Assembly (NCBI RefSeq): GCF_000430625.1
Contig: NZ_KE387173.1
Span: 1-64,000 of the forward strand
Source: Aneurinibacillus terranovensis DSM 18919
GTDB lineage: Bacteria > Bacillota > Bacilli > Aneurinibacillales > Aneurinibacillaceae
Direction: 5' to 3'
DNA length: 64,000 nt
Below, one piece after another: positions 1 through 64,000 of the stretch. A model generated the notes under the pieces. It was not told where the DNA came from and did no database searches. It saw only the letters and a program-made list of their open reading frames with translations. A program made the translations under genes and the position numbers. Within the stretch, counting starts at the first letter, position 1. Each line of letters opens with the position of its first letter.

Positions 1-2
1 GA

Positions 3-242
3 CTGGGTCATTATGATCGTGCACAGGTTGACGAGTATGTGGCACGGCATCTTCACTATGCAGGAGTAGACCAACAAATCTTTTCTGACGGTGCATTAGA
101 TGAAATCCACCGCTATTCCGGAGGGGCCGCAAGGCTCATCAACAAGGTATGTACGCACTGTTTACTTTATGGAGCACAGAACGGACATCGAATTATTGAT
201 GATCACATGGTCAAACGGGTGATTGAGGGAGAATTATCATGA
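3..242 (+). CDS. ExeA/TniB-like AAA ATPase, C-terminal part (IS accessory protein)
   Basis: The reading frame is open from the window edge, so the N-terminus with the Walker motifs lies outside. The visible 79 residues include an Arg-rich 'SGGAARLINKVC' stretch, which resembles the sensor-2/lid region of AAA ATPases of the ExeA/TniB type. These proteins serve as target-selection or helper ATPases for DDE transposases. Only about 100 bp of non-coding sequence separates its stop from a broken germination gene, as expected at the end of an insertion element. The family assignment rests on the C-terminus alone. The transposase gene is not in view. Confidence 0.6.
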   Translation: MGHYDRAQVDEYVARHLHYAGVDQQIFSDGALDEIHRYSGGAARLINKVCTHCLLYGAQNGHRIIDDHMVKRVIEGELS

Positions 243-345
243 TTCTCCCTTTTTTCAAATGACACTTGGACAATAGATTCGTCAATTTGCGGACAACTAA
301 CGCCGTCACCTTCGGGACGATATACTACGTCATTAACATGGGAGT
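243..345. mobile_element. probable end of the insertion element
   Basis: This non-coding stretch lies between the AAA ATPase stop and the point where the germination permease fragment loses similarity to its family. It most likely carries the terminal sequence of the element. I cannot see the partner end or a target duplication, so the exact boundary (roughly 330-355) is inferred from the break in the neighbouring gene. Confidence 0.35.
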
Positions 346-563
346 AACCAAAGGTACAGATGCTGAGGATGGATATGCTTTATTATGTAAAAAATCAAAG
401 GAATCCACAGCATAAATACTGTACCAGTAAGTAAAACTGAAATCCAAGCATCACGTCCTGCGGTTTGGAGCAGAACTGGAATAATAATGACATGATCTAA
501 GATTCCGATGGAAGAAATGATAAGCAAACAAGCTTGGAGCATGGTTATATTTTCAGACTTCAT
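333..563 (-). pseudogene. GerAB-type spore germination permease, N-terminal fragment
   Basis: The 76 residues match the start of GerAB/YndE-type permeases of the amino acid-polyamine-organocation superfamily. A first membrane helix is followed by a 'GRDAWISVLL' segment, the 'xDAWI' hallmark of the family, and a second helix. Full-length members have about 360 residues and ten membrane helices. Here the frame ends after two helices, exactly where the IS-like sequence begins. An AGAGG ribosome binding site precedes the ATG, so the 5' end is intact and the 3' end was lost. The protein should be non-functional. Confidence 0.65.
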
Positions 564-665
564 ATGGAAGAACCTCTACTTGGGATTGTTAATAACCGAT
601 TTCAAATTTTATGGTTTCCAGTATTGAGAATTTTATGTATTTAACAGTTTCTGGCATGCGTATGG

Positions 666-671
666 TATAAT
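666..671 (+). promoter_or_regulatory. -10 box of the receiver-Fis regulator gene
   Basis: A perfect TATAAT lies 24 bp before the ATG at 695. A TTAACA at 641-646 is a possible -35, although the 19-bp spacer is long. The call is by consensus only. Confidence 0.45.
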
Positions 672-694
672 AACAGGAGCGGGAGAGTGGTAAA

Positions 695-1228
695 ATGGGA
701 GACAAGCCGAAGATTTTAATTGTCGATGATGACACCGATATCTGTTTTTTAATTGCTACAGCGATTAAGTCAGATGAAATAAATATTTTAACCGCCCATT
801 CCGGGCAGGATGCACTTACTATTTTTATAAAAGACCAGCCCGATCTCGTCCTGCTAGATATTCAGCTTCCTGAAATGAACGGGATTGAGATACTTAAACG
901 AATAAAAGACCGGTGTCCGGATTGTCAGGTTATCATGGTGACCGCATATGCGACCATTGAAACAGCCGTTCAAGCAATGAAAATCGGGGCACTTGATTAT
1001 ATTTGTAAGCCATTTAAACTGCCCGAATTGCGCGTAACCGTTCAGCAGGCGCTGGAATATGTGAAAATCAATAAGCAGGGAGAGACTGTTACCTTGGAAC
1101 AGATGGAACGCGCCCACATCGAAAGGGTTCTTCATGAAGTGAATGGAAACCGCCGGCTGGCAGCCGAACGCCTCGATATTTCCTTACGCACGCTCTACTA
1201 CAAAATTAAACAGTATAATATTCAATAA
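695..1228 (+). CDS. response regulator, receiver plus Fis-type helix-turn-helix
   Basis: This 177-residue protein has an N-terminal receiver domain (about 5-120) with the acidic pair 'VDDDTD', phospho-acceptor Asp in 'LVLLDIQLPEMNG', a Thr/Ala switch site ('MVTAYA') and the conserved Lys in 'YICKPF'. The C-terminus (about 135-177) is a Fis-family DNA-binding helix-turn-helix with the 'RLAAERLDISLRTLYYKIK' core. There is no AAA+ domain between them, so this is the PrrA/RegA/ActR-like layout and not a sigma-54 activator. No kinase is directly adjacent. It is monocistronic, with its own promoter and terminator. The partner could be one of the two kinases downstream (inference). Confidence 0.9.
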   Translation: MGDKPKILIVDDDTDICFLIATAIKSDEINILTAHSGQDALTIFIKDQPDLVLLDIQLPEMNGIEILKRIKDRCPDCQVIMVTAYATIETAVQAMKIGALDYICKPFKLPELRVTVQQALEYVKINKQGETVTLEQMERAHIERVLHEVNGNRRLAAERLDISLRTLYYKIKQYNIQ

Positions 1229-1238
1229 AGAAAACCAG

Positions 1239-1273
1239 AAACCCGGATTGTGAAACTGAATCTGGGTTTTTTT
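1239..1273 (+). terminator. rho-independent terminator of the receiver-Fis gene
   Basis: An 11-bp stem, AAACCCGGATT with AATCTGGGTTT (one G-U pair), closes a 9-nt loop and runs into a T tract. It ends transcription 10 bp after the stop codon. Confidence 0.85.
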
Positions 1274-1349
1274 GCAATTTTTGCACTTCTATCCCGTATC
1301 AATAAATGTTTAAATAATACCGTAGATATGAGGTAAGGAGTGCCTTATT

Positions 1350-2324
1350 ATGAAAAAATTATGGCTGTTTTTAGTGCTCTCTCTGTTGACGGGCTGCTCC
1401 TCGCTTTTTCACGTGAATCAATCAAAACAAGAGACACCTTTTCGCGTGGCTTTGCTGGTTGAAGGCTCTATATATGATCAAGGCTGGGATGAACAGGCGT
1501 ATCTGGGATTAAAGCAGATTGAACGGACGATGGGCGCACAAACAAGCTATCTCGAATATATTAATACAACAAGCTTAAGGCGGAAGTCTGTGGAAACATT
1601 CGCCAAACAAGGATATTCGCTTATTTTTGGAAATGGAAGAGGATTTGAGAAGACGTTTAACGAACTGGCGGTTCAGTACCCCGCTACTCATTTTGTTTTC
1701 TTCAATGGACATCCCTCCGGTCCTAATGTTTCCGCTGTTAATTTTACGCCGGAATCGCTGGGATACTTCTCGGGAATGGCTGCGGCTCTCATGACAAAAA
1801 GCCATGTAATAGGGTTAATTCCTGCCTTTGGAGACTTAAAGGAAATCCAGCCGTTTATCATGGCCGCCAAAGCTCAGAATCCGAAGAATCGTATTATGAT
1901 TCAGTCTGTAAACGATTGGAATAACCGCATGAAAGCGGGTTGTATTGCGCGAAAGATGATTAAGGGCGGTGCGGATATCCTGGTGCCCATGGGAGACGGA
2001 TTTAGTATTCAAGTGATTATGGAAGCGCACAACGCGAACGCTTTGGCGATTGGGTATATCTCCGACCAGTCGTTTGTCTCAAAGAAAACGGTGATCACGA
2101 GTACGATCCAACAGGTGAGCAAGCTCTATCTTGAAGTGGCAAAAGAATATAAAACGCATACACTCCGCAGTGGAAGCCTGTATTTTGATTTTAAAGACGG
2201 GGTACAGGAACTGGCTCCGTTTGGGCCGATGGTTCCTTCTCAGGTTCAGCGTAAATTATTTTACGAAATCCAGCGGTACAAAGAGGGAACGTTTGTCTTA
2301 CCCGTACAAAGGAACATAGAATAA
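1350..2324 (+). CDS. BMP/Med-type substrate-binding lipoprotein
   Basis: The 324-residue protein starts with a lipoprotein signal peptide (lipobox 'LLTGC', Cys at 16), so it should be anchored outside the membrane. The body follows the basic membrane protein (BMP) family fold, with 'VALLVEGSIYDQGWDEQAYLG' near the start and 'GRGFEKTFNELA' and 'NPKNRI' segments. The closest functional relative by layout is B. subtilis Med, a regulator of comK and kinC-like signalling; other BMP proteins bind nucleosides for ABC import. There is no ABC transporter here. A histidine kinase starts 21 bp downstream, which favours a sensing role (inference). An AGGTAAGGAG ribosome binding site precedes the ATG. Confidence 0.8.
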   Translation: MKKLWLFLVLSLLTGCSSLFHVNQSKQETPFRVALLVEGSIYDQGWDEQAYLGLKQIERTMGAQTSYLEYINTTSLRRKSVETFAKQGYSLIFGNGRGFEKTFNELAVQYPATHFVFFNGHPSGPNVSAVNFTPESLGYFSGMAAALMTKSHVIGLIPAFGDLKEIQPFIMAAKAQNPKNRIMIQSVNDWNNRMKAGCIARKMIKGGADILVPMGDGFSIQVIMEAHNANALAIGYISDQSFVSKKTVITSTIQQVSKLYLEVAKEYKTHTLRSGSLYFDFKDGVQELAPFGPMVPSQVQRKLFYEIQRYKEGTFVLPVQRNIE

Positions 2325-2345
2325 AACATGCGGGGTAAATAAAAG

Positions 2346-4256
2346 ATGACAATTTTGCAAAGATGGATGGATTTATCTATACGTTTTAAATTTTTCAGCG
2401 GATTTATGGCTATCCTTCTGTTTGTGGGAATTAGTATGGTTGTCTTGAACATCCAATTGCTGCACGTTGTACGCGATAATGAAACGGTGATTAATCAATC
2501 GGTCCCTAAACTTGTTACACAATTACAGGTAAAAAGCAGCATTCTTGAACGGATTAATTTTGTTACCCTTTACATTACAACCGGAAGGGAAGACTTTAAT
2601 CAAAAGTTTCAACAGTCCTGTACGCATGCGGACAAAATTGAAAAAGACTTGCTGACAGGGGCTGCGCCCGGCGAAAAAAAACAAATAGAACAGTTTATTC
2701 AAAAAAGTGAAGACTGGGAATTTATTTTGCGCGACCGGGTTATACCGGTGTATCAACTTGGCAATAAAGAAGGGGCTATTACTATCCTGAAGAGCGAGGT
2801 TCAACCGATTGCGGTAGAATTAATCAACCGGGTAGAGGGGCTTTCCCAGCATAAAACAGAGGAAATTAACAAAACAAATAACGACTCCCTGCAGGACGCA
2901 TGGTATTCGGTCAAGTTGAGTTATGTGGTGATTGCTGTTACTCTGATTCTTGCTGTTTACTTCGCTCTTTATATGTCTAATACGATGACGAATCCCCTCG
3001 TTCTCGTGCTTACAGCTGTTCGAAAAATGGCAAAAGGGGATTTTACCGCCCGCATCCCTGTGCAAAACCGGGATGCGGGCGGGGAATTGGGAAACGCATT
3101 TAACCAAATGTCAAGGAGTATTAACAAGCTTATAGAAGAATTGAAGGAAGCGAATGAGAGGCTTGAAGAAGAAATGAAGCGGGCTCAGGAGTCGACACGG
3201 TTAAAATCGGAGTTTCTCGCTAACATGTCGCATGAGTTGAGAACACCGCTTACCGGAATTATTGGATTTAGTGAACTGCTGCTCGCTGAATCCGGCGGAA
3301 CACTTTCTGCTCAACAAAAAGACTTTGCCGGCAACATTATTCTGGCGGGTGAACATTTGCTTGCCATGATTAACGATATCCTTGATTTATCAAAAATTGA
3401 GGCTGGTAAATATGTACTCGAATACGGTTGGTTTAATATGGTTGACCTTGTTGAAAATACAATAAAGGTCGTTCCCGCCCATCAACACGATATTGCTGTC
3501 TATTATTCGACGGAAGATTCGTGGAAGATTAAAGCGGACGCGAAACGGCTGAAACAGGTTTTATTTAACTTGTTGAGCAATGCGATTAAGTTTAGCTCTC
3601 CGGGGACCCGGATTGATATCACGTTAACAAAGAACAGTAAAGAGATGATGGGGGTGACCGTTGCAGATCAGGGGATCGGAATTGAAGCGGAGAAACTGGA
3701 CAAAATTTTTGAACAATTTTATCAAAACGACGGGCAGCTTGATCGGAAATATGACGGAACAGGTCTTGGCTTAACTCTTTCCAGGCAGCTGATCGAGCTG
3801 CACGGCGGAACGATTCATGTGGAAAGCACCCCGGGGGAAGGGAGCAGCTTTACGATTTTTTTGCCCATCGATTCCGGCTTTATGGATCAGAATATTCCCA
3901 TTATGCCAACATCCTCCTATCCAAGTTCTGTTGTCCTGCATTTGCCTACCTTCAGCCCACATATTGCCTGTTTAAAAACTCATTTCCAAAAAAACAAGAT
4001 CCAACCGGATATTTTTGTGGTAGAATCAAAAGAAGATGCGATAGGTATCCTTCAAAGAAACAGGTATGAATCCGTGTATTTTGCAGGGAATAATTATAAC
4101 GATATGTATTTAATGATGCTTGAAACGATAAGAGAGCATAAGATGGGCCGGCTTGTCGCATGCCTGGCGGGATCTTTACGTCTGGTAGAGCGGGGACAAG
4201 TTATGCGTTTGGCTGATGAGCTCATTCATGTATCTTCGGATGAAACGAGAAAGTAA
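2346..4256 (+). CDS. membrane histidine kinase, 4-helix-bundle sensor, HAMP, degenerate receiver tail
   Basis: This 636-residue kinase has a first membrane helix (about 14-34), an extracellular helical domain of the MCP four-helix-bundle type (35-185), a second helix (about 190-212), a HAMP domain (to about 265), HisKA with the phospho-acceptor His in 'NMSHELRTPLTGI' (about 295) and HATPase_c with N ('LLSNAIKF'), G1 ('DQGIGI') and G2 ('GTGLGL') boxes. After residue 520, about 110 residues resemble a receiver fold, but the acidic pocket and phospho-Asp are missing, so it is probably a pseudo-receiver. It lies 21 bp behind the BMP lipoprotein and 14 bp before a receiver gene, in one transcription unit. 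The signal is unknown; a contact with the lipoprotein is plausible. Confidence 0.9.
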   Translation: MTILQRWMDLSIRFKFFSGFMAILLFVGISMVVLNIQLLHVVRDNETVINQSVPKLVTQLQVKSSILERINFVTLYITTGREDFNQKFQQSCTHADKIEKDLLTGAAPGEKKQIEQFIQKSEDWEFILRDRVIPVYQLGNKEGAITILKSEVQPIAVELINRVEGLSQHKTEEINKTNNDSLQDAWYSVKLSYVVIAVTLILAVYFALYMSNTMTNPLVLVLTAVRKMAKGDFTARIPVQNRDAGGELGNAFNQMSRSINKLIEELKEANERLEEEMKRAQESTRLKSEFLANMSHELRTPLTGIIGFSELLLAESGGTLSAQQKDFAGNIILAGEHLLAMINDILDLSKIEAGKYVLEYGWFNMVDLVENTIKVVPAHQHDIAVYYSTEDSWKIKADAKRLKQVLFNLLSNAIKFSSPGTRIDITLTKNSKEMMGVTVADQGIGIEAEKLDKIFEQFYQNDGQLDRKYDGTGLGLTLSRQLIELHGGTIHVESTPGEGSSFTIFLPIDSGFMDQNIPIMPTSSYPSSVVLHLPTFSPHIACLKTHFQKNKIQPDIFVVESKEDAIGILQRNRYESVYFAGNNYNDMYLMMLETIREHKMGRLVACLAGSLRLVERGQVMRLADELIHVSSDETRK

Positions 4257-4270
4257 AAGGAGAATTGGAT

Positions 4271-4639
4271 ATGACGAAGCAAATTTTACTCGTGGAGGAT
4301 AATTCGTCGAATCGGGAATTATTTGTAGAGATCATCCGTTTAAATAAAAAATATGAGGTACACGTGGCAGACAGCGGCTTGAAGGCCTTAGAAATGCTGG
4401 AAACGTTTCATCCTGATCTTATTTTGATGGATATTCATATGCCTGAGATGGATGGATTGGCAGTAACCCGGACGATAAAATCCACTCCGGAACTATCGTC
4501 CATTCCGGTGGTTGCCTTATCCGCGCTGGCTATGAAATCCGATATCGAATCAGCGATAGAAGCGGGCTGCAGTGGATATATCACAAAGCCGGTGCGCATC
4601 AAGAGCTTTATGGATGAACTTGAGATGTATACGAAATGA
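4271..4639 (+). CDS. single-domain response regulator (DivK/Spo0F-like)
   Basis: This 122-residue stand-alone receiver has 'VEDNSSN', phospho-Asp in 'LILMDIHMPEMDG', Ser/Ala switch residues ('VALSALAM') and Lys in 'ITKPV'. There is no output domain. I chose the ATG at 4271 because AAAGGAG sits 8 nt before it; a TTG at 4265 would be too close. It sits between two histidine kinase genes and its stop overlaps the next start by 4 bp (ATGA), so the three are co-translated. It probably shuttles phosphate between the kinases or acts by protein contact. Confidence 0.9.
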   Translation: MTKQILLVEDNSSNRELFVEIIRLNKKYEVHVADSGLKALEMLETFHPDLILMDIHMPEMDGLAVTRTIKSTPELSSIPVVALSALAMKSDIESAIEAGCSGYITKPVRIKSFMDELEMYTK

Positions 4640-5466
4640 GATATACAGTCATTTTATCCGCGCTGGGCACGCTTATTATTGTTTTGACCGGCCTTCTCTT
4701 GTATATCATTCGCAAAATGAGAGGCCAATATCGCATTCTTGAACAAACGAATAAACAGTTGGCAGAAGTCGACCGGTTGAAAACGGAGTTTCTTGCCAAC
4801 GTATCGCATGAACTTCGCACACCGCTCACAGTTATTATGGGATATTCGGAACTTCTTCTTGAAAAGTTAATCATCGAGCCGGAACGGGCGACTGATTTTC
4901 GATACGTGGAAACCATTCATAGAAAATCTGAAGATTTATTAAACCTGATTAATGATTTGATCGAACTGTCGCGTATTGAGTCTGGACGAGTGGAGATGAA
5001 TATCAAGCGCTTATCGCTCGATGAAGTGGTCAGGGAGACGGTTGAGGAACTTTCCACCAGTGCGGCAAAAAAGGAACATGCGGTCCATGTGGTGACCGGC
5101 CCTCGCCCGCTGTTAATTAAAGCAGACAGAGGGAAAATCAAGCAGATCATTAGCAATCTACTGCAAAATGCCATAAAATATACCCCTAAGAATGGAAAGA
5201 TTACGATTCGGCTTTACAGCCGGGAACGGAAAAACTGGATTGAAGTGGAAGACAATGGAATTGGAATTGCACCTGAAATGATGGAGCATTTATATCAACC
5301 GTTTAAGCAGGGGGACTCCTCCTATAATAAAAAATATGAAGGATTCGGACTGGGACTGGCAATAACAAAGAATTTGGTCCTCTACCACAGCGGGACAATC
5401 GATGTGAAAAGCACACCCGGCATCGGAACAACCTTTATTGTTTCTCTTCCTGCGGCAGAAAAATAG
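4636..5466 (+). CDS. histidine kinase with a single membrane anchor
   Basis: The 276-residue protein has one N-terminal membrane helix (about 4-23), a short coiled linker, HisKA with 'NVSHELRTPLTVI' (about 58) and HATPase_c with 'LLQNAIKYT', 'EDNGIGI' and 'GFGLGLAI'. No extracellular or PAS sensor is present, so input must come through the linker, the membrane helix or a partner. It overlaps the upstream receiver gene by 4 bp. It is the last gene of the block; no clear terminator is seen before phhB. Confidence 0.9.
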   Translation: MRYTVILSALGTLIIVLTGLLLYIIRKMRGQYRILEQTNKQLAEVDRLKTEFLANVSHELRTPLTVIMGYSELLLEKLIIEPERATDFRYVETIHRKSEDLLNLINDLIELSRIESGRVEMNIKRLSLDEVVRETVEELSTSAAKKEHAVHVVTGPRPLLIKADRGKIKQIISNLLQNAIKYTPKNGKITIRLYSRERKNWIEVEDNGIGIAPEMMEHLYQPFKQGDSSYNKKYEGFGLGLAITKNLVLYHSGTIDVKSTPGIGTTFIVSLPAAEK

Positions 5467-5569
5467 CGTGCGGTTTTTCTGCCAGGGAACAAAAAGTGCC
5501 TCTATACTTTTCTGAATTTTCCGTGTACAATGAAAATAGCTGAATCTACTGAAAGAAAGGGATGATTAT

Positions 5570-5872
5570 ATGGCTAAACTGTCGGATGAGCAAATTACGA
5601 TTAGTCTCTCTAAGATTCCCGGTTGGTATTTAAAAAATGGTGCAATCGAACGATTGGTCAGTTTTGCAAGTTTTCGTGAAGCACTTGAATTTGTGAATCG
5701 AGTAGGTGAATATTCGGAAGCTGCCAATCACCATCCCGATATAGATATCCGCTATAACAATGTCAGGCTCGCACTCACGACGCACGATGTGCGTGGCCTC
5801 ACGGGAAAAGACTTTGCCCTTGCCCAACGAATCAATCAAATTGTTTCTGCCAAGGTGGAATTGGTTGATTAA
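5570..5872 (+). CDS. phhB: 4a-hydroxytetrahydrobiopterin dehydratase
   Basis: This is a 100-residue pterin-4a-carbinolamine dehydratase, the usual length. The active-site segment 'EAANHHPDIDIRYNNV' with its His-His-Pro, and 'TTHDVRGLTGKD' near the C-terminus, are both present. The enzyme dehydrates 4a-hydroxytetrahydropterin, recycling cofactor for phenylalanine hydroxylase, although a phhA gene is not in the window. Many Bacillales carry it alone, where its role may be in molybdopterin or general pterin repair. AAAGGGA precedes the ATG. A strong terminator follows at 5897. Confidence 0.92.
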   Translation: MAKLSDEQITISLSKIPGWYLKNGAIERLVSFASFREALEFVNRVGEYSEAANHHPDIDIRYNNVRLALTTHDVRGLTGKDFALAQRINQIVSAKVELVD

Positions 5873-5896
5873 ATGGGCATTCAAAAGACAGGATAT

Positions 5897-5931
5897 AAAA
5901 AAGCAGACCCGTCTGACGGGCCTGCTTTTTT
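5897..5931 (+). terminator. rho-independent terminator of phhB
   Basis: A GC-rich stem (AAAAAGCAG-A-CCCGT paired with ACGGG-C-CTGCTTTTT) around a 3-nt loop ends in a T run. The group IIC intron begins 2 nt after it, and such terminators are the recognised insertion sites of that intron class. Confidence 0.92.
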
Positions 5932-5932
5932 A

Positions 5933-6379
5933 GTGCGCCCGGCATGGGTATTATCTATAGGGTTAGAGTCCTGAATGGTGAAGGCAGTAGTAGCCATTAG
6001 CTTAAGGAAAGGGTGTCGACCGTGAGGTCGAATCTGAAGGAAGCTGGCGGCAAACCTCCGGTCTGAGAAACACGAACCTCATATAAGGCTAGCATTCGTT
6101 GGATGAGTCTGCTAAACAAGGCAAAGTCCTTACTGTCGAAGGCGAATGAGAGTAAATGAGGCAGATAGGTGGAGGGGAAGATAATGCTCTTGCCCATGGT
6201 GAATTCCATGGGAAACTTCAAGAGGGCTGAGAATGATTGCGGCACTGACAGACCGTAAAAGCATAACGGACAGTGAGAGAAAAGACCACTGTCCGTCTGA
6301 CTTCATGGAACCGCCGTATACCGAACGGTACGTACGGTGGTGTGAGAGGTCGGGGGGTTATCACCCCCTCCTACTCGAT
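5933..6379 (+). mobile_element. group IIC intron, ORF-less (no reverse transcriptase)
   Basis: The 447-bp sequence starts with GTGCGCCCGGCATGGGTA and ends with CCTACTCGAT, the 5' and 3' ends of group IIC introns such as the Oceanobacillus iheyensis intron. Domain I motifs such as AGGGTTAGAGTCC and TCTGAAGGAAGCTGGCGG are recognisable. Domain V (6308-6342) has the CGC catalytic triad type, and domain VI (6346-6378) forms the branch-site hairpin. Domain IV, which normally holds the maturase/reverse transcriptase gene, is only a 31-nt hairpin (6266-6296). It may still fold and splice if a maturase acts in trans. Insertion behind the phhB terminator fits class C targeting. It has no coding capacity. 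Confidence 0.9.
6308..6342 (+). ncRNA. group II intron domain V
   Basis: The segment GAACCGCCGTATACCG / CGGTACGTACGGTGGT folds as the short catalytic hairpin of domain V with a GAAC-type tetraloop, and carries CGC in place of the AGC triad. CGC is the form typical of class C introns. Confidence 0.88.
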
Positions 6380-6381
6380 TA

Positions 6382-6843
6382 TTATTGATTGTAATGGAGG
6401 CGTGGGGAATCAGCCCCGTATTGACCTGCATACTTTTTGTTGATGGCTTTTTCAATTTCTTTCAGCGATTTACCTTCTTCACTCATAGCAATTACGTCTG
6501 TAGCGACCGCAATCGCCTTACCGCTGTTCGAACCGTGAGAATTCCAGACAATGCTGCCGTCCGGATTGACTTTATACAGAAAAGCCTCAAAAATGTTTTT
6601 GTATGAACTCCCGTCATATACCGGTATCTTTTGCATGATATCTTTATGTGTTAAGGCAAGCTGATACACATTCTTAAGTTCTCCATCCGCATGCTCAAGA
6701 AATATCGGGGTATCATGGATGCTTGCTGTTGTTTCTAAGGTGTCCCCATTCGCTAATTGCTCCTGTTTATTGCCTGTTGAACAAGCTGTTACTGCTAGAA
6801 TAAGAATAAAAAGTAATAGTCCTCGTATACCTTTATAGACCAT
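6382..6843 (-). CDS. lipoprotein resembling the PCYCGC family but without its cysteines
   Basis: The 153-residue protein has a lipobox ('VTACS'), so it should be anchored at the outer face of the membrane. The region from about 80 onward follows the PCYCGC-motif lipoprotein domain in order: 'IPVYDGSSY' stands where 'IPCYCGC' is expected, 'DGSIVWNSHGSNSG' where 'DG..VWDDHG.KCG' is expected, and 'EEGKSLKEIEKAINKKY' matches the conserved helix. All metal- or disulfide-type Cys are replaced. I chose the ATG at 6843 because GGGAGGAG lies 8 nt upstream; a GTG at 6864 precedes that site. The stop codon lies 3 bp from the intron end. Function is unknown. Confidence 0.7.
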   Translation of the reverse strand: MVYKGIRGLLLFILILAVTACSTGNKQEQLANGDTLETTASIHDTPIFLEHADGELKNVYQLALTHKDIMQKIPVYDGSSYKNIFEAFLYKVNPDGSIVWNSHGSNSGKAIAVATDVIAMSEEGKSLKEIEKAINKKYAGQYGADSPRLHYNQ

Positions 6844-7023
6844 AATCCAGACTCCTCCCCCCACGTTTCATTATAAGGGAGGTTGGAATATTGAGAAACG
6901 TAAAATTGTTACAATTAAGTGGCTAAAATGCCAGGATTATCTTCTGGCCAATTCCGCACAACTCCGGTGAAATGGCACATAAAATTTCTCTCCGTGCATA
7001 CATAACAATAAGGAGATGACGGT

Positions 7024-7755
7024 ATGTGGCTGCGAAACATTATCTGGTTTATTATTCTGATTGGCATCATTATTTTTAGTTTATTGCTGTTCATCCTTAT
7101 TATGAATCCGGTGCCCGATAATAACCAGTTAACCACGGATAAACAAATACAAAATAACACTGCGTCCCCATCGTCACCCATTCCGTATATGCAGGGGAAA
7201 ACGGAAGTCCAACCTGCGGGTAAGGAACAGGTGGGCAAAGAGCCTGCACCGTCACAGGATGGGACTGGCGCGGCCGATGGGTCAATGCAGTCGAATAAAC
7301 CATCACCCGGTACACAACAGCAGGAAGCCGTGAATGAAGCTCCAAAACCAACCGCAAAAACCGAGGTGGCAGTGTCCATGCCGGTGCTTTATTTTATGGG
7401 AAAATTCGTCGGCTATTTCGTTGTAGTAACAGCGGTTTTCCCGGTGTTCTTTTTAACAGCAGGCAGGATGCCGCGCTCCGCGTACATGCGGCGTTTTTAT
7501 CGGCAGGCTTCTACCTGGCTGCCATTTAGCGCGATCCTTTCGTTAACCGTAGGCGCTCTCCATGGAGGTATTATGCTGCGGCTGCAGGCGGCGTCGGGGA
7601 CGGCCGGGATCATCGGCATGGTCGCATTCTTTTTTTACGGTTTTTTATTGCTTCAAGAAAGCCTTACCTTTATTTATGAATCAAACAAGCGCCGCAAGCG
7701 GCTGCTTCCCGTATTAATTTTACTACTGCTGTTAATCCTTCATTTGTGGAATTGA
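7024..7755 (+). CDS. membrane protein of unknown function with Pro/Gln-rich linker
   Basis: This 243-residue protein is not recognised. It has an N-terminal membrane helix (about 6-28), a low-complexity linker rich in Pro, Gln, Lys and Ala (30-115), then four hydrophobic segments (about 120-140, 158-178, 190-212, 222-242). The layout suggests an anchored loop outside the cell followed by a helical bundle. AAGGAGATGACGGT before the ATG is a strong ribosome binding site. It stands alone between the intron-side lipoprotein and a lytic transglycosylase, so context gives no clear role. Confidence 0.7.
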   Translation: MWLRNIIWFIILIGIIIFSLLLFILIMNPVPDNNQLTTDKQIQNNTASPSSPIPYMQGKTEVQPAGKEQVGKEPAPSQDGTGAADGSMQSNKPSPGTQQQEAVNEAPKPTAKTEVAVSMPVLYFMGKFVGYFVVVTAVFPVFFLTAGRMPRSAYMRRFYRQASTWLPFSAILSLTVGALHGGIMLRLQAASGTAGIIGMVAFFFYGFLLLQESLTFIYESNKRRKRLLPVLILLLLLILHLWN

Positions 7756-7850
7756 ATTTCCTGGTCGTAAACAAGAAAATATTTCTTTTGTATTGATCAA
7801 ATAAAAGGTAAAATAAGTATGAATGATCGGAAGTGGAAGGAGAATGTGTG

Positions 7851-8633
7851 ATGGAGGTAGCTTCCCCTCAATGGTTTTATGAGAATATGCTTGTTCAGAT
7901 GGCTCAAAAAAATCCGCAGCTGCAAAAAAGTTTAGGTGATCAGGCAGCGTCCGGACAGACGGGTTCATTTGCTGATATACTGGCATCCGCCCTGAACGGT
8001 GAAGGCGCTTCGCTGGCCATGAATTCAGGCTCGTCTATGGAGTCCAGCCCTTTATCTTTGCTTTTAAACGGCCTTGCTGGCAACGGTTTAACTACAAATT
8101 CATTTGTCGATTCGATGAGCACAGGAGAGGAAACTTCCGGGTCAGGCCAGGATCAGCAGAATGATGGGCTGGACATGCTCACACCGATGACGGGGGCTCT
8201 TCTGCCAAATGTGCAGGATGTGCAGCGTTTATATACGGGAACTTCTGTAAAGGCACCATCCTCCAGCATTGCTCAGGCAATTACCGCGGCCGCTCAGCGG
8301 TACGGAGTTCCTGAAAAACTCATTAGCGCCGTCATTAAGCAGGAAAGTGATTTTAATCCCAACTCCCGTTCAAGCGCCGGAGCCATGGGGTTAATGCAGC
8401 TCATGCCGGAAAACGTTCAGGAACTTGGCATCCAAAATCCTTACGATGTAGCAGAAAATATCGATGGAGGAACGAGGCAGCTAAAGTCTTACCTGGACAA
8501 GTATAATGGCAATTTGCAGCTGGCGCTTGCTGCATATAATGCGGGGCCGGGAAACGTGCATAAGTACGGAGGCATTCCACCGTTTAAGGAAACTCAGGAC
8601 TACGTACGAAAAATAACCGGTATGTTGGCGTAA
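7851..8633 (+). CDS. lytic transglycosylase, SLT domain (YjbJ/CwlQ-like)
   Basis: The 260-residue protein has a Ser/Gly-rich N-terminal half without a clear signal peptide and a C-terminal SLT domain (about 140-260). The catalytic Glu is in '[10 protein letters not shown]'; '[13 protein letters not shown]' and '[12 protein letters not shown]' are the other SLT signatures. It cleaves the MurNAc-GlcNAc bond of peptidoglycan with anhydro-ring formation. Domain order and length resemble B. subtilis YjbJ/CwlQ. I chose the ATG at 7851 because AAGGAG lies 8-9 nt upstream; the GTG at 7833 precedes it. How it is exported is not evident from the sequence. Confidence 0.88.
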
Positions 8634-8804
8634 GGTGTATGACATAACAAACTGCAAATCTTGAAAAGTCATTAGAAAATGATGAGAAAGCAAATATTGT
8701 CATTATATTGTAAACGATTCTTACTAAAATGTTCACCCACAAATTAATGGTAGAGACGGATAATATGTTTGTAAACAACGAAAATCAATAGGGGATGGTT
8801 CGAA

Positions 8805-9728
8805 ATGAAAAAGAAAAACATGTTGAAAGGGGTCATTGCATTTGCTGTACTTGCTTCGCTTTCCGTAACCGGGTGCAGCCAACCAACAAGCGGCACTGCA
8901 AATAATACAGCTCAACCAGCACAAAATGCCATATCTTCCCAAAAAACACCAGTCACAACCACTACTTCAACAGCAACGAATTCTATCACGCGTACAGCGG
9001 CAAGCAATACTAAGTCTGATAATGTGTACATAACGGTAGAGCCTGGTGTGAAGTTAGGATCGGATAAAAAACTTCATGATGCCTTTATCAATGGAGATAT
9101 TAAAGTAACAGCAGGGAAATCAGTGACCCTAAACTTTTACAATTATGATGATGGAACACATACGATGACTTCACCGGAACTTGGACTTGCTGTTAAGATA
9201 GCCGGCAGTAAGAAAAAAGGTGAGCCTGCTTTAACCACTTACACATTTACGCCGAAAAAAGAAGGAACATATTCCTGGTATTGTGCCGATCCTTGCGATG
9301 GTCCAAACAAACAGTGGGCCATGAGCCAGGATGGATATATGAGGGGGAAAATCACAGTTCTTCCTGCTTCCAATAACGTTCAGCATGTATCTTTAGTGAT
9401 TAACCCGGATTATAAATTAGGTCCAGACGGGAATCGACACGATGCGTATACACCTGGTGATTTCACTGTACATGCAGGGCAGCCTGTAGAACTGACGATT
9501 ATCAACTACGGTAAAAACAAGCATCCTTTCGTAAGCCCTAACCTTGGTATTAACGTTCCTGTTACAGGCAGAAAAGCTGCTGGAGATCCTGGCATATTTA
9601 CCACAACTTTCACTCCGAAAAAGTCGGGAAAATATCAATGGAATTGTATGATGCCTTGTGACGGGAAATATAACGATTGGGCTATGGCACACGACAATTA
9701 TATGATGGGCTTTATAACGGTTCAATAA
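8805..9728 (+). CDS. lipoprotein with two tandem cupredoxin domains
   Basis: This 307-residue lipoprotein (lipobox 'SVTGCSQ', Cys 24) has a Thr/Ser/Ala linker (30-70) and two homologous cupredoxin units (about 72-185 and 190-307). Each unit contains a His ('GTHTM' / 'NKHPF') and a CxxxC motif ('CADPC' / 'CMMPC') followed by Asp-Gly and a Met ('WAM', 'GYM'/'NYM'). CxxxC with His and Met ligands is the arrangement of CuA-type sites in COX2 and nitrous-oxide reductase, but the second His after CxxxC is not at its usual position. It likely binds copper or mediates electron transfer outside the membrane. A two-component system follows 224 bp downstream. Confidence 0.75.
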   Translation: MKKKNMLKGVIAFAVLASLSVTGCSQPTSGTANNTAQPAQNAISSQKTPVTTTTSTATNSITRTAASNTKSDNVYITVEPGVKLGSDKKLHDAFINGDIKVTAGKSVTLNFYNYDDGTHTMTSPELGLAVKIAGSKKKGEPALTTYTFTPKKEGTYSWYCADPCDGPNKQWAMSQDGYMRGKITVLPASNNVQHVSLVINPDYKLGPDGNRHDAYTPGDFTVHAGQPVELTIINYGKNKHPFVSPNLGINVPVTGRKAAGDPGIFTTTFTPKKSGKYQWNCMMPCDGKYNDWAMAHDNYMMGFITVQ

Positions 9729-9804
9729 AAAAATATAAGTAGCTATGAAAAAAATACGGGCATATCACATATAAAGTGAGTAGAAATTCGCTATAGGGAT
9801 GTAA

Positions 9805-9852
9805 GGATAGAAGAGCAGATGAATGTCTGCTTCCGTCTATCCTCTTTTTTTT
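9805..9852 (+). terminator. terminator after the cupredoxin lipoprotein
   Basis: GGATAGA at 9805 pairs with TCTATCC at 9836, with an inner GCAGA/TCTGC stem, and a long T run follows. It separates the lipoprotein gene from the downstream two-component operon. Confidence 0.75.
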
Positions 9853-9952
9853 TCTTCAATGTCTAACGTGATTTATTTCCGAAATTTTTCATCTTTTTTT
9901 CAGTAATACGAATTACATTTATGCCAATATAGAGAGGGGAGTGATGAGATGT

Positions 9953-10633
9953 ATGCACATATTGTTGGCAGAGGATGATAAAAAACTCGGCAGGTTGATT
10001 GTTCATATGCTTAAAGCAGAAGGGTATCTTGTTGATTGGGTTATTTCGGGCCGCCAAGCCTACGAGTATACGTTGTTTGGAGAATACGATTTGATTATTA
10101 TGGATTGGATGATGCCTGAAACAGATGGAATTAGCGTATGCAAGCGTTTGCGAGAGGACAATTATCAAGGTGCAATTTTAGTGCTGACAGCGCGCGACGC
10201 TTTGGATGACTGCGTTACAGGGCTCGATGCGGGGGCGGATGATTACTTAGTTAAACCCTTTGAATTTGATGAACTGTTTGCACGTATTCGTGCGCTAACG
10301 AGGCGAAGTTATGTCGAAATTAAAGAAGAAATTATTCAAGTGGCTGATCTTGTCCTGCACTGTAACCAGCGTTCTATCATTAAGAAGGGGAAAGAAATTC
10401 GACTTACTCCTCGGGAATTTCAACTACTGGAGCTTTTGGCGCGCAATCGTGGCCAAGTTATCCCACGGGATATTATTCTGGATCGGATTTGGGGATATGA
10501 CTCAGAAGTAACCAGTAATACACTAGATGCGTTTGTTCGTCTGCTTCGAAAAAAAATTGACCGGCCCGGAGAAAATAAACTCATTCAAAATGTACGCGGG
10601 GTTGGGTATAAACTTGAGGTAAAGAATGTTTAA
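9953..10633 (+). CDS. OmpR/PhoB-family response regulator
   Basis: The 226-residue protein has a receiver (1-115) with 'LAEDDKKLG', phospho-Asp in 'LIIMDWMMPETDG', Thr in 'LTARDA' and Lys in 'YLVKPF', then a winged helix (about 130-222) with 'LTPREFQLLELLARN' and 'VRGVGYKL'. I favour the ATG at 9953, about 11 nt after GGGGAG; an ATG at 9944 is only 2 nt from it. It overlaps the kinase gene by 8 bp. CusR/CopR-type regulators share this architecture. Copper sensing is suggested only by the neighbouring cupredoxin lipoprotein. Confidence 0.92.
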   Translation: MHILLAEDDKKLGRLIVHMLKAEGYLVDWVISGRQAYEYTLFGEYDLIIMDWMMPETDGISVCKRLREDNYQGAILVLTARDALDDCVTGLDAGADDYLVKPFEFDELFARIRALTRRSYVEIKEEIIQVADLVLHCNQRSIIKKGKEIRLTPREFQLLELLARNRGQVIPRDIILDRIWGYDSEVTSNTLDAFVRLLRKKIDRPGENKLIQNVRGVGYKLEVKNV

Positions 10634-11921
10634 AAAAATAAGAAATCAATTGACGATTTTATTCAGCATATTAATGATTCTGTTCCTGGTTTCTTTTATT
10701 ATCATTAGTTATTTTCTGCTTTCGTTTATTCTGTATAATGACAGCAGGAATGACATACAAACTCTTGCGGTAAGCGAACTTGCTGACCATAAAGCGGAGT
10801 TGATGCACAACGTCAGTAAGAACGAAAGTCACAGTATTGAATATAAGGAAAATAGCCATTCGTTTTACTTTGTCATAAATGATCAGAATCAAATCCTAAG
10901 CGGGCATGAAATCATGCCAGAAATACGGGCAGATATTTTAAAGCGAATGGAGGGTTGGAAACCTACTGCTGAAGAAGTTAGAATGGAAAAATTCAAATTA
11001 AATGGAAGAGGTGATGTTTATTTTATGATAGCAGGACGCGAGGTATATAACGCAAATCGCTACCTTGGTGTCGTTTATACGGGGACCGACATTACCCAGC
11101 AGCGAAACGTATTTCAGCGAATCATTTGGATTCTCATATATGTGTCAGTGGTTTTTATTTTACTTTCAACTGTTCTAGGGTATTACATGGCCGGGAAAGC
11201 CATGCGGCCGATCATGCGGTCGTTTTTACGCCAACGGGAGTTTGTTGCCGATGCTTCCCATGAGCTGCGGACTCCGTTGAGCGTTTTACAGTCATCGCTA
11301 GAAGTACTTAAGAAAGAACAGGAGTCGCTATCTGATTTTTCGCACCAGATACTTGATGATATGAAAGAAGAAGTGGGACGCATGACTGGACTGGTCAGGG
11401 ATTTATTGACGCTAGCACGGGCGGATTCCGGGTCGGTTGAGTTGAGTTGTGAAAGATTTAATATCGTTACACTAACTGAACAACTAGTCCGTTCGTTTCA
11501 AATGCTGGCTAGAAAACGTCAGCAGCACCTTACACTCATTGTTCCAAATGAATTGCATGTGTATGCGGATAAGGAAAGAATCGCCCAATTGATATATATC
11601 TTGTTGGATAATGCGAGCAAATATACGCCGGCTAACGGTGAAATTACGCTTCGCATTGATGAGGAGGAAAAAGGGAGGGGAAACAAGATTCGGATGATTG
11701 TTCAGGATACAGGCATAGGTATTGCTCAGGATGAGCAAGCTCGCATTTATGACAGGTTCTACAGGATAGATAAGGGACGGTCTCGCGAGCTTGGAGGGAC
11801 AGGTCTCGGTCTTTCCATTGCAAGTTGGATAATTAATGCACATCGAGGTTCCATACATCTACAAAGCGCACCCGGTCAAGGAAGTACATTTACTGTACGC
11901 CTCCCCATTCGGGAAAACTGA
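10626..11921 (+). CDS. sensor histidine kinase (two membrane helices)
   Basis: This 431-residue kinase has membrane helices at about 11-33 and 178-200 flanking an extracellular domain of about 145 residues, then HisKA with 'DASHELRTPLSVL' (about 212) and HATPase_c with 'LLDNASKYT', 'DTGIGI' and 'GTGLGLSI'. A canonical HAMP domain is not evident; the linker after helix 2 is short. It is translationally coupled to the regulator upstream. No Cys or Met-rich metal motif is obvious in the sensor domain. An unknown small membrane-anchored protein is encoded convergently 15 bp downstream. Confidence 0.92.
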   Translation: MFKKIRNQLTILFSILMILFLVSFIIISYFLLSFILYNDSRNDIQTLAVSELADHKAELMHNVSKNESHSIEYKENSHSFYFVINDQNQILSGHEIMPEIRADILKRMEGWKPTAEEVRMEKFKLNGRGDVYFMIAGREVYNANRYLGVVYTGTDITQQRNVFQRIIWILIYVSVVFILLSTVLGYYMAGKAMRPIMRSFLRQREFVADASHELRTPLSVLQSSLEVLKKEQESLSDFSHQILDDMKEEVGRMTGLVRDLLTLARADSGSVELSCERFNIVTLTEQLVRSFQMLARKRQQHLTLIVPNELHVYADKERIAQLIYILLDNASKYTPANGEITLRIDEEEKGRGNKIRMIVQDTGIGIAQDEQARIYDRFYRIDKGRSRELGGTGLGLSIASWIINAHRGSIHLQSAPGQGSTFTVRLPIREN

Positions 11922-11935
11922 AGCGAACATTGACT

Positions 11936-12364
11936 TTAGGAAGCCTGAGAACGGATGGCCGTTACTGGATTTGTAGAGGGGATGTTTTCTCCCGCGCGTT
12001 GACTCGTAGTCCCAACCTTTGATCCAGTAGGCTTCTCCTTTTTATAATTATAATCATGTTCGCTTTGCTCATGGTTTTCATCCTCACCTTCCTCATATCC
12101 TTGGCCTTCATTTTCCGTTTCCGTATAATTTTCTATAATGTCTTGTTTTACCTGGCCAGATGACATCCATTCATCAAACACCTGGTCGCGAGTTTGAACA
12201 GCCGAAGGGAGAGAATTTATCGCGTTATTCTGCTGAATGGGTTGCTGAACCGCTTTTTTATGCTGTTTCTGTTCATCATATTGTTTTGATAATCCTACAA
12301 AACCAGTGAAAGCTGCAACACTTGACAGCCCGATGATCCATTTTGGCCAATTCTTATTTTTCAT
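11936..12364 (-). CDS. small anchored protein, acidic, unknown
   Basis: The 142-residue protein has one N-terminal hydrophobic helix (about 8-25) followed by a hydrophilic tail rich in Gln, Glu, Asp and His, including an acidic stretch at about 85-105. No family was recognised. The ATG at 12364 was chosen because GGAAG lies about 10 nt upstream; an earlier in-frame ATG (12385) has none. It converges on the histidine kinase gene with a 14-bp gap. It may be cell-surface exposed. Confidence 0.6.
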   Translation of the reverse strand: MKNKNWPKWIIGLSSVAAFTGFVGLSKQYDEQKQHKKAVQQPIQQNNAINSLPSAVQTRDQVFDEWMSSGQVKQDIIENYTETENEGQGYEEGEDENHEQSEHDYNYKKEKPTGSKVGTTSQRAGENIPSTNPVTAIRSQAS

Positions 12365-12469
12365 ACCGTGTTTTCTTCCTTTCATTTGTTATCTATCATT
12401 ACTATATCCTTTCTAACTGAAAACAAAATGAAAAGGGAAAACGTAACTTTCTTATACGCTATCGTCGGC

Positions 12470-12502
12470 GCCTTTGGCTTGGCGCTAGCCAAGTTTTCTT
12501 TA
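12470..12502 (+). repeat. short dispersed repeat B, partial copy
   Basis: The segment CGGCGCCTTTGGCTTGGCGCTAGCCAAGTTTTCTTTAT matches the repeats at 28295-28347 and, inverted, 44870-44921. It is G+C-rich with internal complementarity (TTGGC/GCCAA) and occurs only between genes. It sits immediately before the larger repeat A. Confidence 0.6.
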
Positions 12503-12503
12503 T

Positions 12504-12767
12504 CGTTAAGGAAAGTATATGTTGCTTTACAGTGTTAAAGCAACATTACTTTCCTCCATGGGTCACCTGAGAAAAACTCACGGGAGTGTGCCGAACGTTG
12601 CTTTTTCGATGTGGAGCGTGTGGTCGAAAGGTCGATCAGACCGACAATTGTCTCCATCATGAGGTACCCGGATGTTTTGTCGGTCCGACCTTCCGGTCAC
12701 TAAGCGGCCGTTTCGCTTCCCTGCAGAAAAAGGACGAGCGGCAACGCCCGCGAGTTTTTCTTATTTA
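12504..12767 (+). repeat. 265-bp palindromic dispersed repeat A, copy 1
   Basis: This block is about 95% identical to 22490-22755 and is non-coding. It begins with a hairpin (GAAAGTATATGTTGCTTTA and its complement), followed by one long imperfect palindrome bounded by GAGAAAAACTCACGGG and CCCGCGAGTTTTTCTT, with inner arms GGTCGAAAGGTCGATCAG.. / ..CGGTCCGACCTTCCGG. The last three bases provide the stop codon of pit on the other strand. It could be a MITE-like element or a transcribed structured RNA; I recognise no named family. Confidence 0.85.
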
Positions 12768-13772
12768 AAAAATAAAATGAATAAGAAAATAAACAATAGA
12801 TGCTATAAGTGCAGAAATAGGGAGAGTAATAATCCAGGTAATCACGATGCGCTGGGCGACACCCCATTTTACCCCCTTTACGCGTTTGGCTGAACCTACA
12901 CCCATAATCGCGGATGAAATCACATGGGTTGTACTTACCGGAAGACCGAGCTTGGTAAAAGTCAGAATGATTAAGGAAGAGGATAAATCGGCAGCCGCAC
13001 CGTTCACGGGTTCGATTTTCATGATTCTTCCACCAACCGTCTTAATAATTTTCCAGCCGCCAATCGATGTTCCAAGACCCATCGCAAGAGCACAGCTTGC
13101 CTGCACCCAGAAAGGGATATGGCCTATGTTTGATTGGTATCCGCCTGCTACAAGGGCGAATGTGATGATCCCCATTGATTTTTGCGCATCGTTTGTACCG
13201 TGGGTGAAGGATTGTAGAGCAGCGGTAAAGACTTGAAACCCGCGGAATGCACGGTTTACTTTAGAAGGTGGAGCCGTTACGTTTTGCAGGATGAGAAAAA
13301 AAAGACTCATAATTAGAAAGCCCACGATGATAGCAGCGATCGGCGAAGTAATTAACCCTTTAAAAATATCGCCAAACCCGCTCCAGTTAACGGCTGAAAA
13401 TCCGGAAGCCGTTACGATAGCCCCGACGAGCGACCCGATAAGAGCATGGGAAGAACTGCTCGGAATCCCGTACCACCAGGTAATCAGGTTCCATATAATA
13501 GCGGCGATTAAAGCGGCAATAACAATAACAACCCCATGTTCTAATTTTCCCGGGTCCGCGATTTTACCGCCAATCGTTTTTGCGACACCGGTGAATGTCA
13601 GCGCGCCAATGAAATTCATCGTGGATGCGAGTAAAACGGCTAATTTAGGTTTTAAGGCTCTTGTGGATACGGATGTTGCAATGGCATTTGCCGTGTCATG
13701 AAATCCGTTTATAAAGTCAAAAAACAGTGCGAGAGCAACAATCAGTACGATAATAGCTAAGCTTGTCCCCAT
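12765..13772 (-). CDS. pit: low-affinity inorganic phosphate transporter, PiT family
   Basis: This 335-residue integral membrane protein has about ten hydrophobic segments. Both PiT signature regions are present: 'DFINGFHDTANAIATSVST' near the N-terminus and 'SFTHGTNDAQKSMG' in the middle, the inverted-repeat GxNDxxN-type motifs that bind phosphate and cation. It imports phosphate (probably as metal phosphate) coupled to the proton gradient. It lies 15 bp downstream of its DUF47 partner in one operon. Its stop codon is in the terminal bases of repeat A, which may also act as its 3' hairpin. Confidence 0.93.
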   Translation of the reverse strand: MGTSLAIIVLIVALALFFDFINGFHDTANAIATSVSTRALKPKLAVLLASTMNFIGALTFTGVAKTIGGKIADPGKLEHGVVIVIAALIAAIIWNLITWWYGIPSSSSHALIGSLVGAIVTASGFSAVNWSGFGDIFKGLITSPIAAIIVGFLIMSLFFLILQNVTAPPSKVNRAFRGFQVFTAALQSFTHGTNDAQKSMGIITFALVAGGYQSNIGHIPFWVQASCALAMGLGTSIGGWKIIKTVGGRIMKIEPVNGAAADLSSSLIILTFTKLGLPVSTTHVISSAIMGVGSAKRVKGVKWGVAQRIVITWIITLPISALIASIVYFLIHFIF

Positions 13773-13787
13773 AAATTCAGTCGTCCT

Positions 13788-14405
13788 TTAAGAATTTCTC
13801 ATGATGATAGTTTCCAGCGTATCCGCCACATCTTCACAGCTGTCGGACACACCCTCTAAAATTTCATAAATTTCTTTATATTTCATAATATGTATGGCGT
13901 TTTCCGAAGATTGGAATAGTGTCCGAATGCTTGTCCTTAATAATTCGTCCGCGTGCGATTCCAAATCGTTGATGCGAACCGTATATTCGCGAATAGGTAA
14001 TAATTTGCGGTCGCGGAGAAGTTCGATACCCTTTAATATTTCTTTTGTGGAAGCTTCAATAATCTCCCCGAACTTGACCATATAATCATCGCCTTTAGTG
14101 ATGTCATACATGTAAAAGCGGGAAGCACAGGACTCTATACCGTCCAGCACATCATCCAGCGTAACAGCCAGATTGAGGATGTCTTCTCTTTCGATTGCCG
14201 TAATAAATGTTTTATTTAATGCATTGGTTAATTCATGAATATACGAATCCCCAAGACTTTCATATTCTTTGATTCTATCTGTGAATTCTTTGACACTTTC
14301 GGACGATTCAAGTTTGAATTCATTAAAGAAATGAGCCGCTTCTTGAATGTTGAGAGCGATTTTGTACAGGGTTTCCAGAAAGACGTCCTTTTTCTTAAAG
14401 ACCAT
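13788..14405 (-). CDS. DUF47 family PhoU-like Pit accessory protein
   Basis: This 205-residue all-helical protein belongs to the DUF47/TIGR00153 group, which resembles PhoU and is almost always encoded before pit (ykaA-ykaB in B. subtilis). Features are 'FKKKDVFLETL' at the start, acidic Glu/Asp-rich helices such as 'REDILNLAVTLDDVLDGIE' and 'GVSDSCEDVADTLE' at the C-terminus, which in PhoU proteins bind metal. It probably gates or regulates Pit. The ATG at 14405 follows GGAGGTAAAATC; the upstream extension lacks a binding site. Confidence 0.92.
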   Translation of the reverse strand: MVFKKKDVFLETLYKIALNIQEAAHFFNEFKLESSESVKEFTDRIKEYESLGDSYIHELTNALNKTFITAIEREDILNLAVTLDDVLDGIESCASRFYMYDITKGDDYMVKFGEIIEASTKEILKGIELLRDRKLLPIREYTVRINDLESHADELLRTSIRTLFQSSENAIHIMKYKEIYEILEGVSDSCEDVADTLETIIMRNS

Positions 14406-14432
14406 GATTTTACCTCCAGTTGAATAAGACAA

Positions 14433-14660
14433 TTAAGATAGTAAAAAGTTTGCGCGTGTTTCTACATCATTCGCCAATACATACAATCATTATTATAATG
14501 TAAACAATTCGTAAAGTTTGTTAAGATTTTGTTAGCTAATTATTAAGCCGGATATAATCTATTTCATTCCATTGCAGAATGATAGAGGATAGCACGTATG
14601 TTTCCCTTAAGTCGAATAAACTAATCATTTGTAATTTTTTAGATTTTTTGCCGGTATATG
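14433..14660. other. intergenic region upstream of the DUF47-pit operon
   Basis: This A+T-rich stretch should contain the promoter of the minus-strand DUF47-pit operon and the 3' flank of the thi operon. I see no convincing promoter pair, Pho box or gene in it. Confidence 0.4.
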
Positions 14661-14663
14661 GGC

Positions 14664-14706
14664 AAAAAACCCCGCCAGCCAACAGATGATAGGCTAGCGG
14701 GGTTTT
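14664..14706 (-). terminator. terminator of the thi operon
   Basis: AAAAACCCCGCCAGCC pairs with GGCTAGCGGGGTTTT. The A tract on the plus strand gives the T run on the minus strand, so it terminates thiG transcription; the T run on the other side lets it work in both directions. Confidence 0.85.
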
Positions 14707-14712
14707 CATTGT

Positions 14713-14752
14713 TACACTATTACACTATTACACTATTACACTATTACACTAG
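14713..14752. repeat. 8-bp tandem repeat, five units
   Basis: TACACTAT is repeated four times exactly and a fifth time as TACACTAG. It lies between the thiG stop codon (14757) and the terminator, inside the transcribed 3' end. Copy number is prone to slippage. Confidence 0.92.
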
Positions 14753-14756
14753 TTTC

Positions 14757-15521
14757 CTATTTAACCATGCTTTCCATCGGGCTGCTCGCCTGCGCGTATC
14801 GTTTCTTTGCGATGCGTCCCGCTTCATAGCCAAGGCGGCCGGCTTTGACAGCCAGCATCATCGCTTCGGCCATTTTTACGGGATCTTTCGCCCCTGCTAT
14901 TGCTGTATTAAGCAGCACGCCATCAGCGCCAAGTTCCATCGCAATCGTGACGTCTGATGGGGTGCCGATTCCCGCATCGATGATAACAGGAACGCTAGCT
15001 TCTTCAATAATAATACTAATGCTAAGCGGATTTAAAATTCCCTGCCCGCTGCCGATGGGGGAAGCGCCCGGCATCACTGCATGGGCTCCCGCTTCCTGAA
15101 GCCTGCGCGCAAGAACCGGGTCATCATTCGTGTAAGGAAGAACGATGAACCCTTCATTCACCAGTATTTGTGTTGCCTTTAATGTTTCAATTGGATCGGG
15201 GAGCAGGGTTCTCGTGTCGGCAATGACTTCAACTTTAATCATGTCACACAGGCCGGAAGCTTTGGACATTCGGGCAATTCGTACCGCTTCCTCCGCTGTG
15301 GACGCGCCGGCTGTATTGGGCAGCAGTTTGTATCTTTGCAGATCAAGCTGTTCCAGAAAATTCGGCTGTGCAGGGTCGTAGATGTTCATGCGGCGGACCG
15401 CAAACGTTAAAATTTCTGTTTCGGAAATATCCACAGCCTGGCGTTGGATAGAAAAGTCAGGAAATTTCCCCGTGCCGAGAAGCAGACGGGATGCAAATTT
15501 ATAAGGGCCAATTTTTAACAT
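14757..15521 (-). CDS. thiG: thiazole synthase
   Basis: This 254-residue TIM-barrel enzyme forms the thiazole phosphate of thiamine from deoxyxylulose 5-phosphate, dehydroglycine and ThiS thiocarboxylate. Family features are '[17 protein letters not shown]' at the start, the Schiff-base Lys in 'MIKVEVI' and phosphate-binding 'DAGIGTPSD' and 'LLNTAIAGA'. The ATG at 15521 lies after GGAGGAGGT, which overlaps the end of thiS; a TTG at 15530 lies inside that site. It is the last gene of the tenI-thiO-thiS-thiG operon. The five 8-bp repeats start just after its stop. Confidence 0.95.
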
Positions 15522-15526
15522 AGGAT

Positions 15527-15730
15527 TCAACCTCCTCCAACAAAATGAACAAGTTCAATGGTGTCGCCGTCCTGAACCGGCGAAATGTCATGTTGATTTT
15601 TTTCGAGAATAGACCGGTTTACTTCAACGACCACGATGCGATCCTGGAGCTGAAGATATTCCAGCAGTTGTTTCACGGTTTGAATGGAAGCTGGCAATGT
15701 TTGAGCTTCCCCGTTAATGATGACATGCAT
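15527..15730 (-). CDS. thiS: sulfur carrier protein ThiS
   Basis: This 67-residue ubiquitin-like protein ends in Gly-Gly-Gly ('VHFVGGG'), where the terminal Gly is converted to a thiocarboxylate that gives sulfur to ThiG. Length and the '[10 protein letters not shown]' segment fit the family. The ATG at 15730 is preceded by AAGGAGGTGACAAATCC. It lies between thiO and thiG, with coupled translation into thiG. A ThiF adenylyltransferase is not in the window. Confidence 0.95.
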
Positions 15731-15786
15731 GGATTTGTCACCTCCTTCTTGGGGCTCAGTTCCATAAAACGTATCGCGCACTTTAT

Positions 15787-16908
15787 CTATACAGGGGAGG
15801 AAAGGCGCCGCCTGTCTGAAAAAGCCTCTATGGGGAAGTCCGGGGTTTCCCCGGATACGATCTGAGCGACCAGATGCCCGGTTATCGGGCTGAGCAATAT
15901 ACCGTTGCGATAGTGTCCGGCCGCAATAATGCCGTTCTCAAATGAAGAAAGACGGCCAACGTACGGAAGTCCGTCTTCCGTTTGCGGTCGGAGGCTCGCC
16001 CATGTCTTATCGAGCGGGCAGTCCTTAAGGGCGGGCAGCAAACGAACTGCCTTCGCCATAAGCTCTTGCATTCCACCGACAGTTAACCGGGCATCAAATC
16101 CGCTATTTTTTACCGATGCACCGACCAGAAGACGATGGTTGTTTTTGGGTACGATATAGCAGCCGTGTGAATAGATCGTTCGCTGCACCGGATGCGGCAG
16201 TGTAAACGCCGAGAAGGCTTCCCCTTTTATCGGAAATATCGGCAGGGACAGGGAAAGCAATTCGGCGATTTTACCGCTCCACGCTCCCCCCGCTATGATG
16301 TATTCGTCCGCTTCGAAAATGCCGTGCCACGTTTCAACACCGGTAATGCGGTTGCCTGTGTGCTGAATCGATGTCACTTCACACTGTTCGACGATTTCCG
16401 CGCCGTACCGGGCCGCTGCCACGGCAAACGCCATGGACAGGTCAGGAGCGGAAACCTGGGTATCATCCTTAAGGGAGAGTGCCCCGGCAATTTCCACGGA
16501 AACAGCTGGCTCCATAGCAGTCACTTCGGCGGGTTCGAGCCATTCGGCAGACAGTCCGAGCCTGCTCTGCCAGGCTGCCTGGCTGGTCAGCAAGCTCTTT
16601 TCTTCTTCGCTAAAAGCAATGCGCAGCATTCCGGCTTTCCGCAGCTGAAAATCGATGCCTGTAAGCGTATGTAATTCCGGCTGCAGTTCATCAAACATCT
16701 TCCGGCTTGCAATGGAGATTTCAACAAGTGGACCGTGCACAGGAAACTCCACCTGTGCACCCAGCATTCCACCGGCCGCTCCGGATGCATGGGCGGCGAT
16801 TGTGTCCTTTTCCAGAATGGCAACCTTTTTTCCACGTTTGGCTAAGGAATAGGCAATTGAGCTCCCGATGATTCCTCCGCCTATAATTACGACATCACAA
16901 TGCTTCAT
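15787..16908 (-). CDS. thiO: glycine oxidase ThiO
   Basis: This 373-residue FAD-dependent oxidase converts glycine to iminoglycine (dehydroglycine) for thiazole formation in aerobes. It shows the FAD dinucleotide motif 'DVVIIGGGIIGSSIAYSLA', 'HASGAAGGMLGAQVE' and the C-terminal 'GLPYVGR' and 'AAGHYRNGILLSP' segments of the DAO family. GGGAGGAAGAAAAGA precedes the ATG. It follows tenI by 15 bp under TPP riboswitch control. Use of ThiO rather than radical-SAM ThiH fits an aerobic life style. Confidence 0.94.
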   Translation of the reverse strand: MKHCDVVIIGGGIIGSSIAYSLAKRGKKVAILEKDTIAAHASGAAGGMLGAQVEFPVHGPLVEISIASRKMFDELQPELHTLTGIDFQLRKAGMLRIAFSEEEKSLLTSQAAWQSRLGLSAEWLEPAEVTAMEPAVSVEIAGALSLKDDTQVSAPDLSMAFAVAAARYGAEIVEQCEVTSIQHTGNRITGVETWHGIFEADEYIIAGGAWSGKIAELLSLSLPIFPIKGEAFSAFTLPHPVQRTIYSHGCYIVPKNNHRLLVGASVKNSGFDARLTVGGMQELMAKAVRLLPALKDCPLDKTWASLRPQTEDGLPYVGRLSSFENGIIAAGHYRNGILLSPITGHLVAQIVSGETPDFPIEAFSDRRRLSSPV

Positions 16909-16923
16909 TCTTTTCTTCCTCCC

Positions 16924-17568
16924 TTATATATGTTTTTGTATCCGGACAGGATGGACCGTTACTTTGTCCATTTCACGGCGAAACGCCATGATGGTCGCTT
17001 CCGGATTTTCAGCCTTCATGACAGCAGACATCACGGCCAGCCCTGCACACCCTGTAGCCAGAATATCGTAGACTTTCTCCAGGGTAATCCCGCCAAGCGC
17101 AATTACCGGAATGGAAACGGAATGCACCACTTTTTCCAATGCGTGTATCCCCCTCGGTGCCATGCCCGGTTTAGAATGGGTCGGGTAAACGTGTCCGAAA
17201 TAGAGAAAGTCCGCACCATTTTCCTCGGCCAGTTCCGCTTCCTTTACATCATGAACAGAAACGCCCAGCTTCTGGCCCGGGAACAAGAGGGGCTTCGCTT
17301 CAGACGGGGGCAGGCTGTGATAGGCCAGATGAATGTGTCCGGCCCGCACAGCAAGCCCCACGTCCAACCGGTCATTCATAGACAACTTGGAAGCGGGCAA
17401 GCCTTCGGCGAGAAGCGTTTGGGCCCAGGCCATAAGGGTGCGGGCGGTTTGCTGCTTTTCTCGAATCTGAAAAACATCCAGGTAGGGGTGAATGGAGTGG
17501 ATAATTGTTTTCACTCGTGCGAGCGTTTGCTTCCCGCTGCTGATAATATGCAGTACATGAGACTCCAC
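16924..17568 (-). CDS. tenI: thiazole tautomerase TenI
   Basis: The 214-residue protein is a ThiE/TenI-family TIM barrel. The 'YFGHVYPTHSKPG' segment with its His, and the position as first gene before thiO-thiS-thiG, point to TenI, the aromatising tautomerase of the thiazole product, rather than thiamine phosphate synthase ThiE. The 'ALGGIT' phosphate loop is kept. A GTG start (17568) follows GGGAGGTAGCAGCA. I cannot exclude some ThiE activity from sequence alone. Confidence 0.85.
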   Translation of the reverse strand: MESHVLHIISSGKQTLARVKTIIHSIHPYLDVFQIREKQQTARTLMAWAQTLLAEGLPASKLSMNDRLDVGLAVRAGHIHLAYHSLPPSEAKPLLFPGQKLGVSVHDVKEAELAEENGADFLYFGHVYPTHSKPGMAPRGIHALEKVVHSVSIPVIALGGITLEKVYDILATGCAGLAVMSAVMKAENPEATIMAFRREMDKVTVHPVRIQKHI

Positions 17569-17606
17569 TGCTGCTACCTCCCTCTGTTATGAAAACTAAA
17601 CAAATC

Positions 17607-17636
17607 AAAAAGGCCAGACCCCGAAGGACCTGACCT
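17607..17636 (-). terminator. attenuator terminator of the TPP riboswitch
   Basis: On the minus strand GGTCAGGTC-CTTC-GGGGTCTGGCC followed by TTTTT forms an intrinsic terminator between the aptamer and tenI. This indicates regulation by premature termination when TPP binds. Confidence 0.88.
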
Positions 17637-17678
17637 GTATTTGTACGAGCGGCACTGCTTATCGACAGTTGTGCCGAA

Positions 17679-17778
17679 ACTACTTTTCCTACGCTGGTAC
17701 AATCCAGATCAGGTTCCAAGAGTTTAGAAACTTCCTCGCGTTTCATTCTCAGCCTGGCTCACAGGCTCCCCTAGTAGT
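17679..17778 (-). promoter_or_regulatory. TPP (THI-box) riboswitch aptamer
   Basis: Read on the minus strand, the conserved blocks appear in order: CTAGGGGAGCC, GGCTGAGAATGAAA, then CTTGGAACCTGATCTGG and ACCAGCGTAGGAAAAGTAG. These form the pyrimidine-sensor helix (CUGAGA) and the pyrophosphate-sensor helix of the thiamine pyrophosphate aptamer. It lies directly before a terminator and the tenI-thiO-thiS-thiG operon. Confidence 0.96.
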
Positions 17779-17844
17779 GCTGTTATTAAGTTTGTTTCCA
17801 TTATAAAGCAAGCGGTGAAAATTTTAAAGGTTTTGATGAGTAAT

Positions 17845-18234
17845 TTATTCCGGCTTATTGATCATATGCTGCGCAACCTGGGTTAATCGTTCAAACATAT
17901 AGTCGCGGGCATGGCCTTCCATGCCGATTTCGTCCATCGATTCCTTCATAAGTTTCAGCCATTGCCGCGCGCGTTCCGGCGTGATTTCAAACGGCATGTG
18001 GCGGGCCCTCATCATTGGATGACCGTAAACATCAGAATAAATGGTTGGGCCTCCGAGAAATTGAGTGAGAAACATAAACTGCTTTTCCGCAATAAAGGTT
18101 AAATCTTCCGGAAAAAGCGGACTGAGGATCGGATCGGCGCCAACCCTTGGATAAAAAGCGTTGACAAGCTTGCGGATGGTTTTTTCCCCTCCGATTGCTT
18201 CATATATACTCTCTTGAGAGAACGAAAATGTCAT
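17845..18234 (-). CDS. truncated haemoglobin, group II (YjbI-like)
   Basis: This 129-residue protein has the 2-over-2 globin hallmarks: 'SIYEAIGGEKTIRKLV' at the start, 'FYPRVGADPILSPLFP', Tyr/Gln in 'FLTQFLGGPTIYSDVYG', and the proximal His in 'MRARHMPFEI'. Trp in 'ARQWLKLM' marks group II (trHbO). It binds haem and oxygen or NO. GGAGGTATTAC precedes the ATG. It is a single gene beside the thi operon, which is transcribed the same way. Confidence 0.93.
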   Translation of the reverse strand: MTFSFSQESIYEAIGGEKTIRKLVNAFYPRVGADPILSPLFPEDLTFIAEKQFMFLTQFLGGPTIYSDVYGHPMMRARHMPFEITPERARQWLKLMKESMDEIGMEGHARDYMFERLTQVAQHMINKPE

Positions 18235-18652
18235 AATGTAATACCTCCAGCTAGTTACTTCATTTATTATACCCTATTCTACCTACAGTGGATGTAAAAA
18301 TCGGTGATATTCATCACATGCAGCAAACTAAATCGATGACATAAAAAGGGGCCCACATCAGCAACGATGGGGCCAGTAGGTGGAGTCAATGAAACCAATA
18401 CGATCCGATTAGCAGGGCAGCTAAAAGGAGTACCTTTCATATTATGGCATACCGCGCAGGAGAATTTTGTCATATTGTGATTGGTTGATACATGAATATT
18501 TTTTCTTTTTTTGTCGAATAGAACACTGGCCGAGTACATCATTTTTTTCTTACGGCACAACAACGTTTGTATTCTTTACGCGTTTCGGATAAGGCAAGGT
18601 GTGTTATAGTAAAAAAAACAGACTATGGATGTTCACGTAAGGAGAGGAGAAC
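18235..18652. other. intergenic region without a convincing gene
   Basis: This 418-bp stretch holds the upstream region of the haemoglobin gene and the promoter region of the coiled-coil gene at 18653. A 94-codon minus frame with two Cys pairs and a 37-codon plus frame (18367-18480) overlap each other. Neither has a ribosome binding site or a recognised family. A gene remnant is possible. Confidence 0.4.
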
Positions 18653-19879
18653 ATGCGAAAGCAAGTATTTGCGGAGTCTCTCATTTTACTGCCTGATTGT
18701 ACCCTGCGCCTTCTTAATGCACTGCTGGAAAAAGTGAACGCAATTGAATTATATACGGGTAAATTGCCGGCATCGCTTGAGAAGGAGTCGGCAAGGCTGA
18801 ACGGCTTAAGCCACGAAGAACTGGTGTTGAAGCTGCTCATCTGGTTAAATCAACTGGTTCAAATCGAAAAGCTCATGTATTTCTCACGCGAAGATTTTAT
18901 AAATAATACGACATCCGTTATAGAAAAAACCGTAGAGCTGCTGGCAAGAAATGAAAAAGATTTTCAAGGTGAAAATCTACTTGACCTGCTCGTATATCAG
19001 AATGAAAAAGCGGAAAAAATCCGTGAACAGGGCAAAGCCGGAGAATCACGCGGCGCGCTTATACCGGAACCCCGTTCCCTGGGGATGTTTCTTCACTATT
19101 CCTTGGAAGGAAGCGGCGCCGTTCTCCGATCACTCTCAAACCAGCGTCTCCGCGAACAAATTCTCCCGTTTATCGTTTACTGTGTCTTCCAATGGAGTGA
19201 AGAAAAAAGCGAGGAGGACGTAGAGAAGGCCATCGGGCGTTTCGTTTCATTCTGGCTGGAAAAGAAAGGCGTTTATGATCACTTGCAAAAAAAGCTTCAG
19301 GATCATACGTACAAAATTGAACTGGAAGAGCGGCTTCTGGAACAAAAACAGAGCAATAGTAAAGTCCTGCAAAAGCAGCTTGATCAAATCGTCGATGAAA
19401 AAGAAAAAATTCGCGCGGTTTTAATTCAGCGTCTGCCCCATGATGTCCATAAATTACACGGCGTGCTGCAGGGAAAAGCCGGCACCATTCTAGATAAGCT
19501 CTTGGATCTTATTGAAAGCAAACAGGAAATTCCGGAAACGGAGGAGAAGGATGAAGGGCTGCTCCGATCCCTTTGGAACAAAATTGATTCGAGTATTGCC
19601 GACCACAGTACCGATAGAGAAATCAAACGGCTGTCATCGAAGCTGACCGATGAAATGCTGGGTAAAGACATTACGCAGCTCCCCGTCTACTACATGGATC
19701 GGATAAAAATGATTTATGACAGCGACAGCAAAATACAGGAAATTAGGCGCTGGCGCTATCAGCTTGACCAGGAAATTGAAGCGCATAAAGATAACATTAA
19801 GCACTACAGGGCGCATCGCGCTACGATTGAACAGCAGGCAAAACTAATTGAAAATGAAATACATTACTATGGAAGCTAG
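18653..19879 (+). CDS. coiled-coil protein of unknown function
   Basis: The 408-residue protein is not recognised. It is soluble and mostly helical, with heptad-rich coiled-coil stretches at about 210-265 ('KIELEERLLEQKQSNSKV') and 350-405. The N-terminal half has Leu-rich helices and the C-terminus is Glu/Arg/Lys-rich. AGGAGAGGAGA precedes the ATG. It is followed by its own terminator and then by a small anchored protein. Confidence 0.75.
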   Translation: MRKQVFAESLILLPDCTLRLLNALLEKVNAIELYTGKLPASLEKESARLNGLSHEELVLKLLIWLNQLVQIEKLMYFSREDFINNTTSVIEKTVELLARNEKDFQGENLLDLLVYQNEKAEKIREQGKAGESRGALIPEPRSLGMFLHYSLEGSGAVLRSLSNQRLREQILPFIVYCVFQWSEEKSEEDVEKAIGRFVSFWLEKKGVYDHLQKKLQDHTYKIELEERLLEQKQSNSKVLQKQLDQIVDEKEKIRAVLIQRLPHDVHKLHGVLQGKAGTILDKLLDLIESKQEIPETEEKDEGLLRSLWNKIDSSIADHSTDREIKRLSSKLTDEMLGKDITQLPVYYMDRIKMIYDSDSKIQEIRRWRYQLDQEIEAHKDNIKHYRAHRATIEQQAKLIENEIHYYGS

Positions 19880-19898
19880 TTCACGGCTTCCTTTTTTC
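19871..19898 (+). terminator. terminator after the coiled-coil gene
   Basis: GGAAGC and GCTTCC form a short stem around a TAGTTCACG loop and are followed by a T run. The stem includes the stop codon. Confidence 0.7.
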
Positions 19899-19975
19899 TT
19901 TATCTTTAAGCATAAACGCCGGGAGGACAAGAATAAAATGTAGAAAAATGATGCAGAAAGGTTGGTGTAGGAGAG

Positions 19976-20425
19976 GTGGCCAAAAAACTTGGTAAGAAGA
20001 TTTTGTTCTATACATTAATCGCAGCTGCGGTTTATTTGGGATTCATTAAATATCAGAGTTATGTTTCGCACCAATATTTAAATGAATTTCGCGCGCTAAA
20101 GGGCGAAGAGACGGTCGAACATTTGGCAGGGCTTTATAAAGAAATTATCGATTACCAGTCAACATATAAACTCACGCCGCAAACGCAGGCAAATCTTGTC
20201 CAGGCCGTGCTGAAAACGGGGAAGCAGCTAAAAGATATCGACAACAAACTGAAAGCAAAGTACCCCGAACGCCATATTGATTTTTCCTACGTGTACCAGG
20301 ATTTGTTTCTGGTTGTCAAGCAAATTCAGGATAAAGCCAATGACGCAAAGTTGAGTGCAATGGTTGTTCACGCGGTCGAGGGGTTGGGTAATCTAAAGGT
20401 ACAGCTTTATATGACGGTTGATTAA
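19976..20425 (+). CDS. small single-helix anchored protein, unknown
   Basis: This 149-residue protein has an N-terminal membrane helix (about 9-25) after a Lys-rich start, then a helical extracytoplasmic or cytoplasmic domain without recognised motifs. The start is a GTG (19976) with GGAG only 2-3 nt away; no better start exists in frame, so its expression may be weak. Its relation to the coiled-coil gene upstream is unclear. Confidence 0.6.
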   Translation: MAKKLGKKILFYTLIAAAVYLGFIKYQSYVSHQYLNEFRALKGEETVEHLAGLYKEIIDYQSTYKLTPQTQANLVQAVLKTGKQLKDIDNKLKAKYPERHIDFSYVYQDLFLVVKQIQDKANDAKLSAMVVHAVEGLGNLKVQLYMTVD

Positions 20426-20500
20426 AACCACCTGACCGTTTCCGGTGAATAATGCTGCATGCTATAATGTAGCTAAAATAACAGACAGGGATGAATGTTA

Positions 20501-21373
20501 ATGACGACCGTGGGATTCATTGGCGCGGGCAGGCTGGGTACGTCTTTCGGTATCTATCTTGCCCGGAATGGGTACCGGATTCAATTCTATAATCGCACCT
20601 ATCAAAAATCCTGCCATGCGGCCAGACTTGCAGGCGGCAAACAGGTGCAAACGATAAAAGAACTAGTTGCGGCAAGTGATTGGATTGGGATTACGACGGG
20701 TGACGACCAGATAGACAACGTGGTGCAAACATGTATCGTGGAAGATTTATCTGTCGAAGAAAAAGTCATTTTCCATATGAGTGGAGCGGCCACATCTGAC
20801 AAACTCCGGCCTCTTGCAAAAAGAGGCGCCCATATTGCGTCCTTGCATCCACTGCAATCGTTTAGTGATCCGGTTGCGGGCGCCGATGCGCTGACGATGA
20901 CCTCGTTTAGTATGGAGGGAACGGAAAAAGCGCTGGAAACGTTAACGAATTTGCTTACCTCTTTACATAATCCGTACTTTATTATTACATCCGATCAGAA
21001 GCCGATCTACCATGCAGCGGCTACGATGGCGTCAAATGCGCTGGTAGCGGTTATCGACTACAGTCTTGTGCTTATGAAGGAAGCAGGTATAGAAGAAACA
21101 ATGGTTCTGCCTGCTCTTCTGCCTTTAATAGAAGGGAGCATAAAAAACACTCGGACAATGGGGCCTGCCAGAGCGCTTACCGGTCCTATCGTGCGGGGGG
21201 ATACCGGAACGGTAGCGGCGCATTTGCGTGCGCTGGCAGTGCAGGCACCTGAATGGCTTCCTATATACCGGGACTTGGCCCGGCTCATACTTATGACATC
21301 CATGCGTGAACAGTTAAAGGAACCTGACAAAATCAACGCACTGCTTCGGCTATTAGCAGAAAAGGAGGATTAG
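20501..21373 (+). CDS. Rossmann-like DUF2520 dehydrogenase-type protein
   Basis: The 290-residue protein has an N-terminal NAD(P) fold ('VGFIGAGRLGTSFGIYLA', the ProC-like Rossmann motif) and a C-terminal helical DUF2520 domain (about 150-285) with 'HAAATMASNALVAV' and 'ALTGPIVRGD'. The family is related to pyrroline-5-carboxylate and 3-hydroxyisobutyrate-type dehydrogenases, but the substrate is unknown. In other bacteria it often lies near panBCD; that is not the case here. An in-frame ATG at 20495 is an alternative start; 20501 has the better spacing from AGGG. Confidence 0.85.
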   Translation: MTTVGFIGAGRLGTSFGIYLARNGYRIQFYNRTYQKSCHAARLAGGKQVQTIKELVAASDWIGITTGDDQIDNVVQTCIVEDLSVEEKVIFHMSGAATSDKLRPLAKRGAHIASLHPLQSFSDPVAGADALTMTSFSMEGTEKALETLTNLLTSLHNPYFIITSDQKPIYHAAATMASNALVAVIDYSLVLMKEAGIEETMVLPALLPLIEGSIKNTRTMGPARALTGPIVRGDTGTVAAHLRALAVQAPEWLPIYRDLARLILMTSMREQLKEPDKINALLRLLAEKED

Positions 21374-21410
21374 CTGCTGCTTTCTGGCAGCTTCGGCGCT
21401 CCCTTTTTTT
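21357..21410 (+). terminator. possible terminator after the DUF2520 gene
   Basis: GCTGC-TTTCT-GGCAGC forms an inner stem, and an outer AAAAGGAG can pair with CTCCCTTTTTT before a T run. The outer stem overlaps the stop codon. The structure is imperfect. Confidence 0.5.
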
Positions 21411-21768
21411 CTTGTTCTCTTAAACACACGTCGAGATTTTCTTTATCGCAAAGGCGGAAGGAGAGTGTTGCAGGATTCTTGCGCAGTTGTATGGACATCA
21501 GATTGAGCAGGATTGTTAATAATCGTCATTTCGGCGTATAAAAGTTTTTTCAAATAGTTGCGAAAATATTTCCGCCTGTTTTTGTTCATTTCTTCAAAAC
21601 CACCTTGTAATGTCAGCCTTATCTTCCTATTTTACACTGTAAGGACTTTATCAGTCATCATACTTTTAGAAGGTATTCGTTTTCTTTATGTCCCTGCGGC
21701 GCTGCCTGTGTCAAAACAATAGAGTAGAACAGCACAAGCCGTTCAATTAAAGCCAGGAGGTGTAGGAA
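21411..21768. other. intergenic region before the DUF1659 operon
   Basis: About 360 bp with no gene or recognised RNA motif. It should contain the promoter of the DUF1659-DUF2922-yvrJ operon; I see no clear consensus pair. Confidence 0.4.
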
Positions 21769-21993
21769 ATGAGTGTTGTGAGTACGGTGAAACCGGTTCA
21801 GCTATCGCTCGTTCTGCAGGATGGTGTCGACAGTAAAGGGAATGCCCGCTATAAGCGGCGGATGGTTGGGAAAATTAAGCCGGGCGCCAACGAGCAGGAT
21901 GTGTACGAAGTAGCATCGGATATCGCTTCGCTGCAAACACTTCCGTTTATTCGGGTGGAACAAAGCGCCCAAACGGAGTTGGACAACGTCTAA
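21769..21993 (+). CDS. DUF1659 domain protein
   Basis: This 74-residue protein fits the DUF1659 family of small Bacillales proteins: 'VQLSLVLQDGVDSKGNARYKRR' then 'GANEQDVYEVASDIASLQ'. Function is unknown. CCAGGAGGTGTAGGAA is a strong ribosome binding site. It is the first of three small genes (DUF1659, DUF2922, YvrJ) that are usually encoded together. Confidence 0.85.
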   Translation: MSVVSTVKPVQLSLVLQDGVDSKGNARYKRRMVGKIKPGANEQDVYEVASDIASLQTLPFIRVEQSAQTELDNV

Positions 21994-22046
21994 TTATTAA
22001 CAGCGTCGGAAGACAAAAGTCGACAAAAAGAATGGAGGTTATCTAA

Positions 22047-22268
22047 ATGGAAACCCAGACACTTGAGCTCGTTTTTACCACGGACAAAGGGAAGACATGC
22101 CGTTTTACCATTCCTCAGGCGGCTGTACCTGTTAATGAGGCGAATGTAAATCGTGTGATGGATAAAATCATAGCCACCAATATCTTTACAACAAACGGCG
22201 GCGGGCTTGTCGCCAAAAAATCTGCGCGTCTTGTCGGCCAGACGATTTCGGAAATTGCTCTGGCATAA
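22047..22268 (+). CDS. DUF2922 domain protein
   Basis: This 73-residue protein matches DUF2922: 'LELVFTTDKGKTCRFTIPQA', then 'VNRVMDKIIATNIF' and a Gly-Gly-Gly turn before 'ARLVGQT'. Function is unknown. It follows DUF1659 by 53 bp and precedes YvrJ by 23 bp. AATGGAGGTTATCTAA lies before the ATG. Confidence 0.85.
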   Translation: METQTLELVFTTDKGKTCRFTIPQAAVPVNEANVNRVMDKIIATNIFTTNGGGLVAKKSARLVGQTISEIALA

Positions 22269-22291
22269 AGGCGCAAAAGGAGGGGGCAGAC

Positions 22292-22441
22292 ATGAGTGAT
22301 TGGGTTTCGGTGGTCTCGAACGTCGGATTCCCGGTTGCCGTCACGCTGTATCTGTTGCTCCGTATTGAAGGAAAATTAGATATGCTGAGCGGTTCGATTG
22401 GAGAACTGTCGGCCAGTATTCATCTTATGAAAGAACGGTAG
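22292..22441 (+). CDS. YvrJ family small membrane protein
   Basis: This 49-residue protein has the YvrJ pattern: 'WVSVVSNVGFPVAVTLYLLL' is a single membrane helix, followed by a short amphipathic 'RIEGKLDMLSGSIGEL' tail. AAAGGAGGGGG lies 8 nt before the ATG. It closes the DUF1659-DUF2922-YvrJ operon and is followed by a strong terminator. Confidence 0.85.
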   Translation: MSDWVSVVSNVGFPVAVTLYLLLRIEGKLDMLSGSIGELSASIHLMKER

Positions 22442-22449
22442 GAAAAGGC

Positions 22450-22486
22450 AAAAGGGAGGTGCGTAATAGACTGCATCTCCCTTTTT
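22450..22486 (+). terminator. terminator of the yvrJ operon
   Basis: AAAAGGGAGGTGC pairs with GCATCTCCCTTTT (one G-T pair) around a 10-nt loop and ends in T. Repeat A copy 2 begins 4 bp after it. Confidence 0.9.
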
Positions 22487-22489
22487 GAC

Positions 22490-22755
22490 CGTTAAAGAAA
22501 GTATATGTTGCTTTACAGTGTTAAAGCAACATATACTTTCCTCCATGGGTCACCTGAGAAAAACTCGCGGGAGTGTGCCAAACGTTGCTTTTTCGATGTG
22601 GAGCGTGTGGCCGGAAGGTCGATCAGACCGACAATTGTCTCCATCATTGAGGTACCCGGATGTTTTGTCGGTCCGACCTTCCGGTCACTAAGCGGCCGTT
22701 TCGCTTCCCTGCAGAAAAAGGACGAGCGGCAACGCCCGCGAGTTTTTCTCATTTA
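22490..22755 (+). repeat. 265-bp palindromic dispersed repeat A, copy 2
   Basis: Same orientation and about 95% identity with 12504-12767. The leading hairpin (GAAAGTATATGTTGCTTTA with its full complement, 22497-22541) is more perfect here. The main palindrome has 16-bp arms GAGAAAAACTCGCGGG (22556-22571) and CCCGCGAGTTTTTCTC (22735-22750) and inner arms pairing GGCCGGAAGGTCG with CGACCTTCCGGTC. Several base changes are compensatory, which suggests selection for structure (inference). It lies directly behind a terminator. Confidence 0.88.
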
Positions 22756-22849
22756 ATCAAACAAAAAGTTTACATTTTTTCCACACAATTAAGTGTACAA
22801 ATAATGATATAATGTTAATAAAAGCGTTTTCAAATAGGAGGGCCACCAT

Positions 22850-23278
22850 ATGTATGAACCGGTTAGTGCCGCAGAACATCCACAAGTATATGAAATTCGC
22901 CTGCTTATCTGCGTTGCACAGGCTGATGGATATTTGGATAAAGAAGAAAAGGAAAAAATATTTCAACAGGTCCACCTTGATATGTTTTCGGTTCGAGAGA
23001 GGCAAATTTTTCACGATGATATAGAAAACCCTAAAGATCCGATTGCGATAGCCAACGAAGTAGGTCCGCATCTGAGCTATCATGCCAAATTGATGCTTAC
23101 AAGAAAAATGTTCAAGCTTGCTGACATGGGAGAAGGGCTAACGGAAGAGGAGACAACGGCGATCTATCAAATAGCCAGATGTCTTGGGCTTAAGGAAGAG
23201 AAAATCAGGGAAATCGAGCACTGGGTAGTCGAAGGGATGGCCTGGATTGCCCGTTGGGATGAGATTGCGGCTGAATAA
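22850..23278 (+). CDS. TerB-like helical protein
   Basis: This 142-residue soluble helical protein resembles the TerB/tellurite-resistance B fold: 'RLLICVAQADGYLDKEEKEKI' corresponds to the 'ADG.ID..E...I' metal-binding signature and 'EEETTAIYQIARCLGL' to the second half. No tellurite operon is present, and similar single proteins are common. A TATAAT at 22808-22813 and AGGAGGG before the ATG support expression. It sits upstream of a crotonase. Confidence 0.65.
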   Translation: MYEPVSAAEHPQVYEIRLLICVAQADGYLDKEEKEKIFQQVHLDMFSVRERQIFHDDIENPKDPIAIANEVGPHLSYHAKLMLTRKMFKLADMGEGLTEEETTAIYQIARCLGLKEEKIREIEHWVVEGMAWIARWDEIAAE

Positions 23279-23350
23279 AACATTACAAATCAGGTGTTTG
23301 CCGATGTTCAGTTCTTGTTAAAGATTAGATATAGAAGGCGGGATGCTGCA

Positions 23351-24133
23351 GTGGGTGAGAGGAAAATTGTTTTTGAAAAAGAGGGGTATCTGGGACTGGT
23401 CACATTGAATCGCCCCAACGAGCTCAATTGCTTTGACTATGATATGCTGCATCAACTGGAGCAGACGCTTGACCGAATTCAGTTTGACAAAGGGATTCGG
23501 ACCGTTATTTTTACCGGGGCGGGTGAGCGCTCATTCAGTACAGGGGCGGATTTAAAAGAAAGACGAACCATGCCGGAACAGGAGGTTCAGCACTTTGTTA
23601 ACAAAATTCGCCATGTGTTCGATCGGGTGGAGGAACTGCCACAGCCGACGATCGCAGCGATTAACGGATTTTGCTTCGGAGGAGGATTTGAACTGGCTCT
23701 CGCCTGCGACTTTCGCTATGCGACCCGAGCGGCAAAGCTTGGGATGACGGAAGTAAGCTGGGCCATTATCCCGGGGGCAGGCGGAACGCAGCGGCTGCCG
23801 CGCCTGATAGGAAAAGGGAAGGCGAAAGAGCTTATTTTAACGGCACGCAAGATTGACGCCCCTACAGCGGAAGAACTCGGGATTCTCAACGGAGTGACCG
23901 ATCAGGCCGGGCTATTGCCAAAGGCGAAAGCACTCGCCGGAGAAATTATGCAGAACGGTCCGCTGGCGGTGATTCAAGCGAAATACGCGATTAACTACGG
24001 AACGGAAGTCGATTTAAAAACCGGGCTTAAAATTGAATCCAAAGCGTACGAGGTGATTATACCGACACGTGATCGGATGGAGGCCCTGCATGCATTTAGT
24101 GAGAAGCGCAAGCCTGAGTTTAAAGGGGAATAA
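23351..24133 (+). CDS. enoyl-CoA hydratase/isomerase family protein
   Basis: With the GTG at 23351 (AAGGCGGG about 8 nt upstream) the product has 260 residues, the family norm. Crotonase signatures are 'STGADLKER' and the oxyanion-hole loop 'INGFCFGGGFELALACD', and both catalytic Glu positions are occupied ('GGFELA' and 'GMTEV'). 'AIIPGAGGTQRLPR' is typical of the methylglutaconyl-CoA hydratase (AUH/YngF) subgroup, which would fit leucine degradation, but the exact substrate is unproven. It is not in the bkd operon. Confidence 0.88.
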   Translation: MGERKIVFEKEGYLGLVTLNRPNELNCFDYDMLHQLEQTLDRIQFDKGIRTVIFTGAGERSFSTGADLKERRTMPEQEVQHFVNKIRHVFDRVEELPQPTIAAINGFCFGGGFELALACDFRYATRAAKLGMTEVSWAIIPGAGGTQRLPRLIGKGKAKELILTARKIDAPTAEELGILNGVTDQAGLLPKAKALAGEIMQNGPLAVIQAKYAINYGTEVDLKTGLKIESKAYEVIIPTRDRMEALHAFSEKRKPEFKGE

Positions 24134-24154
24134 GGAGCATAGATATAATAAGAA

Positions 24155-24222
24155 AAGAGGTCTGTCGCAGGAAAGAATCCCTGGGGCTTATCCGGCGACA
24201 GCCCCGGGATGCCGTTGTCATG
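24155..24222 (-). terminator. probable terminator of trpS, also facing the crotonase
   Basis: On the minus strand CTGTCGC pairs with GCGACAG, a GGGG/CCCC segment lies inside, and ACCTCTTTTCTT follows. It lies between the convergent crotonase and trpS genes. The inner pairing has alternatives. Confidence 0.45.
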
Positions 24223-24241
24223 CTAAATTGGCAGGCTACGA

Positions 24242-25475
<1,234 letters not shown>

Positions 25476-25480
25476 TGCCA

Positions 25481-25510
25481 ATTATATGGTATGATTTTTT
25501 ATATCATACC
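25481..25510 (-). promoter_or_regulatory. trpS promoter -10 and overlapping inverted repeat
   Basis: TATAAT (minus strand, 25481-25486) lies just before the T-box leader. GGTATGAT (25488-25495) and ATCATACC (25503-25510) form a perfect 8-bp inverted repeat in the spacer/-35 region, a possible repressor site or chance palindrome. No consensus -35 is visible. Confidence 0.4.
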
Positions 25511-25553
25511 GAAAAATATCGCCTTTGGTCAAGCTGAACAGAAACAGATTTCC

Positions 25554-25691
25554 TTAAACCGGGGAAGTCTCTTTTTCTTCGCATTCAGGGCATGCTGTCG
25601 TGTAGGATTCGGCTTGTTCATCCATTAATGTACCGCAGTGCGCGCATTGTTTTTTCGGAAGGTTATTGTAAAATTCGGATACAGGTTTCAT
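25554..25691 (-). CDS. YhfH family zinc-ribbon-like small protein
   Basis: This 45-residue protein begins 'MKPVSEFYNNLPKKQC' and has two CxxC pairs ('CAHC', 'CPEC') that could bind zinc. It matches the small YhfH family of Bacillales. The ATG at 25691 lies after AGGAGGCGTCTGCTC; the longer frame upstream lacks a site. Function is unknown. Confidence 0.85.
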   Translation of the reverse strand: MKPVSEFYNNLPKKQCAHCGTLMDEQAESYTTACPECEEKETSPV

Positions 25692-26028
25692 GAGCAGACG
25701 CCTCCTTTTCTTAATTGTAATATAACAGCAGTGGAAAATTAAAACTTTGTTATACAATAAAATAGCGTAAATAATACGGGTTTTCTCTGCTTTTTCCCGT
25801 TATTCTAAATCTATCTGACTATTTCAACGAGTAGAAAGGCGACATTTTAGTGTGTGTGCATCAAATAATTTTTATCCGAAAAAAGCATCCGATTGTTCCT
25901 CCTTCATTTACACCGGACGGGTCTCTAAGTACAATAAGGTAGGAAAACTTCACTCCTTGTCGAATATAGTATGGAGCGGAAATACGATCATGATGAAAGA
26001 GCCTTACAGTAGCAGGAGGAAATGTTGA
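25692..26028. other. intergenic region
   Basis: This 337-bp A+T-rich gap lies between divergent genes (yhfH-like and the duplicated-domain protein). It must hold both promoters. I see no gene or RNA motif in it. Confidence 0.4.
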
Positions 26029-27237
26029 ATGGTAAAACAGTTCTTGCGGAGGGTCTTCTTTACAGGAAAGACTGATACGGAAAGAGAAAACGTGCCGGTT
26101 TCTGCGGAAGAGTATGATCAGGAAGCAGCGAAGAATGACTGGATGGAACAGACTGGTGGCCAGGAAGCGCCCGGCACTTTAGGTTCCGAACCGAGAGCAG
26201 AAGTTGAGGAGAAAGAGGATATTCCGCTGCCTTTTGTTATAACGCGCGACAAAATTGAAAAGCATAATTTCAAAGAAGCGCAACAGCTCATTGCTAAGGT
26301 ATTTCATGAAATTGAAAACGGCGAACGCAGAAAAGGGAGGATTCGCCTTAGCGTCGATCCGGAACTTGCAGGCGAAATGGATGAATTTTTAGGCAAGCGC
26401 CTCGGCAAATATATCGAATTACTTGAGCGGGAAACGTACGACATCACCGCTTTTTTAGACTGGGGGAATGAGGAAACAAGCACCCTTTACGCCACGTATG
26501 TACTGCCATCCCAGACGGAAAAACAGGATGCATTTATTAAAAGTCGAATCCTTCTTATCTATGATACATGTGACGCCATCGGTTGGGAATATCGGAAGGT
26601 GGCACGCGAATTTGCCGCCGCATTGGGTTTTCATTTACCGGATGACTACTTTATCGATTTCGAAGCGTGGCTGGGGCGTATGGATGAAATCATGGAAGAG
26701 CAGTCTACGGAGGCCGTAATAGAGCCTGTGGAGGGGAGTGCGAATGAGCCCGCCGGAGCGGACGATGGGGAAGGAAGCCATGAAAAAGAAGAACCATTTG
26801 CCCGTATGATCCCGTTTCAAATATCGCGTGATGAAGTAGAACAGGAAGACATTAGCCAATTCACTCGGTTTTTTGACGGTCTAGACAAACAAAATGCAGC
26901 CCGGAAAAAAGAAAAGATGGTTTTTTCCTTTTACGGATTTGCCGGTGAAGTGGAAGACCTGGTAAACAACCCCGCCGTTAATACTTGGGCGAGCCTGCTC
27001 GTGGAGAAGTATCCCTACATTTTTTATTTTTTAAACGATGAATATGTACCGATGACCTCTTTTCTCACGTCGCTCGTCGTTCGTTCACGGCTGGAAAATG
27101 ACCAGGTATTGTTTGACCCGGACGAACTGCAGGAACTTACTCATTATATCGGTGATGCGCTTCGCCAAGTCGCTCTGTGGACAGGGGAAGACGGCGACAA
27201 ACTGATCAACTTGTTTGAAAGGAAGCTCAAGCAATAA
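26029..27237 (+). CDS. acidic protein with two related domains, unknown
   Basis: This 402-residue soluble protein is not recognised. After an acidic leader (20-60) come two domains that can be aligned (about 62-215 and 255-400): 'PFVITRDKIEKHNF' with 'PFQISRDEVEQEDI', 'AGEMDEFLGK' with 'AGEVEDLVNN', and 'LERETYDITAFLDW' with 'LVEKYPYIFYFLND'. An acidic Glu/Gly linker (216-254) joins them. AGCAGGAGGAAATG precedes the ATG. It is followed by the YtpQ gene and may share its promoter. Confidence 0.75.
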   Translation: MVKQFLRRVFFTGKTDTERENVPVSAEEYDQEAAKNDWMEQTGGQEAPGTLGSEPRAEVEEKEDIPLPFVITRDKIEKHNFKEAQQLIAKVFHEIENGERRKGRIRLSVDPELAGEMDEFLGKRLGKYIELLERETYDITAFLDWGNEETSTLYATYVLPSQTEKQDAFIKSRILLIYDTCDAIGWEYRKVAREFAAALGFHLPDDYFIDFEAWLGRMDEIMEEQSTEAVIEPVEGSANEPAGADDGEGSHEKEEPFARMIPFQISRDEVEQEDISQFTRFFDGLDKQNAARKKEKMVFSFYGFAGEVEDLVNNPAVNTWASLLVEKYPYIFYFLNDEYVPMTSFLTSLVVRSRLENDQVLFDPDELQELTHYIGDALRQVALWTGEDGDKLINLFERKLKQ

Positions 27238-27316
27238 TCGCGGAATTTCACAGGGCTAAAAACTGTAATCGGGGTAAGATAAGCCGAAGCAGAACGTGAA
27301 GTAAGGAAGGAAACAA

Positions 27317-28240
27317 ATGGATAAGAACAATTATAAAAACAGTTATAAAGACAATCGTAACGATAAAGGTAAACATGATAAGGATAAACATGATGAAGGA
27401 TTGGTACAAAAAATAACGGAAGCGGTGGCGGAAACATTAGGCTCTTCATGGTTGGCCCGTGTAGTTGAAGATGAGCAGCCGCTCCTTCAACTCAGCAAAG
27501 AAGGGCAGCCGGCTCCTTTCACCATTAAGCTGGATGCCCTCCTTGCCAGGATGGCGAATAATGAGTCCGAACAGGAATCGATACTGAAAGATTTTGTTGC
27601 CAAACTCGGCCGGGTGATGGACGAAGCACGGAATGATCCATCACTTATCGGACAGGAAGAGCGCATATATCCCGTCGTCCGCCACCCGTCGTTTTTAAAA
27701 AATGCGCTGGCAGAGTATGTGTACCGGGAGCATACGGCTGAGACTGCGGTATTGTATGCGCTTGATTTTTCACAAAGCTATACGCTTATAACGGAGCATA
27801 TGCTGCAGAACGCCGGCTGGTCACGCGATCAGCTGCATACGCTGGCCATTCGCAATTTGGAAAGCCTCAATACATCTTTTAAGGAAGACAGGGTTGGCGG
27901 TAACCGCTTCTATTTCTTCGCCTGCAAAGATAGTTACAGTGCCAGCAGGGTACTGCTTCCGGCCCTCCTTAAAGAGATGGCCGGGAAATGTGAAGGACAG
28001 ATGGGCGTAGCCGTTCCCCACCAAGATGTTTTGATTATCGCTGATTTGGCCGATGCAAAAGGAGCTTCCTTGCTTTCCCGGATTGCAGTGGATTTTGCCA
28101 TGCGGGGCAACGTCCCCATTACGCCCATGCCGTTTATGTATGAACAAGGCGGCGGGCTTGAGCTGTATATGGTCATGCATCATACGCAGTCACGTCATAA
28201 ATACCCCATTATGGGCGGGAAAAATAAAAAGAAAAAATAG
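27317..28240 (+). CDS. ytpQ: DUF1444 family protein (YtpQ-like)
   Basis: The 307-residue protein has a charged Lys/Asp/Asn-rich N-terminal tail (1-30), then the DUF1444 domain: 'YPVVRHPSFL', 'AVLYALDFSQSYTLITEHML', 'NLESL' and 'DVLIIADLAD'. YtpQ-type proteins are conserved in Bacillales but have no known reaction. The C-terminus ends in a basic Lys tract. AAGGAAGGAAACAA precedes the ATG and a terminator follows. Confidence 0.87.
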   Translation: MDKNNYKNSYKDNRNDKGKHDKDKHDEGLVQKITEAVAETLGSSWLARVVEDEQPLLQLSKEGQPAPFTIKLDALLARMANNESEQESILKDFVAKLGRVMDEARNDPSLIGQEERIYPVVRHPSFLKNALAEYVYREHTAETAVLYALDFSQSYTLITEHMLQNAGWSRDQLHTLAIRNLESLNTSFKEDRVGGNRFYFFACKDSYSASRVLLPALLKEMAGKCEGQMGVAVPHQDVLIIADLADAKGASLLSRIAVDFAMRGNVPITPMPFMYEQGGGLELYMVMHHTQSRHKYPIMGGKNKKKK

Positions 28241-28246
28241 CACTTG

Positions 28247-28282
28247 GAAGCAGCATACCACAAGCGGGATGCTGCTTCTTTA
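28247..28282 (+). terminator. terminator after ytpQ
   Basis: GAAGCAGCAT and ATGCTGCTTC form a perfect 10-bp stem around a 12-nt loop, followed by a short T run. Confidence 0.8.
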
Positions 28283-28294
28283 ATCTACATAGGG

Positions 28295-28347
28295 GCAACT
28301 AAGGCTATTGCCGGCGCCTGAGGTTTGGCCAGCCCAAGTTTTTTTAA
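28295..28347 (+). repeat. short dispersed repeat B, copy 2
   Basis: GCAACTAAGGCTATTGCC-GGCGCCTGAGGTTTGGCCAGCCCAAGTTTTTTT matches the inverse of 44870-44921 and part of 12470-12502. It lies between the ytpQ terminator and lepB. TTGGCCAGCCCAA is internally complementary and precedes a T run, so it may also terminate. Confidence 0.65.
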
Positions 28348-28450
28348 TGTCGAAATAACCTGTCGAGAAGTTATGTGTAAAAATAAACCAAAATATATTT
28401 ATTTTATTTTATGTTGTGTGTATAGTTAAGCTGACTGAGAGGTGAACGCT

Positions 28451-28960
28451 GTGGAAAATGAGACTTCTGATTTTTACCGTTGGAGTAAGTACTTTCTTCT
28501 AGTTGTGACCGCTGTCATCGTGTTCCGTCTTTATGTGTTGACCCCTTATGTTGTGGAGGGCATATCAATGGAGCCGACGCTTGAGAACAACGAACGGATT
28601 GTTGTAAATAAATTTGTCTACCTGTACAGGGAACCGTCATACGGAGACGTCATCGTACTGCATGCCACCAAAACCGATGACTATATTAAACGGGTCATCG
28701 GTGTGGCGGGCGATACGCTTGAATTAACAAACGGAATTCTCTACCGAAACGGCAGGGAGGTCAATGAGTCGTATATTTCCCAAGTAACAATGGTCGGATT
28801 TAAAAAATTGACGGTGCCTGCCGGAAGTTATTTCGTGATGGGGGATAACCGAAACCACAGCCTGGACAGTCGTGAAATTGGCTTTATAAAACGAGGCAAT
28901 GTAGTAGGGAAAGCGGAGTTAATCTTTTACCCCTTCGACAACGCGAAAGTGATTCGCTAA
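28451..28960 (+). CDS. lepB: type I signal peptidase
   Basis: This 169-residue protein is of the short Sip type. It has an N-terminal membrane helix (about 13-32), the catalytic Ser in 'GISMEPTL' (box B), the general-base Lys in 'YIKRVIGVAGD' (box D) and 'MGDNRNHSLDSR' (box E). It removes signal peptides from secreted proteins. The GTG at 28451 follows AGAGGTGAACGCT; another GTG at 28442 lies within that site. B. subtilis has several such genes. Confidence 0.94.
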   Translation: MENETSDFYRWSKYFLLVVTAVIVFRLYVLTPYVVEGISMEPTLENNERIVVNKFVYLYREPSYGDVIVLHATKTDDYIKRVIGVAGDTLELTNGILYRNGREVNESYISQVTMVGFKKLTVPAGSYFVMGDNRNHSLDSREIGFIKRGNVVGKAELIFYPFDNAKVIR

Positions 28961-28972
28961 CGTAACGGATAA

Positions 28973-29003
28973 AAAAACGAGCATCGTCACGTGCTCGTTT
29001 TTA
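28973..29003 (+). terminator. terminator after lepB
   Basis: AAAAACGAGCA pairs with TGCTCGTTTTT around an 8-nt loop. It is flanked by A and T tracts and can work in both directions (the GNAT gene converges). Confidence 0.88.
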
Positions 29004-29059
29004 TTATTTCCACAGTCGGCTGCCTGTGCAGGCTGTTGCTTGTGGAGGTTTGCTTATGT

Positions 29060-29512
29060 TTAATGCGCTTCCGCATATAAGTATTTTTTCATTTGCTGCC
29101 ATTTCACTTTGAAGGCCAGTTTATTTTTCGCGCCGTACCCCATCATCCAGAAACCATACGATTCGTAAAGAAACGTGGAAAAGTGCATTTTCTGCCAGAA
29201 TAAAAGATTCTCAGGGGCACTTTCCAGTATGATAACCCAGTGGTTCTCCTTCGCGAATTCTTTCATGACAAGGACAAGCTTGGCGCCTACCGATTGATTG
29301 CGATAGCTGTGGGGGATTCGAATCATGCCGAGAAACAATGCCTCATTTTTTTGATCAAGGTTAAAGTCAAGCATTACGTTATCAGGAGTGATTCCTGCAT
29401 CCCGCATTTCCTCGTTTGTGCGATAAATATAGTGGTCCTCCCCTTTACTTTCAAAAGTATAAGGGATGGCATGTTCCTCGAAGATACGTTCGAATTCCCG
29501 AAAAATATTCAT
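29060..29512 (-). CDS. GNAT family N-acetyltransferase-like protein
   Basis: The 150-residue protein has the GNAT order: 'FLGMIRIPHSYRNQSVGAKLV' corresponds to motif A with the Q/R-x-x-G/A acetyl-CoA loop, and 'FWQKMHF' near the C-terminus to the motif B region. The substrate is unknown. It stands alone and converges on lepB. Confidence 0.7.
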   Translation of the reverse strand: MNIFREFERIFEEHAIPYTFESKGEDHYIYRTNEEMRDAGITPDNVMLDFNLDQKNEALFLGMIRIPHSYRNQSVGAKLVLVMKEFAKENHWVIILESAPENLLFWQKMHFSTFLYESYGFWMMGYGAKNKLAFKVKWQQMKKYLYAEAH

Positions 29513-29774
29513 GGTCTTTCGTTCCTTTCCATTAACGGAATACAGGATTGTTCGGTTGTCAACTGGATTCTAAAGTAGATTTCTCAATCACTATACATTG
29601 ATTTTACTGCCGTGGCAAACCTATATTATCGAATAAAATGTGAACATTTGTAAAGCGTTTACCGGTGTTCGATGGCGGCGTTTACATAACAGCACCATGT
29701 ATATTCGGATGCTTTTTGAAAGGATAAATAGTAAAATTGTAAAAGAATCTAATGGAAGCTGGAGGACGTAGGAC

Positions 29775-30548
29775 ATGTACAAAGTTGTAGTAACCAATGA
29801 TGATGGGATTGAAGCGCTCGGTATTCGCAAACTTGTCTCGTCTCTTGAAGGTCTGGCGGAAATTGTTGTAGTTGCACCTGACCAGGAGCGAAGCGCTGAG
29901 GGGCACCGTATTACAGTCAGAGAAGGGCTCACCGTGAAAAATGCAAAATTTCCTGGGCAAAACGTGGAGGCGTGGGCAGTAAACGGTACACCGGCCGACT
30001 GCGTAAAGATGGCTGTGCATGTCGTTTTAAAGGAAAAGCCTGACCTGGTCATATCAGGAATTAATGCCGGGTTAAATATGGGCAAAGATATTTATTATTC
30101 AGGTACCGTTAGTGCGGCAAGAGAAGCGGCGATTAACGGCATTCCGGCCATTGCTGTTTCTTATGACAATTATCCTCATCCTTTTGAATTTGGCGAAGTG
30201 GAGAAACTCCTGCGTCCGATCTGGGAGGAAATTCGCATCCGCGATATTCCTGTTGACGTCCTGCTAAATATTAACGTACCGCATGTTAACCAGAGCGCTT
30301 TACAGGGGATTGTGACAACAGGTCTCGACATTCATCATTACAGAGACCGGGTGGATGAAAAGAAAGCGTCAGCAGGCAGCGAATACTGGCTTGAAAGGGA
30401 ATATCTCGCTGGAAGTGATGTAAATGACGATTACCAAATGGTTAAAAAAGGGTACATTTCTATTACGCCGATACATATCGATTCGACAGACAGAAATTTT
30501 ATGAAAGAAATGCAGAAATGGAGCATTATTACCAAAAAAAGTGTATAG
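29775..30548 (+). CDS. surE: 5'/3'-nucleotidase SurE
   Basis: This 257-residue metal-dependent phosphatase dephosphorylates nucleoside monophosphates. Metal ligands Asp-Asp in 'VTNDDGIEALG', Ser in 'QERSAEGH' and Asn in 'SGINAGLNMG' are all present, as is 'YSGTVSAAREA'. GGAGGACGTAGGAC precedes the ATG. The next gene starts 16 bp after the stop, so the two are probably co-transcribed. Confidence 0.95.
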   Translation: MYKVVVTNDDGIEALGIRKLVSSLEGLAEIVVVAPDQERSAEGHRITVREGLTVKNAKFPGQNVEAWAVNGTPADCVKMAVHVVLKEKPDLVISGINAGLNMGKDIYYSGTVSAAREAAINGIPAIAVSYDNYPHPFEFGEVEKLLRPIWEEIRIRDIPVDVLLNINVPHVNQSALQGIVTTGLDIHHYRDRVDEKKASAGSEYWLEREYLAGSDVNDDYQMVKKGYISITPIHIDSTDRNFMKEMQKWSIITKKSV

Positions 30549-30564
30549 GAATGCGGGGGTTTTT

Positions 30565-31641
30565 ATGAATTCGTCTATAGAGGCTATTAAGCCATCGATT
30601 GCAGTACCCGCACAACGGATTTCTCCCAGTCAAAAAACGATGGGGGAGGGTTTGAACCACCTCACCTTTCAGGATATCTATCAGGCAGTGGAGGAGGAAG
30701 GGTTCCGTTATTTTCCCCGGTTGAACGGGAAAGGCGATGTTGAGATTTATATCGTATACGATAATATTGAGCGTTTCGCCGAGCAGGCGGAAGCAGAAGT
30801 GTTTTTGGAATTTACGAGGCATAAAAGCCAATGGATAGCGGTATTGTGGACGATTACCAATCCTGATGACCCGCTTGGCTATCCGATAACGTTTGCCGTT
30901 GAAGATGAACAAGCGCGTTATCTTGCCATCCGTTTTTTAGAGCAAAAACAAATATGGATTCATTATATAGCGCTTGAGGACTCTTACCTTGTCCATGTTT
31001 ATTCGGAAGCGATCGCGTTTTCTGATGAGGAAAAAGGAGAAGCAGAGCGCTTGCTGCTTGAAGCCTATTCTTACGACCCTGGTCGTGAAGAGGATGAGGA
31101 GGAAATTCCGCAGGAGACGGTCGATGCCGGGTCCGTGACGGACGAGAGGTTGCTGGAGAAAGGAGTTTCCTTTTATCTCGACTACAGCGCGATGGAAAAT
31201 CGTCTAGGTGAGCAGGGGGCCCGGGAACTGTCCATGGGTTTGATCTACCGTTCGATCTGGATGATGCGTCGCCATCCAAATGCCGGGGTGAGGGAAGCGG
31301 CGCTGCTGATCTGGGTAAGCCAGATTGTCGGCAGGAACCGTGGAGGGGAAATGACCCGGCTGCTGGTTGTGACAATGACGCCTTTGCTGCGCGATATCCT
31401 AAGGGTGGTAAATCTGTCAGCAGATGATGAAAACCCGCTGGCCAATATCCTTATGGCTGTAACGGAATTTCAGAAAACCGAAGAGGAATCTCCATTGGTG
31501 CATGGGGGATTGCCAATTATCGGGTATGCAGGGGGATCCATTCAGCACATTGAATGGGACGAGGAGTCTCTCCTCCGTTTAAAGAAACTGTTTATCCACA
31601 CGTTTCCTGAAGCCGCGTCCAATCCGTATGCGGGATCGTAA
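30565..31641 (+). CDS. unknown soluble protein
   Basis: The 358-residue product is not recognised. It contains an acidic stretch ('REEDEEEIPQ', about 185), no membrane segment and no catalytic motif that I know. The N-terminal third ('HLTFQDIYQAVEEEGF', 'IERFAEQAEAEVFLEF') resembles small sensory or YbjN-like folds only loosely. The ATG at 30565 follows GCGGGGGTTTTT. It is likely co-transcribed with surE. Confidence 0.65.
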   Translation: MNSSIEAIKPSIAVPAQRISPSQKTMGEGLNHLTFQDIYQAVEEEGFRYFPRLNGKGDVEIYIVYDNIERFAEQAEAEVFLEFTRHKSQWIAVLWTITNPDDPLGYPITFAVEDEQARYLAIRFLEQKQIWIHYIALEDSYLVHVYSEAIAFSDEEKGEAERLLLEAYSYDPGREEDEEEIPQETVDAGSVTDERLLEKGVSFYLDYSAMENRLGEQGARELSMGLIYRSIWMMRRHPNAGVREAALLIWVSQIVGRNRGGEMTRLLVVTMTPLLRDILRVVNLSADDENPLANILMAVTEFQKTEEESPLVHGGLPIIGYAGGSIQHIEWDEESLLRLKKLFIHTFPEAASNPYAGS

Positions 31642-31733
31642 ATCCAAACCGTCACGTATTACTGTATGGATGGTACGTTTTATGGTAAAATGAATGTAGA
31701 AGGGGCAAAAATAATTGAGGAGGAATTGGATCC

Positions 31734-32417
31734 GTGTTATTTACAGCGTTAACCCCATTTATTTTGGTGGCTTTCGCGTTATCTCTCTGGGCTCAGTTTC
31801 GTGTAAAAGGCAATTTTGAGAAGTGGTCGAGGGTTCCGGCTTATTCCGGTTTAACCGGTGCGCAGGTGGCGCGCCGTATTCTCGATGACAACGGACTGCG
31901 TCATGTGCCGGTCGAACCTGTTGCAGGTGCGCTTACCGACCATTTCGATCCAGTTTCAAACACAGTATGTTTATCAGAACCTGTTTATTATGGAAACTCG
32001 ATTGCTTCGATTTCAGTGGCCTCACACGAGGTTGGTCACGCGATCCAGCATAAGGAAGGCTACAGTATGCTTGTGCTGCGCCATCGCATGTTTCCGGTAG
32101 TAAACTTCGCTTCAGGGATTGCACCTTTGCTTTTCATAGGTGGATTTTTATTTAAAGCTTCAGGGCTTATTCTTGTAGGCATTCTTTTCTTTCTTGCAGC
32201 GGTTCTGTTTCAGGTAGTCACGCTGCCGGTGGAATATAATGCGAGTTCCCGGGCGAAACAGCTAATGGCTATGGAAGGGTTTGTAACAGAGCCGGAAAAA
32301 ACGGGGGTAAACAAGGTGCTAGGGGCAGCGGCTCTTACGTACGTTGCTGCCGCTGTTATGGCCGTCCTCCAGCTGCTCGAATATGTATGGATTTTCAACC
32401 GATCAAACGATGATTAA
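31734..32417 (+). CDS. neutral zinc metallopeptidase (YugP-like)
   Basis: This 227-residue membrane protein has helices near the N-terminus and at about 125-170 and 200-222, and the zinc motif 'SHEVGHAIQH' (HExxH) at about 103. 'VEYNASSRAKQLM' near residue 170 provides the third ligand region. It matches the YugP/DUF zinc-peptidase family. A GTG start follows GAGGAGGAATTGGATCC. The substrate is unknown. Confidence 0.88.
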   Translation: MLFTALTPFILVAFALSLWAQFRVKGNFEKWSRVPAYSGLTGAQVARRILDDNGLRHVPVEPVAGALTDHFDPVSNTVCLSEPVYYGNSIASISVASHEVGHAIQHKEGYSMLVLRHRMFPVVNFASGIAPLLFIGGFLFKASGLILVGILFFLAAVLFQVVTLPVEYNASSRAKQLMAMEGFVTEPEKTGVNKVLGAAALTYVAAAVMAVLQLLEYVWIFNRSNDD

Positions 32418-32443
32418 AACGGGCTAGCTATTAGCCCGTTTAT
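32417..32443 (+). terminator. terminator after the Zn-peptidase
   Basis: AAACGGGCTA and TAGCCCGTTT form a perfect 10-bp stem around GCTAT, followed by ATAAAT. The T run is short. Confidence 0.7.
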
Positions 32444-32553
32444 AAATCGCGTTAGATGTGGTATACATATATTAATACTTGTCATATTGTACAACATAAT
32501 ATACAAAACGGAAGGCAGGTGTATCTGTTGCCAGGTACGGCAGCGGAGACCAG

Positions 32554-33915
32554 TTGAATAATGACCCTCTCTCGGTATTATTTTCTCTTATTGCTATTTT
32601 GGCACTCGTCCTCTTAAACGGTTTTTTTGTAGCCGTTGAGTTTGCCATTGTAAAAGTAAGAAGTACAAGAATTAATCAATTAATCACCGAAGGAAATAAG
32701 CGGGCTGAAACCGCTAAAAAACTTGTTGATAATCTGGATGCCTACTTATCCGCTACGCAATTAGGGATTACGCTGGCGTCGCTCGGCCTTGGCTGGATTG
32801 GGGAACCTACGATTGCCACTCTTCTCCGTCCTGTTTTTTCATTATTTTCTATTTCGGATACGATTCTTCATACCTTGTCTATCATCATTGCTTTTTCTGT
32901 AATTACCTTTCTTCATATTGTACTCGGAGAGCTTGCTCCGAAATCGTTTGCGATTCAGAAGGCGGAGGAAACGGCTCTGTGGACGTCGGGAATTCTCGTT
33001 ATGTTTTATAAGGTAATGTATCCGTTTATATGGTTGTTAAACAAGGCCGCCACCTTTTTTCTTCACATCGTCGGGATTGAACCGAGCGGGCCTCATATAG
33101 CGGCACATACGGAAGAAGAAATCCGTATTCTTATGAAGCAAAGCCATAAGAGTGGACTCATTGATCAGACAGAGCTGACGCTTGTGGATAATGTATTTGA
33201 ATTTGCGGAGAGAAATGCCCGCGAAATTATGATCCCCCGTACAGACATGGTCTGTATGTTTCAGGATGCAACATTTGAAGAGAACTTTGGTATAGCGATG
33301 AAAGAAATGCATACGCGTTATCCGATCGCTGCCGAAGATAAGGATAATATCATCGGCTTTGTTCATATAAAGGATATTTACAATCTCTATATGAGTGACC
33401 GTAAAAATGAGATGTCTTTAATTATTCGGCCGGTTGAAACGGTGCCTGAGTCGATTCATATTAGCGATCTGCTTAAACTGATGCAGCGCAAACGAAGCCA
33501 TATGGCTATCGTTATCGACGAATACGGCGGAACAGCCGGGCTTGTAACGATTGAGGATATTCTCGAAGAGATTGTGGGCGAAATTCAGGACGAATTTGAC
33601 GAAGAACGCCCACACATAGAGAGAAAAACCGACCATACTTTCTCTGTTGACGGACGGCTGCTGATCGAAGAAGTAAACGACCGCTTTGGTGTGGAGTTAA
33701 ATTCGGACGACTATGATACAATTGGCGGCTGGATTTTTTCTCAAGTGGAATTCCCGCCTAAAGTTGGCCAGACGGTCACGTCCCATGGGTATGAGTTTAA
33801 AGTAACGGAAGTCGACCATCTGCGTATCGTACGCCTGTTGATGAAAAAGCTGGAGATAGATTCCGAAAATGTGGAGGGTGAAATCCGTGCAAGCGGTGCA
33901 GGCGTCCACGAATAG
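32554..33915 (+). CDS. CNNM/CorC-type membrane transporter, DUF21 plus CBS pair
   Basis: The 453-residue protein has four hydrophobic segments in an N-terminal DUF21/CNNM domain (about 8-185), two CBS domains (about 215-335) and a C-terminal transporter-associated CorC_HlyC domain (about 350-435; 'DGRLLIEEVND'). 'PRTDMVCM' and 'EYGGTAGLVTIEDILEEIVG' are standard CBS segments. Relatives act in magnesium or other divalent metal export; 'haemolysin' is an old label. The start is a TTG at 32554, 5 nt after GGAG. Confidence 0.92.
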   Translation: MNNDPLSVLFSLIAILALVLLNGFFVAVEFAIVKVRSTRINQLITEGNKRAETAKKLVDNLDAYLSATQLGITLASLGLGWIGEPTIATLLRPVFSLFSISDTILHTLSIIIAFSVITFLHIVLGELAPKSFAIQKAEETALWTSGILVMFYKVMYPFIWLLNKAATFFLHIVGIEPSGPHIAAHTEEEIRILMKQSHKSGLIDQTELTLVDNVFEFAERNAREIMIPRTDMVCMFQDATFEENFGIAMKEMHTRYPIAAEDKDNIIGFVHIKDIYNLYMSDRKNEMSLIIRPVETVPESIHISDLLKLMQRKRSHMAIVIDEYGGTAGLVTIEDILEEIVGEIQDEFDEERPHIERKTDHTFSVDGRLLIEEVNDRFGVELNSDDYDTIGGWIFSQVEFPPKVGQTVTSHGYEFKVTEVDHLRIVRLLMKKLEIDSENVEGEIRASGAGVHE

Positions 33916-33933
33916 TTAAATAAACCACGCATT

Positions 33934-33980
33934 GGGCTCACTGGACATTTGGTTGGCAAATGTTTTAGCGGGCCTTTTTT
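33934..33980 (+). terminator. probable terminator after the CNNM gene
   Basis: GGCTCACT pairs with AGCGGGCC (one mismatch) outside a GACATTTG/CAAATGTT hairpin, and TTTTTT follows. Confidence 0.6.
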
Positions 33981-34108
33981 GCATCACCTATAAGCGTTGT
34001 TTGCGACGCGCAACGAAAAACTACGCGGTGGCAATGGAATGGCCCTTTTTTATTTTTTGTAAGGGTCTTCCCTTGTGGGGATGTTTAACTGCCCAGTGTT
34101 TTTCTGGA

Positions 34109-34180
34109 GTTTGGGGACGTTTTTAGGCCCGACTGACTACATCTTCGAGCTACCCAAATGTTTCGGGCCGGTCCCCAAAC
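34109..34180. repeat. long inverted repeat of unknown role
   Basis: Perfect 10-bp arms GTTTGGGGAC (34109-34118) and GTCCCCAAAC (34171-34180) enclose a second pair, AGGCCCGA/TCGGGCC-type. It lies in a 340-bp gene-free gap (33916-34255) between the CNNM gene and the convergent MerR-like gene. There is no T run, so a simple terminator is unlikely; a structured RNA or small mobile remnant is possible. No other gene is seen in the gap. Confidence 0.55.
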
Positions 34181-34255
34181 GGAAGAGAAGCACGGACACT
34201 AGATACTTCCCTGCAAGGGAAAACTGGCAAAAATAAACAGATTCGATGCATCACG

Positions 34256-34990
34256 TTAATACTCGGATGAAATCCGCGGGGCCTTGCGGAAAAGAGACCA
34301 TTTAAAGAAGTGGGGTTTTTTGTGTTTATTCTTCCTTTTTTCTGTAACAGAAAGCATCTGCAGTTCGAAATTCATTTTGCGCATTTCCAGGCGAATATTT
34401 TCCTGTTTTTTTTCTATTTCCTCCATTTTTCGCATAATATCCTTAAAATGGACGTCTGATAAAGGAGAGGATGTGGCAGTGGGCAGGGAAGGCCTGGGTA
34501 TCTGCCTGGCAGCGGCGGCTTCGAGAGCCGTTTCCAGTGCGCTGCCGACTGCCGTTTCAACCCCGGCCGCTGTTTGCCGGTATGATTCTGTAATTTCCTG
34601 AATTGTTTGATAAAACTGTCGATTAATATGATCTTCAAGTTCCGTAATTCTTTCCACAACGCTTTCCTCCTGAATACCGTTCAGGGAGGACTCGAAAGGA
34701 TGAGTCGGTGATTCGTTTTCTTTTCCGCTCTCCTTTCTTTCCGCCAGTATTCCTTCCGCCAGGAGTCTATCTTCTACTTCTTTCAATGTTTGAACACCGG
34801 TGTCTTTCACCCGTTTTATCTCAATTAGCAAGTGAAAGGCTTGTTCACTTAAGTGAAGGTGACCCTGGCTGTTTTTTTGCAGCACCATATACGGGCTGAA
34901 AAAATCAATCCAGTTTCTCAACGTCCGAACATGTACATCAAGTGTAACCGCCACATCCTTTGAAGTCATCCACGCACCATTGTTTTGCAT
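34256..34990 (-). CDS. MerR-like DNA-binding protein with coiled coil
   Basis: This 244-residue protein has an N-terminal MerR/RacA-type winged helix ('WMTSKDVAVTLDVHVRTLRNWI', about 7-75), a variable Glu/Ser-rich linker, and coiled-coil segments at about 130-175 and 195-230 ending in a basic tail. The layout is like RacA and other DUF3967-type regulators of Bacillales. The target is unknown. The ATG at 34990 follows AGGGGGAGCGATTCATT; the longer upstream frame lacks a site. Confidence 0.8.
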   Translation of the reverse strand: MQNNGAWMTSKDVAVTLDVHVRTLRNWIDFFSPYMVLQKNSQGHLHLSEQAFHLLIEIKRVKDTGVQTLKEVEDRLLAEGILAERKESGKENESPTHPFESSLNGIQEESVVERITELEDHINRQFYQTIQEITESYRQTAAGVETAVGSALETALEAAAARQIPRPSLPTATSSPLSDVHFKDIMRKMEEIEKKQENIRLEMRKMNFELQMLSVTEKRKNKHKKPHFFKWSLFRKAPRISSEY

Positions 34991-35172
34991 AATGAATCGC
35001 TCCCCCTTCACGTTGTCTTGTTGTAAATTAGCATACGGCAAAATGCCGCAACTTCCAACCACCTCGACAAAGGTTATCAAAAGAAGTGCCTATTCGCTAT
35101 TTCCGACATCAACTCGCATAAAAGCACACACATTTGGCATACTATGACTATCATTGCCGGAGGTGGTTTATC

Positions 35173-35376
35173 ATGGCTTTTATGCGCGGTAAACAGCAGG
35201 TAGAAGAGGTAGAAAAATACGACATCGCGATTTGGAATTGCGACAATCCCGATTGTAACGCCTGGATGAGACAATTGTACTCCTTCGAAAAAGATCCGGT
35301 GTGCCCCCTGTGTCAGTCAACCATGAGCCAGGAAATTAGACTTCTTCCTGTTCTCTCCCATTCCATCAGCCCTTGA
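35173..35376 (+). CDS. YdjO-like zinc-ribbon protein
   Basis: This 67-residue protein has 'IAIWNCDNPDCNAWMR' and 'CPLCQSTM', giving two Cys pairs that can bind zinc, followed by 'EIRLLPVL'. It matches the cold-inducible YdjO family. GGAGGTGGTTTATC precedes the ATG. It is divergent from the MerR-like gene. Confidence 0.87.
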   Translation: MAFMRGKQQVEEVEKYDIAIWNCDNPDCNAWMRQLYSFEKDPVCPLCQSTMSQEIRLLPVLSHSISP

Positions 35377-35391
35377 AAAGGGCTTTTTTTA
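35369..35391 (+). terminator. terminator after ydjO-like gene
   Basis: AGCCCTT-GAAA-AGGGCT forms a short stem overlapping the stop codon and is followed by a seven-base T run. Confidence 0.85.
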
Positions 35392-35544
35392 TAACGTGAA
35401 CATTTATGTTAGTAATTTAGCGCCAGGCCATTTTCTGCAATTCGCTGATTAATTTTGCCTTTAAGCCCTTTATGAAAATGAATTGGAAGAGTTCTCTTAT
35501 AAGTTAAATAATATGAATTAATTTTATTAGATTTTAAGCCTTTA

Positions 35545-35574
35545 AGTAAAACGAGGAACCAAATTAGGTTCCTC
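35545..35574 (-). terminator. terminator of the VOC gene
   Basis: On the minus strand GAGGAACC-TAATTT-GGTTCCTC overlaps the stop codon and is followed by GTTTTACTT. Confidence 0.7.
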
Positions 35575-35929
35575 AGTTCTGAGTTTTGACTTCGACCAAG
35601 TAAAGGGTATTCCCGTCAGGGTCGCCGAAGTATGCTATCCGGGTTGCCTTGTCTTCCATTACAGGTGAGAAGACAACACCCCGGGATTGCAGTGTTTCGG
35701 TCGCAGCTACCAAATCCTGTACTTCAAAGCCAATAGAGAGGCTCTCAGATTTTCCTGGTTGGGGGCCGTGCTCTCCAGCGGGGTGTAACCCAGTTAACCT
35801 TGGGGCTTGTACCTGAGCCCAATGTCCCTGCACTTCGTATTGTAGCCTCAACTCAAGCGTTTTCATGTAAAACTGGACTGCTCGATTTAAATCTGACACC
35901 ATCACCGTCACATTACCATTCTTGAACAA
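35573..35929 (-). CDS. VOC superfamily (glyoxalase/bleomycin-resistance fold) protein
   Basis: This 118-residue single-domain VOC protein has 'VTVMVSDLNRAVQFYMKTLEL' at the start and 'IAYFGDPDGNTLYLVEV' at the end. The C-terminal Glu is a possible metal ligand. It could be a lyase, an epimerase-like enzyme or a binding protein; the substrate cannot be told. The start is a TTG (35929), 7 nt after GGGGG. Confidence 0.82.
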   Translation of the reverse strand: MFKNGNVTVMVSDLNRAVQFYMKTLELRLQYEVQGHWAQVQAPRLTGLHPAGEHGPQPGKSESLSIGFEVQDLVAATETLQSRGVVFSPVMEDKATRIAYFGDPDGNTLYLVEVKTQN

Positions 35930-36095
35930 ACCATTACCCCCTTTTCAGTTTGTCTACATGATAACAAAAACCAGTATTTTCCACGATTTAATAACAGATC
36001 ATCAATTCTTAAGGGGTTTTTATATATTATTGCTTGCGGCGAGGAATGAGACGAGCACTCCCTTTAGAGATGCATGCGCAGCCTCTTTACCACTC

Positions 36096-36752
36096 TTAAC
36101 TCGGCGGGCTGACCTGCATAAGCCCGTGATTAATCGCATATTGAACAAGCTCTGCCCGGCTTGTTAAGGCGAGTTTTTTCATGATGCTGCTTTTATGGTT
36201 TTCCACCGTTTTTACACTAATGACAAGGCGATCCGAGATTTCCCGGTTGGTATAGCCTCTTGCGGTCAAGCGCAGGATTTCTTCTTCGCGTACCGTTAAT
36301 GTAACCGGACGGGTTTCTAACTGTATTTCCTTTATGCAGCGGGTTACCGTTTCCTCAGGGAAAAAGGCGTCATAATATTTCTTTCCCTGAAAAAGGGCAT
36401 GAATCGCTTCAAGCAGCTGGTTCGGGTCGGTCTGTTTCAGCACAAGGCCGTTTGCCCCAATGCGAATGGCTTCCTTCAAATAAATTTCATCCTCATACAT
36501 CGTAAGGACAAGGACCGGTAAATCAGGGTGGGATCGGTGTATTTCCTGCAGGGTAGTAAACCCGTCCATTCCTTTCGGCATCGATAAATCGCAGATAACA
36601 ATATCGGGCTCGACGACGTAGATTTTCTGGAGACCTTCCGTACCTTCCGATGCTTCCCCAACCACAATCAAATCAGGCTGACTGTTTAAAAAGGAAGAAA
36701 GCCCGGAACGTACAATGTTATGGTCATCTATTAACAGCAATTTAATTTTCAT
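36096..36752 (-). CDS. NarL/FixJ-family response regulator
   Basis: This 218-residue regulator has a receiver (1-120; 'LLIDDHNIVRSGL', phospho-Asp in 'DIVICDLSMPKG', Thr in 'VLTMYE', Lys in 'VLKQTD') and a LuxR-type helix-turn-helix (about 150-210; 'LTVREEEILRLTARGYTNREI', 'VISVKTVENHKSSI'). It overlaps the kinase gene upstream by 4 bp (ATGA), so the pair is translationally coupled. Confidence 0.94.
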   Translation of the reverse strand: MKIKLLLIDDHNIVRSGLSSFLNSQPDLIVVGEASEGTEGLQKIYVVEPDIVICDLSMPKGMDGFTTLQEIHRSHPDLPVLVLTMYEDEIYLKEAIRIGANGLVLKQTDPNQLLEAIHALFQGKKYYDAFFPEETVTRCIKEIQLETRPVTLTVREEEILRLTARGYTNREISDRLVISVKTVENHKSSIMKKLALTSRAELVQYAINHGLMQVSPPS

Positions 36753-37759
36753 TTTTTCTCACCTTTCCACGCCCCGGGGATATATAAATGAAAGCTTGAC
36801 CCTTCGCCGGGTGCGGAGTTAATTTCCAAATGGCCGTCCAGAAACACTGTCCGTTCTTTGACATGCTTTAAACCAAGGCCGGAATGAACCTCATTTACAT
36901 TAAAGCCGATACCTTCATCACGAATGGAAATAACAAGGTCGTGTCTGTTCGCAAAATCAACGGATACGTAGGCGGTAGGGCTGTTAGAATGCTTCACGAT
37001 ATTATTTAAAATCTCTTGAATAATCCGGTATATATTAAGTTCAATATGCGGGGCCATCCTGTGTTCGGTACGCAGGACAGACTTCAACGTAATTTTAATA
37101 GGAAAATGGCGCTCCATGCTGTGGATCAGAGAGGATATGGCTGCCCCCAAACCAAGCATATCGAGTGTATCGGGCCGGAGGTTGGCGGATAAACGTTTGA
37201 CTTCGCTCATCGTATCATTCAGAATCGTCTGCAGTTCAGCAACGGTATTTTTGGCTTCTTCCTCATCGATTTGCCGGACGAGGCGGTGCAGCCCCATCGA
37301 CACACTGTATAACGATTGACCGACACCGTCATGCAGTTCCTGGGCCATCCGTTTTTTTTCGGCTTCCTGGGCTTCAATCGTTTGCCGGGTAATAAGCTTG
37401 GCCATCCGGGCTTCTTCTTCTTTTTTCTTTTTTGATATATCCCGGATCATCAGCACCATCTGTTTCTCCATATCATTTTTTCCCGGAAGATACGTAGTGC
37501 TAAAGGCTACGGGAAGATTTTCGCCATAAACAGGCATTTCTGATTCAAAATAGGGGACCGGCTCTTTTTCCGCGAGAAGGCATCGTTCCTCCCCTGGCAT
37601 CAGCTCGCGTTTCTGACAAAATGTACAATAAGGGACCTTTTCACCGATCTGCCAGCCGGTCAGCTTACGGGCGGCGGGGTTCATTTGCTGGATAATGCGG
37701 TCCCTATCCATAATCACAACACCATCCGTTAAATAGTGAAAAAGCTCCCTGGTAAACAC
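36749..37759 (-). CDS. cytoplasmic PAS histidine kinase (HisKA_3) with Cys motif
   Basis: With the GTG start at 37759 (GGAGG 9 nt upstream) the kinase has 336 residues: a PAS domain (about 5-115), a short coiled linker, HisKA_3 with 'ELHDGVGQSLYSVSMGL' (His about 150) and HATPase_c ending 'GLGLKHVKERTVFLDGHL'. There is no membrane helix. Within PAS, 'YCTFCQKRELMPGEERC' has the spacing Cx2Cx11C, as in the first three Fe-S ligands of the oxygen sensor NreB; the fourth Cys is absent. A longer frame from 37831 would start before or at the apparent promoter, so I reject it. The signal may be redox or oxygen (inference). Confidence 0.9.
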   Translation of the reverse strand: MFTRELFHYLTDGVVIMDRDRIIQQMNPAARKLTGWQIGEKVPYCTFCQKRELMPGEERCLLAEKEPVPYFESEMPVYGENLPVAFSTTYLPGKNDMEKQMVLMIRDISKKKKEEEARMAKLITRQTIEAQEAEKKRMAQELHDGVGQSLYSVSMGLHRLVRQIDEEEAKNTVAELQTILNDTMSEVKRLSANLRPDTLDMLGLGAAISSLIHSMERHFPIKITLKSVLRTEHRMAPHIELNIYRIIQEILNNIVKHSNSPTAYVSVDFANRHDLVISIRDEGIGFNVNEVHSGLGLKHVKERTVFLDGHLEINSAPGEGSSFHLYIPGAWKGEKK

Positions 37760-37829
37760 GCGGCAGTTCCTCCGATCCCAATGAAATAAGTAAAAAGTGA
37801 AGTTGATCATCACAATACTTTCTATTTCC

Positions 37830-37835
37830 ATTATA
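37830..37835 (-). promoter_or_regulatory. -10 box of the NarL-type two-component operon
   Basis: TATAAT on the minus strand, about 70 bp before the GTG start of the kinase. It lies at the first ATG of the longer frame, which argues for the internal GTG. No good -35 is seen. Confidence 0.5.
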
Positions 37836-37942
37836 CCATTTTCTGTGCCTGCCTGGTTACGTCGTTATGTATAATCCTTGCGGCAAATCAGCGGCTATAG
37901 TACCATACTATACAGGTAAAATTGTTGAAGGAGAGAAAACAG

Positions 37943-38323
37943 ATGGATTGGTTAACGATTGTTCTGCTTGTTTTAATTGTTGTTTTTGTCATTTTCCGGT
38001 TGATGCCGCCGCGTGGAATAAAGAGTATTTCCGCCGGTGAACTGCAGGAAGCGATGAAGGAACCGAAAGGGAAGCAGCTCATAGACGTACGGGAACCGCA
38101 GGAATACCGTGGCGGACATATTCAGGGAGCACGCAATATTCCGATTGGACAAGTCCAATCCGCAGCATCCGGCATTCCGAAAGATAAAGACACCTACTTA
38201 ATTTGCCAGAGCGGGTTACGCAGTGCCCAGGCAGCCCGTATACTGAAGAAGAAGGGGTTCACGAACCTGTACAACGTGTCCGGAGGCATGAAGCAGTGGA
38301 AAGGGAAAATTGTAAAAAAGTAA
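37943..38323 (+). CDS. membrane-anchored rhodanese-like protein (YqhL-type)
   Basis: This 126-residue protein has one N-terminal membrane helix (2-22) and a rhodanese domain (about 35-125). The catalytic Cys is in 'LICQSGLRSAQAA', and 'LIDVREPQEYRGGHI' and 'NVSGGMKQWKG' are standard. It transfers sulfane sulfur, but the acceptor is unknown. AAGGAGAGAAAACAG precedes the ATG. A terminator follows. Confidence 0.92.
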   Translation: MDWLTIVLLVLIVVFVIFRLMPPRGIKSISAGELQEAMKEPKGKQLIDVREPQEYRGGHIQGARNIPIGQVQSAASGIPKDKDTYLICQSGLRSAQAARILKKKGFTNLYNVSGGMKQWKGKIVKK

Positions 38324-38331
38324 GTTCTTAC

Positions 38332-38357
38332 AAAGCGTCGGGCGTCCGGCGCTTTTT
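38332..38357 (+). terminator. terminator after the rhodanese gene
   Basis: AAAGCGTCGG pairs with CCGGCGCTTT (one G-T pair) around GCGT, followed by TTTT. Confidence 0.88.
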
Positions 38358-38423
38358 TCAATCTATACAAATGTATGGAACACGTTCCTTCTTTTCATAC
38401 TAGGAATTGAAGGAGTGATGAAC

Positions 38424-39578
38424 ATGCTTTCCGTATTGAGAAAGAGAAGGGGCATCATTCATGGACGGGTACGATGCGGGAAACTAACAAAGCAAATCGT
38501 CAACCAGATTCAGCCGGGGGAAATAGCGGTTATTTCCCACGCGGACATCGATGAAGTAACGGCCCATAGCCTTGTCTCGCGGAGAGTGAGGGCGGTGATT
38601 AATTGTTCGCCTTCCTTTACAGGCCGCTACAGTACGGAGGGGGCGCGTCTGTTGCTCGACAATCACGTTCCGCTGTATGATTGTTCACCCTGTTCCGATA
38701 TCATTTCATACTTGCATAATGGGCAACTGATTACAATAGACGGCCATTATTTATTTAATGAGAACGGACAAAAACTATCCCGCCTTACCCTCGTCACGAT
38801 GTCTATCTGGAAAGAGAAGCATAAGATAGCCGAGGATAATGGGCAGCGTCTGCTGGAAGAGTTTATTAATAATACACTGGAGCACGCCATCCGTGAAAAA
38901 TCATACTTTATCAATCCTTTACCGGAACTGCCCTTGAATACATCTCTTATCAACCGAGATGCGGTCGTTGTCGCGCGCGGCAATCACTATCGTGAGGATT
39001 TACAGGCGATTCGCGCTTATATTCATGAAGTGAATCCGGTGCTGATTGGCGTGGATGGAGGGGCGGATGCGCTGCTTGAATTCGGGCTTACCCCTGATAT
39101 TATAATCGGGGATATGGACAGTGTGAGCGATAGAGCGCTTGCGGCGGCAAAAGATATTGTTGTCCACGCTTATCCTGCCGGAGGGGCACCGGGCGAGCAG
39201 CGTGTCCATGGGCTTGGCCTTCCCTATCATCTGCTTCATGCGCCGGGAATGAGCCAGGATATCGCTTTGCTGCTTGCTTACGAATACCAGTCCCGGTGCA
39301 TTGTGAGTTTAGGCACCCATTCTAATATGATTGAGTTTTTAGAAAAGGGGCGAAGCGGGATGGCCAGCACACTCCTCGTGCGAATGAAAATTGGGACGCG
39401 CCTTGTCGATGCCAAAGGAATAAGCCAGCTTTATCCCCGGCGTACGGCGGGAAAATCTATCCTGCATATGTTCGGGGGGATCGGATTCCCGGCCGTGATC
39501 GCAGCGGGCTTCCATCCGGTTTTTCGCAACAGCCTGCTCGCTGTTTGGCTGCATGTGAAAGCGATTGTAGGCGGGTGA
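38424..39578 (+). CDS. steA: putative cytokinetic ring protein SteA
   Basis: The 384-residue protein has an N-terminal domain ('GRVRCGKLTKQIVNQIQPGEIAV' onward), then a thiamine pyrophosphokinase-like domain ('LIGVDGGADALLEFGLTPDIIIGDMDSVSD', about 205-240) and a C-terminal membrane helix pair (about 340-380). This is the SteA family; in corynebacteria SteA with SteB affects cell separation. TPK activity is not expected. The ATG at 38424 lies 8 nt after AGGAG. It is followed directly by a GT2 and an MraY-like gene. Confidence 0.85.
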   Translation: MLSVLRKRRGIIHGRVRCGKLTKQIVNQIQPGEIAVISHADIDEVTAHSLVSRRVRAVINCSPSFTGRYSTEGARLLLDNHVPLYDCSPCSDIISYLHNGQLITIDGHYLFNENGQKLSRLTLVTMSIWKEKHKIAEDNGQRLLEEFINNTLEHAIREKSYFINPLPELPLNTSLINRDAVVVARGNHYREDLQAIRAYIHEVNPVLIGVDGGADALLEFGLTPDIIIGDMDSVSDRALAAAKDIVVHAYPAGGAPGEQRVHGLGLPYHLLHAPGMSQDIALLLAYEYQSRCIVSLGTHSNMIEFLEKGRSGMASTLLVRMKIGTRLVDAKGISQLYPRRTAGKSILHMFGGIGFPAVIAAGFHPVFRNSLLAVWLHVKAIVGG

Positions 39579-39583
39579 ATGAA

Positions 39584-40261
39584 ATGAGCGCACATACCGC
39601 CATCATTATCCCGGCGTTTAATGAGGAAGCACACCTTCAGGCTACACTTCAATCATTGAGGCATCCCGCATTTTCCGGCAGCGAAGTTATCGTGGTCAAC
39701 GACGGCAGTACGGACAAGACAGGCGATATTGCACAGGTGTGGGCCCACCGCGTGATACATAATGAGCGGAACCGGGGAAAGGGGTATGCGTTATTTCGCG
39801 GTGTGGAGAAGACGGACGCGGATTATTTCCTGTTTATCGATGCCGACCTTGGGAACAGCGCCTGCCATACCGCAGCACTTTTGCAAAAACTTCGTGAAAA
39901 TAAAGGGGTTGACCTTGTGATTGCGTCTTTTCCGCCCGGGAAGCAGAGCGGATTTGGATTGGTGAAACAGGCGGCACGGCGTTCCATTCGCCAGCTGACC
40001 GGCGTAACGCTTGGCGAACCGCTGTCCGGACAGCGGGGATTATCGCGCAGCGCCGTGAAAACCATCCGTTCTTGGGACTGCGGTTTCGGGATTGAAGTCG
40101 CGATGACGATTGACATCGTGCAAGCCGGACTTGCGGTGTGCGAAATTCCCCTGCCGCTTTCCCACCGTGAAACAGGAAAGACGTTACCGGGATTCCTCCA
40201 TCGCGGCCGGCAGTATGCGGCAATCTGTAACGTACTTATACAGAAGCGGATAAGGGGGTGA
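39584..40261 (+). CDS. family 2 glycosyltransferase
   Basis: This 225-residue GT-A enzyme has 'AIIIPAFNEEAHL', 'VVNDGSTDKTGDIA', the DxD motif in 'FIDADLG' and 'SGQRGLSRSAV' in the acceptor region. No membrane helix is visible, so it should act at the cytoplasmic face. Its place between SteA and an MraY-like protein suggests transfer to a lipid or cell-wall precursor (inference). It starts 5 bp after steA and overlaps nothing downstream. Confidence 0.85.
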   Translation: MSAHTAIIIPAFNEEAHLQATLQSLRHPAFSGSEVIVVNDGSTDKTGDIAQVWAHRVIHNERNRGKGYALFRGVEKTDADYFLFIDADLGNSACHTAALLQKLRENKGVDLVIASFPPGKQSGFGLVKQAARRSIRQLTGVTLGEPLSGQRGLSRSAVKTIRSWDCGFGIEVAMTIDIVQAGLAVCEIPLPLSHRETGKTLPGFLHRGRQYAAICNVLIQKRIRG

Positions 40262-40267
40262 TGAGAG

Positions 40268-41095
40268 ATGCACGTTCTGCTTCTACCTGTGATATGGTTT
40301 TTGGTCCGGATGAGCATGATATATCTCCTGCATGTTTACATAGAAAAAGGATGGGTTGCCGCCAATTACCGGCAAAAAAACATCCCGGTTGGCTACGGAA
40401 CGGTTGTTCCTGTGTTTTTATGTATCTTTTACGTGCTGTGGATACAGTTAGACGGAAGTGGTGGTACGGCCATTGTCAAAACGGGCGGAGAGGTACTTCT
40501 TTGCAGCCTCATCTCTCTTGTCGGCTGGGTGGACGACAGGAAAGGAGACCGCGGTATAAAAGGATTAAGGGGGCATCTGGGGGCATTGCAGAACAGCGGA
40601 CAGCTGACCACCGGCATGATAAAAGCCGCAGCAGGGCTGCTTGCCGCAGCCGGCGCGGCTTTTACTATAAACGATGGAACGCTAAATATTGTGGTAAATA
40701 CTCTGATTATCACGCTGGCAATCAATGCGATTAACCTGTTGGATGTACGTCCCGGGCGCGCCCTGAAAGGCTTCTGGTTCCTTCTTTTCCTTAGCGTATG
40801 TTTCGGGTCTGTCCCGCCTGCGTCATGGCCGCTTGTTCTTATTGTATCCACGATTACCGTGGCGGCCGCTCCCGATGATTTTAACGCGCGGGCCATGATG
40901 GGTGACGTCGGTTCAAACACCCTTGGATTTCTTGCGGGTATTTTTTGCGCCGCGGCCCTGCCGTTTTCCGTGCGTATCTGTTTGCTGGCCTTGTTTATTG
41001 TCCTGCACTGGCGGGCGGAAACGTCTTCCCTTTCCCTTGTCATCCAAAATAATAAATGGCTCAATCGCCTGGATCACGTGGGTCGAAAAACGTAG
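40268..41095 (+). CDS. MraY/WecA-like membrane protein with altered active-site motif
   Basis: This 275-residue protein has about eight membrane helices and MraY/WecA-family landmarks: 'VGWVDDRKGDRGIKGLRGHL' (the DDxxK region), 'AINAINLLDVRPGRALKG' in place of the usual N-x-x-N-x-x-DGxDGL, and 'MMGDVGSNTLGFLAG'. The changed Asn/Asp loop suggests an altered phospho-sugar transferase or a non-catalytic relative. AAGGGGGTGATGAG lies before the ATG. It ends the steA cluster. Confidence 0.78.
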   Translation: MHVLLLPVIWFLVRMSMIYLLHVYIEKGWVAANYRQKNIPVGYGTVVPVFLCIFYVLWIQLDGSGGTAIVKTGGEVLLCSLISLVGWVDDRKGDRGIKGLRGHLGALQNSGQLTTGMIKAAAGLLAAAGAAFTINDGTLNIVVNTLIITLAINAINLLDVRPGRALKGFWFLLFLSVCFGSVPPASWPLVLIVSTITVAAAPDDFNARAMMGDVGSNTLGFLAGIFCAAALPFSVRICLLALFIVLHWRAETSSLSLVIQNNKWLNRLDHVGRKT

Positions 41096-41097
41096 AG

Positions 41098-41346
41098 TTA
41101 TATTTTTTTCTGAAAACGCGACTGCACACGGTTTTTTTTGCGGTCCTTATGGAGGATATAACCGGCGATAAAACAAAGGCCAAACAAAAACATGGCCAGC
41201 GCCGCAAAAAAACGTCCTGCCATAAAATGGTGAATAGTTGGGTCAAAATACAAAAAAACGGTATCACGCATCATCTTAAACCCAAACACGGCGATGGCGC
41301 CCGGGATAACATAAACGATCATAACAGCGAGAAAACGTGCCAGCAT
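41098..41346 (-). CDS. DUF2627 membrane protein (YqzF-like)
   Basis: The 82-residue protein has two membrane helices ('ARFLAVMIVYVIPGAIAVFG' and 'FFAALAMFLFGLCFIAGYIL') and a basic 'HKDRKKNRVQSRFQ' tail, as in DUF2627/YqzF. It lies next to bkdR, as in B. subtilis. The ATG at 41346 follows CAGGGATTTG. Function is unknown. Confidence 0.9.
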   Translation of the reverse strand: MLARFLAVMIVYVIPGAIAVFGFKMMRDTVFLYFDPTIHHFMAGRFFAALAMFLFGLCFIAGYILHKDRKKNRVQSRFQKKI

Positions 41347-41499
41347 GCAAATCCCTGCTTCCTTCATAAACGGTTATCTTTTTACTTGCCATCATATTAC
41401 TTGTTTACCCGGTGTTTGTCTACCGTTGTGTTACATGAAAAAATTTGCTTAAATATAAATAGAAATCTGCAAATTTTTTCACATTTGGGAGAGGATCCG

Positions 41500-43557
41500 A
41501 TGAAAGTGGTGATTGTTGGAGCCGGGCGCGGCGGAACCGCACTGTTGAAAGTGCTTTCACATATGGACAGCCTGCGGGTTGTCGGGGTTGTGGACCGCTG
41601 CGAAGACGCGCCCGGCATGAGGTTAGCCCGCGAAATGAACATCCCTGTTGCCGCTTCCGTTCTGTCTTTTTTGGACGACGGATTATCCGTTATTTTTGAA
41701 GCCACAGGTGATGAAGCGGTTTACGAGTGGTTAAAACAAATAAAGCCGTCTGTGACCGTACTTATACCGGGAATGATCGCTTCCATCATCGTAAAATTAA
41801 TCGAGGAGCACGAGCGGCTGATTTTGGTATTGCATAATAAAAAGCGCGAATTGGATGCCATTATTAATTCAACCCATGATGCGATGGTGGCTGTCAATCA
41901 GGAAGGTGTTATTACTTTATATAACCGGGCGGCGGCACGCATTCTTGGTATCGCGATGGAAACGGCCATGGGGCAACCTGCCGAAAAAATTATTCCGAAC
42001 ACCCGTCTCCATGTTGTACTGGCTACGGGAGAAGCGGAGCTCAATCAAGAGCAGCGGCTTACAAACAGGCATCGCATTGTCACAAACCGCGTGCCGATTA
42101 CGGATGAGGGCGGACAGATGATAGGGGCGGTGGCTGTTTTCCATGATATCACGGAAGTGACTGCGCTTACGGAAGAGATTATGGATTTAAAGGATATTAA
42201 GAGCTTACTGCAGGCGATTATCCAGTCTTCCAACGATGCCATTTCCGTAGTGGATACACAGGGGAACGGCCTGATGATTAATCCTGCATATACCCGGCTT
42301 ACAGGTCTGACGGAAGAGGATGTGATCGGTAAACCGGCCGATGTGGATATCTCGGAAGGGGAAAGCATGCATATGCAGGTGCTGCGCACGGGTCAGCCGG
42401 TACGCGGAGTTCCTTTAAAGGTTGGACCGCGTAAAAAAGACATTATTGTCAACGTGGCGCCCGTTATCGTAGACAACATGCTAAAAGGGAGTGTTGGTAT
42501 CATCCATGACGTTTCGGAAATCAAAAAGCTTACCGATGAGCTGGAACGCGCAAAACGTTTAATTCGTACACTGGAAGCGAAGTACACCTTTGATGATATC
42601 GTCGGTTCGAGCGAAGGAATGGTGCATGCGATAGAGCAGGGTCGCAAAGCAGCCCTTACACCCGCAACCGTGCTGCTACGCGGTGAATCCGGTACGGGAA
42701 AGGAATTGTTCGCCCACGCGATTCATAATGAAAGCAGCCGTAAGTATAACCAGTTCGTCCGGGTCAATTGCGCAGCCATCCCGGAAAGCCTCTTGGAAAG
42801 CGAACTGTTCGGCTATGAAGAGGGCGCGTTTACCGGCGCGCGTAAAGGAGGAAAGCGCGGACTGTTTGAAGAAGCAAGTGGAGGAACGATATTTCTCGAT
42901 GAAATCGGCGAATTGAGCATGAGCACGCAGGCAAAGCTGCTGCGTGTGCTGCAGGAGAAAGAAATTGTCCGCGTTGGCGGAGGGAAGGCTATCCCGGTGG
43001 ATGTCAGAATTATTGCAGCAACGCATGTGAATTTGGAGAGAGCGATGCAAATGGGACTTTTTCGTGAAGACCTTTATTACCGGATTAACGTACTACCTAT
43101 CGTTATTCCCCCGCTGCGCTACCGTACGAAAAAGGATATTGAAATTCTGGTGTACCACCTGCTTGATAAATATAACATCGAATACGGCCGCAATGTAACG
43201 AAGATTGACCCCGAAGCGCTGGACATTCTCTCACGCTATACCTGGCCTGGGAATGTGCGGGAGCTGGAAAATGTCATTAGTCGGTCGCTCATAACGATGC
43301 GTTTTCAGGAGACTGTCATTACTGCCCGCCATTTGCCGGAATTGCATGCTGCTGAAAATCAGGAAACCGCGGATTCCGGCATTCCGCCTACAGCGGACGG
43401 AGCGATAAGGCCGCTCAATGATATACTGGAAGAGGTGGAAGCGAAGGCCATTCAGGCCGCGGTTGCTCGCTGCAAAGGGAATAAAACCGCTGCGGCAAAA
43501 CAACTGGGATTGTCAATTCGCAACCTTTACTATAAAATTGAAAAGCATGGTTTGTGA
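41500..43557 (+). CDS. bkdR: sigma-54-dependent activator of the bkd operon, BkdR
   Basis: This 685-residue activator starts with a Rossmann-like domain ('VVIVGAGRGGTALLKVL', about 1-110), then two PAS domains (about 130-230 and 245-345), the AAA+ sigma-54 domain (about 370-600; Walker A 'GESGTGKE', 'GAFTGA' loop, Walker B 'GGTIFLDEIGE') and a Fis-type helix-turn-helix (about 645-685; 'KQLGLSIRNLYYKIEKHG'). The ATG at 41500 follows GGGAGAGGATCCG; a much longer upstream frame overlaps the previous gene and is rejected. It should turn on the downstream sigma-54 promoter in response to branched-chain amino or oxoacids. Confidence 0.93.
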   Translation: MKVVIVGAGRGGTALLKVLSHMDSLRVVGVVDRCEDAPGMRLAREMNIPVAASVLSFLDDGLSVIFEATGDEAVYEWLKQIKPSVTVLIPGMIASIIVKLIEEHERLILVLHNKKRELDAIINSTHDAMVAVNQEGVITLYNRAAARILGIAMETAMGQPAEKIIPNTRLHVVLATGEAELNQEQRLTNRHRIVTNRVPITDEGGQMIGAVAVFHDITEVTALTEEIMDLKDIKSLLQAIIQSSNDAISVVDTQGNGLMINPAYTRLTGLTEEDVIGKPADVDISEGESMHMQVLRTGQPVRGVPLKVGPRKKDIIVNVAPVIVDNMLKGSVGIIHDVSEIKKLTDELERAKRLIRTLEAKYTFDDIVGSSEGMVHAIEQGRKAALTPATVLLRGESGTGKELFAHAIHNESSRKYNQFVRVNCAAIPESLLESELFGYEEGAFTGARKGGKRGLFEEASGGTIFLDEIGELSMSTQAKLLRVLQEKEIVRVGGGKAIPVDVRIIAATHVNLERAMQMGLFREDLYYRINVLPIVIPPLRYRTKKDIEILVYHLLDKYNIEYGRNVTKIDPEALDILSRYTWPGNVRELENVISRSLITMRFQETVITARHLPELHAAENQETADSGIPPTADGAIRPLNDILEEVEAKAIQAAVARCKGNKTAAAKQLGLSIRNLYYKIEKHGL

Positions 43558-43689
43558 CAAAAATTGCATGCATTGAATTGCGCGGTATGTAATTTTTTGC
43601 AGACTAATAAGAACCGATAGCTTTACCGAACCAGGTGCGTAATCTTTTCGGGTATATATTTTTTAGGGAAGCGTTTTCAATGTTTGGCT

Positions 43690-43705
43690 TGGCATATGTT
43701 TTGCA
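43690..43705 (+). promoter_or_regulatory. sigma-54 (-24/-12) promoter of bcd-lpdV-bkd
   Basis: TGGCATATGTTTTGCA contains the GG and GC pairs exactly 10 nt apart, the hallmark of SigL/sigma-54 promoters. It lies 64 bp before the leucine dehydrogenase ATG and directly after bkdR. The region 43560-43605 with the repeated ATTGCA/TGCAAT-like words is a likely enhancer site for BkdR. Confidence 0.85.
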
Positions 43706-43768
43706 TAATATAACTGGTGTGCGGATACGTAATTCAGTTTGCAGTTCATATACATTGGGAGGCTTACC

Positions 43769-44869
43769 ATGAAAATTTTTGACTATCTTACGAAATATGA
43801 TTACGAACAACTTCTCTTTTGTCAGGATGAAAACTCCGGCTTAAAAGCGATTATAGCTATCCATGATACAACGCTTGGCCCTGCTCTTGGCGGAACGCGG
43901 ATGTGGACGTATGAAACGGAAGATGACGCGATTGAAGATGCGCTGCGGCTGGCCCGTGGAATGACGTATAAGGCAGCAGGCGCAGGGCTCAATCTGGGCG
44001 GCGGGAAAACGGTGATTATCGGCGACCCGCGCAAGGATAAAAGTGAAGAGCTGTTCCGCGCATTCGGCCGCTTTATTCAGGGGTTAAACGGACGCTACAT
44101 TACCGCTGAAGATGTGGGGACAACGGTAGCGGACATGGACTTAATTCATATGGAAACCGATTATGTAACAGGCGTATCCCCGGCGTTCGGCAGCAGCGGA
44201 AACCCTTCACCGGTTACTGCGTACGGGGTGTACCGCGGCATGAAGGCGGCGGCGAAAGAAGCATTCGGCAGCGATGATTTGTCTGGAAAAACAATCGTGG
44301 TACAGGGTGTAGGGAACGTCGCATACAATCTATGTCGTCATCTCCATGCAGAGGGAGCCACGCTTATTGTAACCGACATTAATAAAGAAAATGTTCAGCG
44401 CGCTGTCGATGACTTCGGGGCGAAAGCAGCAGACCCTGCGGATATTTACAGCCGGCCGTGCGATATCTTCTCACCGTGTGCGCTGGGCGCCGTCATTAAC
44501 GATGCGACCATCCCGCAGCTGAAGGCGAAAGTCATTGCCGGGGCGGCGAACAATCAGCTTAAGGAAGAGCGGCATGGGGACACGATTCAGCAGATGGGCA
44601 TCGTATATGCGCCGGATTATATCATCAATGCGGGCGGCCTGATTAACGTAGCCGATGAATTGCAGGGCTATAACCGGGAGCGGGCGATGAAAAAAGTCGA
44701 AACGATATATGATAATATTCAAAAGGTAATTGAGATCGCCAAGCGCGATAACATTCCGACCTACCGTGCCGCCGATCGGATGTGTGAAGAGCGCATCGCT
44801 AGTGTGCAGAAATCACGCAGTATGTTTTTACAGAACGGCAAGCACGAGCTATCCCGTATCCACCACTAA
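43769..44869 (+). CDS. bcd: leucine dehydrogenase
   Basis: This 376-residue enzyme deaminates Leu, Ile and Val to 2-oxoacids with NAD. It has '[10 protein letters not shown]', catalytic Lys in '[16 protein letters not shown]', '[11 protein letters not shown]' and the NAD motif '[12 protein letters not shown]'. ATTGGGAGGCTTACC precedes the ATG. It is the first gene after the sigma-54 promoter, providing substrates for the dehydrogenase complex encoded next. The ptb and buk genes that flank bcd in B. subtilis are not here. Confidence 0.95.
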
Positions 44870-44921
44870 AGAAAACTTTGGCTAGCCAAGCGAAAGGCGC
44901 AGGCAATAGCCTTAGTTGCAC
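44870..44921 (-). repeat. short dispersed repeat B, copy 3 (inverted)
   Basis: Read on the minus strand it is GCAACTAAGGCTATTGCC-TGCGCCTTTCGCTTGGCTAGCCAAAGTTTTC, matching 28295-28347. It is followed by an inverted repeat TGCGTATAG / CTATACGCA (44925-44959). Both lie inside the bcd-lpdV intergenic part of the operon and could form hairpins in the mRNA. Confidence 0.65.
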
Positions 44922-44924
44922 TTA

Positions 44925-44959
44925 TGCGTATAGAAAAGCTATACTTTCCTATACGCAAA
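44925..44959 (+). repeat. inverted repeat in the bcd-lpdV spacer
   Basis: TGCGTATAG and CTATACGCA are 9-bp perfect arms around AAAAGCTATACTTTC. There is no T run; it may be an mRNA-processing or stabilising hairpin, or part of repeat B. Confidence 0.55.
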
Positions 44960-44977
44960 TAAAAATGAGGTGACCGT

Positions 44978-46399
44978 ATGTCAAATCAATATGATGTCGT
45001 CATCCTTGGCGGCGGAACCGGCGGCTATGTAGCCGCCATTCGCGCATCGCAGCTGGGATTGAAAGTAGCGGTAGTAGAAAAAGATAAGCTTGGCGGCACC
45101 TGCCTGCACCGCGGGTGTATCCCGAGCAAAGCGCTGCTGCGCAGCGCCGAAGTGTACCATACGCTTAAACATGCAGAAGAATATGGCGTAACCGCAAGTG
45201 AAATCGGACTGAATTTTGCCCGGATGCAGGAGCGCAAAGCGAAGATTGTCGAGCAGCTCCATAAAGGCGTCCAGCATTTAATGAAAAGCGGAAAAATTAC
45301 CGTATACGAAGGCATAGGTCGGATTATGGGCCCTTCTATTTTTTCGCCGCAGGCCGGAGCCGTCAATATTGAATATCCCAATGGAGATTCTGAAATCATT
45401 ACCCCGAAGTTTGTGCTGATTGCAACCGGATCGCGTCCCCGGATGCTCCCCGGGCTTGAAGTGGATAAGGAATTCATCATGACAAGCGATGAGGCGCTCC
45501 AGCTGGAAACCCTGCCGAAATCTGTGGTGATTGTAGGCGGCGGTGTCATCGGAGTCGAATGGGCGTCCCTGTTTAATGATTTGGGGGTAGAGGTGGAAAT
45601 CGTCGAATTCGCCGACCGGATTCTGCCGCTCGAAGATGAGGATATCAGCAAGGAGATGGCCCGCCTGCTTAAAAAACGCAAAATCAAAATACATACCGGG
45701 GCGAAAATTATGCCGGAAACGCTTGAACGCGGGGAAGGCAGCATTACCATTAAAGCCGATCAAAACGGAAAAGAAATCGTGTTAACGGCGGAGAAACTAC
45801 TCGTTTCTGTTGGGCGGCAGGCGAACATTGAAGACATTGGGCTGAATAATATAGAAGCGGAAATTGACCGTGGCGGCATTAAGGTCAATGACATGTACCA
45901 GACAAGGGAGTCCCATATCTACGCGATTGGGGATGTAATCGGCGGGTTACAGCTCGCGCATGTGGCCTCCCGTGAAGGCATTACAGCGGTTGAACATATG
46001 GCTGGATTACATCCGGAGCCGATTGATTACAGTATGATTGCCAAGTGCACCTACAGCCGTCCGGAAGTTGCCAATGTTGGCTTAACGGAAGCGGAGGCGA
46101 AGGAGCAAGGATATATCGTAAAGGTCGGCAAATTTAATTTCCGTGCGATTGGCAAAGCGCTCGTATACGGTGAATACGACGGTTTTGTCAAATTGGTTGT
46201 GGATGAGCAAACAGGTGATCTGCTTGGTGTCCATATGATCGGCCCGCACGTAACCGATTTGATTGCCGAAGGTGCGCTGGCCCGCGTGCTCGATGCAACC
46301 CCGTGGGAAATCGCTCATACGATTCATCCGCATCCTACGCTTTCCGAAATTATGGGGGAAGCCGCGCTCGCTGTCGACGGAAAAGCGATTCATTCGTAG
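44978..46399 (+). CDS. lpdV: dihydrolipoyl dehydrogenase (E3) of the branched-chain complex
   Basis: This 473-residue flavoenzyme reoxidises dihydrolipoamide with NAD. It has the FAD motif 'DVVILGGGTGGYVAAIRA', redox Cys pair 'GGTCLHRGCIPSK', NAD motif 'VVIVGGGVIGVEWAS' and C-terminal His-Glu in 'HTIHPHPTLSEIM'. Position next to the E1/E2 genes marks it as the LpdV type. AATGAGGTGACCGT precedes the ATG. It is 25 bp from bkdAA. Confidence 0.96.
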   Translation: MSNQYDVVILGGGTGGYVAAIRASQLGLKVAVVEKDKLGGTCLHRGCIPSKALLRSAEVYHTLKHAEEYGVTASEIGLNFARMQERKAKIVEQLHKGVQHLMKSGKITVYEGIGRIMGPSIFSPQAGAVNIEYPNGDSEIITPKFVLIATGSRPRMLPGLEVDKEFIMTSDEALQLETLPKSVVIVGGGVIGVEWASLFNDLGVEVEIVEFADRILPLEDEDISKEMARLLKKRKIKIHTGAKIMPETLERGEGSITIKADQNGKEIVLTAEKLLVSVGRQANIEDIGLNNIEAEIDRGGIKVNDMYQTRESHIYAIGDVIGGLQLAHVASREGITAVEHMAGLHPEPIDYSMIAKCTYSRPEVANVGLTEAEAKEQGYIVKVGKFNFRAIGKALVYGEYDGFVKLVVDEQTGDLLGVHMIGPHVTDLIAEGALARVLDATPWEIAHTIHPHPTLSEIMGEAALAVDGKAIHS

Positions 46400-46424
46400 G
46401 AATCGAATAAAAGGAGGGTTTTAT

Positions 46425-47423
46425 ATGGCTGAGAATCGTCACCAACCACTCGGGTTAACCGATGAGCAGGTGTTGGATATGTATTATTTGATGCTGCTTG
46501 CCCGCAAGGTGGATGAGCGCATGTGGCTTTTAAACCGCGCCGGAAAAATTCCGTTTGTCATCTCGTGCCAGGGACAGGAAGCCGCACAAATAGGAGCCGC
46601 TTTCGCGTTTGACAGGGAAAAAGATTATGCGTGTCCATACTATCGTGATATGGGTTTTGTCATGGCGTTCGGCATGACAGCGAGAGACATGATGCTGTCC
46701 GCGTTTGCGAAAGCAGAAGATCCGAACAGCGGCGGACGGCAGATGCCGGGGCACTTTGGAAGCCGCAGGTACAATATCCTTACAGGCTCAAGCCCGGTTA
46801 CGACCCAGGTTCCCCATGCGGTAGGACTCGCGCTTGCCGGGCGCATGGAAGGAAAAAATCCGGTTGTGTTTACTTCTTTCGGAGAGGGATCGAGTAACCA
46901 GGGCGATTTTCATGAAGGGGCGAACTTCGCCGGTGTGCACAAACTCCCTGTTATTTTCTTCTGTGAAAACAATAAATATGCGATTTCCGTCCCGCTCGCG
47001 AAACAGATCGCATGCCAGAGCGTGGCGGACCGGGCGATCGGGTATGGTTTTCCCGGGGTCAGCATCGATGGAAACGACCCGATTGAAGTATATAAAGCGA
47101 CGAAGGAAGCGGTGGATCGCGCCCGCCGCGGAGACGGACCGACATTAATTGAGGCGGTAACATACCGGCTTGTCCCGCACTCCAGCGACGACGACGACCG
47201 TGCATACCGCTCCCGGGAAGAGGTTGCCGAAGCGAAAAGCAAAGACCCGATTCTTCGTTTCCGTACTTATCTGCAGGAAGTGGGCCTTCTAAGCGAGGAA
47301 GTCGATAACGAATTAAATGATCGTGTAGCAAGAGAAGTAGATGAGGCGACTGAGTACGCCGAGGACGCGCCATATCCGGAACCGGAAGAAACGCTGCGCC
47401 ATGTATATGCGGAAGCGGAATAG
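46425..47423 (+). CDS. bkdAA: branched-chain 2-oxoacid dehydrogenase E1 alpha
   Basis: The 332-residue subunit decarboxylates branched 2-oxoacids with thiamine diphosphate. The TPP motif runs from 'FGEGSSNQGDFHEGANFAGV' to 'FFCENNKYAIS', and 'YRLVPHSSDDD' marks the phosphorylation-loop region of the BCKDH type. The ATG at 46425 follows AAAAGGAGGGTTTTAT; a longer frame runs into lpdV. It pairs with the E1 beta gene 12 bp downstream. Confidence 0.95.
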   Translation: MAENRHQPLGLTDEQVLDMYYLMLLARKVDERMWLLNRAGKIPFVISCQGQEAAQIGAAFAFDREKDYACPYYRDMGFVMAFGMTARDMMLSAFAKAEDPNSGGRQMPGHFGSRRYNILTGSSPVTTQVPHAVGLALAGRMEGKNPVVFTSFGEGSSNQGDFHEGANFAGVHKLPVIFFCENNKYAISVPLAKQIACQSVADRAIGYGFPGVSIDGNDPIEVYKATKEAVDRARRGDGPTLIEAVTYRLVPHSSDDDDRAYRSREEVAEAKSKDPILRFRTYLQEVGLLSEEVDNELNDRVAREVDEATEYAEDAPYPEPEETLRHVYAEAE

Positions 47424-47435
47424 GAGGGGGAAAAA

Positions 47436-48419
47436 TTGGCGATTATTTCTTATATTGATGCGGTAACTCAAGCATTGCGCGAAGAAATGCAGCGGGATAA
47501 GCGCGTATTCGTAATGGGGGAAGACGTCGGGATACGCGGTGGCGTGTTCCGTGCCACGAATGGATTGTATGAAGAATTCGGGGAAGAGCGTGTCATGGAT
47601 ACGCCTCTCGCTGAGTCGGCGATTGTTGGGGTAGCCATCGGAGCGGCCGCATACGGAATGCGCCCGGTTGCGGAAATCCAGTTCGCGGATTTTATTATGC
47701 CGGCCGTCAACCAGATTGTAAGTGAAGCGGCAAAGATGCGCTATCGGTCCAATAATGACTGGCACTGTCCGCTCGTCGTCCGGGCGCCTTATGGAGGCGG
47801 CGTACACGGGGCTCTCTACCATTCCCAGAGCGTGGAATCCATGTTCAACAGTACGCCGGGATTAAAAATCGTTGCGCCCTCTACTCCCTACGATGTGAAA
47901 GGCCTGTTAAAGGCGGCCATTCGCGATGAGGACCCGGTTTTATTCTTCGAACACAAGCGTTGCTACCGCTTGATTAAAGGGGAAGTGCCGGAGTCGGATT
48001 ATACGGTGCCAATCGGAAAAGCGGATGTGAAGCGTGAAGGAGAAGATATTACGGTTATCAGCTACGGATTAATGCTTCACTTTGCCCTGCAGGCAGCAGA
48101 GAAACTTGAGGCGGAAGGCATCAGTGCCCATGTGCTGGATTTGCGCACGTTATACCCGCTTGATAAAGAGAGTATCGTGGAAGCTGCGAAGAAGACCGGC
48201 AAGGTTCTCATTATTCATGAGGATAATAAAGAAGGCGGCGTAGGCGGTGAAGTCGCCGCAGTGATCGCAGAAGAATGCCTGTTTGACCTCGACGCGCCAA
48301 TCAAGCGCCTTGCGGGACCGGATGTACCGGCTATGCCGTACAGCCCTCCGATGGAGAAGTTTTTTATGCTAACGCCTGAAAAAGTATTGGATGCAATGCG
48401 TGAGCTTGCAGAATTCTAA
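47436..48419 (+). CDS. bkdAB: branched-chain 2-oxoacid dehydrogenase E1 beta
   Basis: This 327-residue transketolase-like subunit has 'VFVMGEDVGIRGGVFRAT', 'AESAIVGVAIGAA', 'EIQFADFIMPA' and the C-terminal 'RLAGPDVPAMPYSPP'. It forms the alpha2-beta2 E1 with BkdAA. The start is TTG at 47436, 6 nt after AGGAGGGGG. It precedes bkdB by 31 bp. Confidence 0.95.
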   Translation: MAIISYIDAVTQALREEMQRDKRVFVMGEDVGIRGGVFRATNGLYEEFGEERVMDTPLAESAIVGVAIGAAAYGMRPVAEIQFADFIMPAVNQIVSEAAKMRYRSNNDWHCPLVVRAPYGGGVHGALYHSQSVESMFNSTPGLKIVAPSTPYDVKGLLKAAIRDEDPVLFFEHKRCYRLIKGEVPESDYTVPIGKADVKREGEDITVISYGLMLHFALQAAEKLEAEGISAHVLDLRTLYPLDKESIVEAAKKTGKVLIIHEDNKEGGVGGEVAAVIAEECLFDLDAPIKRLAGPDVPAMPYSPPMEKFFMLTPEKVLDAMRELAEF

Positions 48420-48450
48420 GTGAAGAATCAATAAGGGGGCTTATTGTATT

Positions 48451-49899
48451 ATGGCAACGGAAGTGCTCATGCCTCAGCTTGGCGAATCCGTGACAGAGGG
48501 CACGATTGCCCGCTGGCTCGTTAAGCCTGGTGACCATGTAAAAAAATATGAACCTCTTTGTGAGGTCACGACCGATAAAGTAAACGCGGAAGTCCCTTCA
48601 ACGATGGAAGGCACGGTTACAGAACTCGTGGCCCAGGAAGGGGATACCCTCGCGGTAGGCCAGCTTATCTGCTATATGGATGCGGAGGGTGCGTCTGCTG
48701 ACGGGAACGCGGCTTCCACTGCAGCTCCGGCAGGTACGAAGGAGAACGCGGTGGAAACATTGGCAGAACGTCCGCACCAAACTGGGGTAAAACCAGCTGA
48801 ACAGGCTGCATTCGCTGACCCCGCGCCGAATCTGTCTGCTCAGGCGGCAGCCCCGACAGCGCAACCGGCCACGGTAGACAAGAAGCAGCGTTATTCTCCG
48901 GCTGTACTGCGTCTGGCGCAGGAGAACGATATTGATTTGTCCTTCATCCAGGGAAGCGGCAGGGAAGGTCGGGTAACGCGCAAAGATGTGCTGGCTTTTA
49001 TCGAAAACGGAGGGGCGGTGCAGCAGAATACTGCCGGGCAAGTTCAGAGGCAGGAAACACCTTTCCGGGCCATTCCTGCCGTTTCACCACAGCGGCAGGC
49101 TGAAATGCCGCTTGATAGCTACAACTCCCGATCCACAATGGAAATCGTTCGCTCTAACGCCCCGGTGTGGGAGGAAGCGCAGCCGCAAACAGCGTTGTAT
49201 CCGGGCGATACGGAGATTCCGGTAACGAGCGTGCGCAAAACAATTGCTTCCCGCATGGTGCAGAGCAAGCACGAAGCACCCCATGCATGGACAATGGTGG
49301 AAGCTGACCTTACAAATCTGGTGAAGTTCCGCAACTCCGTGAAAAATGAATTTAAGACAAAAGAAGGCTTTAACTTAACCTTCCTGCCATTCTTTATTAA
49401 GGCGGTCGTCGAGGCGATCAAGGAATTCCCGATAATGAATTCGACCTGGGCCGGTGACAAAATCATCATGCGCAAGAATATCAACATCTCGATTGCGGTA
49501 GCAACCGATGATGCCCTTTATGTACCGGTCATTAAAAACGCCGACCAGAAGAGCATCTATGGCATTGCGCGGGCGCTTGATGAACTCGCGCGGAGAACGC
49601 GTGAAGGTAAACTTACGATGGAAGACATGAGCGGAGGTACGTTTACGGTAAACAATACCGGTTCATTTGGTTCCGTGCAGTCGATGCCAATCATCAATTA
49701 CCCGCAGGCTGCGATTATCAGCATCGAATCGATCGTAAAACGACCGGTCGTGATCGATGGCATGATCGCGATCCGTGACATGACGAATTTTTGCCTTTCG
49801 TTAGACCACCGAATCCTTGACGGACTTGTGTGCGGCCGCTTCCTGCAGCGTGTAAAGGAAAAAATGGAAGCCTACAGTTCGAATACAACGATATATTAG
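48451..49899 (+). CDS. bkdB: branched-chain 2-oxoacid dehydrogenase E2 (lipoyl transacylase)
   Basis: The 482-residue protein has one lipoyl domain (1-75; lipoylated Lys in 'EVTTDKVNAEVPS'), an Ala/Pro/Thr-rich linker, an E3-binding domain (about 147-185; 'YSPAVLRLAQENDIDL'), a second linker and the catalytic domain (about 250-482) with 'LDHRILDGLVCGRFL', including the active His. It makes isobutyryl-, isovaleryl- and methylbutyryl-CoA, used for degradation and as primers of branched fatty acids. A strong terminator ends the operon. Confidence 0.96.
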   Translation: MATEVLMPQLGESVTEGTIARWLVKPGDHVKKYEPLCEVTTDKVNAEVPSTMEGTVTELVAQEGDTLAVGQLICYMDAEGASADGNAASTAAPAGTKENAVETLAERPHQTGVKPAEQAAFADPAPNLSAQAAAPTAQPATVDKKQRYSPAVLRLAQENDIDLSFIQGSGREGRVTRKDVLAFIENGGAVQQNTAGQVQRQETPFRAIPAVSPQRQAEMPLDSYNSRSTMEIVRSNAPVWEEAQPQTALYPGDTEIPVTSVRKTIASRMVQSKHEAPHAWTMVEADLTNLVKFRNSVKNEFKTKEGFNLTFLPFFIKAVVEAIKEFPIMNSTWAGDKIIMRKNINISIAVATDDALYVPVIKNADQKSIYGIARALDELARRTREGKLTMEDMSGGTFTVNNTGSFGSVQSMPIINYPQAAIISIESIVKRPVVIDGMIAIRDMTNFCLSLDHRILDGLVCGRFLQRVKEKMEAYSSNTTIY

Positions 49900-49917
49900 G
49901 ATTTTAGGATTGAAATG

Positions 49918-49957
49918 AGGCCGATTTAGCAGGATCCTGCTAAATCGGCCTATCTTT
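49918..49957 (+). terminator. terminator of the bkd operon
   Basis: A perfect 34-bp palindrome, AGGCCGATTTAGCAGGA and its complement (centre GGATCC), is followed by ATCTTTTA. As RNA it forms a 15-bp stem with a minimal loop. Confidence 0.88.
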
Positions 49958-50015
49958 TACACCTCGTGTAATTTTGTATAAATGGCATTTTCAGTAATCA
50001 TCTGTCTCTATCTCC

Positions 50016-50561
50016 TTATTTTCTAAAAACGTTGAAAATCTCAAACGTAAACAATGCGGCGGCTAAAAAACAGCTCCCTGACATACATCCGCCATGACCG
50101 GGCTTTTTTACCAGGAGGCTAAAGGAGTACCTGGCCATCCTGATAATCATCAGGCAGAACAGCCAGCGGCCTATTCTCTCGTTTGTTAAATCTTTTAACA
50201 GGGGAACATTGGTTTTTCCCATTTCCTGGCTATATTTTTGTGTCCACCATAGGAACGGAACAATTTTGTAAAGGTATCCTAAAAGGCTTAGCGAGATCCA
50301 CCCGTACAGATACAAATACAATACAGGCAGCACCAGCCGGCTGCCGTCGCCCCATATAAACGAGAAAGGCAAAAGCAGAAAGGAAAGGAGCGCGAATAAC
50401 AGCATTCCCGCAGCTATCAGGAGGATTCCTGCCAGCTCTAGAAACAGGATCCCGCTTATCATGGCTGTAATCGCTGCCGCGATTCCGCCATGAAATAATC
50501 CCAGGATCCATTTTGGAAGTGCGTCCTTGTATCCATGAGACAGGGAAAACATCGGAACCAT
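50016..50561 (-). pseudogene. multi-helix membrane protein, probably 5'-truncated
   Basis: The 181-residue frame has about five membrane helices and the segment 'GYLYKIVPFLWWTQKYS' followed by 'VPLLKDLTNERIG'. I have seen this combination at the C-terminal end of larger haem-copper-oxidase-subunit-I-like membrane proteins of about 400 residues. No ribosome binding site precedes the first ATG, and the upstream sequence is not coding. I therefore read it as the 3' remainder of a longer gene, with moderate doubt; a genuine small membrane protein is the alternative. Confidence 0.45.
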
Positions 50562-50649
50562 TTTAAATTAAATTTTTTATTCTCCCTGAACTTTTTTGTG
50601 TTCCTCCCAGTCTCTTTACTTGACTACATTAAAAAGTGGAGGAACAACG

Positions 50650-51255
50650 ATGTCTTTTTCGCAGTTTGACTACCAGATATTCCAGTCTATCAATCATTTA
50701 GCAGTAGTTTTTCCTGCTTTAAATCCGCTGATGCGGTTTCTGTCATTAGATGGAGAGTATTTGTTCTATTTGGGGATTATTGTGTACTGGTTTAGCCGCA
50801 AACACAATCGTCCCATGGTTATCCAATCTCTGTTATCCGCATGTGTTGCGTTAGGGATTAGCGCGGTTATCGGATTACTGAAATACCGGGACCGCCCGTT
50901 TATTTCACACCATGTAATCCAATTAATTCCCCACGCAGCAAACGCCTCTTTTCCAAGTGACCATGCAACCGGCGCCTTTGTTATTGCCACATCGATTTGG
51001 CTTTTCCGCAAGCGGGAAGGACGGGCGTGGCTTGTATTGGCAGCTTGTGTCGCTTTCTCCCGTATATGGGTGGGCGTTCACTATCCGAGTGATGTCATTG
51101 CAGGAATAATTCTCGGTACAATTACGGCTTTGAAAATTAACGACTGGCTTCCACAATGGAAAATGATCGGCTCTATTTTAAATTCCGGTCTCTCCTTTTA
51201 TGAAAAAATAGAACAACGCATTTTCCCTGTCCAACATAAAAGGAACAGCCGGTAA
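50650..51255 (+). CDS. bcrC: undecaprenyl-diphosphatase, PAP2 type (BcrC-like)
   Basis: This 201-residue membrane phosphatase has six hydrophobic segments and the three PAP2 motifs: 'KYRDRPF', 'SFPSDHATGAF' and 'SRIWVGVHYPSDV', with the catalytic His in the last two. It recycles undecaprenyl pyrophosphate for cell-wall synthesis and gives bacitracin tolerance in relatives. AGTGGAGGAACAACG precedes the ATG. Confidence 0.9.
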   Translation: MSFSQFDYQIFQSINHLAVVFPALNPLMRFLSLDGEYLFYLGIIVYWFSRKHNRPMVIQSLLSACVALGISAVIGLLKYRDRPFISHHVIQLIPHAANASFPSDHATGAFVIATSIWLFRKREGRAWLVLAACVAFSRIWVGVHYPSDVIAGIILGTITALKINDWLPQWKMIGSILNSGLSFYEKIEQRIFPVQHKRNSR

Positions 51256-51262
51256 GCCAGGC

Positions 51263-51294
51263 AAAAAAACAGCTATCCTTGTTATGGATAGCTG
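51263..51294 (-). terminator. terminator of the small minus-strand gene
   Basis: On the minus strand CAGCTATCC-ATAACAA-GGATAGCTG is followed by TTTTTTT. The T run is only on this strand, so it belongs to the small gene at 51306-51491, although bcrC converges on it. Confidence 0.82.
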
Positions 51295-51305
51295 CGAAAG
51301 CCAGG

Positions 51306-51491
51306 TTATGAAACTTGGTCAATGCTTGTCAAGGGAATGACCCGGATGACCCCGCCTGTTGCAATGCCTACTGCGTTGTCGTTAACAAAAGCAACGGTAC
51401 CGGTAATCGTTGTATTGGTTCGGCGAACAATAGTGGTTGTCAATAAAGTATTGGCGCGGTTTCTTAAAAGTTCTCTAATAAATTCGAACTT
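51306..51491 (-). pseudogene. small DUF2642/YuzF-like gene with AAG in place of the start codon
   Basis: A 61-codon open frame ends 'GVIRVIPLTSIDQVS' and contains 'TNTTITGTVAFVNDNAVGI', a layout similar to small DUF2642-type proteins of Bacillales. AAAGGGGG sits 7 nt before the codon AAG where an ATG would be expected, and the frame is closed by a TAA 8 nt further upstream. A terminator follows the stop. The gene thus has every signal except a start codon. It is either silenced by one T-to-A change or this base is a sequencing error. Confidence 0.55.
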
Positions 51492-51687
51492 TTATTCCCC
51501 CTTTCATTTTTTATTACTATATTGTATGAACGGACGGAAGACCTGTCCTAGTCGATCATCTTGCAAGAGTAAATTATCGAAAAAATAATAGATTAGCGGA
51601 TAGGAGTCCGGGCAAGACTATATTGAACCATATACAAGGCGGCGTCACCCACCATTTATACATCGGTATTATTGGAAATCTTCCTAA
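51492..51687. other. intergenic region
   Basis: This is the upstream region of the small minus-strand gene plus sequence without recognised features. No promoter stands out. Confidence 0.35.
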
Positions 51688-51759
51688 ATGGATACGATAT
51701 TTGCTTTTGTAATGGCCATAGTGCTGATATTTTATGTGATGTCAATTTTAAATGATTGA
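51688..51759 (+). CDS. possible 23-residue membrane peptide
   Basis: An ATG opens 23 codons, 'MDTIFAFVMAIVLIFYVMSI' plus a short polar end, forming one membrane helix. Only a weak GGAAA lies upstream. Small single-helix proteins are common in sporulating Bacillales, but chance is possible. Confidence 0.3.
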   Translation: MDTIFAFVMAIVLIFYVMSILND

Positions 51760-51974
51760 CCATAAAAGCGCCTGATAGTACACGTGTGGATTAACTAGTT
51801 CTAGGAGCACAAAGAACAGTCACACTTCCCGGCAAGGAAAACCGAAAAAAATCGGGAGAATTCCTCAAAATAAAGCAGGAGTCTACATAACAAAAGACGA
51901 ATATGTAATATTGGAACAATTTTAGATAATGAAAAGAGAGAGATGAAACCGAGGAGTTATAAGGAGGAGAAACC

Positions 51975-52430
51975 ATGGATACAATGGAGAATTCCAAACA
52001 GCAGCCGATTATGGAAGCGCCTAAAAAAATTGAACATATCGGTATTGCCGTTAAAAACCTTGATGAATCCGTACATTTTTATACGCAAATGTTAGGATTA
52101 AAGCTATTGGGTTATGAAACGGTCGAAAGTGAACACGTGCGCGTTGCGTTTCTCCAAATTGGGGAAACACGTCTTGAATTATTGGAACCTACGAGCGAAG
52201 AGAGCGCGATCGCCAGATTTATTGAGAAAAAAGGCGAGGGAATTCACCATATCGCTTTAAATGTGGACCATCAGCAGGAGCGCCTTACCGCGTTAAAGGA
52301 TGCAGGGGTGAGGCTGATTAATGAGACACCTAAACTTGGAGCTCATAATAATCTGGTAGCGTTCCTCCACCCGAAATCAACGAACGGGGTACTGCTTGAA
52401 CTTTGCCAACAGGCAAGCAGCAGCCATTGA
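51975..52430 (+). CDS. mce: methylmalonyl-CoA epimerase
   Basis: This 151-residue VOC enzyme interconverts (S)- and (R)-methylmalonyl-CoA. The metal ligands are His in 'IEHIGIAVKNL', His in 'GIHHIALNVD' and the C-terminal Glu in 'GVLLELCQ'; 'FLHPKSTNGVL' is the family signature. AAGGAGGAGAAACC precedes the ATG. It heads the mce-pccB-yqjE-mutA-mutB-meaB set. Confidence 0.95.
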   Translation: MDTMENSKQQPIMEAPKKIEHIGIAVKNLDESVHFYTQMLGLKLLGYETVESEHVRVAFLQIGETRLELLEPTSEESAIARFIEKKGEGIHHIALNVDHQQERLTALKDAGVRLINETPKLGAHNNLVAFLHPKSTNGVLLELCQQASSSH

Positions 52431-52525
52431 CTGTTTAACCGCAACACTAACCGTTCAGCTGTGAGACTACCTGGATAAAAAATAAATAGAAAAGCCTGTG
52501 TTTGGATGGGAGGACTTTACTAACA

Positions 52526-54076
52526 ATGAGCAGTATGTACGAAAAAATTGATGAACTATATGAACGCCGCATGAAAGTGGAACTCGGCGGAGGCGATAAG
52601 CGAATCGAAGCCCAGCACAACCGCGGCAAACTTACGGCCCGCGAACGGATTGACCTTTTCCTTGATGAGGATACATTTGTCGAACTCAATCCTTTTATTG
52701 AACACCGGGCCACAAGCTTCGGAATGGATAAAATGGAAGGTCCCGGCGAAGGGGTTGTAGTTGGATACGGAAAAGTAAACGGCCGCCAGGTGTTTATCTT
52801 CTCTCAGGATTTTACCGTATTTGGCGGTGCGCTCGGTGAGATGCACGCGTTGAAAATTGCGCGCATTATGGACCTGGCAGCGAAAAATGGGGCTCCTGTC
52901 GTTGGACTTAATGATTCCGGAGGGGCGCGTATCCAGGAAGGCGTGGAATCGCTGGACGGATACGGCCATATTTTCTACCGCAATTCCATTTATTCCGGCG
53001 TTGTGCCGCAAATCTCAGTCATCCTCGGACCGTGCGCGGGTGGGGCAGTGTATTCTCCGGCCATTACGGACTTCGTGTTTATGGTCGAAAAAACGAGTCA
53101 GATGTTTATCACAGGGCCAAAAGTGATTGAAGCGGTTACAGGTGAGAAGATTTCATCGGAAGACCTGGGCGGGGCGAGCGTACACGCCTCGATTAGCGGC
53201 AATGCGCATTTTACCGCACCGAGTGAACCGGAAGTTCTGGAAGAAGTACGTCGGCTTTTAAGCTTTTTGCCGCAGAGCAGTATGGAAAAGCCGCCGGTGA
53301 TCGAGACACCTCCCGACGACGGATGGGATGATGACCTGGCTGAGATTGTACCGATCCAGACAACAAAAGTGTACGACGTGCGCAAGGTGATCGACCGGGT
53401 TGTAGATCATCAGGATTTTATGGAGGTACAGCCCAATTTTGCGAAAAACATCGTCGTAGGCTTTGGCCGCATTGATGGGCACAGCGTCGGAATTATCGCC
53501 AACCAGCCAAAGTTTATGGCGGGCGGACTTGACATCAATTCGTCAGACAAGCTTTCGCGATTTATCCGCTTCTGTGATTCCTTCAATATACCGCTCATTA
53601 CATTTGAGGATGTTTCCGGCTTTTTCCCGGGGGTTAACCAGGAGCATGGCGGTATCATCCGCCACGGGGCAAAAATTCTGTATGCGTATTCGGAAGCGAC
53701 GGTGCCGAAAATCACGGTTATCCTACGGAAAGCCTTCGGGGGAGCTTATGTGGCGCTTAACTCCAAATCAATTGGAGCGGATGTTGTCTATGCATGGCCT
53801 AATGCAGAGATTGCCGTAATGGGTGCCGAAGGGGCGGCCAACATTATTTTTGCGAAAGACATTGAAAACAGCGAAGACCCGGGTGCTACCCGCGCCGCGA
53901 AAATTACCGAATACCGGGAACGGTTTGCCAACCCGTATGTTGCTGCCAGCCGCGGTATGGTCGATGATGTGATTGACCCGCGTGAAACGCGAAAAAAACT
54001 GAGCCAGGCGCTGGAGATGCTGCGCAACAAACAGGAAACCCGTCCTGCGAAAAAACATGGGAACATCCCGCTGTAA
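52526..54076 (+). CDS. acyl-CoA carboxylase beta subunit (propionyl-CoA type)
   Basis: This 516-residue carboxyltransferase transfers CO2 from carboxybiotin to propionyl-CoA, giving (S)-methylmalonyl-CoA. N-terminal ('GGGDKRIEAQHNRGKLTARERI', 'FGGALGEMHALKI') and C-terminal ('GFFPGVNQEHGGIIRHGAK', 'AFGGAYVALNSK') crotonase-fold halves are intact. The biotin carboxylase/carrier partner is not in the window, so a decarboxylase (MmdA) role is the alternative; the epimerase and mutase context favours propionyl-CoA carboxylase. The ATG at 52526 follows GGGAGGACTTTACTAAC. Confidence 0.92.
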   Translation: MSSMYEKIDELYERRMKVELGGGDKRIEAQHNRGKLTARERIDLFLDEDTFVELNPFIEHRATSFGMDKMEGPGEGVVVGYGKVNGRQVFIFSQDFTVFGGALGEMHALKIARIMDLAAKNGAPVVGLNDSGGARIQEGVESLDGYGHIFYRNSIYSGVVPQISVILGPCAGGAVYSPAITDFVFMVEKTSQMFITGPKVIEAVTGEKISSEDLGGASVHASISGNAHFTAPSEPEVLEEVRRLLSFLPQSSMEKPPVIETPPDDGWDDDLAEIVPIQTTKVYDVRKVIDRVVDHQDFMEVQPNFAKNIVVGFGRIDGHSVGIIANQPKFMAGGLDINSSDKLSRFIRFCDSFNIPLITFEDVSGFFPGVNQEHGGIIRHGAKILYAYSEATVPKITVILRKAFGGAYVALNSKSIGADVVYAWPNAEIAVMGAEGAANIIFAKDIENSEDPGATRAAKITEYRERFANPYVAASRGMVDDVIDPRETRKKLSQALEMLRNKQETRPAKKHGNIPL

Positions 54077-54166
54077 GTTTTTTCCTGAAAACCTGGATGG
54101 ACATTGCCACGGTTGTGTATAATGGACAAGTGAGTTCGTGTACATAATTTGTCGGAGGTGTTTTGC

Positions 54167-55282
54167 ATGGTAGATCAGGAACGGATTGTAAACGAATTTA
54201 TGGAACTTGTGATGGTGGACAGCGAGACAACGCATGAACGTATGATATGTAATGTGTTGAAAGAAAAATTTGCAGCTTTAGGGCTTGAAGTAATCGAAGA
54301 CGATGCGGCGGACAAAACCAGCCATGAAGCGGGCAATTTGATTGTTACTTTAAAAGGAACCGTTGATTGCCCGACGATTTACTTTACCTCCCATATGGAC
54401 ACGGTCGTGCCCGGAAAAGGGATTAAGCCAAGCATTAAAGAGGGGTATATTGTATCAGACGGTACAACCATCCTTGGCAGTGATGATAAAGCGGGAATTG
54501 CAGCTATGTTTGAAGCCATTCGGATTTTACAAGAGAAGAAGATTCCGCACGGCACGATCCGGTTTGTGATTACGGTGGGCGAAGAATCAGGGCTGCAGGG
54601 GGCTAAAGTACTGAACCCCATTCATGTGCAGGCCAAGTATGGATATGCGCTCGACAGCAATGGCAAAGTTGGCGATATTATTGTGGCAGCGCCGACACAG
54701 GCGAAAGTGAAAGCCATTATTAACGGAAAATCCGCGCACGCGGGTGTGAATCCGGAAGCCGGGATCAGTGCAATTCAGGTGGCAAGTCAGGCGATTTCCC
54801 GCATGCCGCTCGGCCGCATCGACAAAGAGACAACCGCAAATATCGGCAGCTTTCAGGGCGTAGGGCCGACCAATATTGTGTGCGACAGAGTGGAAATTCT
54901 GGCGGAAGCACGCAGCCTGGTTCACGATAAAATAATAGCACAGACGGAAAAAATGAAGCAGGCGTTTGAAAAGACCGCGGCTGAATTCGGCACAACCGCC
55001 GAAGTGCACATTGATATTATGTATCCGGGCTTTAAGTTTTCGGCAGAAGACCTCGTTGTACAGAAAGCCATGGCGGCGGTAAAAGCTGTCGGCCGGGAGC
55101 CGCGGGTTCTCTCCAGCGGCGGTGGAAGCGATGCGAATGTAATCTCCGGGCACGGAATTCCGACCGTAAACCTTGCCATTGGCTATGAGGACATTCACAC
55201 AACGAATGAAAAAATTCCGGTAGAGGAACTTGTGAAAACAGCCGAACTAGTCGTTGCCCTTTGTACAGAAGCGACGAGATAA
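54167..55282 (+). CDS. M20-family aminopeptidase (YqjE/PepT-like)
   Basis: The 371-residue zinc peptidase has 'YFTSHMDTVVPG' (first zinc His/Asp), 'LGSDDKAGIAAM' (bridging Asp), 'VGEESGLQGAK' (catalytic Glu pair) and 'GGGSDANVI' near the C-terminus, with a dimerisation lid in the middle. It matches YqjE, which is encoded after yqjC-yqjD in B. subtilis in the same order as here. It probably trims di- or tripeptides. GTCGGAGGTGTTTTGC precedes the ATG. Confidence 0.9.
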   Translation: MVDQERIVNEFMELVMVDSETTHERMICNVLKEKFAALGLEVIEDDAADKTSHEAGNLIVTLKGTVDCPTIYFTSHMDTVVPGKGIKPSIKEGYIVSDGTTILGSDDKAGIAAMFEAIRILQEKKIPHGTIRFVITVGEESGLQGAKVLNPIHVQAKYGYALDSNGKVGDIIVAAPTQAKVKAIINGKSAHAGVNPEAGISAIQVASQAISRMPLGRIDKETTANIGSFQGVGPTNIVCDRVEILAEARSLVHDKIIAQTEKMKQAFEKTAAEFGTTAEVHIDIMYPGFKFSAEDLVVQKAMAAVKAVGREPRVLSSGGGSDANVISGHGIPTVNLAIGYEDIHTTNEKIPVEELVKTAELVVALCTEATR

Positions 55283-55340
55283 AGAAAAAAGTTACCAGGC
55301 AGAGGTAATTGAAAGAAAATGTCGAATAATGAATAATAGA

Positions 55341-55390
55341 GATGGGGTGGAAACACAGATGAAAATCGATGATGGCCACCCCTCTTTTAC
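55341..55390 (+). other. hairpin in the yqjE-mutA spacer
   Basis: GGGGTGG (55344-55350) can pair with CCACCCC (55376-55382), followed by TCTTTTA. It could be a weak terminator or attenuator before mutA. No B12-riboswitch signature (such as GCCACTG) is seen nearby. Confidence 0.35.
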
Positions 55391-55457
55391 ATCTTTCAAG
55401 GCGGAAAGGAGTGGCGGGGCGTTCTGTCCCGTACGAAAGGGGGAACACCAAAATACT

Positions 55458-57629
55458 ATGGATAAAGTAGAGAGAAAAAAAACACAGCTAACGTCTGAAG
55501 AAGAAAACGAATTGTTTCATGCATTTCCGCTTCCAACCTACGGGCAATGGAAGGAATCTGTTGAAAAGTCGCTTAAGGGGGCGCCTTTTGAGAAGCTAAT
55601 CACGCCCACATATGAAGGGATCGATGTTAAGCCGCTGTATCAGTTGGAAGATGTGGAGCATCTGCCGCACGTTTCGTCCTTTCCCGGTTTTTCACCGTAC
55701 CTTCGCGCTACGGATGTTCTTGGGTATGGGGAAACATCGTGGGGAATTTCACAGGAACTCACGGCAGGTACTCCGGAAGCATTCAACCGCAGTGCACGCC
55801 ACGATTTAGAGCGTGGACAGACGGTGCTTCACATTGTCCTGGACCGGCCAACACGCTCAGGTCTCGATGCAGATGAAGCGAAAGGAGAAGACGTCGGAAC
55901 GGATGGTCTTTCTCTTTCCACCCTCTCCGATATCGAAACAGCCGTGGCTGGAATCAACCTGGAAGAAGTACCGGTATTTGTGCAGGGAGAAGGCGCGTTT
56001 TCCTTTTTGGCTCTTCTTGCTGCTTATATGCGGCGAAACAAAGCGGCGGTTGAAAAGCTCAGCGGCTGCATCGGAATGGATCCGCTCGCAGCTCTTGTAA
56101 GCGAAGGGTATCTGCGGTCGTCGCTGGCCGACCAATACGATAAAATGGCGGCGCTTACTTTCTGGTCAATCGAGAACGCCCCGGCTCTGCGGACGATCAC
56201 GATTCAGGGCCATCCGTACCATGATGGCGGGGGCAGTGCTGTACAGGAACTTGCTTTTGTGCTGGCGACTGGTGTTGAATATGTACGCGAGATGCTGGCG
56301 AGGGGCTTCTCCGTCGATGAGGCTGCTTCGCGCATGGTGTTCTCCATGTCTATCGGGTCCAATTTTTTTATGGAAACCGCTAAGTTCCGTGCGGCGCGTT
56401 TACTGTGGGCCACCATTATTCAAGAGTTTGGCGGCAGCGAGGCTGCTGGAAAAATGAAAGTACACGGCCGGACATCGGCTTGGACAAAAACTGTTTACGA
56501 TCCGTATGTCAACATGCTTCGCGGAACGGTCGAAGCGTTTGCAGGTGTAGTAGGCGGTGTTGACAGCATGCATGTGAGCCCGTTTGATGAAGCGATTCGC
56601 CCGGCGGATGAATTTTCACGCCGGATCGCCCGCAATGCGCAGCTTATTCTTGAAAAAGAAGCCCATCTGTCAAGGGTGATTGACCCGGCCGGCGGCTCCT
56701 GGTATGTTGAGTCGCTAACCGATTCTCTAGCACAGAAAGCGTGGGCCCTGTTCCAGGAAGTTGAAGCAAAGGGTGGCATGTATAAAGCGCTCACGGCGAA
56801 ATTTCCACAGGCACAGGTAGGCGAAGTGGCAGCCAAACGCGCTGCGAACATCGGACGCCGTAAAGATAAATTTGTCGGAACAAATATGTATCCAAACCTT
56901 AAAGAACCCCCGTTAAAAAACAACGCGGCGGAACGTATATCGTGCCGGGAAGAGCGGGTGGCTGATCTGAAGAAGGCGCGCTCCCTTGTCAACCAGGCAG
57001 CGCTCAACGAGTCGCTCGCTCAGCTTGAACAAACCCGGGGTGAAGCATCCGCCGCCGTGGTGGAAGCTGCAATCAACGCAATGGACAGCGGCGCAACGTT
57101 GGGGGATATTGCCAAAGCTTTTACCGTTGGAAAGCAGGAGGAAGTAAAAGTAGAAGCGATACGCGCATGGCGCGGCGCCCAACCGTTTGAACAACTGCGG
57201 GCTGCAGCGGAACAGTACAGGGAGAGAACGGGGGCGTTCCCGACCGTATTTCTTGCCAATCTTGGCCCGGTTCCGAAGCACAAAGCCCGGGCTGACTTTG
57301 CCGCCGGATTTTTTGAAGCGGGCGGGTTTGCCGTCCTGACAAACAGCGGATTTACGGGCGCAGAGGAAGCCGCCCGGGCGGCTGTTGAGTCCAACGCATC
57401 GATTGTTGTCATATGCTCGAGCGATGACCTGTATCCTGAATTCGTTCCACCGCTCGCAAGCAGAATTAAGGACGCAAATCCGGACATTACCGTCCTGCTC
57501 GCCGGAAATCCGGACGAGGAACAAAGACAGGGCTATCAAGAGGCAGGCGTCGATGATTTTATCAACATTAAATCGAACTGCTATGAAATACTTGCAGCTC
57601 TCCAGAAAGAGAAGGGGGTCGCCCTATGA
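55458..57629 (+). CDS. mutA: methylmalonyl-CoA mutase small subunit
   Basis: The 723-residue subunit has the TIM-barrel acyl-CoA-binding domain (about 40-560) and a C-terminal domain that resembles the B12-binding fold but lacks the DxHxxG motif, as is normal for MutA. 'VKPLYQLED' and '[19 protein letters not shown]' are family segments. The ATG at 55458 lies 14 nt after AAAGGGGG; an in-frame ATG at 55360 (after GGGGTGG) would add 33 residues and is a real alternative. It overlaps mutB by 4 bp. Confidence 0.9.
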
Positions 57630-59812
57630 GCAACACACCTGATTTTACTAAGATTGCGTATCCGAAGGCAGAGCCTGCCGGTGATTTTGCCGGCTGGCGT
57701 GAACGCGCCGAGAAACAAGCGGGAAAATCACTGGATGAGATGATTTGGCGCACGATGGAGCAGATTGATGTAAAGCCGCTTTACACAGCACAAGATACAG
57801 CGGGGATGGAACATTTGGGTTATGTAGCGGGCCTGCCTCCTTATTTCCGCGGCCCTTACCCTGCCATGTATGTTACCCAGCCATGGACGGTACGGCAGTA
57901 TGCCGGATTTTCCACAGCTGAAGAAAGCAATGCCTTCTACCGGCGCAACCTGGCGGCCGGCCAGAAAGGTCTGTCTATTGCGTTTGACCTGGCGACACAC
58001 CGCGGCTATGATTCCGACCACCCCCGCGTGGTTGGCGACGTAGGGAAAGCCGGGGTGGCGGTCGATTCGATACTGGATATGAAAATCCTGTTCGACGGGA
58101 TTCCGCTTGACAAAATGTCGGTTTCGATGACGATGAACGGAGCGGTACTGCCGATCATGGCTTTCTACATCGTGGCGGCCGAGGAGCAGGGCGTTAAACA
58201 GGAACAGCTGGCGGGTACGATTCAAAATGATATTTTAAAAGAATATATGGTGCGCAATACGTATATTTATCCTCCGGAAGCTTCGATGAAAATCATTGCG
58301 GATATTTTCGAGTACACATCGAAGCATATGCCGAAATTCAACAGCATTAGCATATCCGGCTATCATATGCAGGAAGCCGGTGCGACGGCTGATATTGAGC
58401 TGGGCTATACGCTGGCAGACGGCTTGGAGTATGTGCGGACAGGATTAAAAGCGGGCATTGACATCGACGCGTTTGCTCCGCGTTTATCTTTTTTCTGGGC
58501 GATCGGGATGAACTATTTCATGGAAGTGGCCAAAATGCGTGCGGCCCGTTTAATCTGGGCAAAATTAATCAAGCAGTTCAATCCGCAGAATCCGAAATCA
58601 ATGGCCCTTCGCACACACTGTCAGACGTCCGGCTGGAGTTTGACCGAGCAGGATCCGTTTAACAATGTAACTCGCACATGTATCGAGGCAATGGCAGCAG
58701 CTTTAGGCCATACGCAATCCCTCCATACAAATGCGCTGGATGAAGCGATTGCGCTGCCAACGGATTTCTCCGCCCGCATCGCGCGCAATACCCAGCTCTA
58801 TCTGCAGGATGAAACCGGGATTTGCCAGACGGTTGACCCGTGGGGCGGATCCTATTATGTGGAGTCGCTAACGGCTGAACTCGTGCGGCGAGCCTGGGCT
58901 CATATCAAGGAAATTGACTCGCTTGGCGGCATGGCGAAGGCGATTGAGACCGGCCTTCCGAAGATGCGAATCGAAGAAGCGGCGGCCCGCCGCCAGGCGC
59001 ACATTGATTCCGGCAAAGAAACGATCATCGGGGTAAACAGGTACCGTTTAGCGAAAGAAGACCCGCTTGAAATCCTCGAAGTTGACAATACGGCGGTGCG
59101 TGAGGCGCAGATTAAGAGGTTGGGCGAACTGCGCGCCAATCGCGATGAGGCGCGGGTTCAAGCGGCATTACAGGCCATTACGGCTGCCGCTGAAAGCGGG
59201 GAAGGCAATCTCCTGGCCCTTGCCATTGAAGCGGCCCGTGCGAGAGCCAGCCTCGGGGAAATATCGGAAGCATATGAAAAAGTCGTCGGCCGCCATAAGG
59301 CAGTTATCCGCTCGATAACAGGCGTGTACAGCGCCGAATTCGGAGAGGCCGAAGAAGTTGCGGCAGTAAGAAAATTGACCGATGAATTCGAGGCCAACGA
59401 GGGAAGACGCCCCCGGATTATGATTGCCAAAATGGGGCAGGACGGACATGACCGCGGCGCGAAAGTGATCGCTACGGCTTTTGCGGATTTAGGCTTCGAT
59501 GTCGATATCGGACCGCTCTTCCAGACACCGGAAGAAACCGCGCAGCAGGCCGTCGAAAATGATGTGCATGTCGTGGGCATCAGTTCACTTGCAGCCGGGC
59601 ATAAAACGCTCCTGCCACAACTCGTAGAGGAATTAAGAAAACTCGGCAGAGAAGATATTTTAGTTATCGCAGGGGGAGTTATCCCTGCGCAGGATTATGA
59701 ATACCTTAAGCAGCATGGAGCCTCCGCTATTTTTGGACCGGGCACGGTGATCCCAGTGGCCGCGCAAAAAATCATGCAAGAGATTAACCGGCGTCTAGAG
59801 GAAGCGATGTAA
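57626..59812 (+). CDS. mutB: methylmalonyl-CoA mutase large subunit
   Basis: This 728-residue catalytic subunit rearranges (R)-methylmalonyl-CoA to succinyl-CoA. It has substrate-binding '[21 protein letters not shown]' (Tyr loop), '[20 protein letters not shown]' and the C-terminal B12 domain with '[16 protein letters not shown]' (DxHxxG, axial His) and 'GGVIPAQDY'. It starts in the ATGA overlap with mutA, and its stop (59810-59812) is followed at once by meaB. Confidence 0.97.
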
Positions 59813-60952
59813 ATGAGCAATAACAACAACCAGCGGCCGGAGTGGGTTCCGGCCGATGCCGGGGAAGCTTTTACAACCCGTGTAATGAAGGGCGTGGAGG
59901 GGAGGCATGACGGAATGCCAGGACGCAGTGAGCCGGCTTCGCCACGCCCTGCCTCTCCCCGACGCCGGAACCTTTCAGTAGATGAGTATGTGGAGGGCGT
60001 GTTATGCGGTAATCGGACGATCCTCGCCCAGACCATTACACTTGTGGAAAGCAACTCTCCTAAACATATGGAAAAGGCCCAGGAAGTCATTAAAAAACTT
60101 CTTCCCCATACCGGCAAATCGATCCGTGTCGGGGTAACCGGTGTACCCGGGGCAGGAAAAAGCACCCTGATTGAGGCGCTTGGCTGTATGCTGTGTGAAT
60201 CCGGTCATCGGGTAGCCGTACTCGCCGTTGACCCGAGCAGCAGCGTGACACACGGCAGCATCCTTGGAGATAAAACCCGAATGGAGAAACTTACCCGGGA
60301 AAAAAACGCCTTTATCCGCCCTTCTCCGTCCAGCGGGACGCTTGGGGGCGTGACCCGGAAGAGCAGGGAGACCATGCTCGTATGCGAAGCGGCCGGTTTT
60401 GATGTGATTCTCGTGGAAACGGTCGGCGTTGGGCAGAGCGAGATAACAGTGCGCTCGATGGTTGATTTCTTCCTGCTTGTTATGATTACCGGGGCAGGGG
60501 ATGAACTGCAGGGAATGAAAAAAGGCATCATGGAACTGGCGGATGCGATTCTCATTAATAAGGCCGATGGGGATAACCGCCTACGGGCCAATGCGGCACG
60601 GGCGGAATATAACAATTTTCTTCATTATCTTCAGCCCGCAACCGAAGGATGGGAGACGAAAGCGTACACAGCCTCTGCTGTCACGGGTGAAGGAATTAAA
60701 GAAATCTGGTCAGTGATCGATACATTCTACCGCCAGATGAAACAGTCCGGTGCCCTTGCGAATCGACGCCAGTCCCAAACTGTTGAGTGGGTCTATACGA
60801 TGGTGGAAGAACATCTGCGTTCCAGCTTTTTTAACAATCCGGCGGTTAGCCAGGTCAGGCCTCGTGTTGAACAAGCTGTCGCAGACGGTGCGATATCGGC
60901 CACCGCAGCGGTTCATGAACTGCTTGCGGCATTTCATTTCAGGGAGAATTGA
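59813..60952 (+). CDS. meaB: MeaB/MMAA GTPase chaperone of methylmalonyl-CoA mutase
   Basis: This 379-residue G3E-type GTPase loads and protects the B12 cofactor of the mutase. It has Walker A 'GVTGVPGAGKSTLIEAL', 'VDPSSSVTHGSILGDKTRM', Walker B 'VILVETVGVGQSE' and the NKAD base motif 'LINKADGDN'. The first 50 residues form an unusual Pro/Ser/Arg-rich extension before the conserved 'VDEYVEGVL' start. It begins at the base after the mutB stop and ends the operon. Confidence 0.95.
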   Translation: MSNNNNQRPEWVPADAGEAFTTRVMKGVEGRHDGMPGRSEPASPRPASPRRRNLSVDEYVEGVLCGNRTILAQTITLVESNSPKHMEKAQEVIKKLLPHTGKSIRVGVTGVPGAGKSTLIEALGCMLCESGHRVAVLAVDPSSSVTHGSILGDKTRMEKLTREKNAFIRPSPSSGTLGGVTRKSRETMLVCEAAGFDVILVETVGVGQSEITVRSMVDFFLLVMITGAGDELQGMKKGIMELADAILINKADGDNRLRANAARAEYNNFLHYLQPATEGWETKAYTASAVTGEGIKEIWSVIDTFYRQMKQSGALANRRQSQTVEWVYTMVEEHLRSSFFNNPAVSQVRPRVEQAVADGAISATAAVHELLAAFHFREN

Positions 60953-61003
60953 AGTAAGGCTGTTTTCTGTAAAAGATGGAATGTTGTATAAAAATATCGT
61001 GCT

Positions 61004-61054
61004 TAAAAAACGAGGGTAAAAAGAGCGCAGCGCGCCTTTTTACCCTCGTTTTAT
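61004..61054. terminator. bidirectional terminator between meaB and the usp gene
   Basis: AAAACGAGGGTAAAAAG and CTTTTTACCCTCGTTTT form a 17-bp stem with A and T flanks on both sides. It serves the convergent meaB and universal stress protein genes. Confidence 0.93.
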
Positions 61055-61066
61055 TAATTTTCGAAT

Positions 61067-61495
61067 TTACTTAACGATTACAACCGGGCAGGCTGCTTCA
61101 TGAAGGACTCGATGGCTGACACTCCCAAGAATGACTTCACCTAACGCCCCGAGTCCGCGGCTCCCCATTACAATCATATCGTAATTCTCTTTGCGTGCAA
61201 ATTCGCTGATTCCCTCGGCAGGGAATCCCGCAAGATGCACAATCTCTACCTCGATTCCGTTATCCGGGATCGTTTGCGCGATCATCTTCAGCAGCGTTTC
61301 CCCTTCCTGGTGCGCGGTCTCGTCAATATCGACATTGAGCGCGATCCCTGCTTCTGCATAACGGGAAGCTTCAATCGAAACGTGCAGCAGGGTGATATGG
61401 CATTCGTTTTCCCGCCCTTTGCAGATGGAAACGGCGGTTTGCACAGCACGATTGGCCTGACTGGAACCATCAATGGGAACTAAAATCTTATTCAT
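61067..61495 (-). CDS. universal stress protein, UspA family
   Basis: The 142-residue protein has the Usp fold with the ATP-binding signature G-x2-G-x9-G-S in '[19 protein letters not shown]' and '[18 protein letters not shown]' at the start. Its role in starvation or redox stress is inferred from the family. The ATG overlaps the 3' end of the truncated WrbA-like gene by 8 bp, so it is translationally coupled to it. Confidence 0.94.
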
Positions 61496-61700
61496 GCACT
61501 GTGCCTCCTAGTAACGTGTCGGAATGGCCGGGGCATCCCCAGATGATCGCATCCATATCCACCAGGTCGTTTACATCTGCATCGTCCACGTGATGGATAT
61601 AAACCTGGGCGCCTTCGACACGGCGTGCCCCTTCAACAATAGACTCAGCCAGTGCTTCTGTATGATGGCTCTCACTGTCATACACCACATAAATTTTCAT
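61488..61700 (-). pseudogene. WrbA-like flavodoxin, N-terminal fragment
   Basis: The 70 residues match the start of WrbA-type NAD(P)H:quinone oxidoreductases: '[19 protein letters not shown]' is the FMN phosphate loop and '[10 protein letters not shown]' follows. Full members have about 200 residues; here the frame leaves the family after 'GCPGH' and ends '[11 protein letters not shown]' inside the usp start. GGAGGAGGAGTAATCCA is a strong ribosome binding site. The fragment lacks most of the flavin site. It may survive as a leader gene for usp translation (inference). Confidence 0.65.
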
Positions 61701-61812
61701 TGGATTACTCCTCCTCCGTAACTCGTGGATTGTTTATTTCCCGCAGCACCCTGCGGAAAGCATCCGCATTGGTTCCAACTGCCGCTGCCGTGTGGCACGC
61801 CGGAGTGGCAAA

Positions 61813-63179
61813 TCATTTTGTTTCTGGCGGGTCGCTTTTTTTGACTTCCCTGTGCAGGACGTTCGTTTCACGGACGGCATCGCGGTGAGGCCGCACAATT
61901 GCTCTGTAGAGCACACGGGATTCGAAAGCCAAGCCAGGCCGCGGTTGAGCCGCTCCACGTTCCACGGCCTGCCGTTCCGAACTGGCAGCCGGTTGAGGTT
62001 CAGGTGAAACCGCCAATGCCTCTTTTACATATTTGACCGGAATGAGCATAATTAGAAATCCTACCACCGCAACAATGCCGGAAATCATAAATGGAGTATG
62101 CGGCGTATACAAATCGCCGATGGCTCCGGACAAAATAGGAGCGATGGCCGCACCTAACCAGCGTACGAAATTGTATACCCCTGAGGTAATTCCTCTGGCG
62201 TAAGGGGATGCTTCCATCACATAGCTGGTAAATAAAGCGTTGTTTATAGGCCGGAAATGAGCCCGGATATAATGATGATGGTGATGAATAACCACATCGT
62301 TTTCACAAAAAACAGCAGAACGAGTAAGACGGCAAACACAAACAAACCAAACCGAAGAAGTGGTTTGGGTTCCCATCTCCGTTCCAGTTGATGAGAAAGG
62401 ACGGCCGATCCGTACGCAAGGCATAGCCCCCATCCGAAGAAAATAAGCCCGAGTTTAATCGCGGATAATTTTAAAACGAGAGGTGAATAGGCAAGAACGG
62501 TAAAAAAGCCGTAATAATATAACATGCCGGCGAAAGCGCCCTGAATAAAGGGTTTATGTGTAAATAAATGCCCCATTTCCTTAAGCCCGGCAGTTTTTCG
62601 TTTTTGTTTAATTTGAGGTTCTTTTACCAGAGAGATAACGAGAATAAAAGCAACAAATATTAAGACGCCGGTGGCATAGAAAGGATACCGCCAGGTAAAA
62701 CCGCCGAGGATGCCTCCGACCAGCGGTCCGCCAGCCATTCCTAATCCAATGGCTGCTTCGTAAAGGCCTACCGCCGAGCTAACCTCATCGGAGAGGGCAA
62801 TCAGCAGGGTCATCGCTGTCGCAAAAAACATGGAGTTTCCTAGGCCCCAACCTGCACGGTAGATGGAAAGTTCAGCGATGGAGTTGGAAAATCCGCAGAG
62901 GAAGGCAAAAACGGTCACAATGGCTAATCCAATGATCATCAATTTCTTGTCGCCGAGTTTTCCTGCCAGGAGCCCGGCTGGGAGCATCATAATCGCCATC
63001 GTAAAGATATAAGCGGTAAAAAGTAGTTCAACCTGCGATTTGCTCGCTCCGATTTGTTCAGCAATGACAGGCAGAAGAGGGTCTACAACGCCAATGCCCA
63101 TAAAGGCAAGGAATGTTGCAAAGACGGTAATAATCTTTCCGCGCCGCCGTTTACCTTCTGTCAATTCCAAATTATTCAC
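61813..63179 (-). pseudogene. MFS transporter, frameshifted
   Basis: Helices 1-9 or so are encoded by 62244-63179 (311 codons: 'AFMGIGVVDPLLPVIA', 'LAGKLGDKKLM' motif A, 'GPLVGGILGGFTWRY' motif C). The frame breaks at 62244-62248; the remaining helices continue in another frame (61813-62243: 'NNALFTSYVMEASPYARGITSG'). Removing one TA of the CCTATAAAC sequence restores 'ISGLISGLNNALFTS'. The last 70 residues (Pro/Glu/Arg-rich) do not look like the family. It is probably a drug-efflux type. Divergent from a PadR regulator. Confidence 0.75.
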
Positions 63180-63257
63180 TTCCTTTACCTATATGTAATT
63201 TTTTATTTAAAAAATTGACGTTCTTCAGTATAATACCAGCACTTGCATATGTCAATA

Positions 63258-63285
63258 ATTATATATATAATTTTTTATATATAAT
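63258..63285. promoter_or_regulatory. candidate PadR operator
   Basis: ATTATATAT and ATATATAAT form a 9-bp perfect inverted repeat with 10-nt spacing in the divergent MFS/padR intergenic region (63180-63332). The AT-rich ATATA-N-TATAT style resembles PadR-family operators. Confidence 0.45.
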
Positions 63286-63332
63286 GTGCTACACAAGTAT
63301 GATTTCTTTTTTTTAGTAAACAGGAGGACAAA

Positions 63333-63887
63333 ATGAACGCACTCGGATACGCATTGCTTGGCATGCTGGTTAGAAAACCGTGCTCAGGGTATGAGCTGAC
63401 GCAGCTTCTCGAAGTATTCTGGCAGGCCAAGCACAGCCAAATTTACCCCTTATTAACGAAATTAGAACAAGAACAATTTCTTTCGTATGAGCAGGTACAG
63501 CAGACCGGAAAACCGGATAAAAAGATATATTCCATTACAGAAAAAGGGCAGGCGCTCCTGCAGGACTGGATTGCACAGGCGCCGGCCGCTCCCGTTATAC
63601 GCGACGAATTTCTCGTCAAGGTGTATGCTATCTGGCTCACCGATGTCCACACCGCGAAAAAACTGTTTGAAGAACGCATTTCTGTTTATGAAGAAAAGGT
63701 ATTGTTTCGCGAAACAGAGATTAAGAAGATGAAACAAGAGCACGGAAAAGATATTGAAGACATTACATCCAGGCACTTCGGGCGCTACATTTTATTTCAA
63801 AGAAAGCTTAACCAGGAGAAAGACGAGATCGCCTGGTGCCGATGGGTTATGTCCCTGTTAGAAAAAGGGGCCCCGACAATCGGATAA
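63333..63887 (+). CDS. PadR-family transcriptional regulator
   Basis: The 184-residue regulator has an N-terminal winged helix (1-85; 'ALLGMLVRKPCSGYELTQLLE', 'HSQIYPLLTKLEQEQFL', 'KKIYSITEKGQALL') and a C-terminal helical dimerisation domain (about 100-180). Such proteins repress adjacent efflux genes until an aromatic or drug ligand binds. AACAGGAGGACAAA precedes the ATG. Its presumed target, the divergent MFS gene, is frameshifted. Confidence 0.92.
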   Translation: MNALGYALLGMLVRKPCSGYELTQLLEVFWQAKHSQIYPLLTKLEQEQFLSYEQVQQTGKPDKKIYSITEKGQALLQDWIAQAPAAPVIRDEFLVKVYAIWLTDVHTAKKLFEERISVYEEKVLFRETEIKKMKQEHGKDIEDITSRHFGRYILFQRKLNQEKDEIAWCRWVMSLLEKGAPTIG

Positions 63888-63959
63888 TGTGCCGGCTGAA
63901 TGGTATTTTTTATTCCGCGTGTATTTTTACCAGATGCAGAAATTATTACTTGAACGTTA

Positions 63960-63991
63960 CGCTAACAAAATCGGGATGAACATTGTTAGCG
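63960..63991. repeat. inverted repeat at the window edge
   Basis: CGCTAACAA and TTGTTAGCG are perfect 9-bp arms with a 14-nt spacer. No T run follows within the window. Operator or hairpin; nothing else is seen after padR. Confidence 0.4.
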
Positions 63992-64000
63992 GTGAATTTT

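What the first reader, a model, noticed from the sequence alone, without database searches (positions are those of the whole stretch)
12504..12767. 265-bp strongly palindromic repeat present twice (12504-12767 and 22490-22755)
The two copies are about 95% identical, intergenic, same orientation, each with a leading hairpin and a long palindrome (16-bp perfect outer arms in copy 2, inner arms GGCCGGAAGGTCG/CGACCTTCCGGTC). No coding potential. They lie next to gene ends (at the pit stop; behind the yvrJ terminator). This looks like an undescribed MITE-like element or structured RNA family.
Basis: seen in the sequence. Interest (0 to 1): 0.7.

Follow-up and report, generated by a model that had tools for sequence, protein, structure and literature searches.

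The report
Terminator-hugging structured DNA repeat in Bacilli
The repeat is real: it is a short, gene-less mobile element with a conserved folded core, present in more than 40 near-identical copies in this genome and in relatives across the Bacilli, and it inserts just behind the stop signals of genes, most likely while that DNA is single-stranded during replication.

Summary
The 260-263 bp block has at least 42 full-length copies (about 95-100% identical) in the host, an Aneurinibacillus-like genome, plus shortened copies and a third, diverged copy in the window (34075-34232). The left end sits directly after a T-tract, mostly of an intrinsic terminator, in the terminator's orientation. Empty sites in a relative show clean insertion without obvious target duplication. 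In sister genome G001, 34 of 36 copies point with the replication fork, more than terminators (64%) or genes (74%) do. The central ~158 nt form a nested hairpin with strong covariation. A covariance model finds it in 63 of 399 sampled Bacilli genomes, but in a phylum-wide sample of 398 only in the own genome. Rfam has no such family; limited literature searches found no description. Best reading: a non-autonomous, hairpin-ended element inserting into the single-stranded lagging-strand template, with ends built like IS200/IS605 (Y1/HUH) elements; a Y1 insertion sequence in the same genome uses a similar target (TTTAT). The enzyme is not identified: no autonomous partner was found, and neither Y1 transposase nor reverse transcriptase occurs in every carrier. 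Group IIC introns, which share the target preference, are the main rival.

The parts
12504..12763 (+). copy 1 of the element
   Evidence: sequence; 95% identical to copy 2; core scored 135 bits by model R1
12476..12503 (+). terminator-like hairpin (GGCTTGGC/GCCAAGTT) and T-tract that form the insertion target of copy 1
   Evidence: hairpin detector and target logo
22489..22751 (+). copy 2 of the element
   Evidence: sequence; core scored 146 bits by model R1
22453..22486 (+). intrinsic terminator behind the yvrJ-like gene, insertion target of copy 2
   Evidence: AGGGAGGTGCG/TGCATCTCCCT followed by TTTTT
22489..22497 (+). left end CCGTTAAAG; TAAA is complementary to the TTTA type of target
   Evidence: target logo over 49 copies; guide role is inference
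22497..22540 (+). left-end hairpin
   Evidence: RNA and DNA folds
22555..22571 (+). outer stem, 5' arm
   Evidence: perfect complement of 22735-22751
22735..22751 (+). outer stem, 3' arm, right end TTTTTCTCA
   Evidence: right junctions of many copies
22575..22730 (+). structured core recognised by the covariance model
22638..22666 (+). most conserved stretch TCTCCATCATTGAGGTACCCGGATGTTTT
   Evidence: invariant and nearly invariant columns of the 38-sequence alignment
34075..34232 (+). third, strongly diverged copy of the core
   Evidence: model R1, 27 bits, E about 1e-5

Best explanation
A non-autonomous mobile element with a conserved structured core. Shown: many recent copies; insertion directly after T-tracts, mostly of terminators, in one orientation; no obvious target duplication; in a sister genome a strong bias for the strand that is the lagging-strand template. 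Inferred: the + strand folds while single-stranded at the replication fork; an enzyme acting in trans cuts after a T-tract ending in TTTA, which pairs with the short TARR stretch before the left hairpin; the right end is set by the long outer stem that ends in TTTTTCTYA. This is how IS200/IS605 (Y1/HUH) elements work. Which enzyme does it is not shown. The conserved core is taken to be the handle that the mobilising machinery recognises.
For: 42 or more full copies. Target logo TTTTTTACC, n = 49. Empty sites L020/L277 and L019/L276. Strand bias 34/36 against 64% for terminators and 74% for genes. Left-end layout (target, short complementary stretch, hairpin) as described for IS608-type elements in PMC6006769. 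A Y1 insertion sequence in the same genome whose five left ends all read TTTAT, two of them behind terminator-like T-tracts. Strong covariation of the core.
Against: No element with the same ends and a transposase gene was found (both capped at 40 scored places). Y1_Tnp is not found in 11 of 16 carrier genomes tested. The target includes a hairpin (34/49 against 37/182 for intergenic T-tracts), which Y1 elements are not known to need. The target is not a strict tetra- or pentanucleotide. Brevibacillus-like members lack the left module and the terminator target.
Confidence: 0.5

Rival explanations
1. Retro-element: a structured RNA copied into DNA behind terminators by a reverse transcriptase in trans, most plausibly that of resident group IIC introns (SINE-like parasitism).
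For: Group IIC introns insert right behind terminators with strand bias (PMC8919778); eight intron left ends in this genome, one in the window, sit at terminator + TTTTT[GAC]. Six copies start normally and stop early; for L148 the right flank is nearly complete (28 against about 36 nt) compared with the empty site.
Against: No ribozyme parts or GUGYG start. RVT_1 not found in 3 of 19 carriers, GIIM not in G003-G007. In G001 shortened copies are mostly internal deletions keeping both ends. If the + strand is the RNA, cDNA synthesis would truncate the other end.
Confidence: 0.2
2. Functional host RNA element (3' UTR or regulatory RNA) kept by selection; multiplication is secondary.
For: Covariation across many genera; G.U exceeds A.C on the + strand in distant members, 47 to 19.
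Against: Position behind terminators means little transcription; copies near different genes; near-identical copies point to recent spread; covariation is equally expected if structure is needed for mobility; G.U against A.C is weak overall (112 to 91).
Confidence: 0.15
3. Classical MITE: deletion derivative of a DDE transposon with terminal inverted repeats.
For: Short, gene-less, with inverted repeats; the outer stem is shared within a genome's subfamily.
Against: No obvious target duplication at the empty sites read; asymmetric, orientation-specific target; the left arm lies about 65 bp inside behind a separate hairpin; arms differ between genera while the interior is conserved.
Confidence: 0.06

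Closest known systems
IS200/IS605-type elements, their non-autonomous derivatives, and REP/BIME repeats (Y1/HUH transposases)
   Same: Hairpin next to the left end with a short stretch complementary to the target, T-rich target left outside, no obvious duplication, lagging-strand-template bias, intergenic, many copies
   Different: No transposase with these ends found; long conserved core of about 158 nt; target also includes a terminator hairpin; far longer than REPs (21-65 nt in PMC6006769)
Group IIC introns
   Same: Insertion directly behind intrinsic terminators in the same orientation, with the same strand bias; both occur in this window
   Different: No ribozyme, no GUGYG start, no reverse transcriptase, no Rfam match
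bcr1-bcr18 repeats of the Bacillus cereus group
   Same: Short folded intergenic elements with mobile features; bcr1 averages 39 copies and is linked to TTTAT motifs (PMC6542083)
   Different: bcr1 is described as specific to the B. cereus group; sequences were not compared here
190-bp repeat of Bacillus subtilis (recalled from memory only)
   Same: Short repeated intergenic element able to form stable secondary structure in a member of the Bacilli
   Different: Not tested: no sequence at hand and no paper found in the library

Membership tests
IS200/IS605 (Y1/HUH) derived element | Full-length partner with the same ends that encodes a Y1 transposase | tested here: not met
   None seen in the own genome with left-end and right-end searches, which were capped at 40 scored places; IS605-type elements read in relatives have other ends
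IS200/IS605 (Y1/HUH) derived element | Insertion 3' of a short fixed target, without duplication | tested here: inconclusive
   T-tract plus A(C) target in nearly all of 49 copies and no duplication at two empty sites, but the target is not a strict tetra- or pentanucleotide and includes a hairpin
IS200/IS605 (Y1/HUH) derived element | Subterminal hairpins at both ends with guide sequences | tested here: inconclusive
   Left end fits; at the right end the arm is the outer stem of the whole core; guide pairing is inferred only
IS200/IS605 (Y1/HUH) derived element | Bias for the lagging-strand template | tested here: met
   34 of 36 in G001, p = 0.002 against gene orientation
Group IIC intron | Ribozyme structure with domain V and GUGYG start | tested here: not met
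   No Rfam match for the element even at E up to 10 that points to a group II intron; start is CCGTTAAAG
Group IIC intron | Insertion behind terminators with strand bias | tested here: met
   compared with PMC8919778
DDE-type MITE | Terminal inverted repeats and target duplication | tested here: not met
   No duplication visible at the empty sites read; left arm not terminal
Rfam families (release 15) | Match at or near a family's gathering score | tested here: not met
REP (GTAG/CGTC-tagged palindromes) | 20-65 nt palindrome with tetranucleotide tag next to a RAYT gene | tested here: not met
   Element is about 260 nt; no RAYT gene among the ORFs listed next to the window copies
bcr repeats | Sequence similarity to bcr1-18 consensus | not tested
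   Consensus sequences were not at hand
IS110 bridge RNA | RNA with target and donor loops next to a DEDD recombinase gene | not tested
   No recombinase-like gene noticed in the loci whose ORFs were listed; the family was not searched

The most novel reading that the evidence does not exclude
An unrecognised, Bacilli-wide class of structured nucleic acid whose folded core is the conserved recognition unit of a mobile element with exchangeable end modules; in Aneurinibacillus the module steers insertion behind terminators on the lagging-strand template, using machinery not yet known.
Probability: 0.35. Interest if true: 0.75.

Novelty: new variant of a known kind. Interest (0 to 1): 0.57.

Why it matters
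Short gene-less repeats are usually specific to one species group and defined by their ends. Here the interior is what lasts, across many genera, while the ends change, which suggests that a folded core is what gets recognised. Landing behind terminators on the lagging-strand template is a way to multiply with little harm to genes, already known for group IIC introns; finding it in an element without ribozyme or protein makes the question of who moves it directly testable. The covariance model also gives annotators a handle on a repeat that Rfam does not hold.

Tried and rejected
Y1_Tnp presence first matched element presence (G003 lacked both); the covariance model then found six diverged elements in G003, so the correlation was dropped. 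Co-occurrence with Y1_Tnp or RVT_1 over more genomes decides nothing. Left-first truncation as proof of reverse transcription: seen in the own genome and supported by one empty site, but not in G001; the counts are small, and loss of terminators is probably selected against, which alone would favour left-intact copies. G.U versus A.C as a test of strand: weak overall, clearer in distant members, on alignments fitted to the structure. Plasmid and phage collections: no copy detectable by blastn; one of 2.9 million viral contigs matches the core pattern. Empty-site alignments for L159, L165, L167, L010 and L028 were too diverged or badly set to read; one search had an orientation error, corrected. 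The beta-proteobacterial pattern hit L099 was taken as chance.

Full report
Observation. Copy 1 spans about 12504-12763 and copy 2 about 22489-22751, same strand, about 95% identical. Copy 2 folds as RNA at -136 kcal/mol, z = -12.3, and as single-stranded DNA with z = -11.3. From left to right: CCGTTAAAG; a 44-nt hairpin (22497-22540); a spacer; a 17-bp outer stem (22555-22571 with 22735-22751) that encloses a long nested hairpin.

Copy number. A search of the host assembly (G000, 4.25 Mb, 98 contigs) gave 40 full-length places, which is the scoring cap, out of 129 candidates. Two more full copies were read afterwards, so 42 is a lower bound. Searches with the left end alone and the right end alone found shortened copies. 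Six have an intact left end and stop early without an assembly gap (L144, L146, L148, L151, L152, L153); one lacks the left part (L165) and so does a second copy in L013; two share the same internal deletion (L149, L167). Copies L145, L147, L150, L154 and L166 are cut by N runs or contig ends and say nothing.

Target. In 49 left ends aligned at GTTAARG, positions -9 to -4 are T in 39-48 of 49, -3 is A in 33, -2 is C in 37 and -1 is C in 48. A strict hairpin precedes the T-tract in 34 of 49, against 87 of 4000 random positions and, the fairer comparison, 37 of 182 intergenic T-tracts of the window on both strands. Several of the remaining 15 look like hairpins that the simple detector misses, but this was judged by eye. 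Terminators before the left end were also seen by reading in copies from G001, G002, G009 and G010; the distant copies of other families do not show it.

Empty sites. At about 75% gene identity to G001 only a few loci could be compared. L020 against L277 shows the terminator and the following gene start with the element missing and about the same distance to the ribosome-binding site; L019 against L276 shows a terminator in the same place and a similar distance to the next promoter-like sequence. No duplication is visible. L148, a 142-nt truncated copy behind a groEL-like gene, keeps 28 nt of right flank where the empty site L243 has about 36, so truncation did not remove much flank. Other comparisons could not be read. 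The orthologue of L152 in G001 carries its own element.

Strand. In 1.6 Mb of G001 (80 stretches) model R2 found 36 copies. GC skew is +0.081 in the 0-0.8 Mb part and -0.078 in the 3.2-4.2 Mb part, which sets fork direction. 34 of 36 copies are co-directional with the fork, against 292 of 454 predicted terminators (p = 2.7e-5) and 277 of 372 ORF-predicted genes (p = 0.002). The terminator predictor contains false positives that pull its figure towards one half, so the gene figure is the safer baseline. Copies are treated as independent although some share ancestry as composite subfamilies. In the window the skew is +0.073 and all three copies are on the + strand. A co-directional + strand is the lagging-strand template.

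Structured core. An alignment of 38 diverse central segments with a hand-set five-helix structure gave 79% paired cells against 66% shuffled and 154 double-change cells against 58 +/- 6; slides of one to three columns destroy it. Model R1 from it found a third copy in the window at 34075-34232, members in all sampled relatives of the family and some in other families. Model R2 was run on 399 Bacilli genomes: 63 positive, 29 of 145 genera; and on 398 genomes drawn over the phylum: one positive, the own genome. That second sample also held other Bacilli, all negative, so it is a check on false positives more than proof of restriction to the class. A set without Aneurinibacillaceae (33 sequences) gave 85% paired against 58%, 247 double-change cells against 77 +/- 8, helices 4 and 5 at 96-97% paired. 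That alignment was fitted to the model, which inflates the percentages; slid controls gave 40-43%. G.U pairs exceed A.C mismatches 47 to 19 there but only 112 to 91 in the larger set: a hint that the + strand is the folding strand.

Hosts. Named records place the core in Aneurinibacillus aneurinilyticus, tyrosinisolvens, danicus, thermoaerophilus and sp. Ricciae_BoGa-3, and in a Paenibacillaceae MAG. That family f23 is Brevibacillaceae is a guess from genome sizes.

Mechanism. Two known machineries use the lagging-strand template and leave no duplication. IS200/IS605 transposases bind subterminal hairpins, with a guide tetranucleotide at the hairpin foot interacting with the target (PMC6006769). 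The left end here has that layout: target ..TTTA(C), then TAAA (TAGG or TAAG in other subfamilies) at the foot of a hairpin. The right end is the outer stem, whose 3' arm ends TTTTTCTYA, like the target. A Y1 insertion sequence in the same genome has five left ends, all reading TTTAT followed by (G/A)AATTAGCCGAG and a hairpin, two of them behind T-tracts that look like terminators. Group IIC introns insert right after terminators with strand bias (PMC8919778), and eight intron left ends in this genome, including a gene-less one in the window at about 5933-6379, sit at such sites. The hairpin in the target fits the introns better; the end anatomy fits Y1 better. Neither protein family is found in every carrier, but old copies do not require a present enzyme. 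I put Y1-like insertion at about 0.5 and the retro route at about 0.2.

Comparison with the known. No Rfam family matches. Full-text searches of an open-access library found no description in Aneurinibacillus or Brevibacillus; most subscription papers are missing there, so this is weak evidence of novelty. bcr1 of the B. cereus group is the nearest described kind: short, folded, intergenic, tens of copies, TTTAT motif (PMC6542083). The B. subtilis 190-bp repeat, recalled from memory, could be a relative and was not tested.

Verdict. A real, multi-copy, mobile, structured repeat family, new to the catalogues that could be searched, with an unusual combination of a conserved interior and terminator-plus-strand targeting. 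Its nature as a mobile element is well supported (about 0.9 in my judgement); the enzyme and any cellular role are open.

Noticed in passing
window 5933-6379 (+): Gene-less group IIC intron (Rfam RF02001 match at 6016-6188) starting GTGCGCCC directly behind a terminator (GGGCCTGCTTTTTTA); ten further full or partial copies in the genome.
   Followed up: partly
window 12440-12503; L026, L029, L155, L159 and L100, L108: A second dispersed sequence, ending GGCTTGGCGCTAGCCAAGTTTTCTTTA, serves as the terminator-like target of several copies in this genome and in other species; it looks like another repeat family.
   Followed up: no
L050, L051, L061, L184, L188, L203, L208, L212: Two or three copies of the core lie within a few hundred bases, often in opposite orientation.
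   Followed up: no
L156 (G000:C27) about 880-1290: A full copy is inserted inside an older, strongly diverged copy of the same core.
   Followed up: partly
L070, L078, L114 and G001 stretches L258, L262, L265, L274: A subfamily of G001 carries an extra hairpin domain inserted in the left half of the core, and another carries a second left-end module in front.
   Followed up: no
L059, L062, L065, L071, L077, L105, L115 (A. aneurinilyticus), L061 (viral contig): A subfamily with other ends (GTTGATTATCCA ... TGGATAATCAAC) and no terminator in front, with the same core.
   Followed up: no
window 25275-25484 (-) and 17668-17782 (-): T-box leader before a tryptophanyl-tRNA synthetase gene and a TPP riboswitch before thiamine genes; ordinary.
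   Followed up: no
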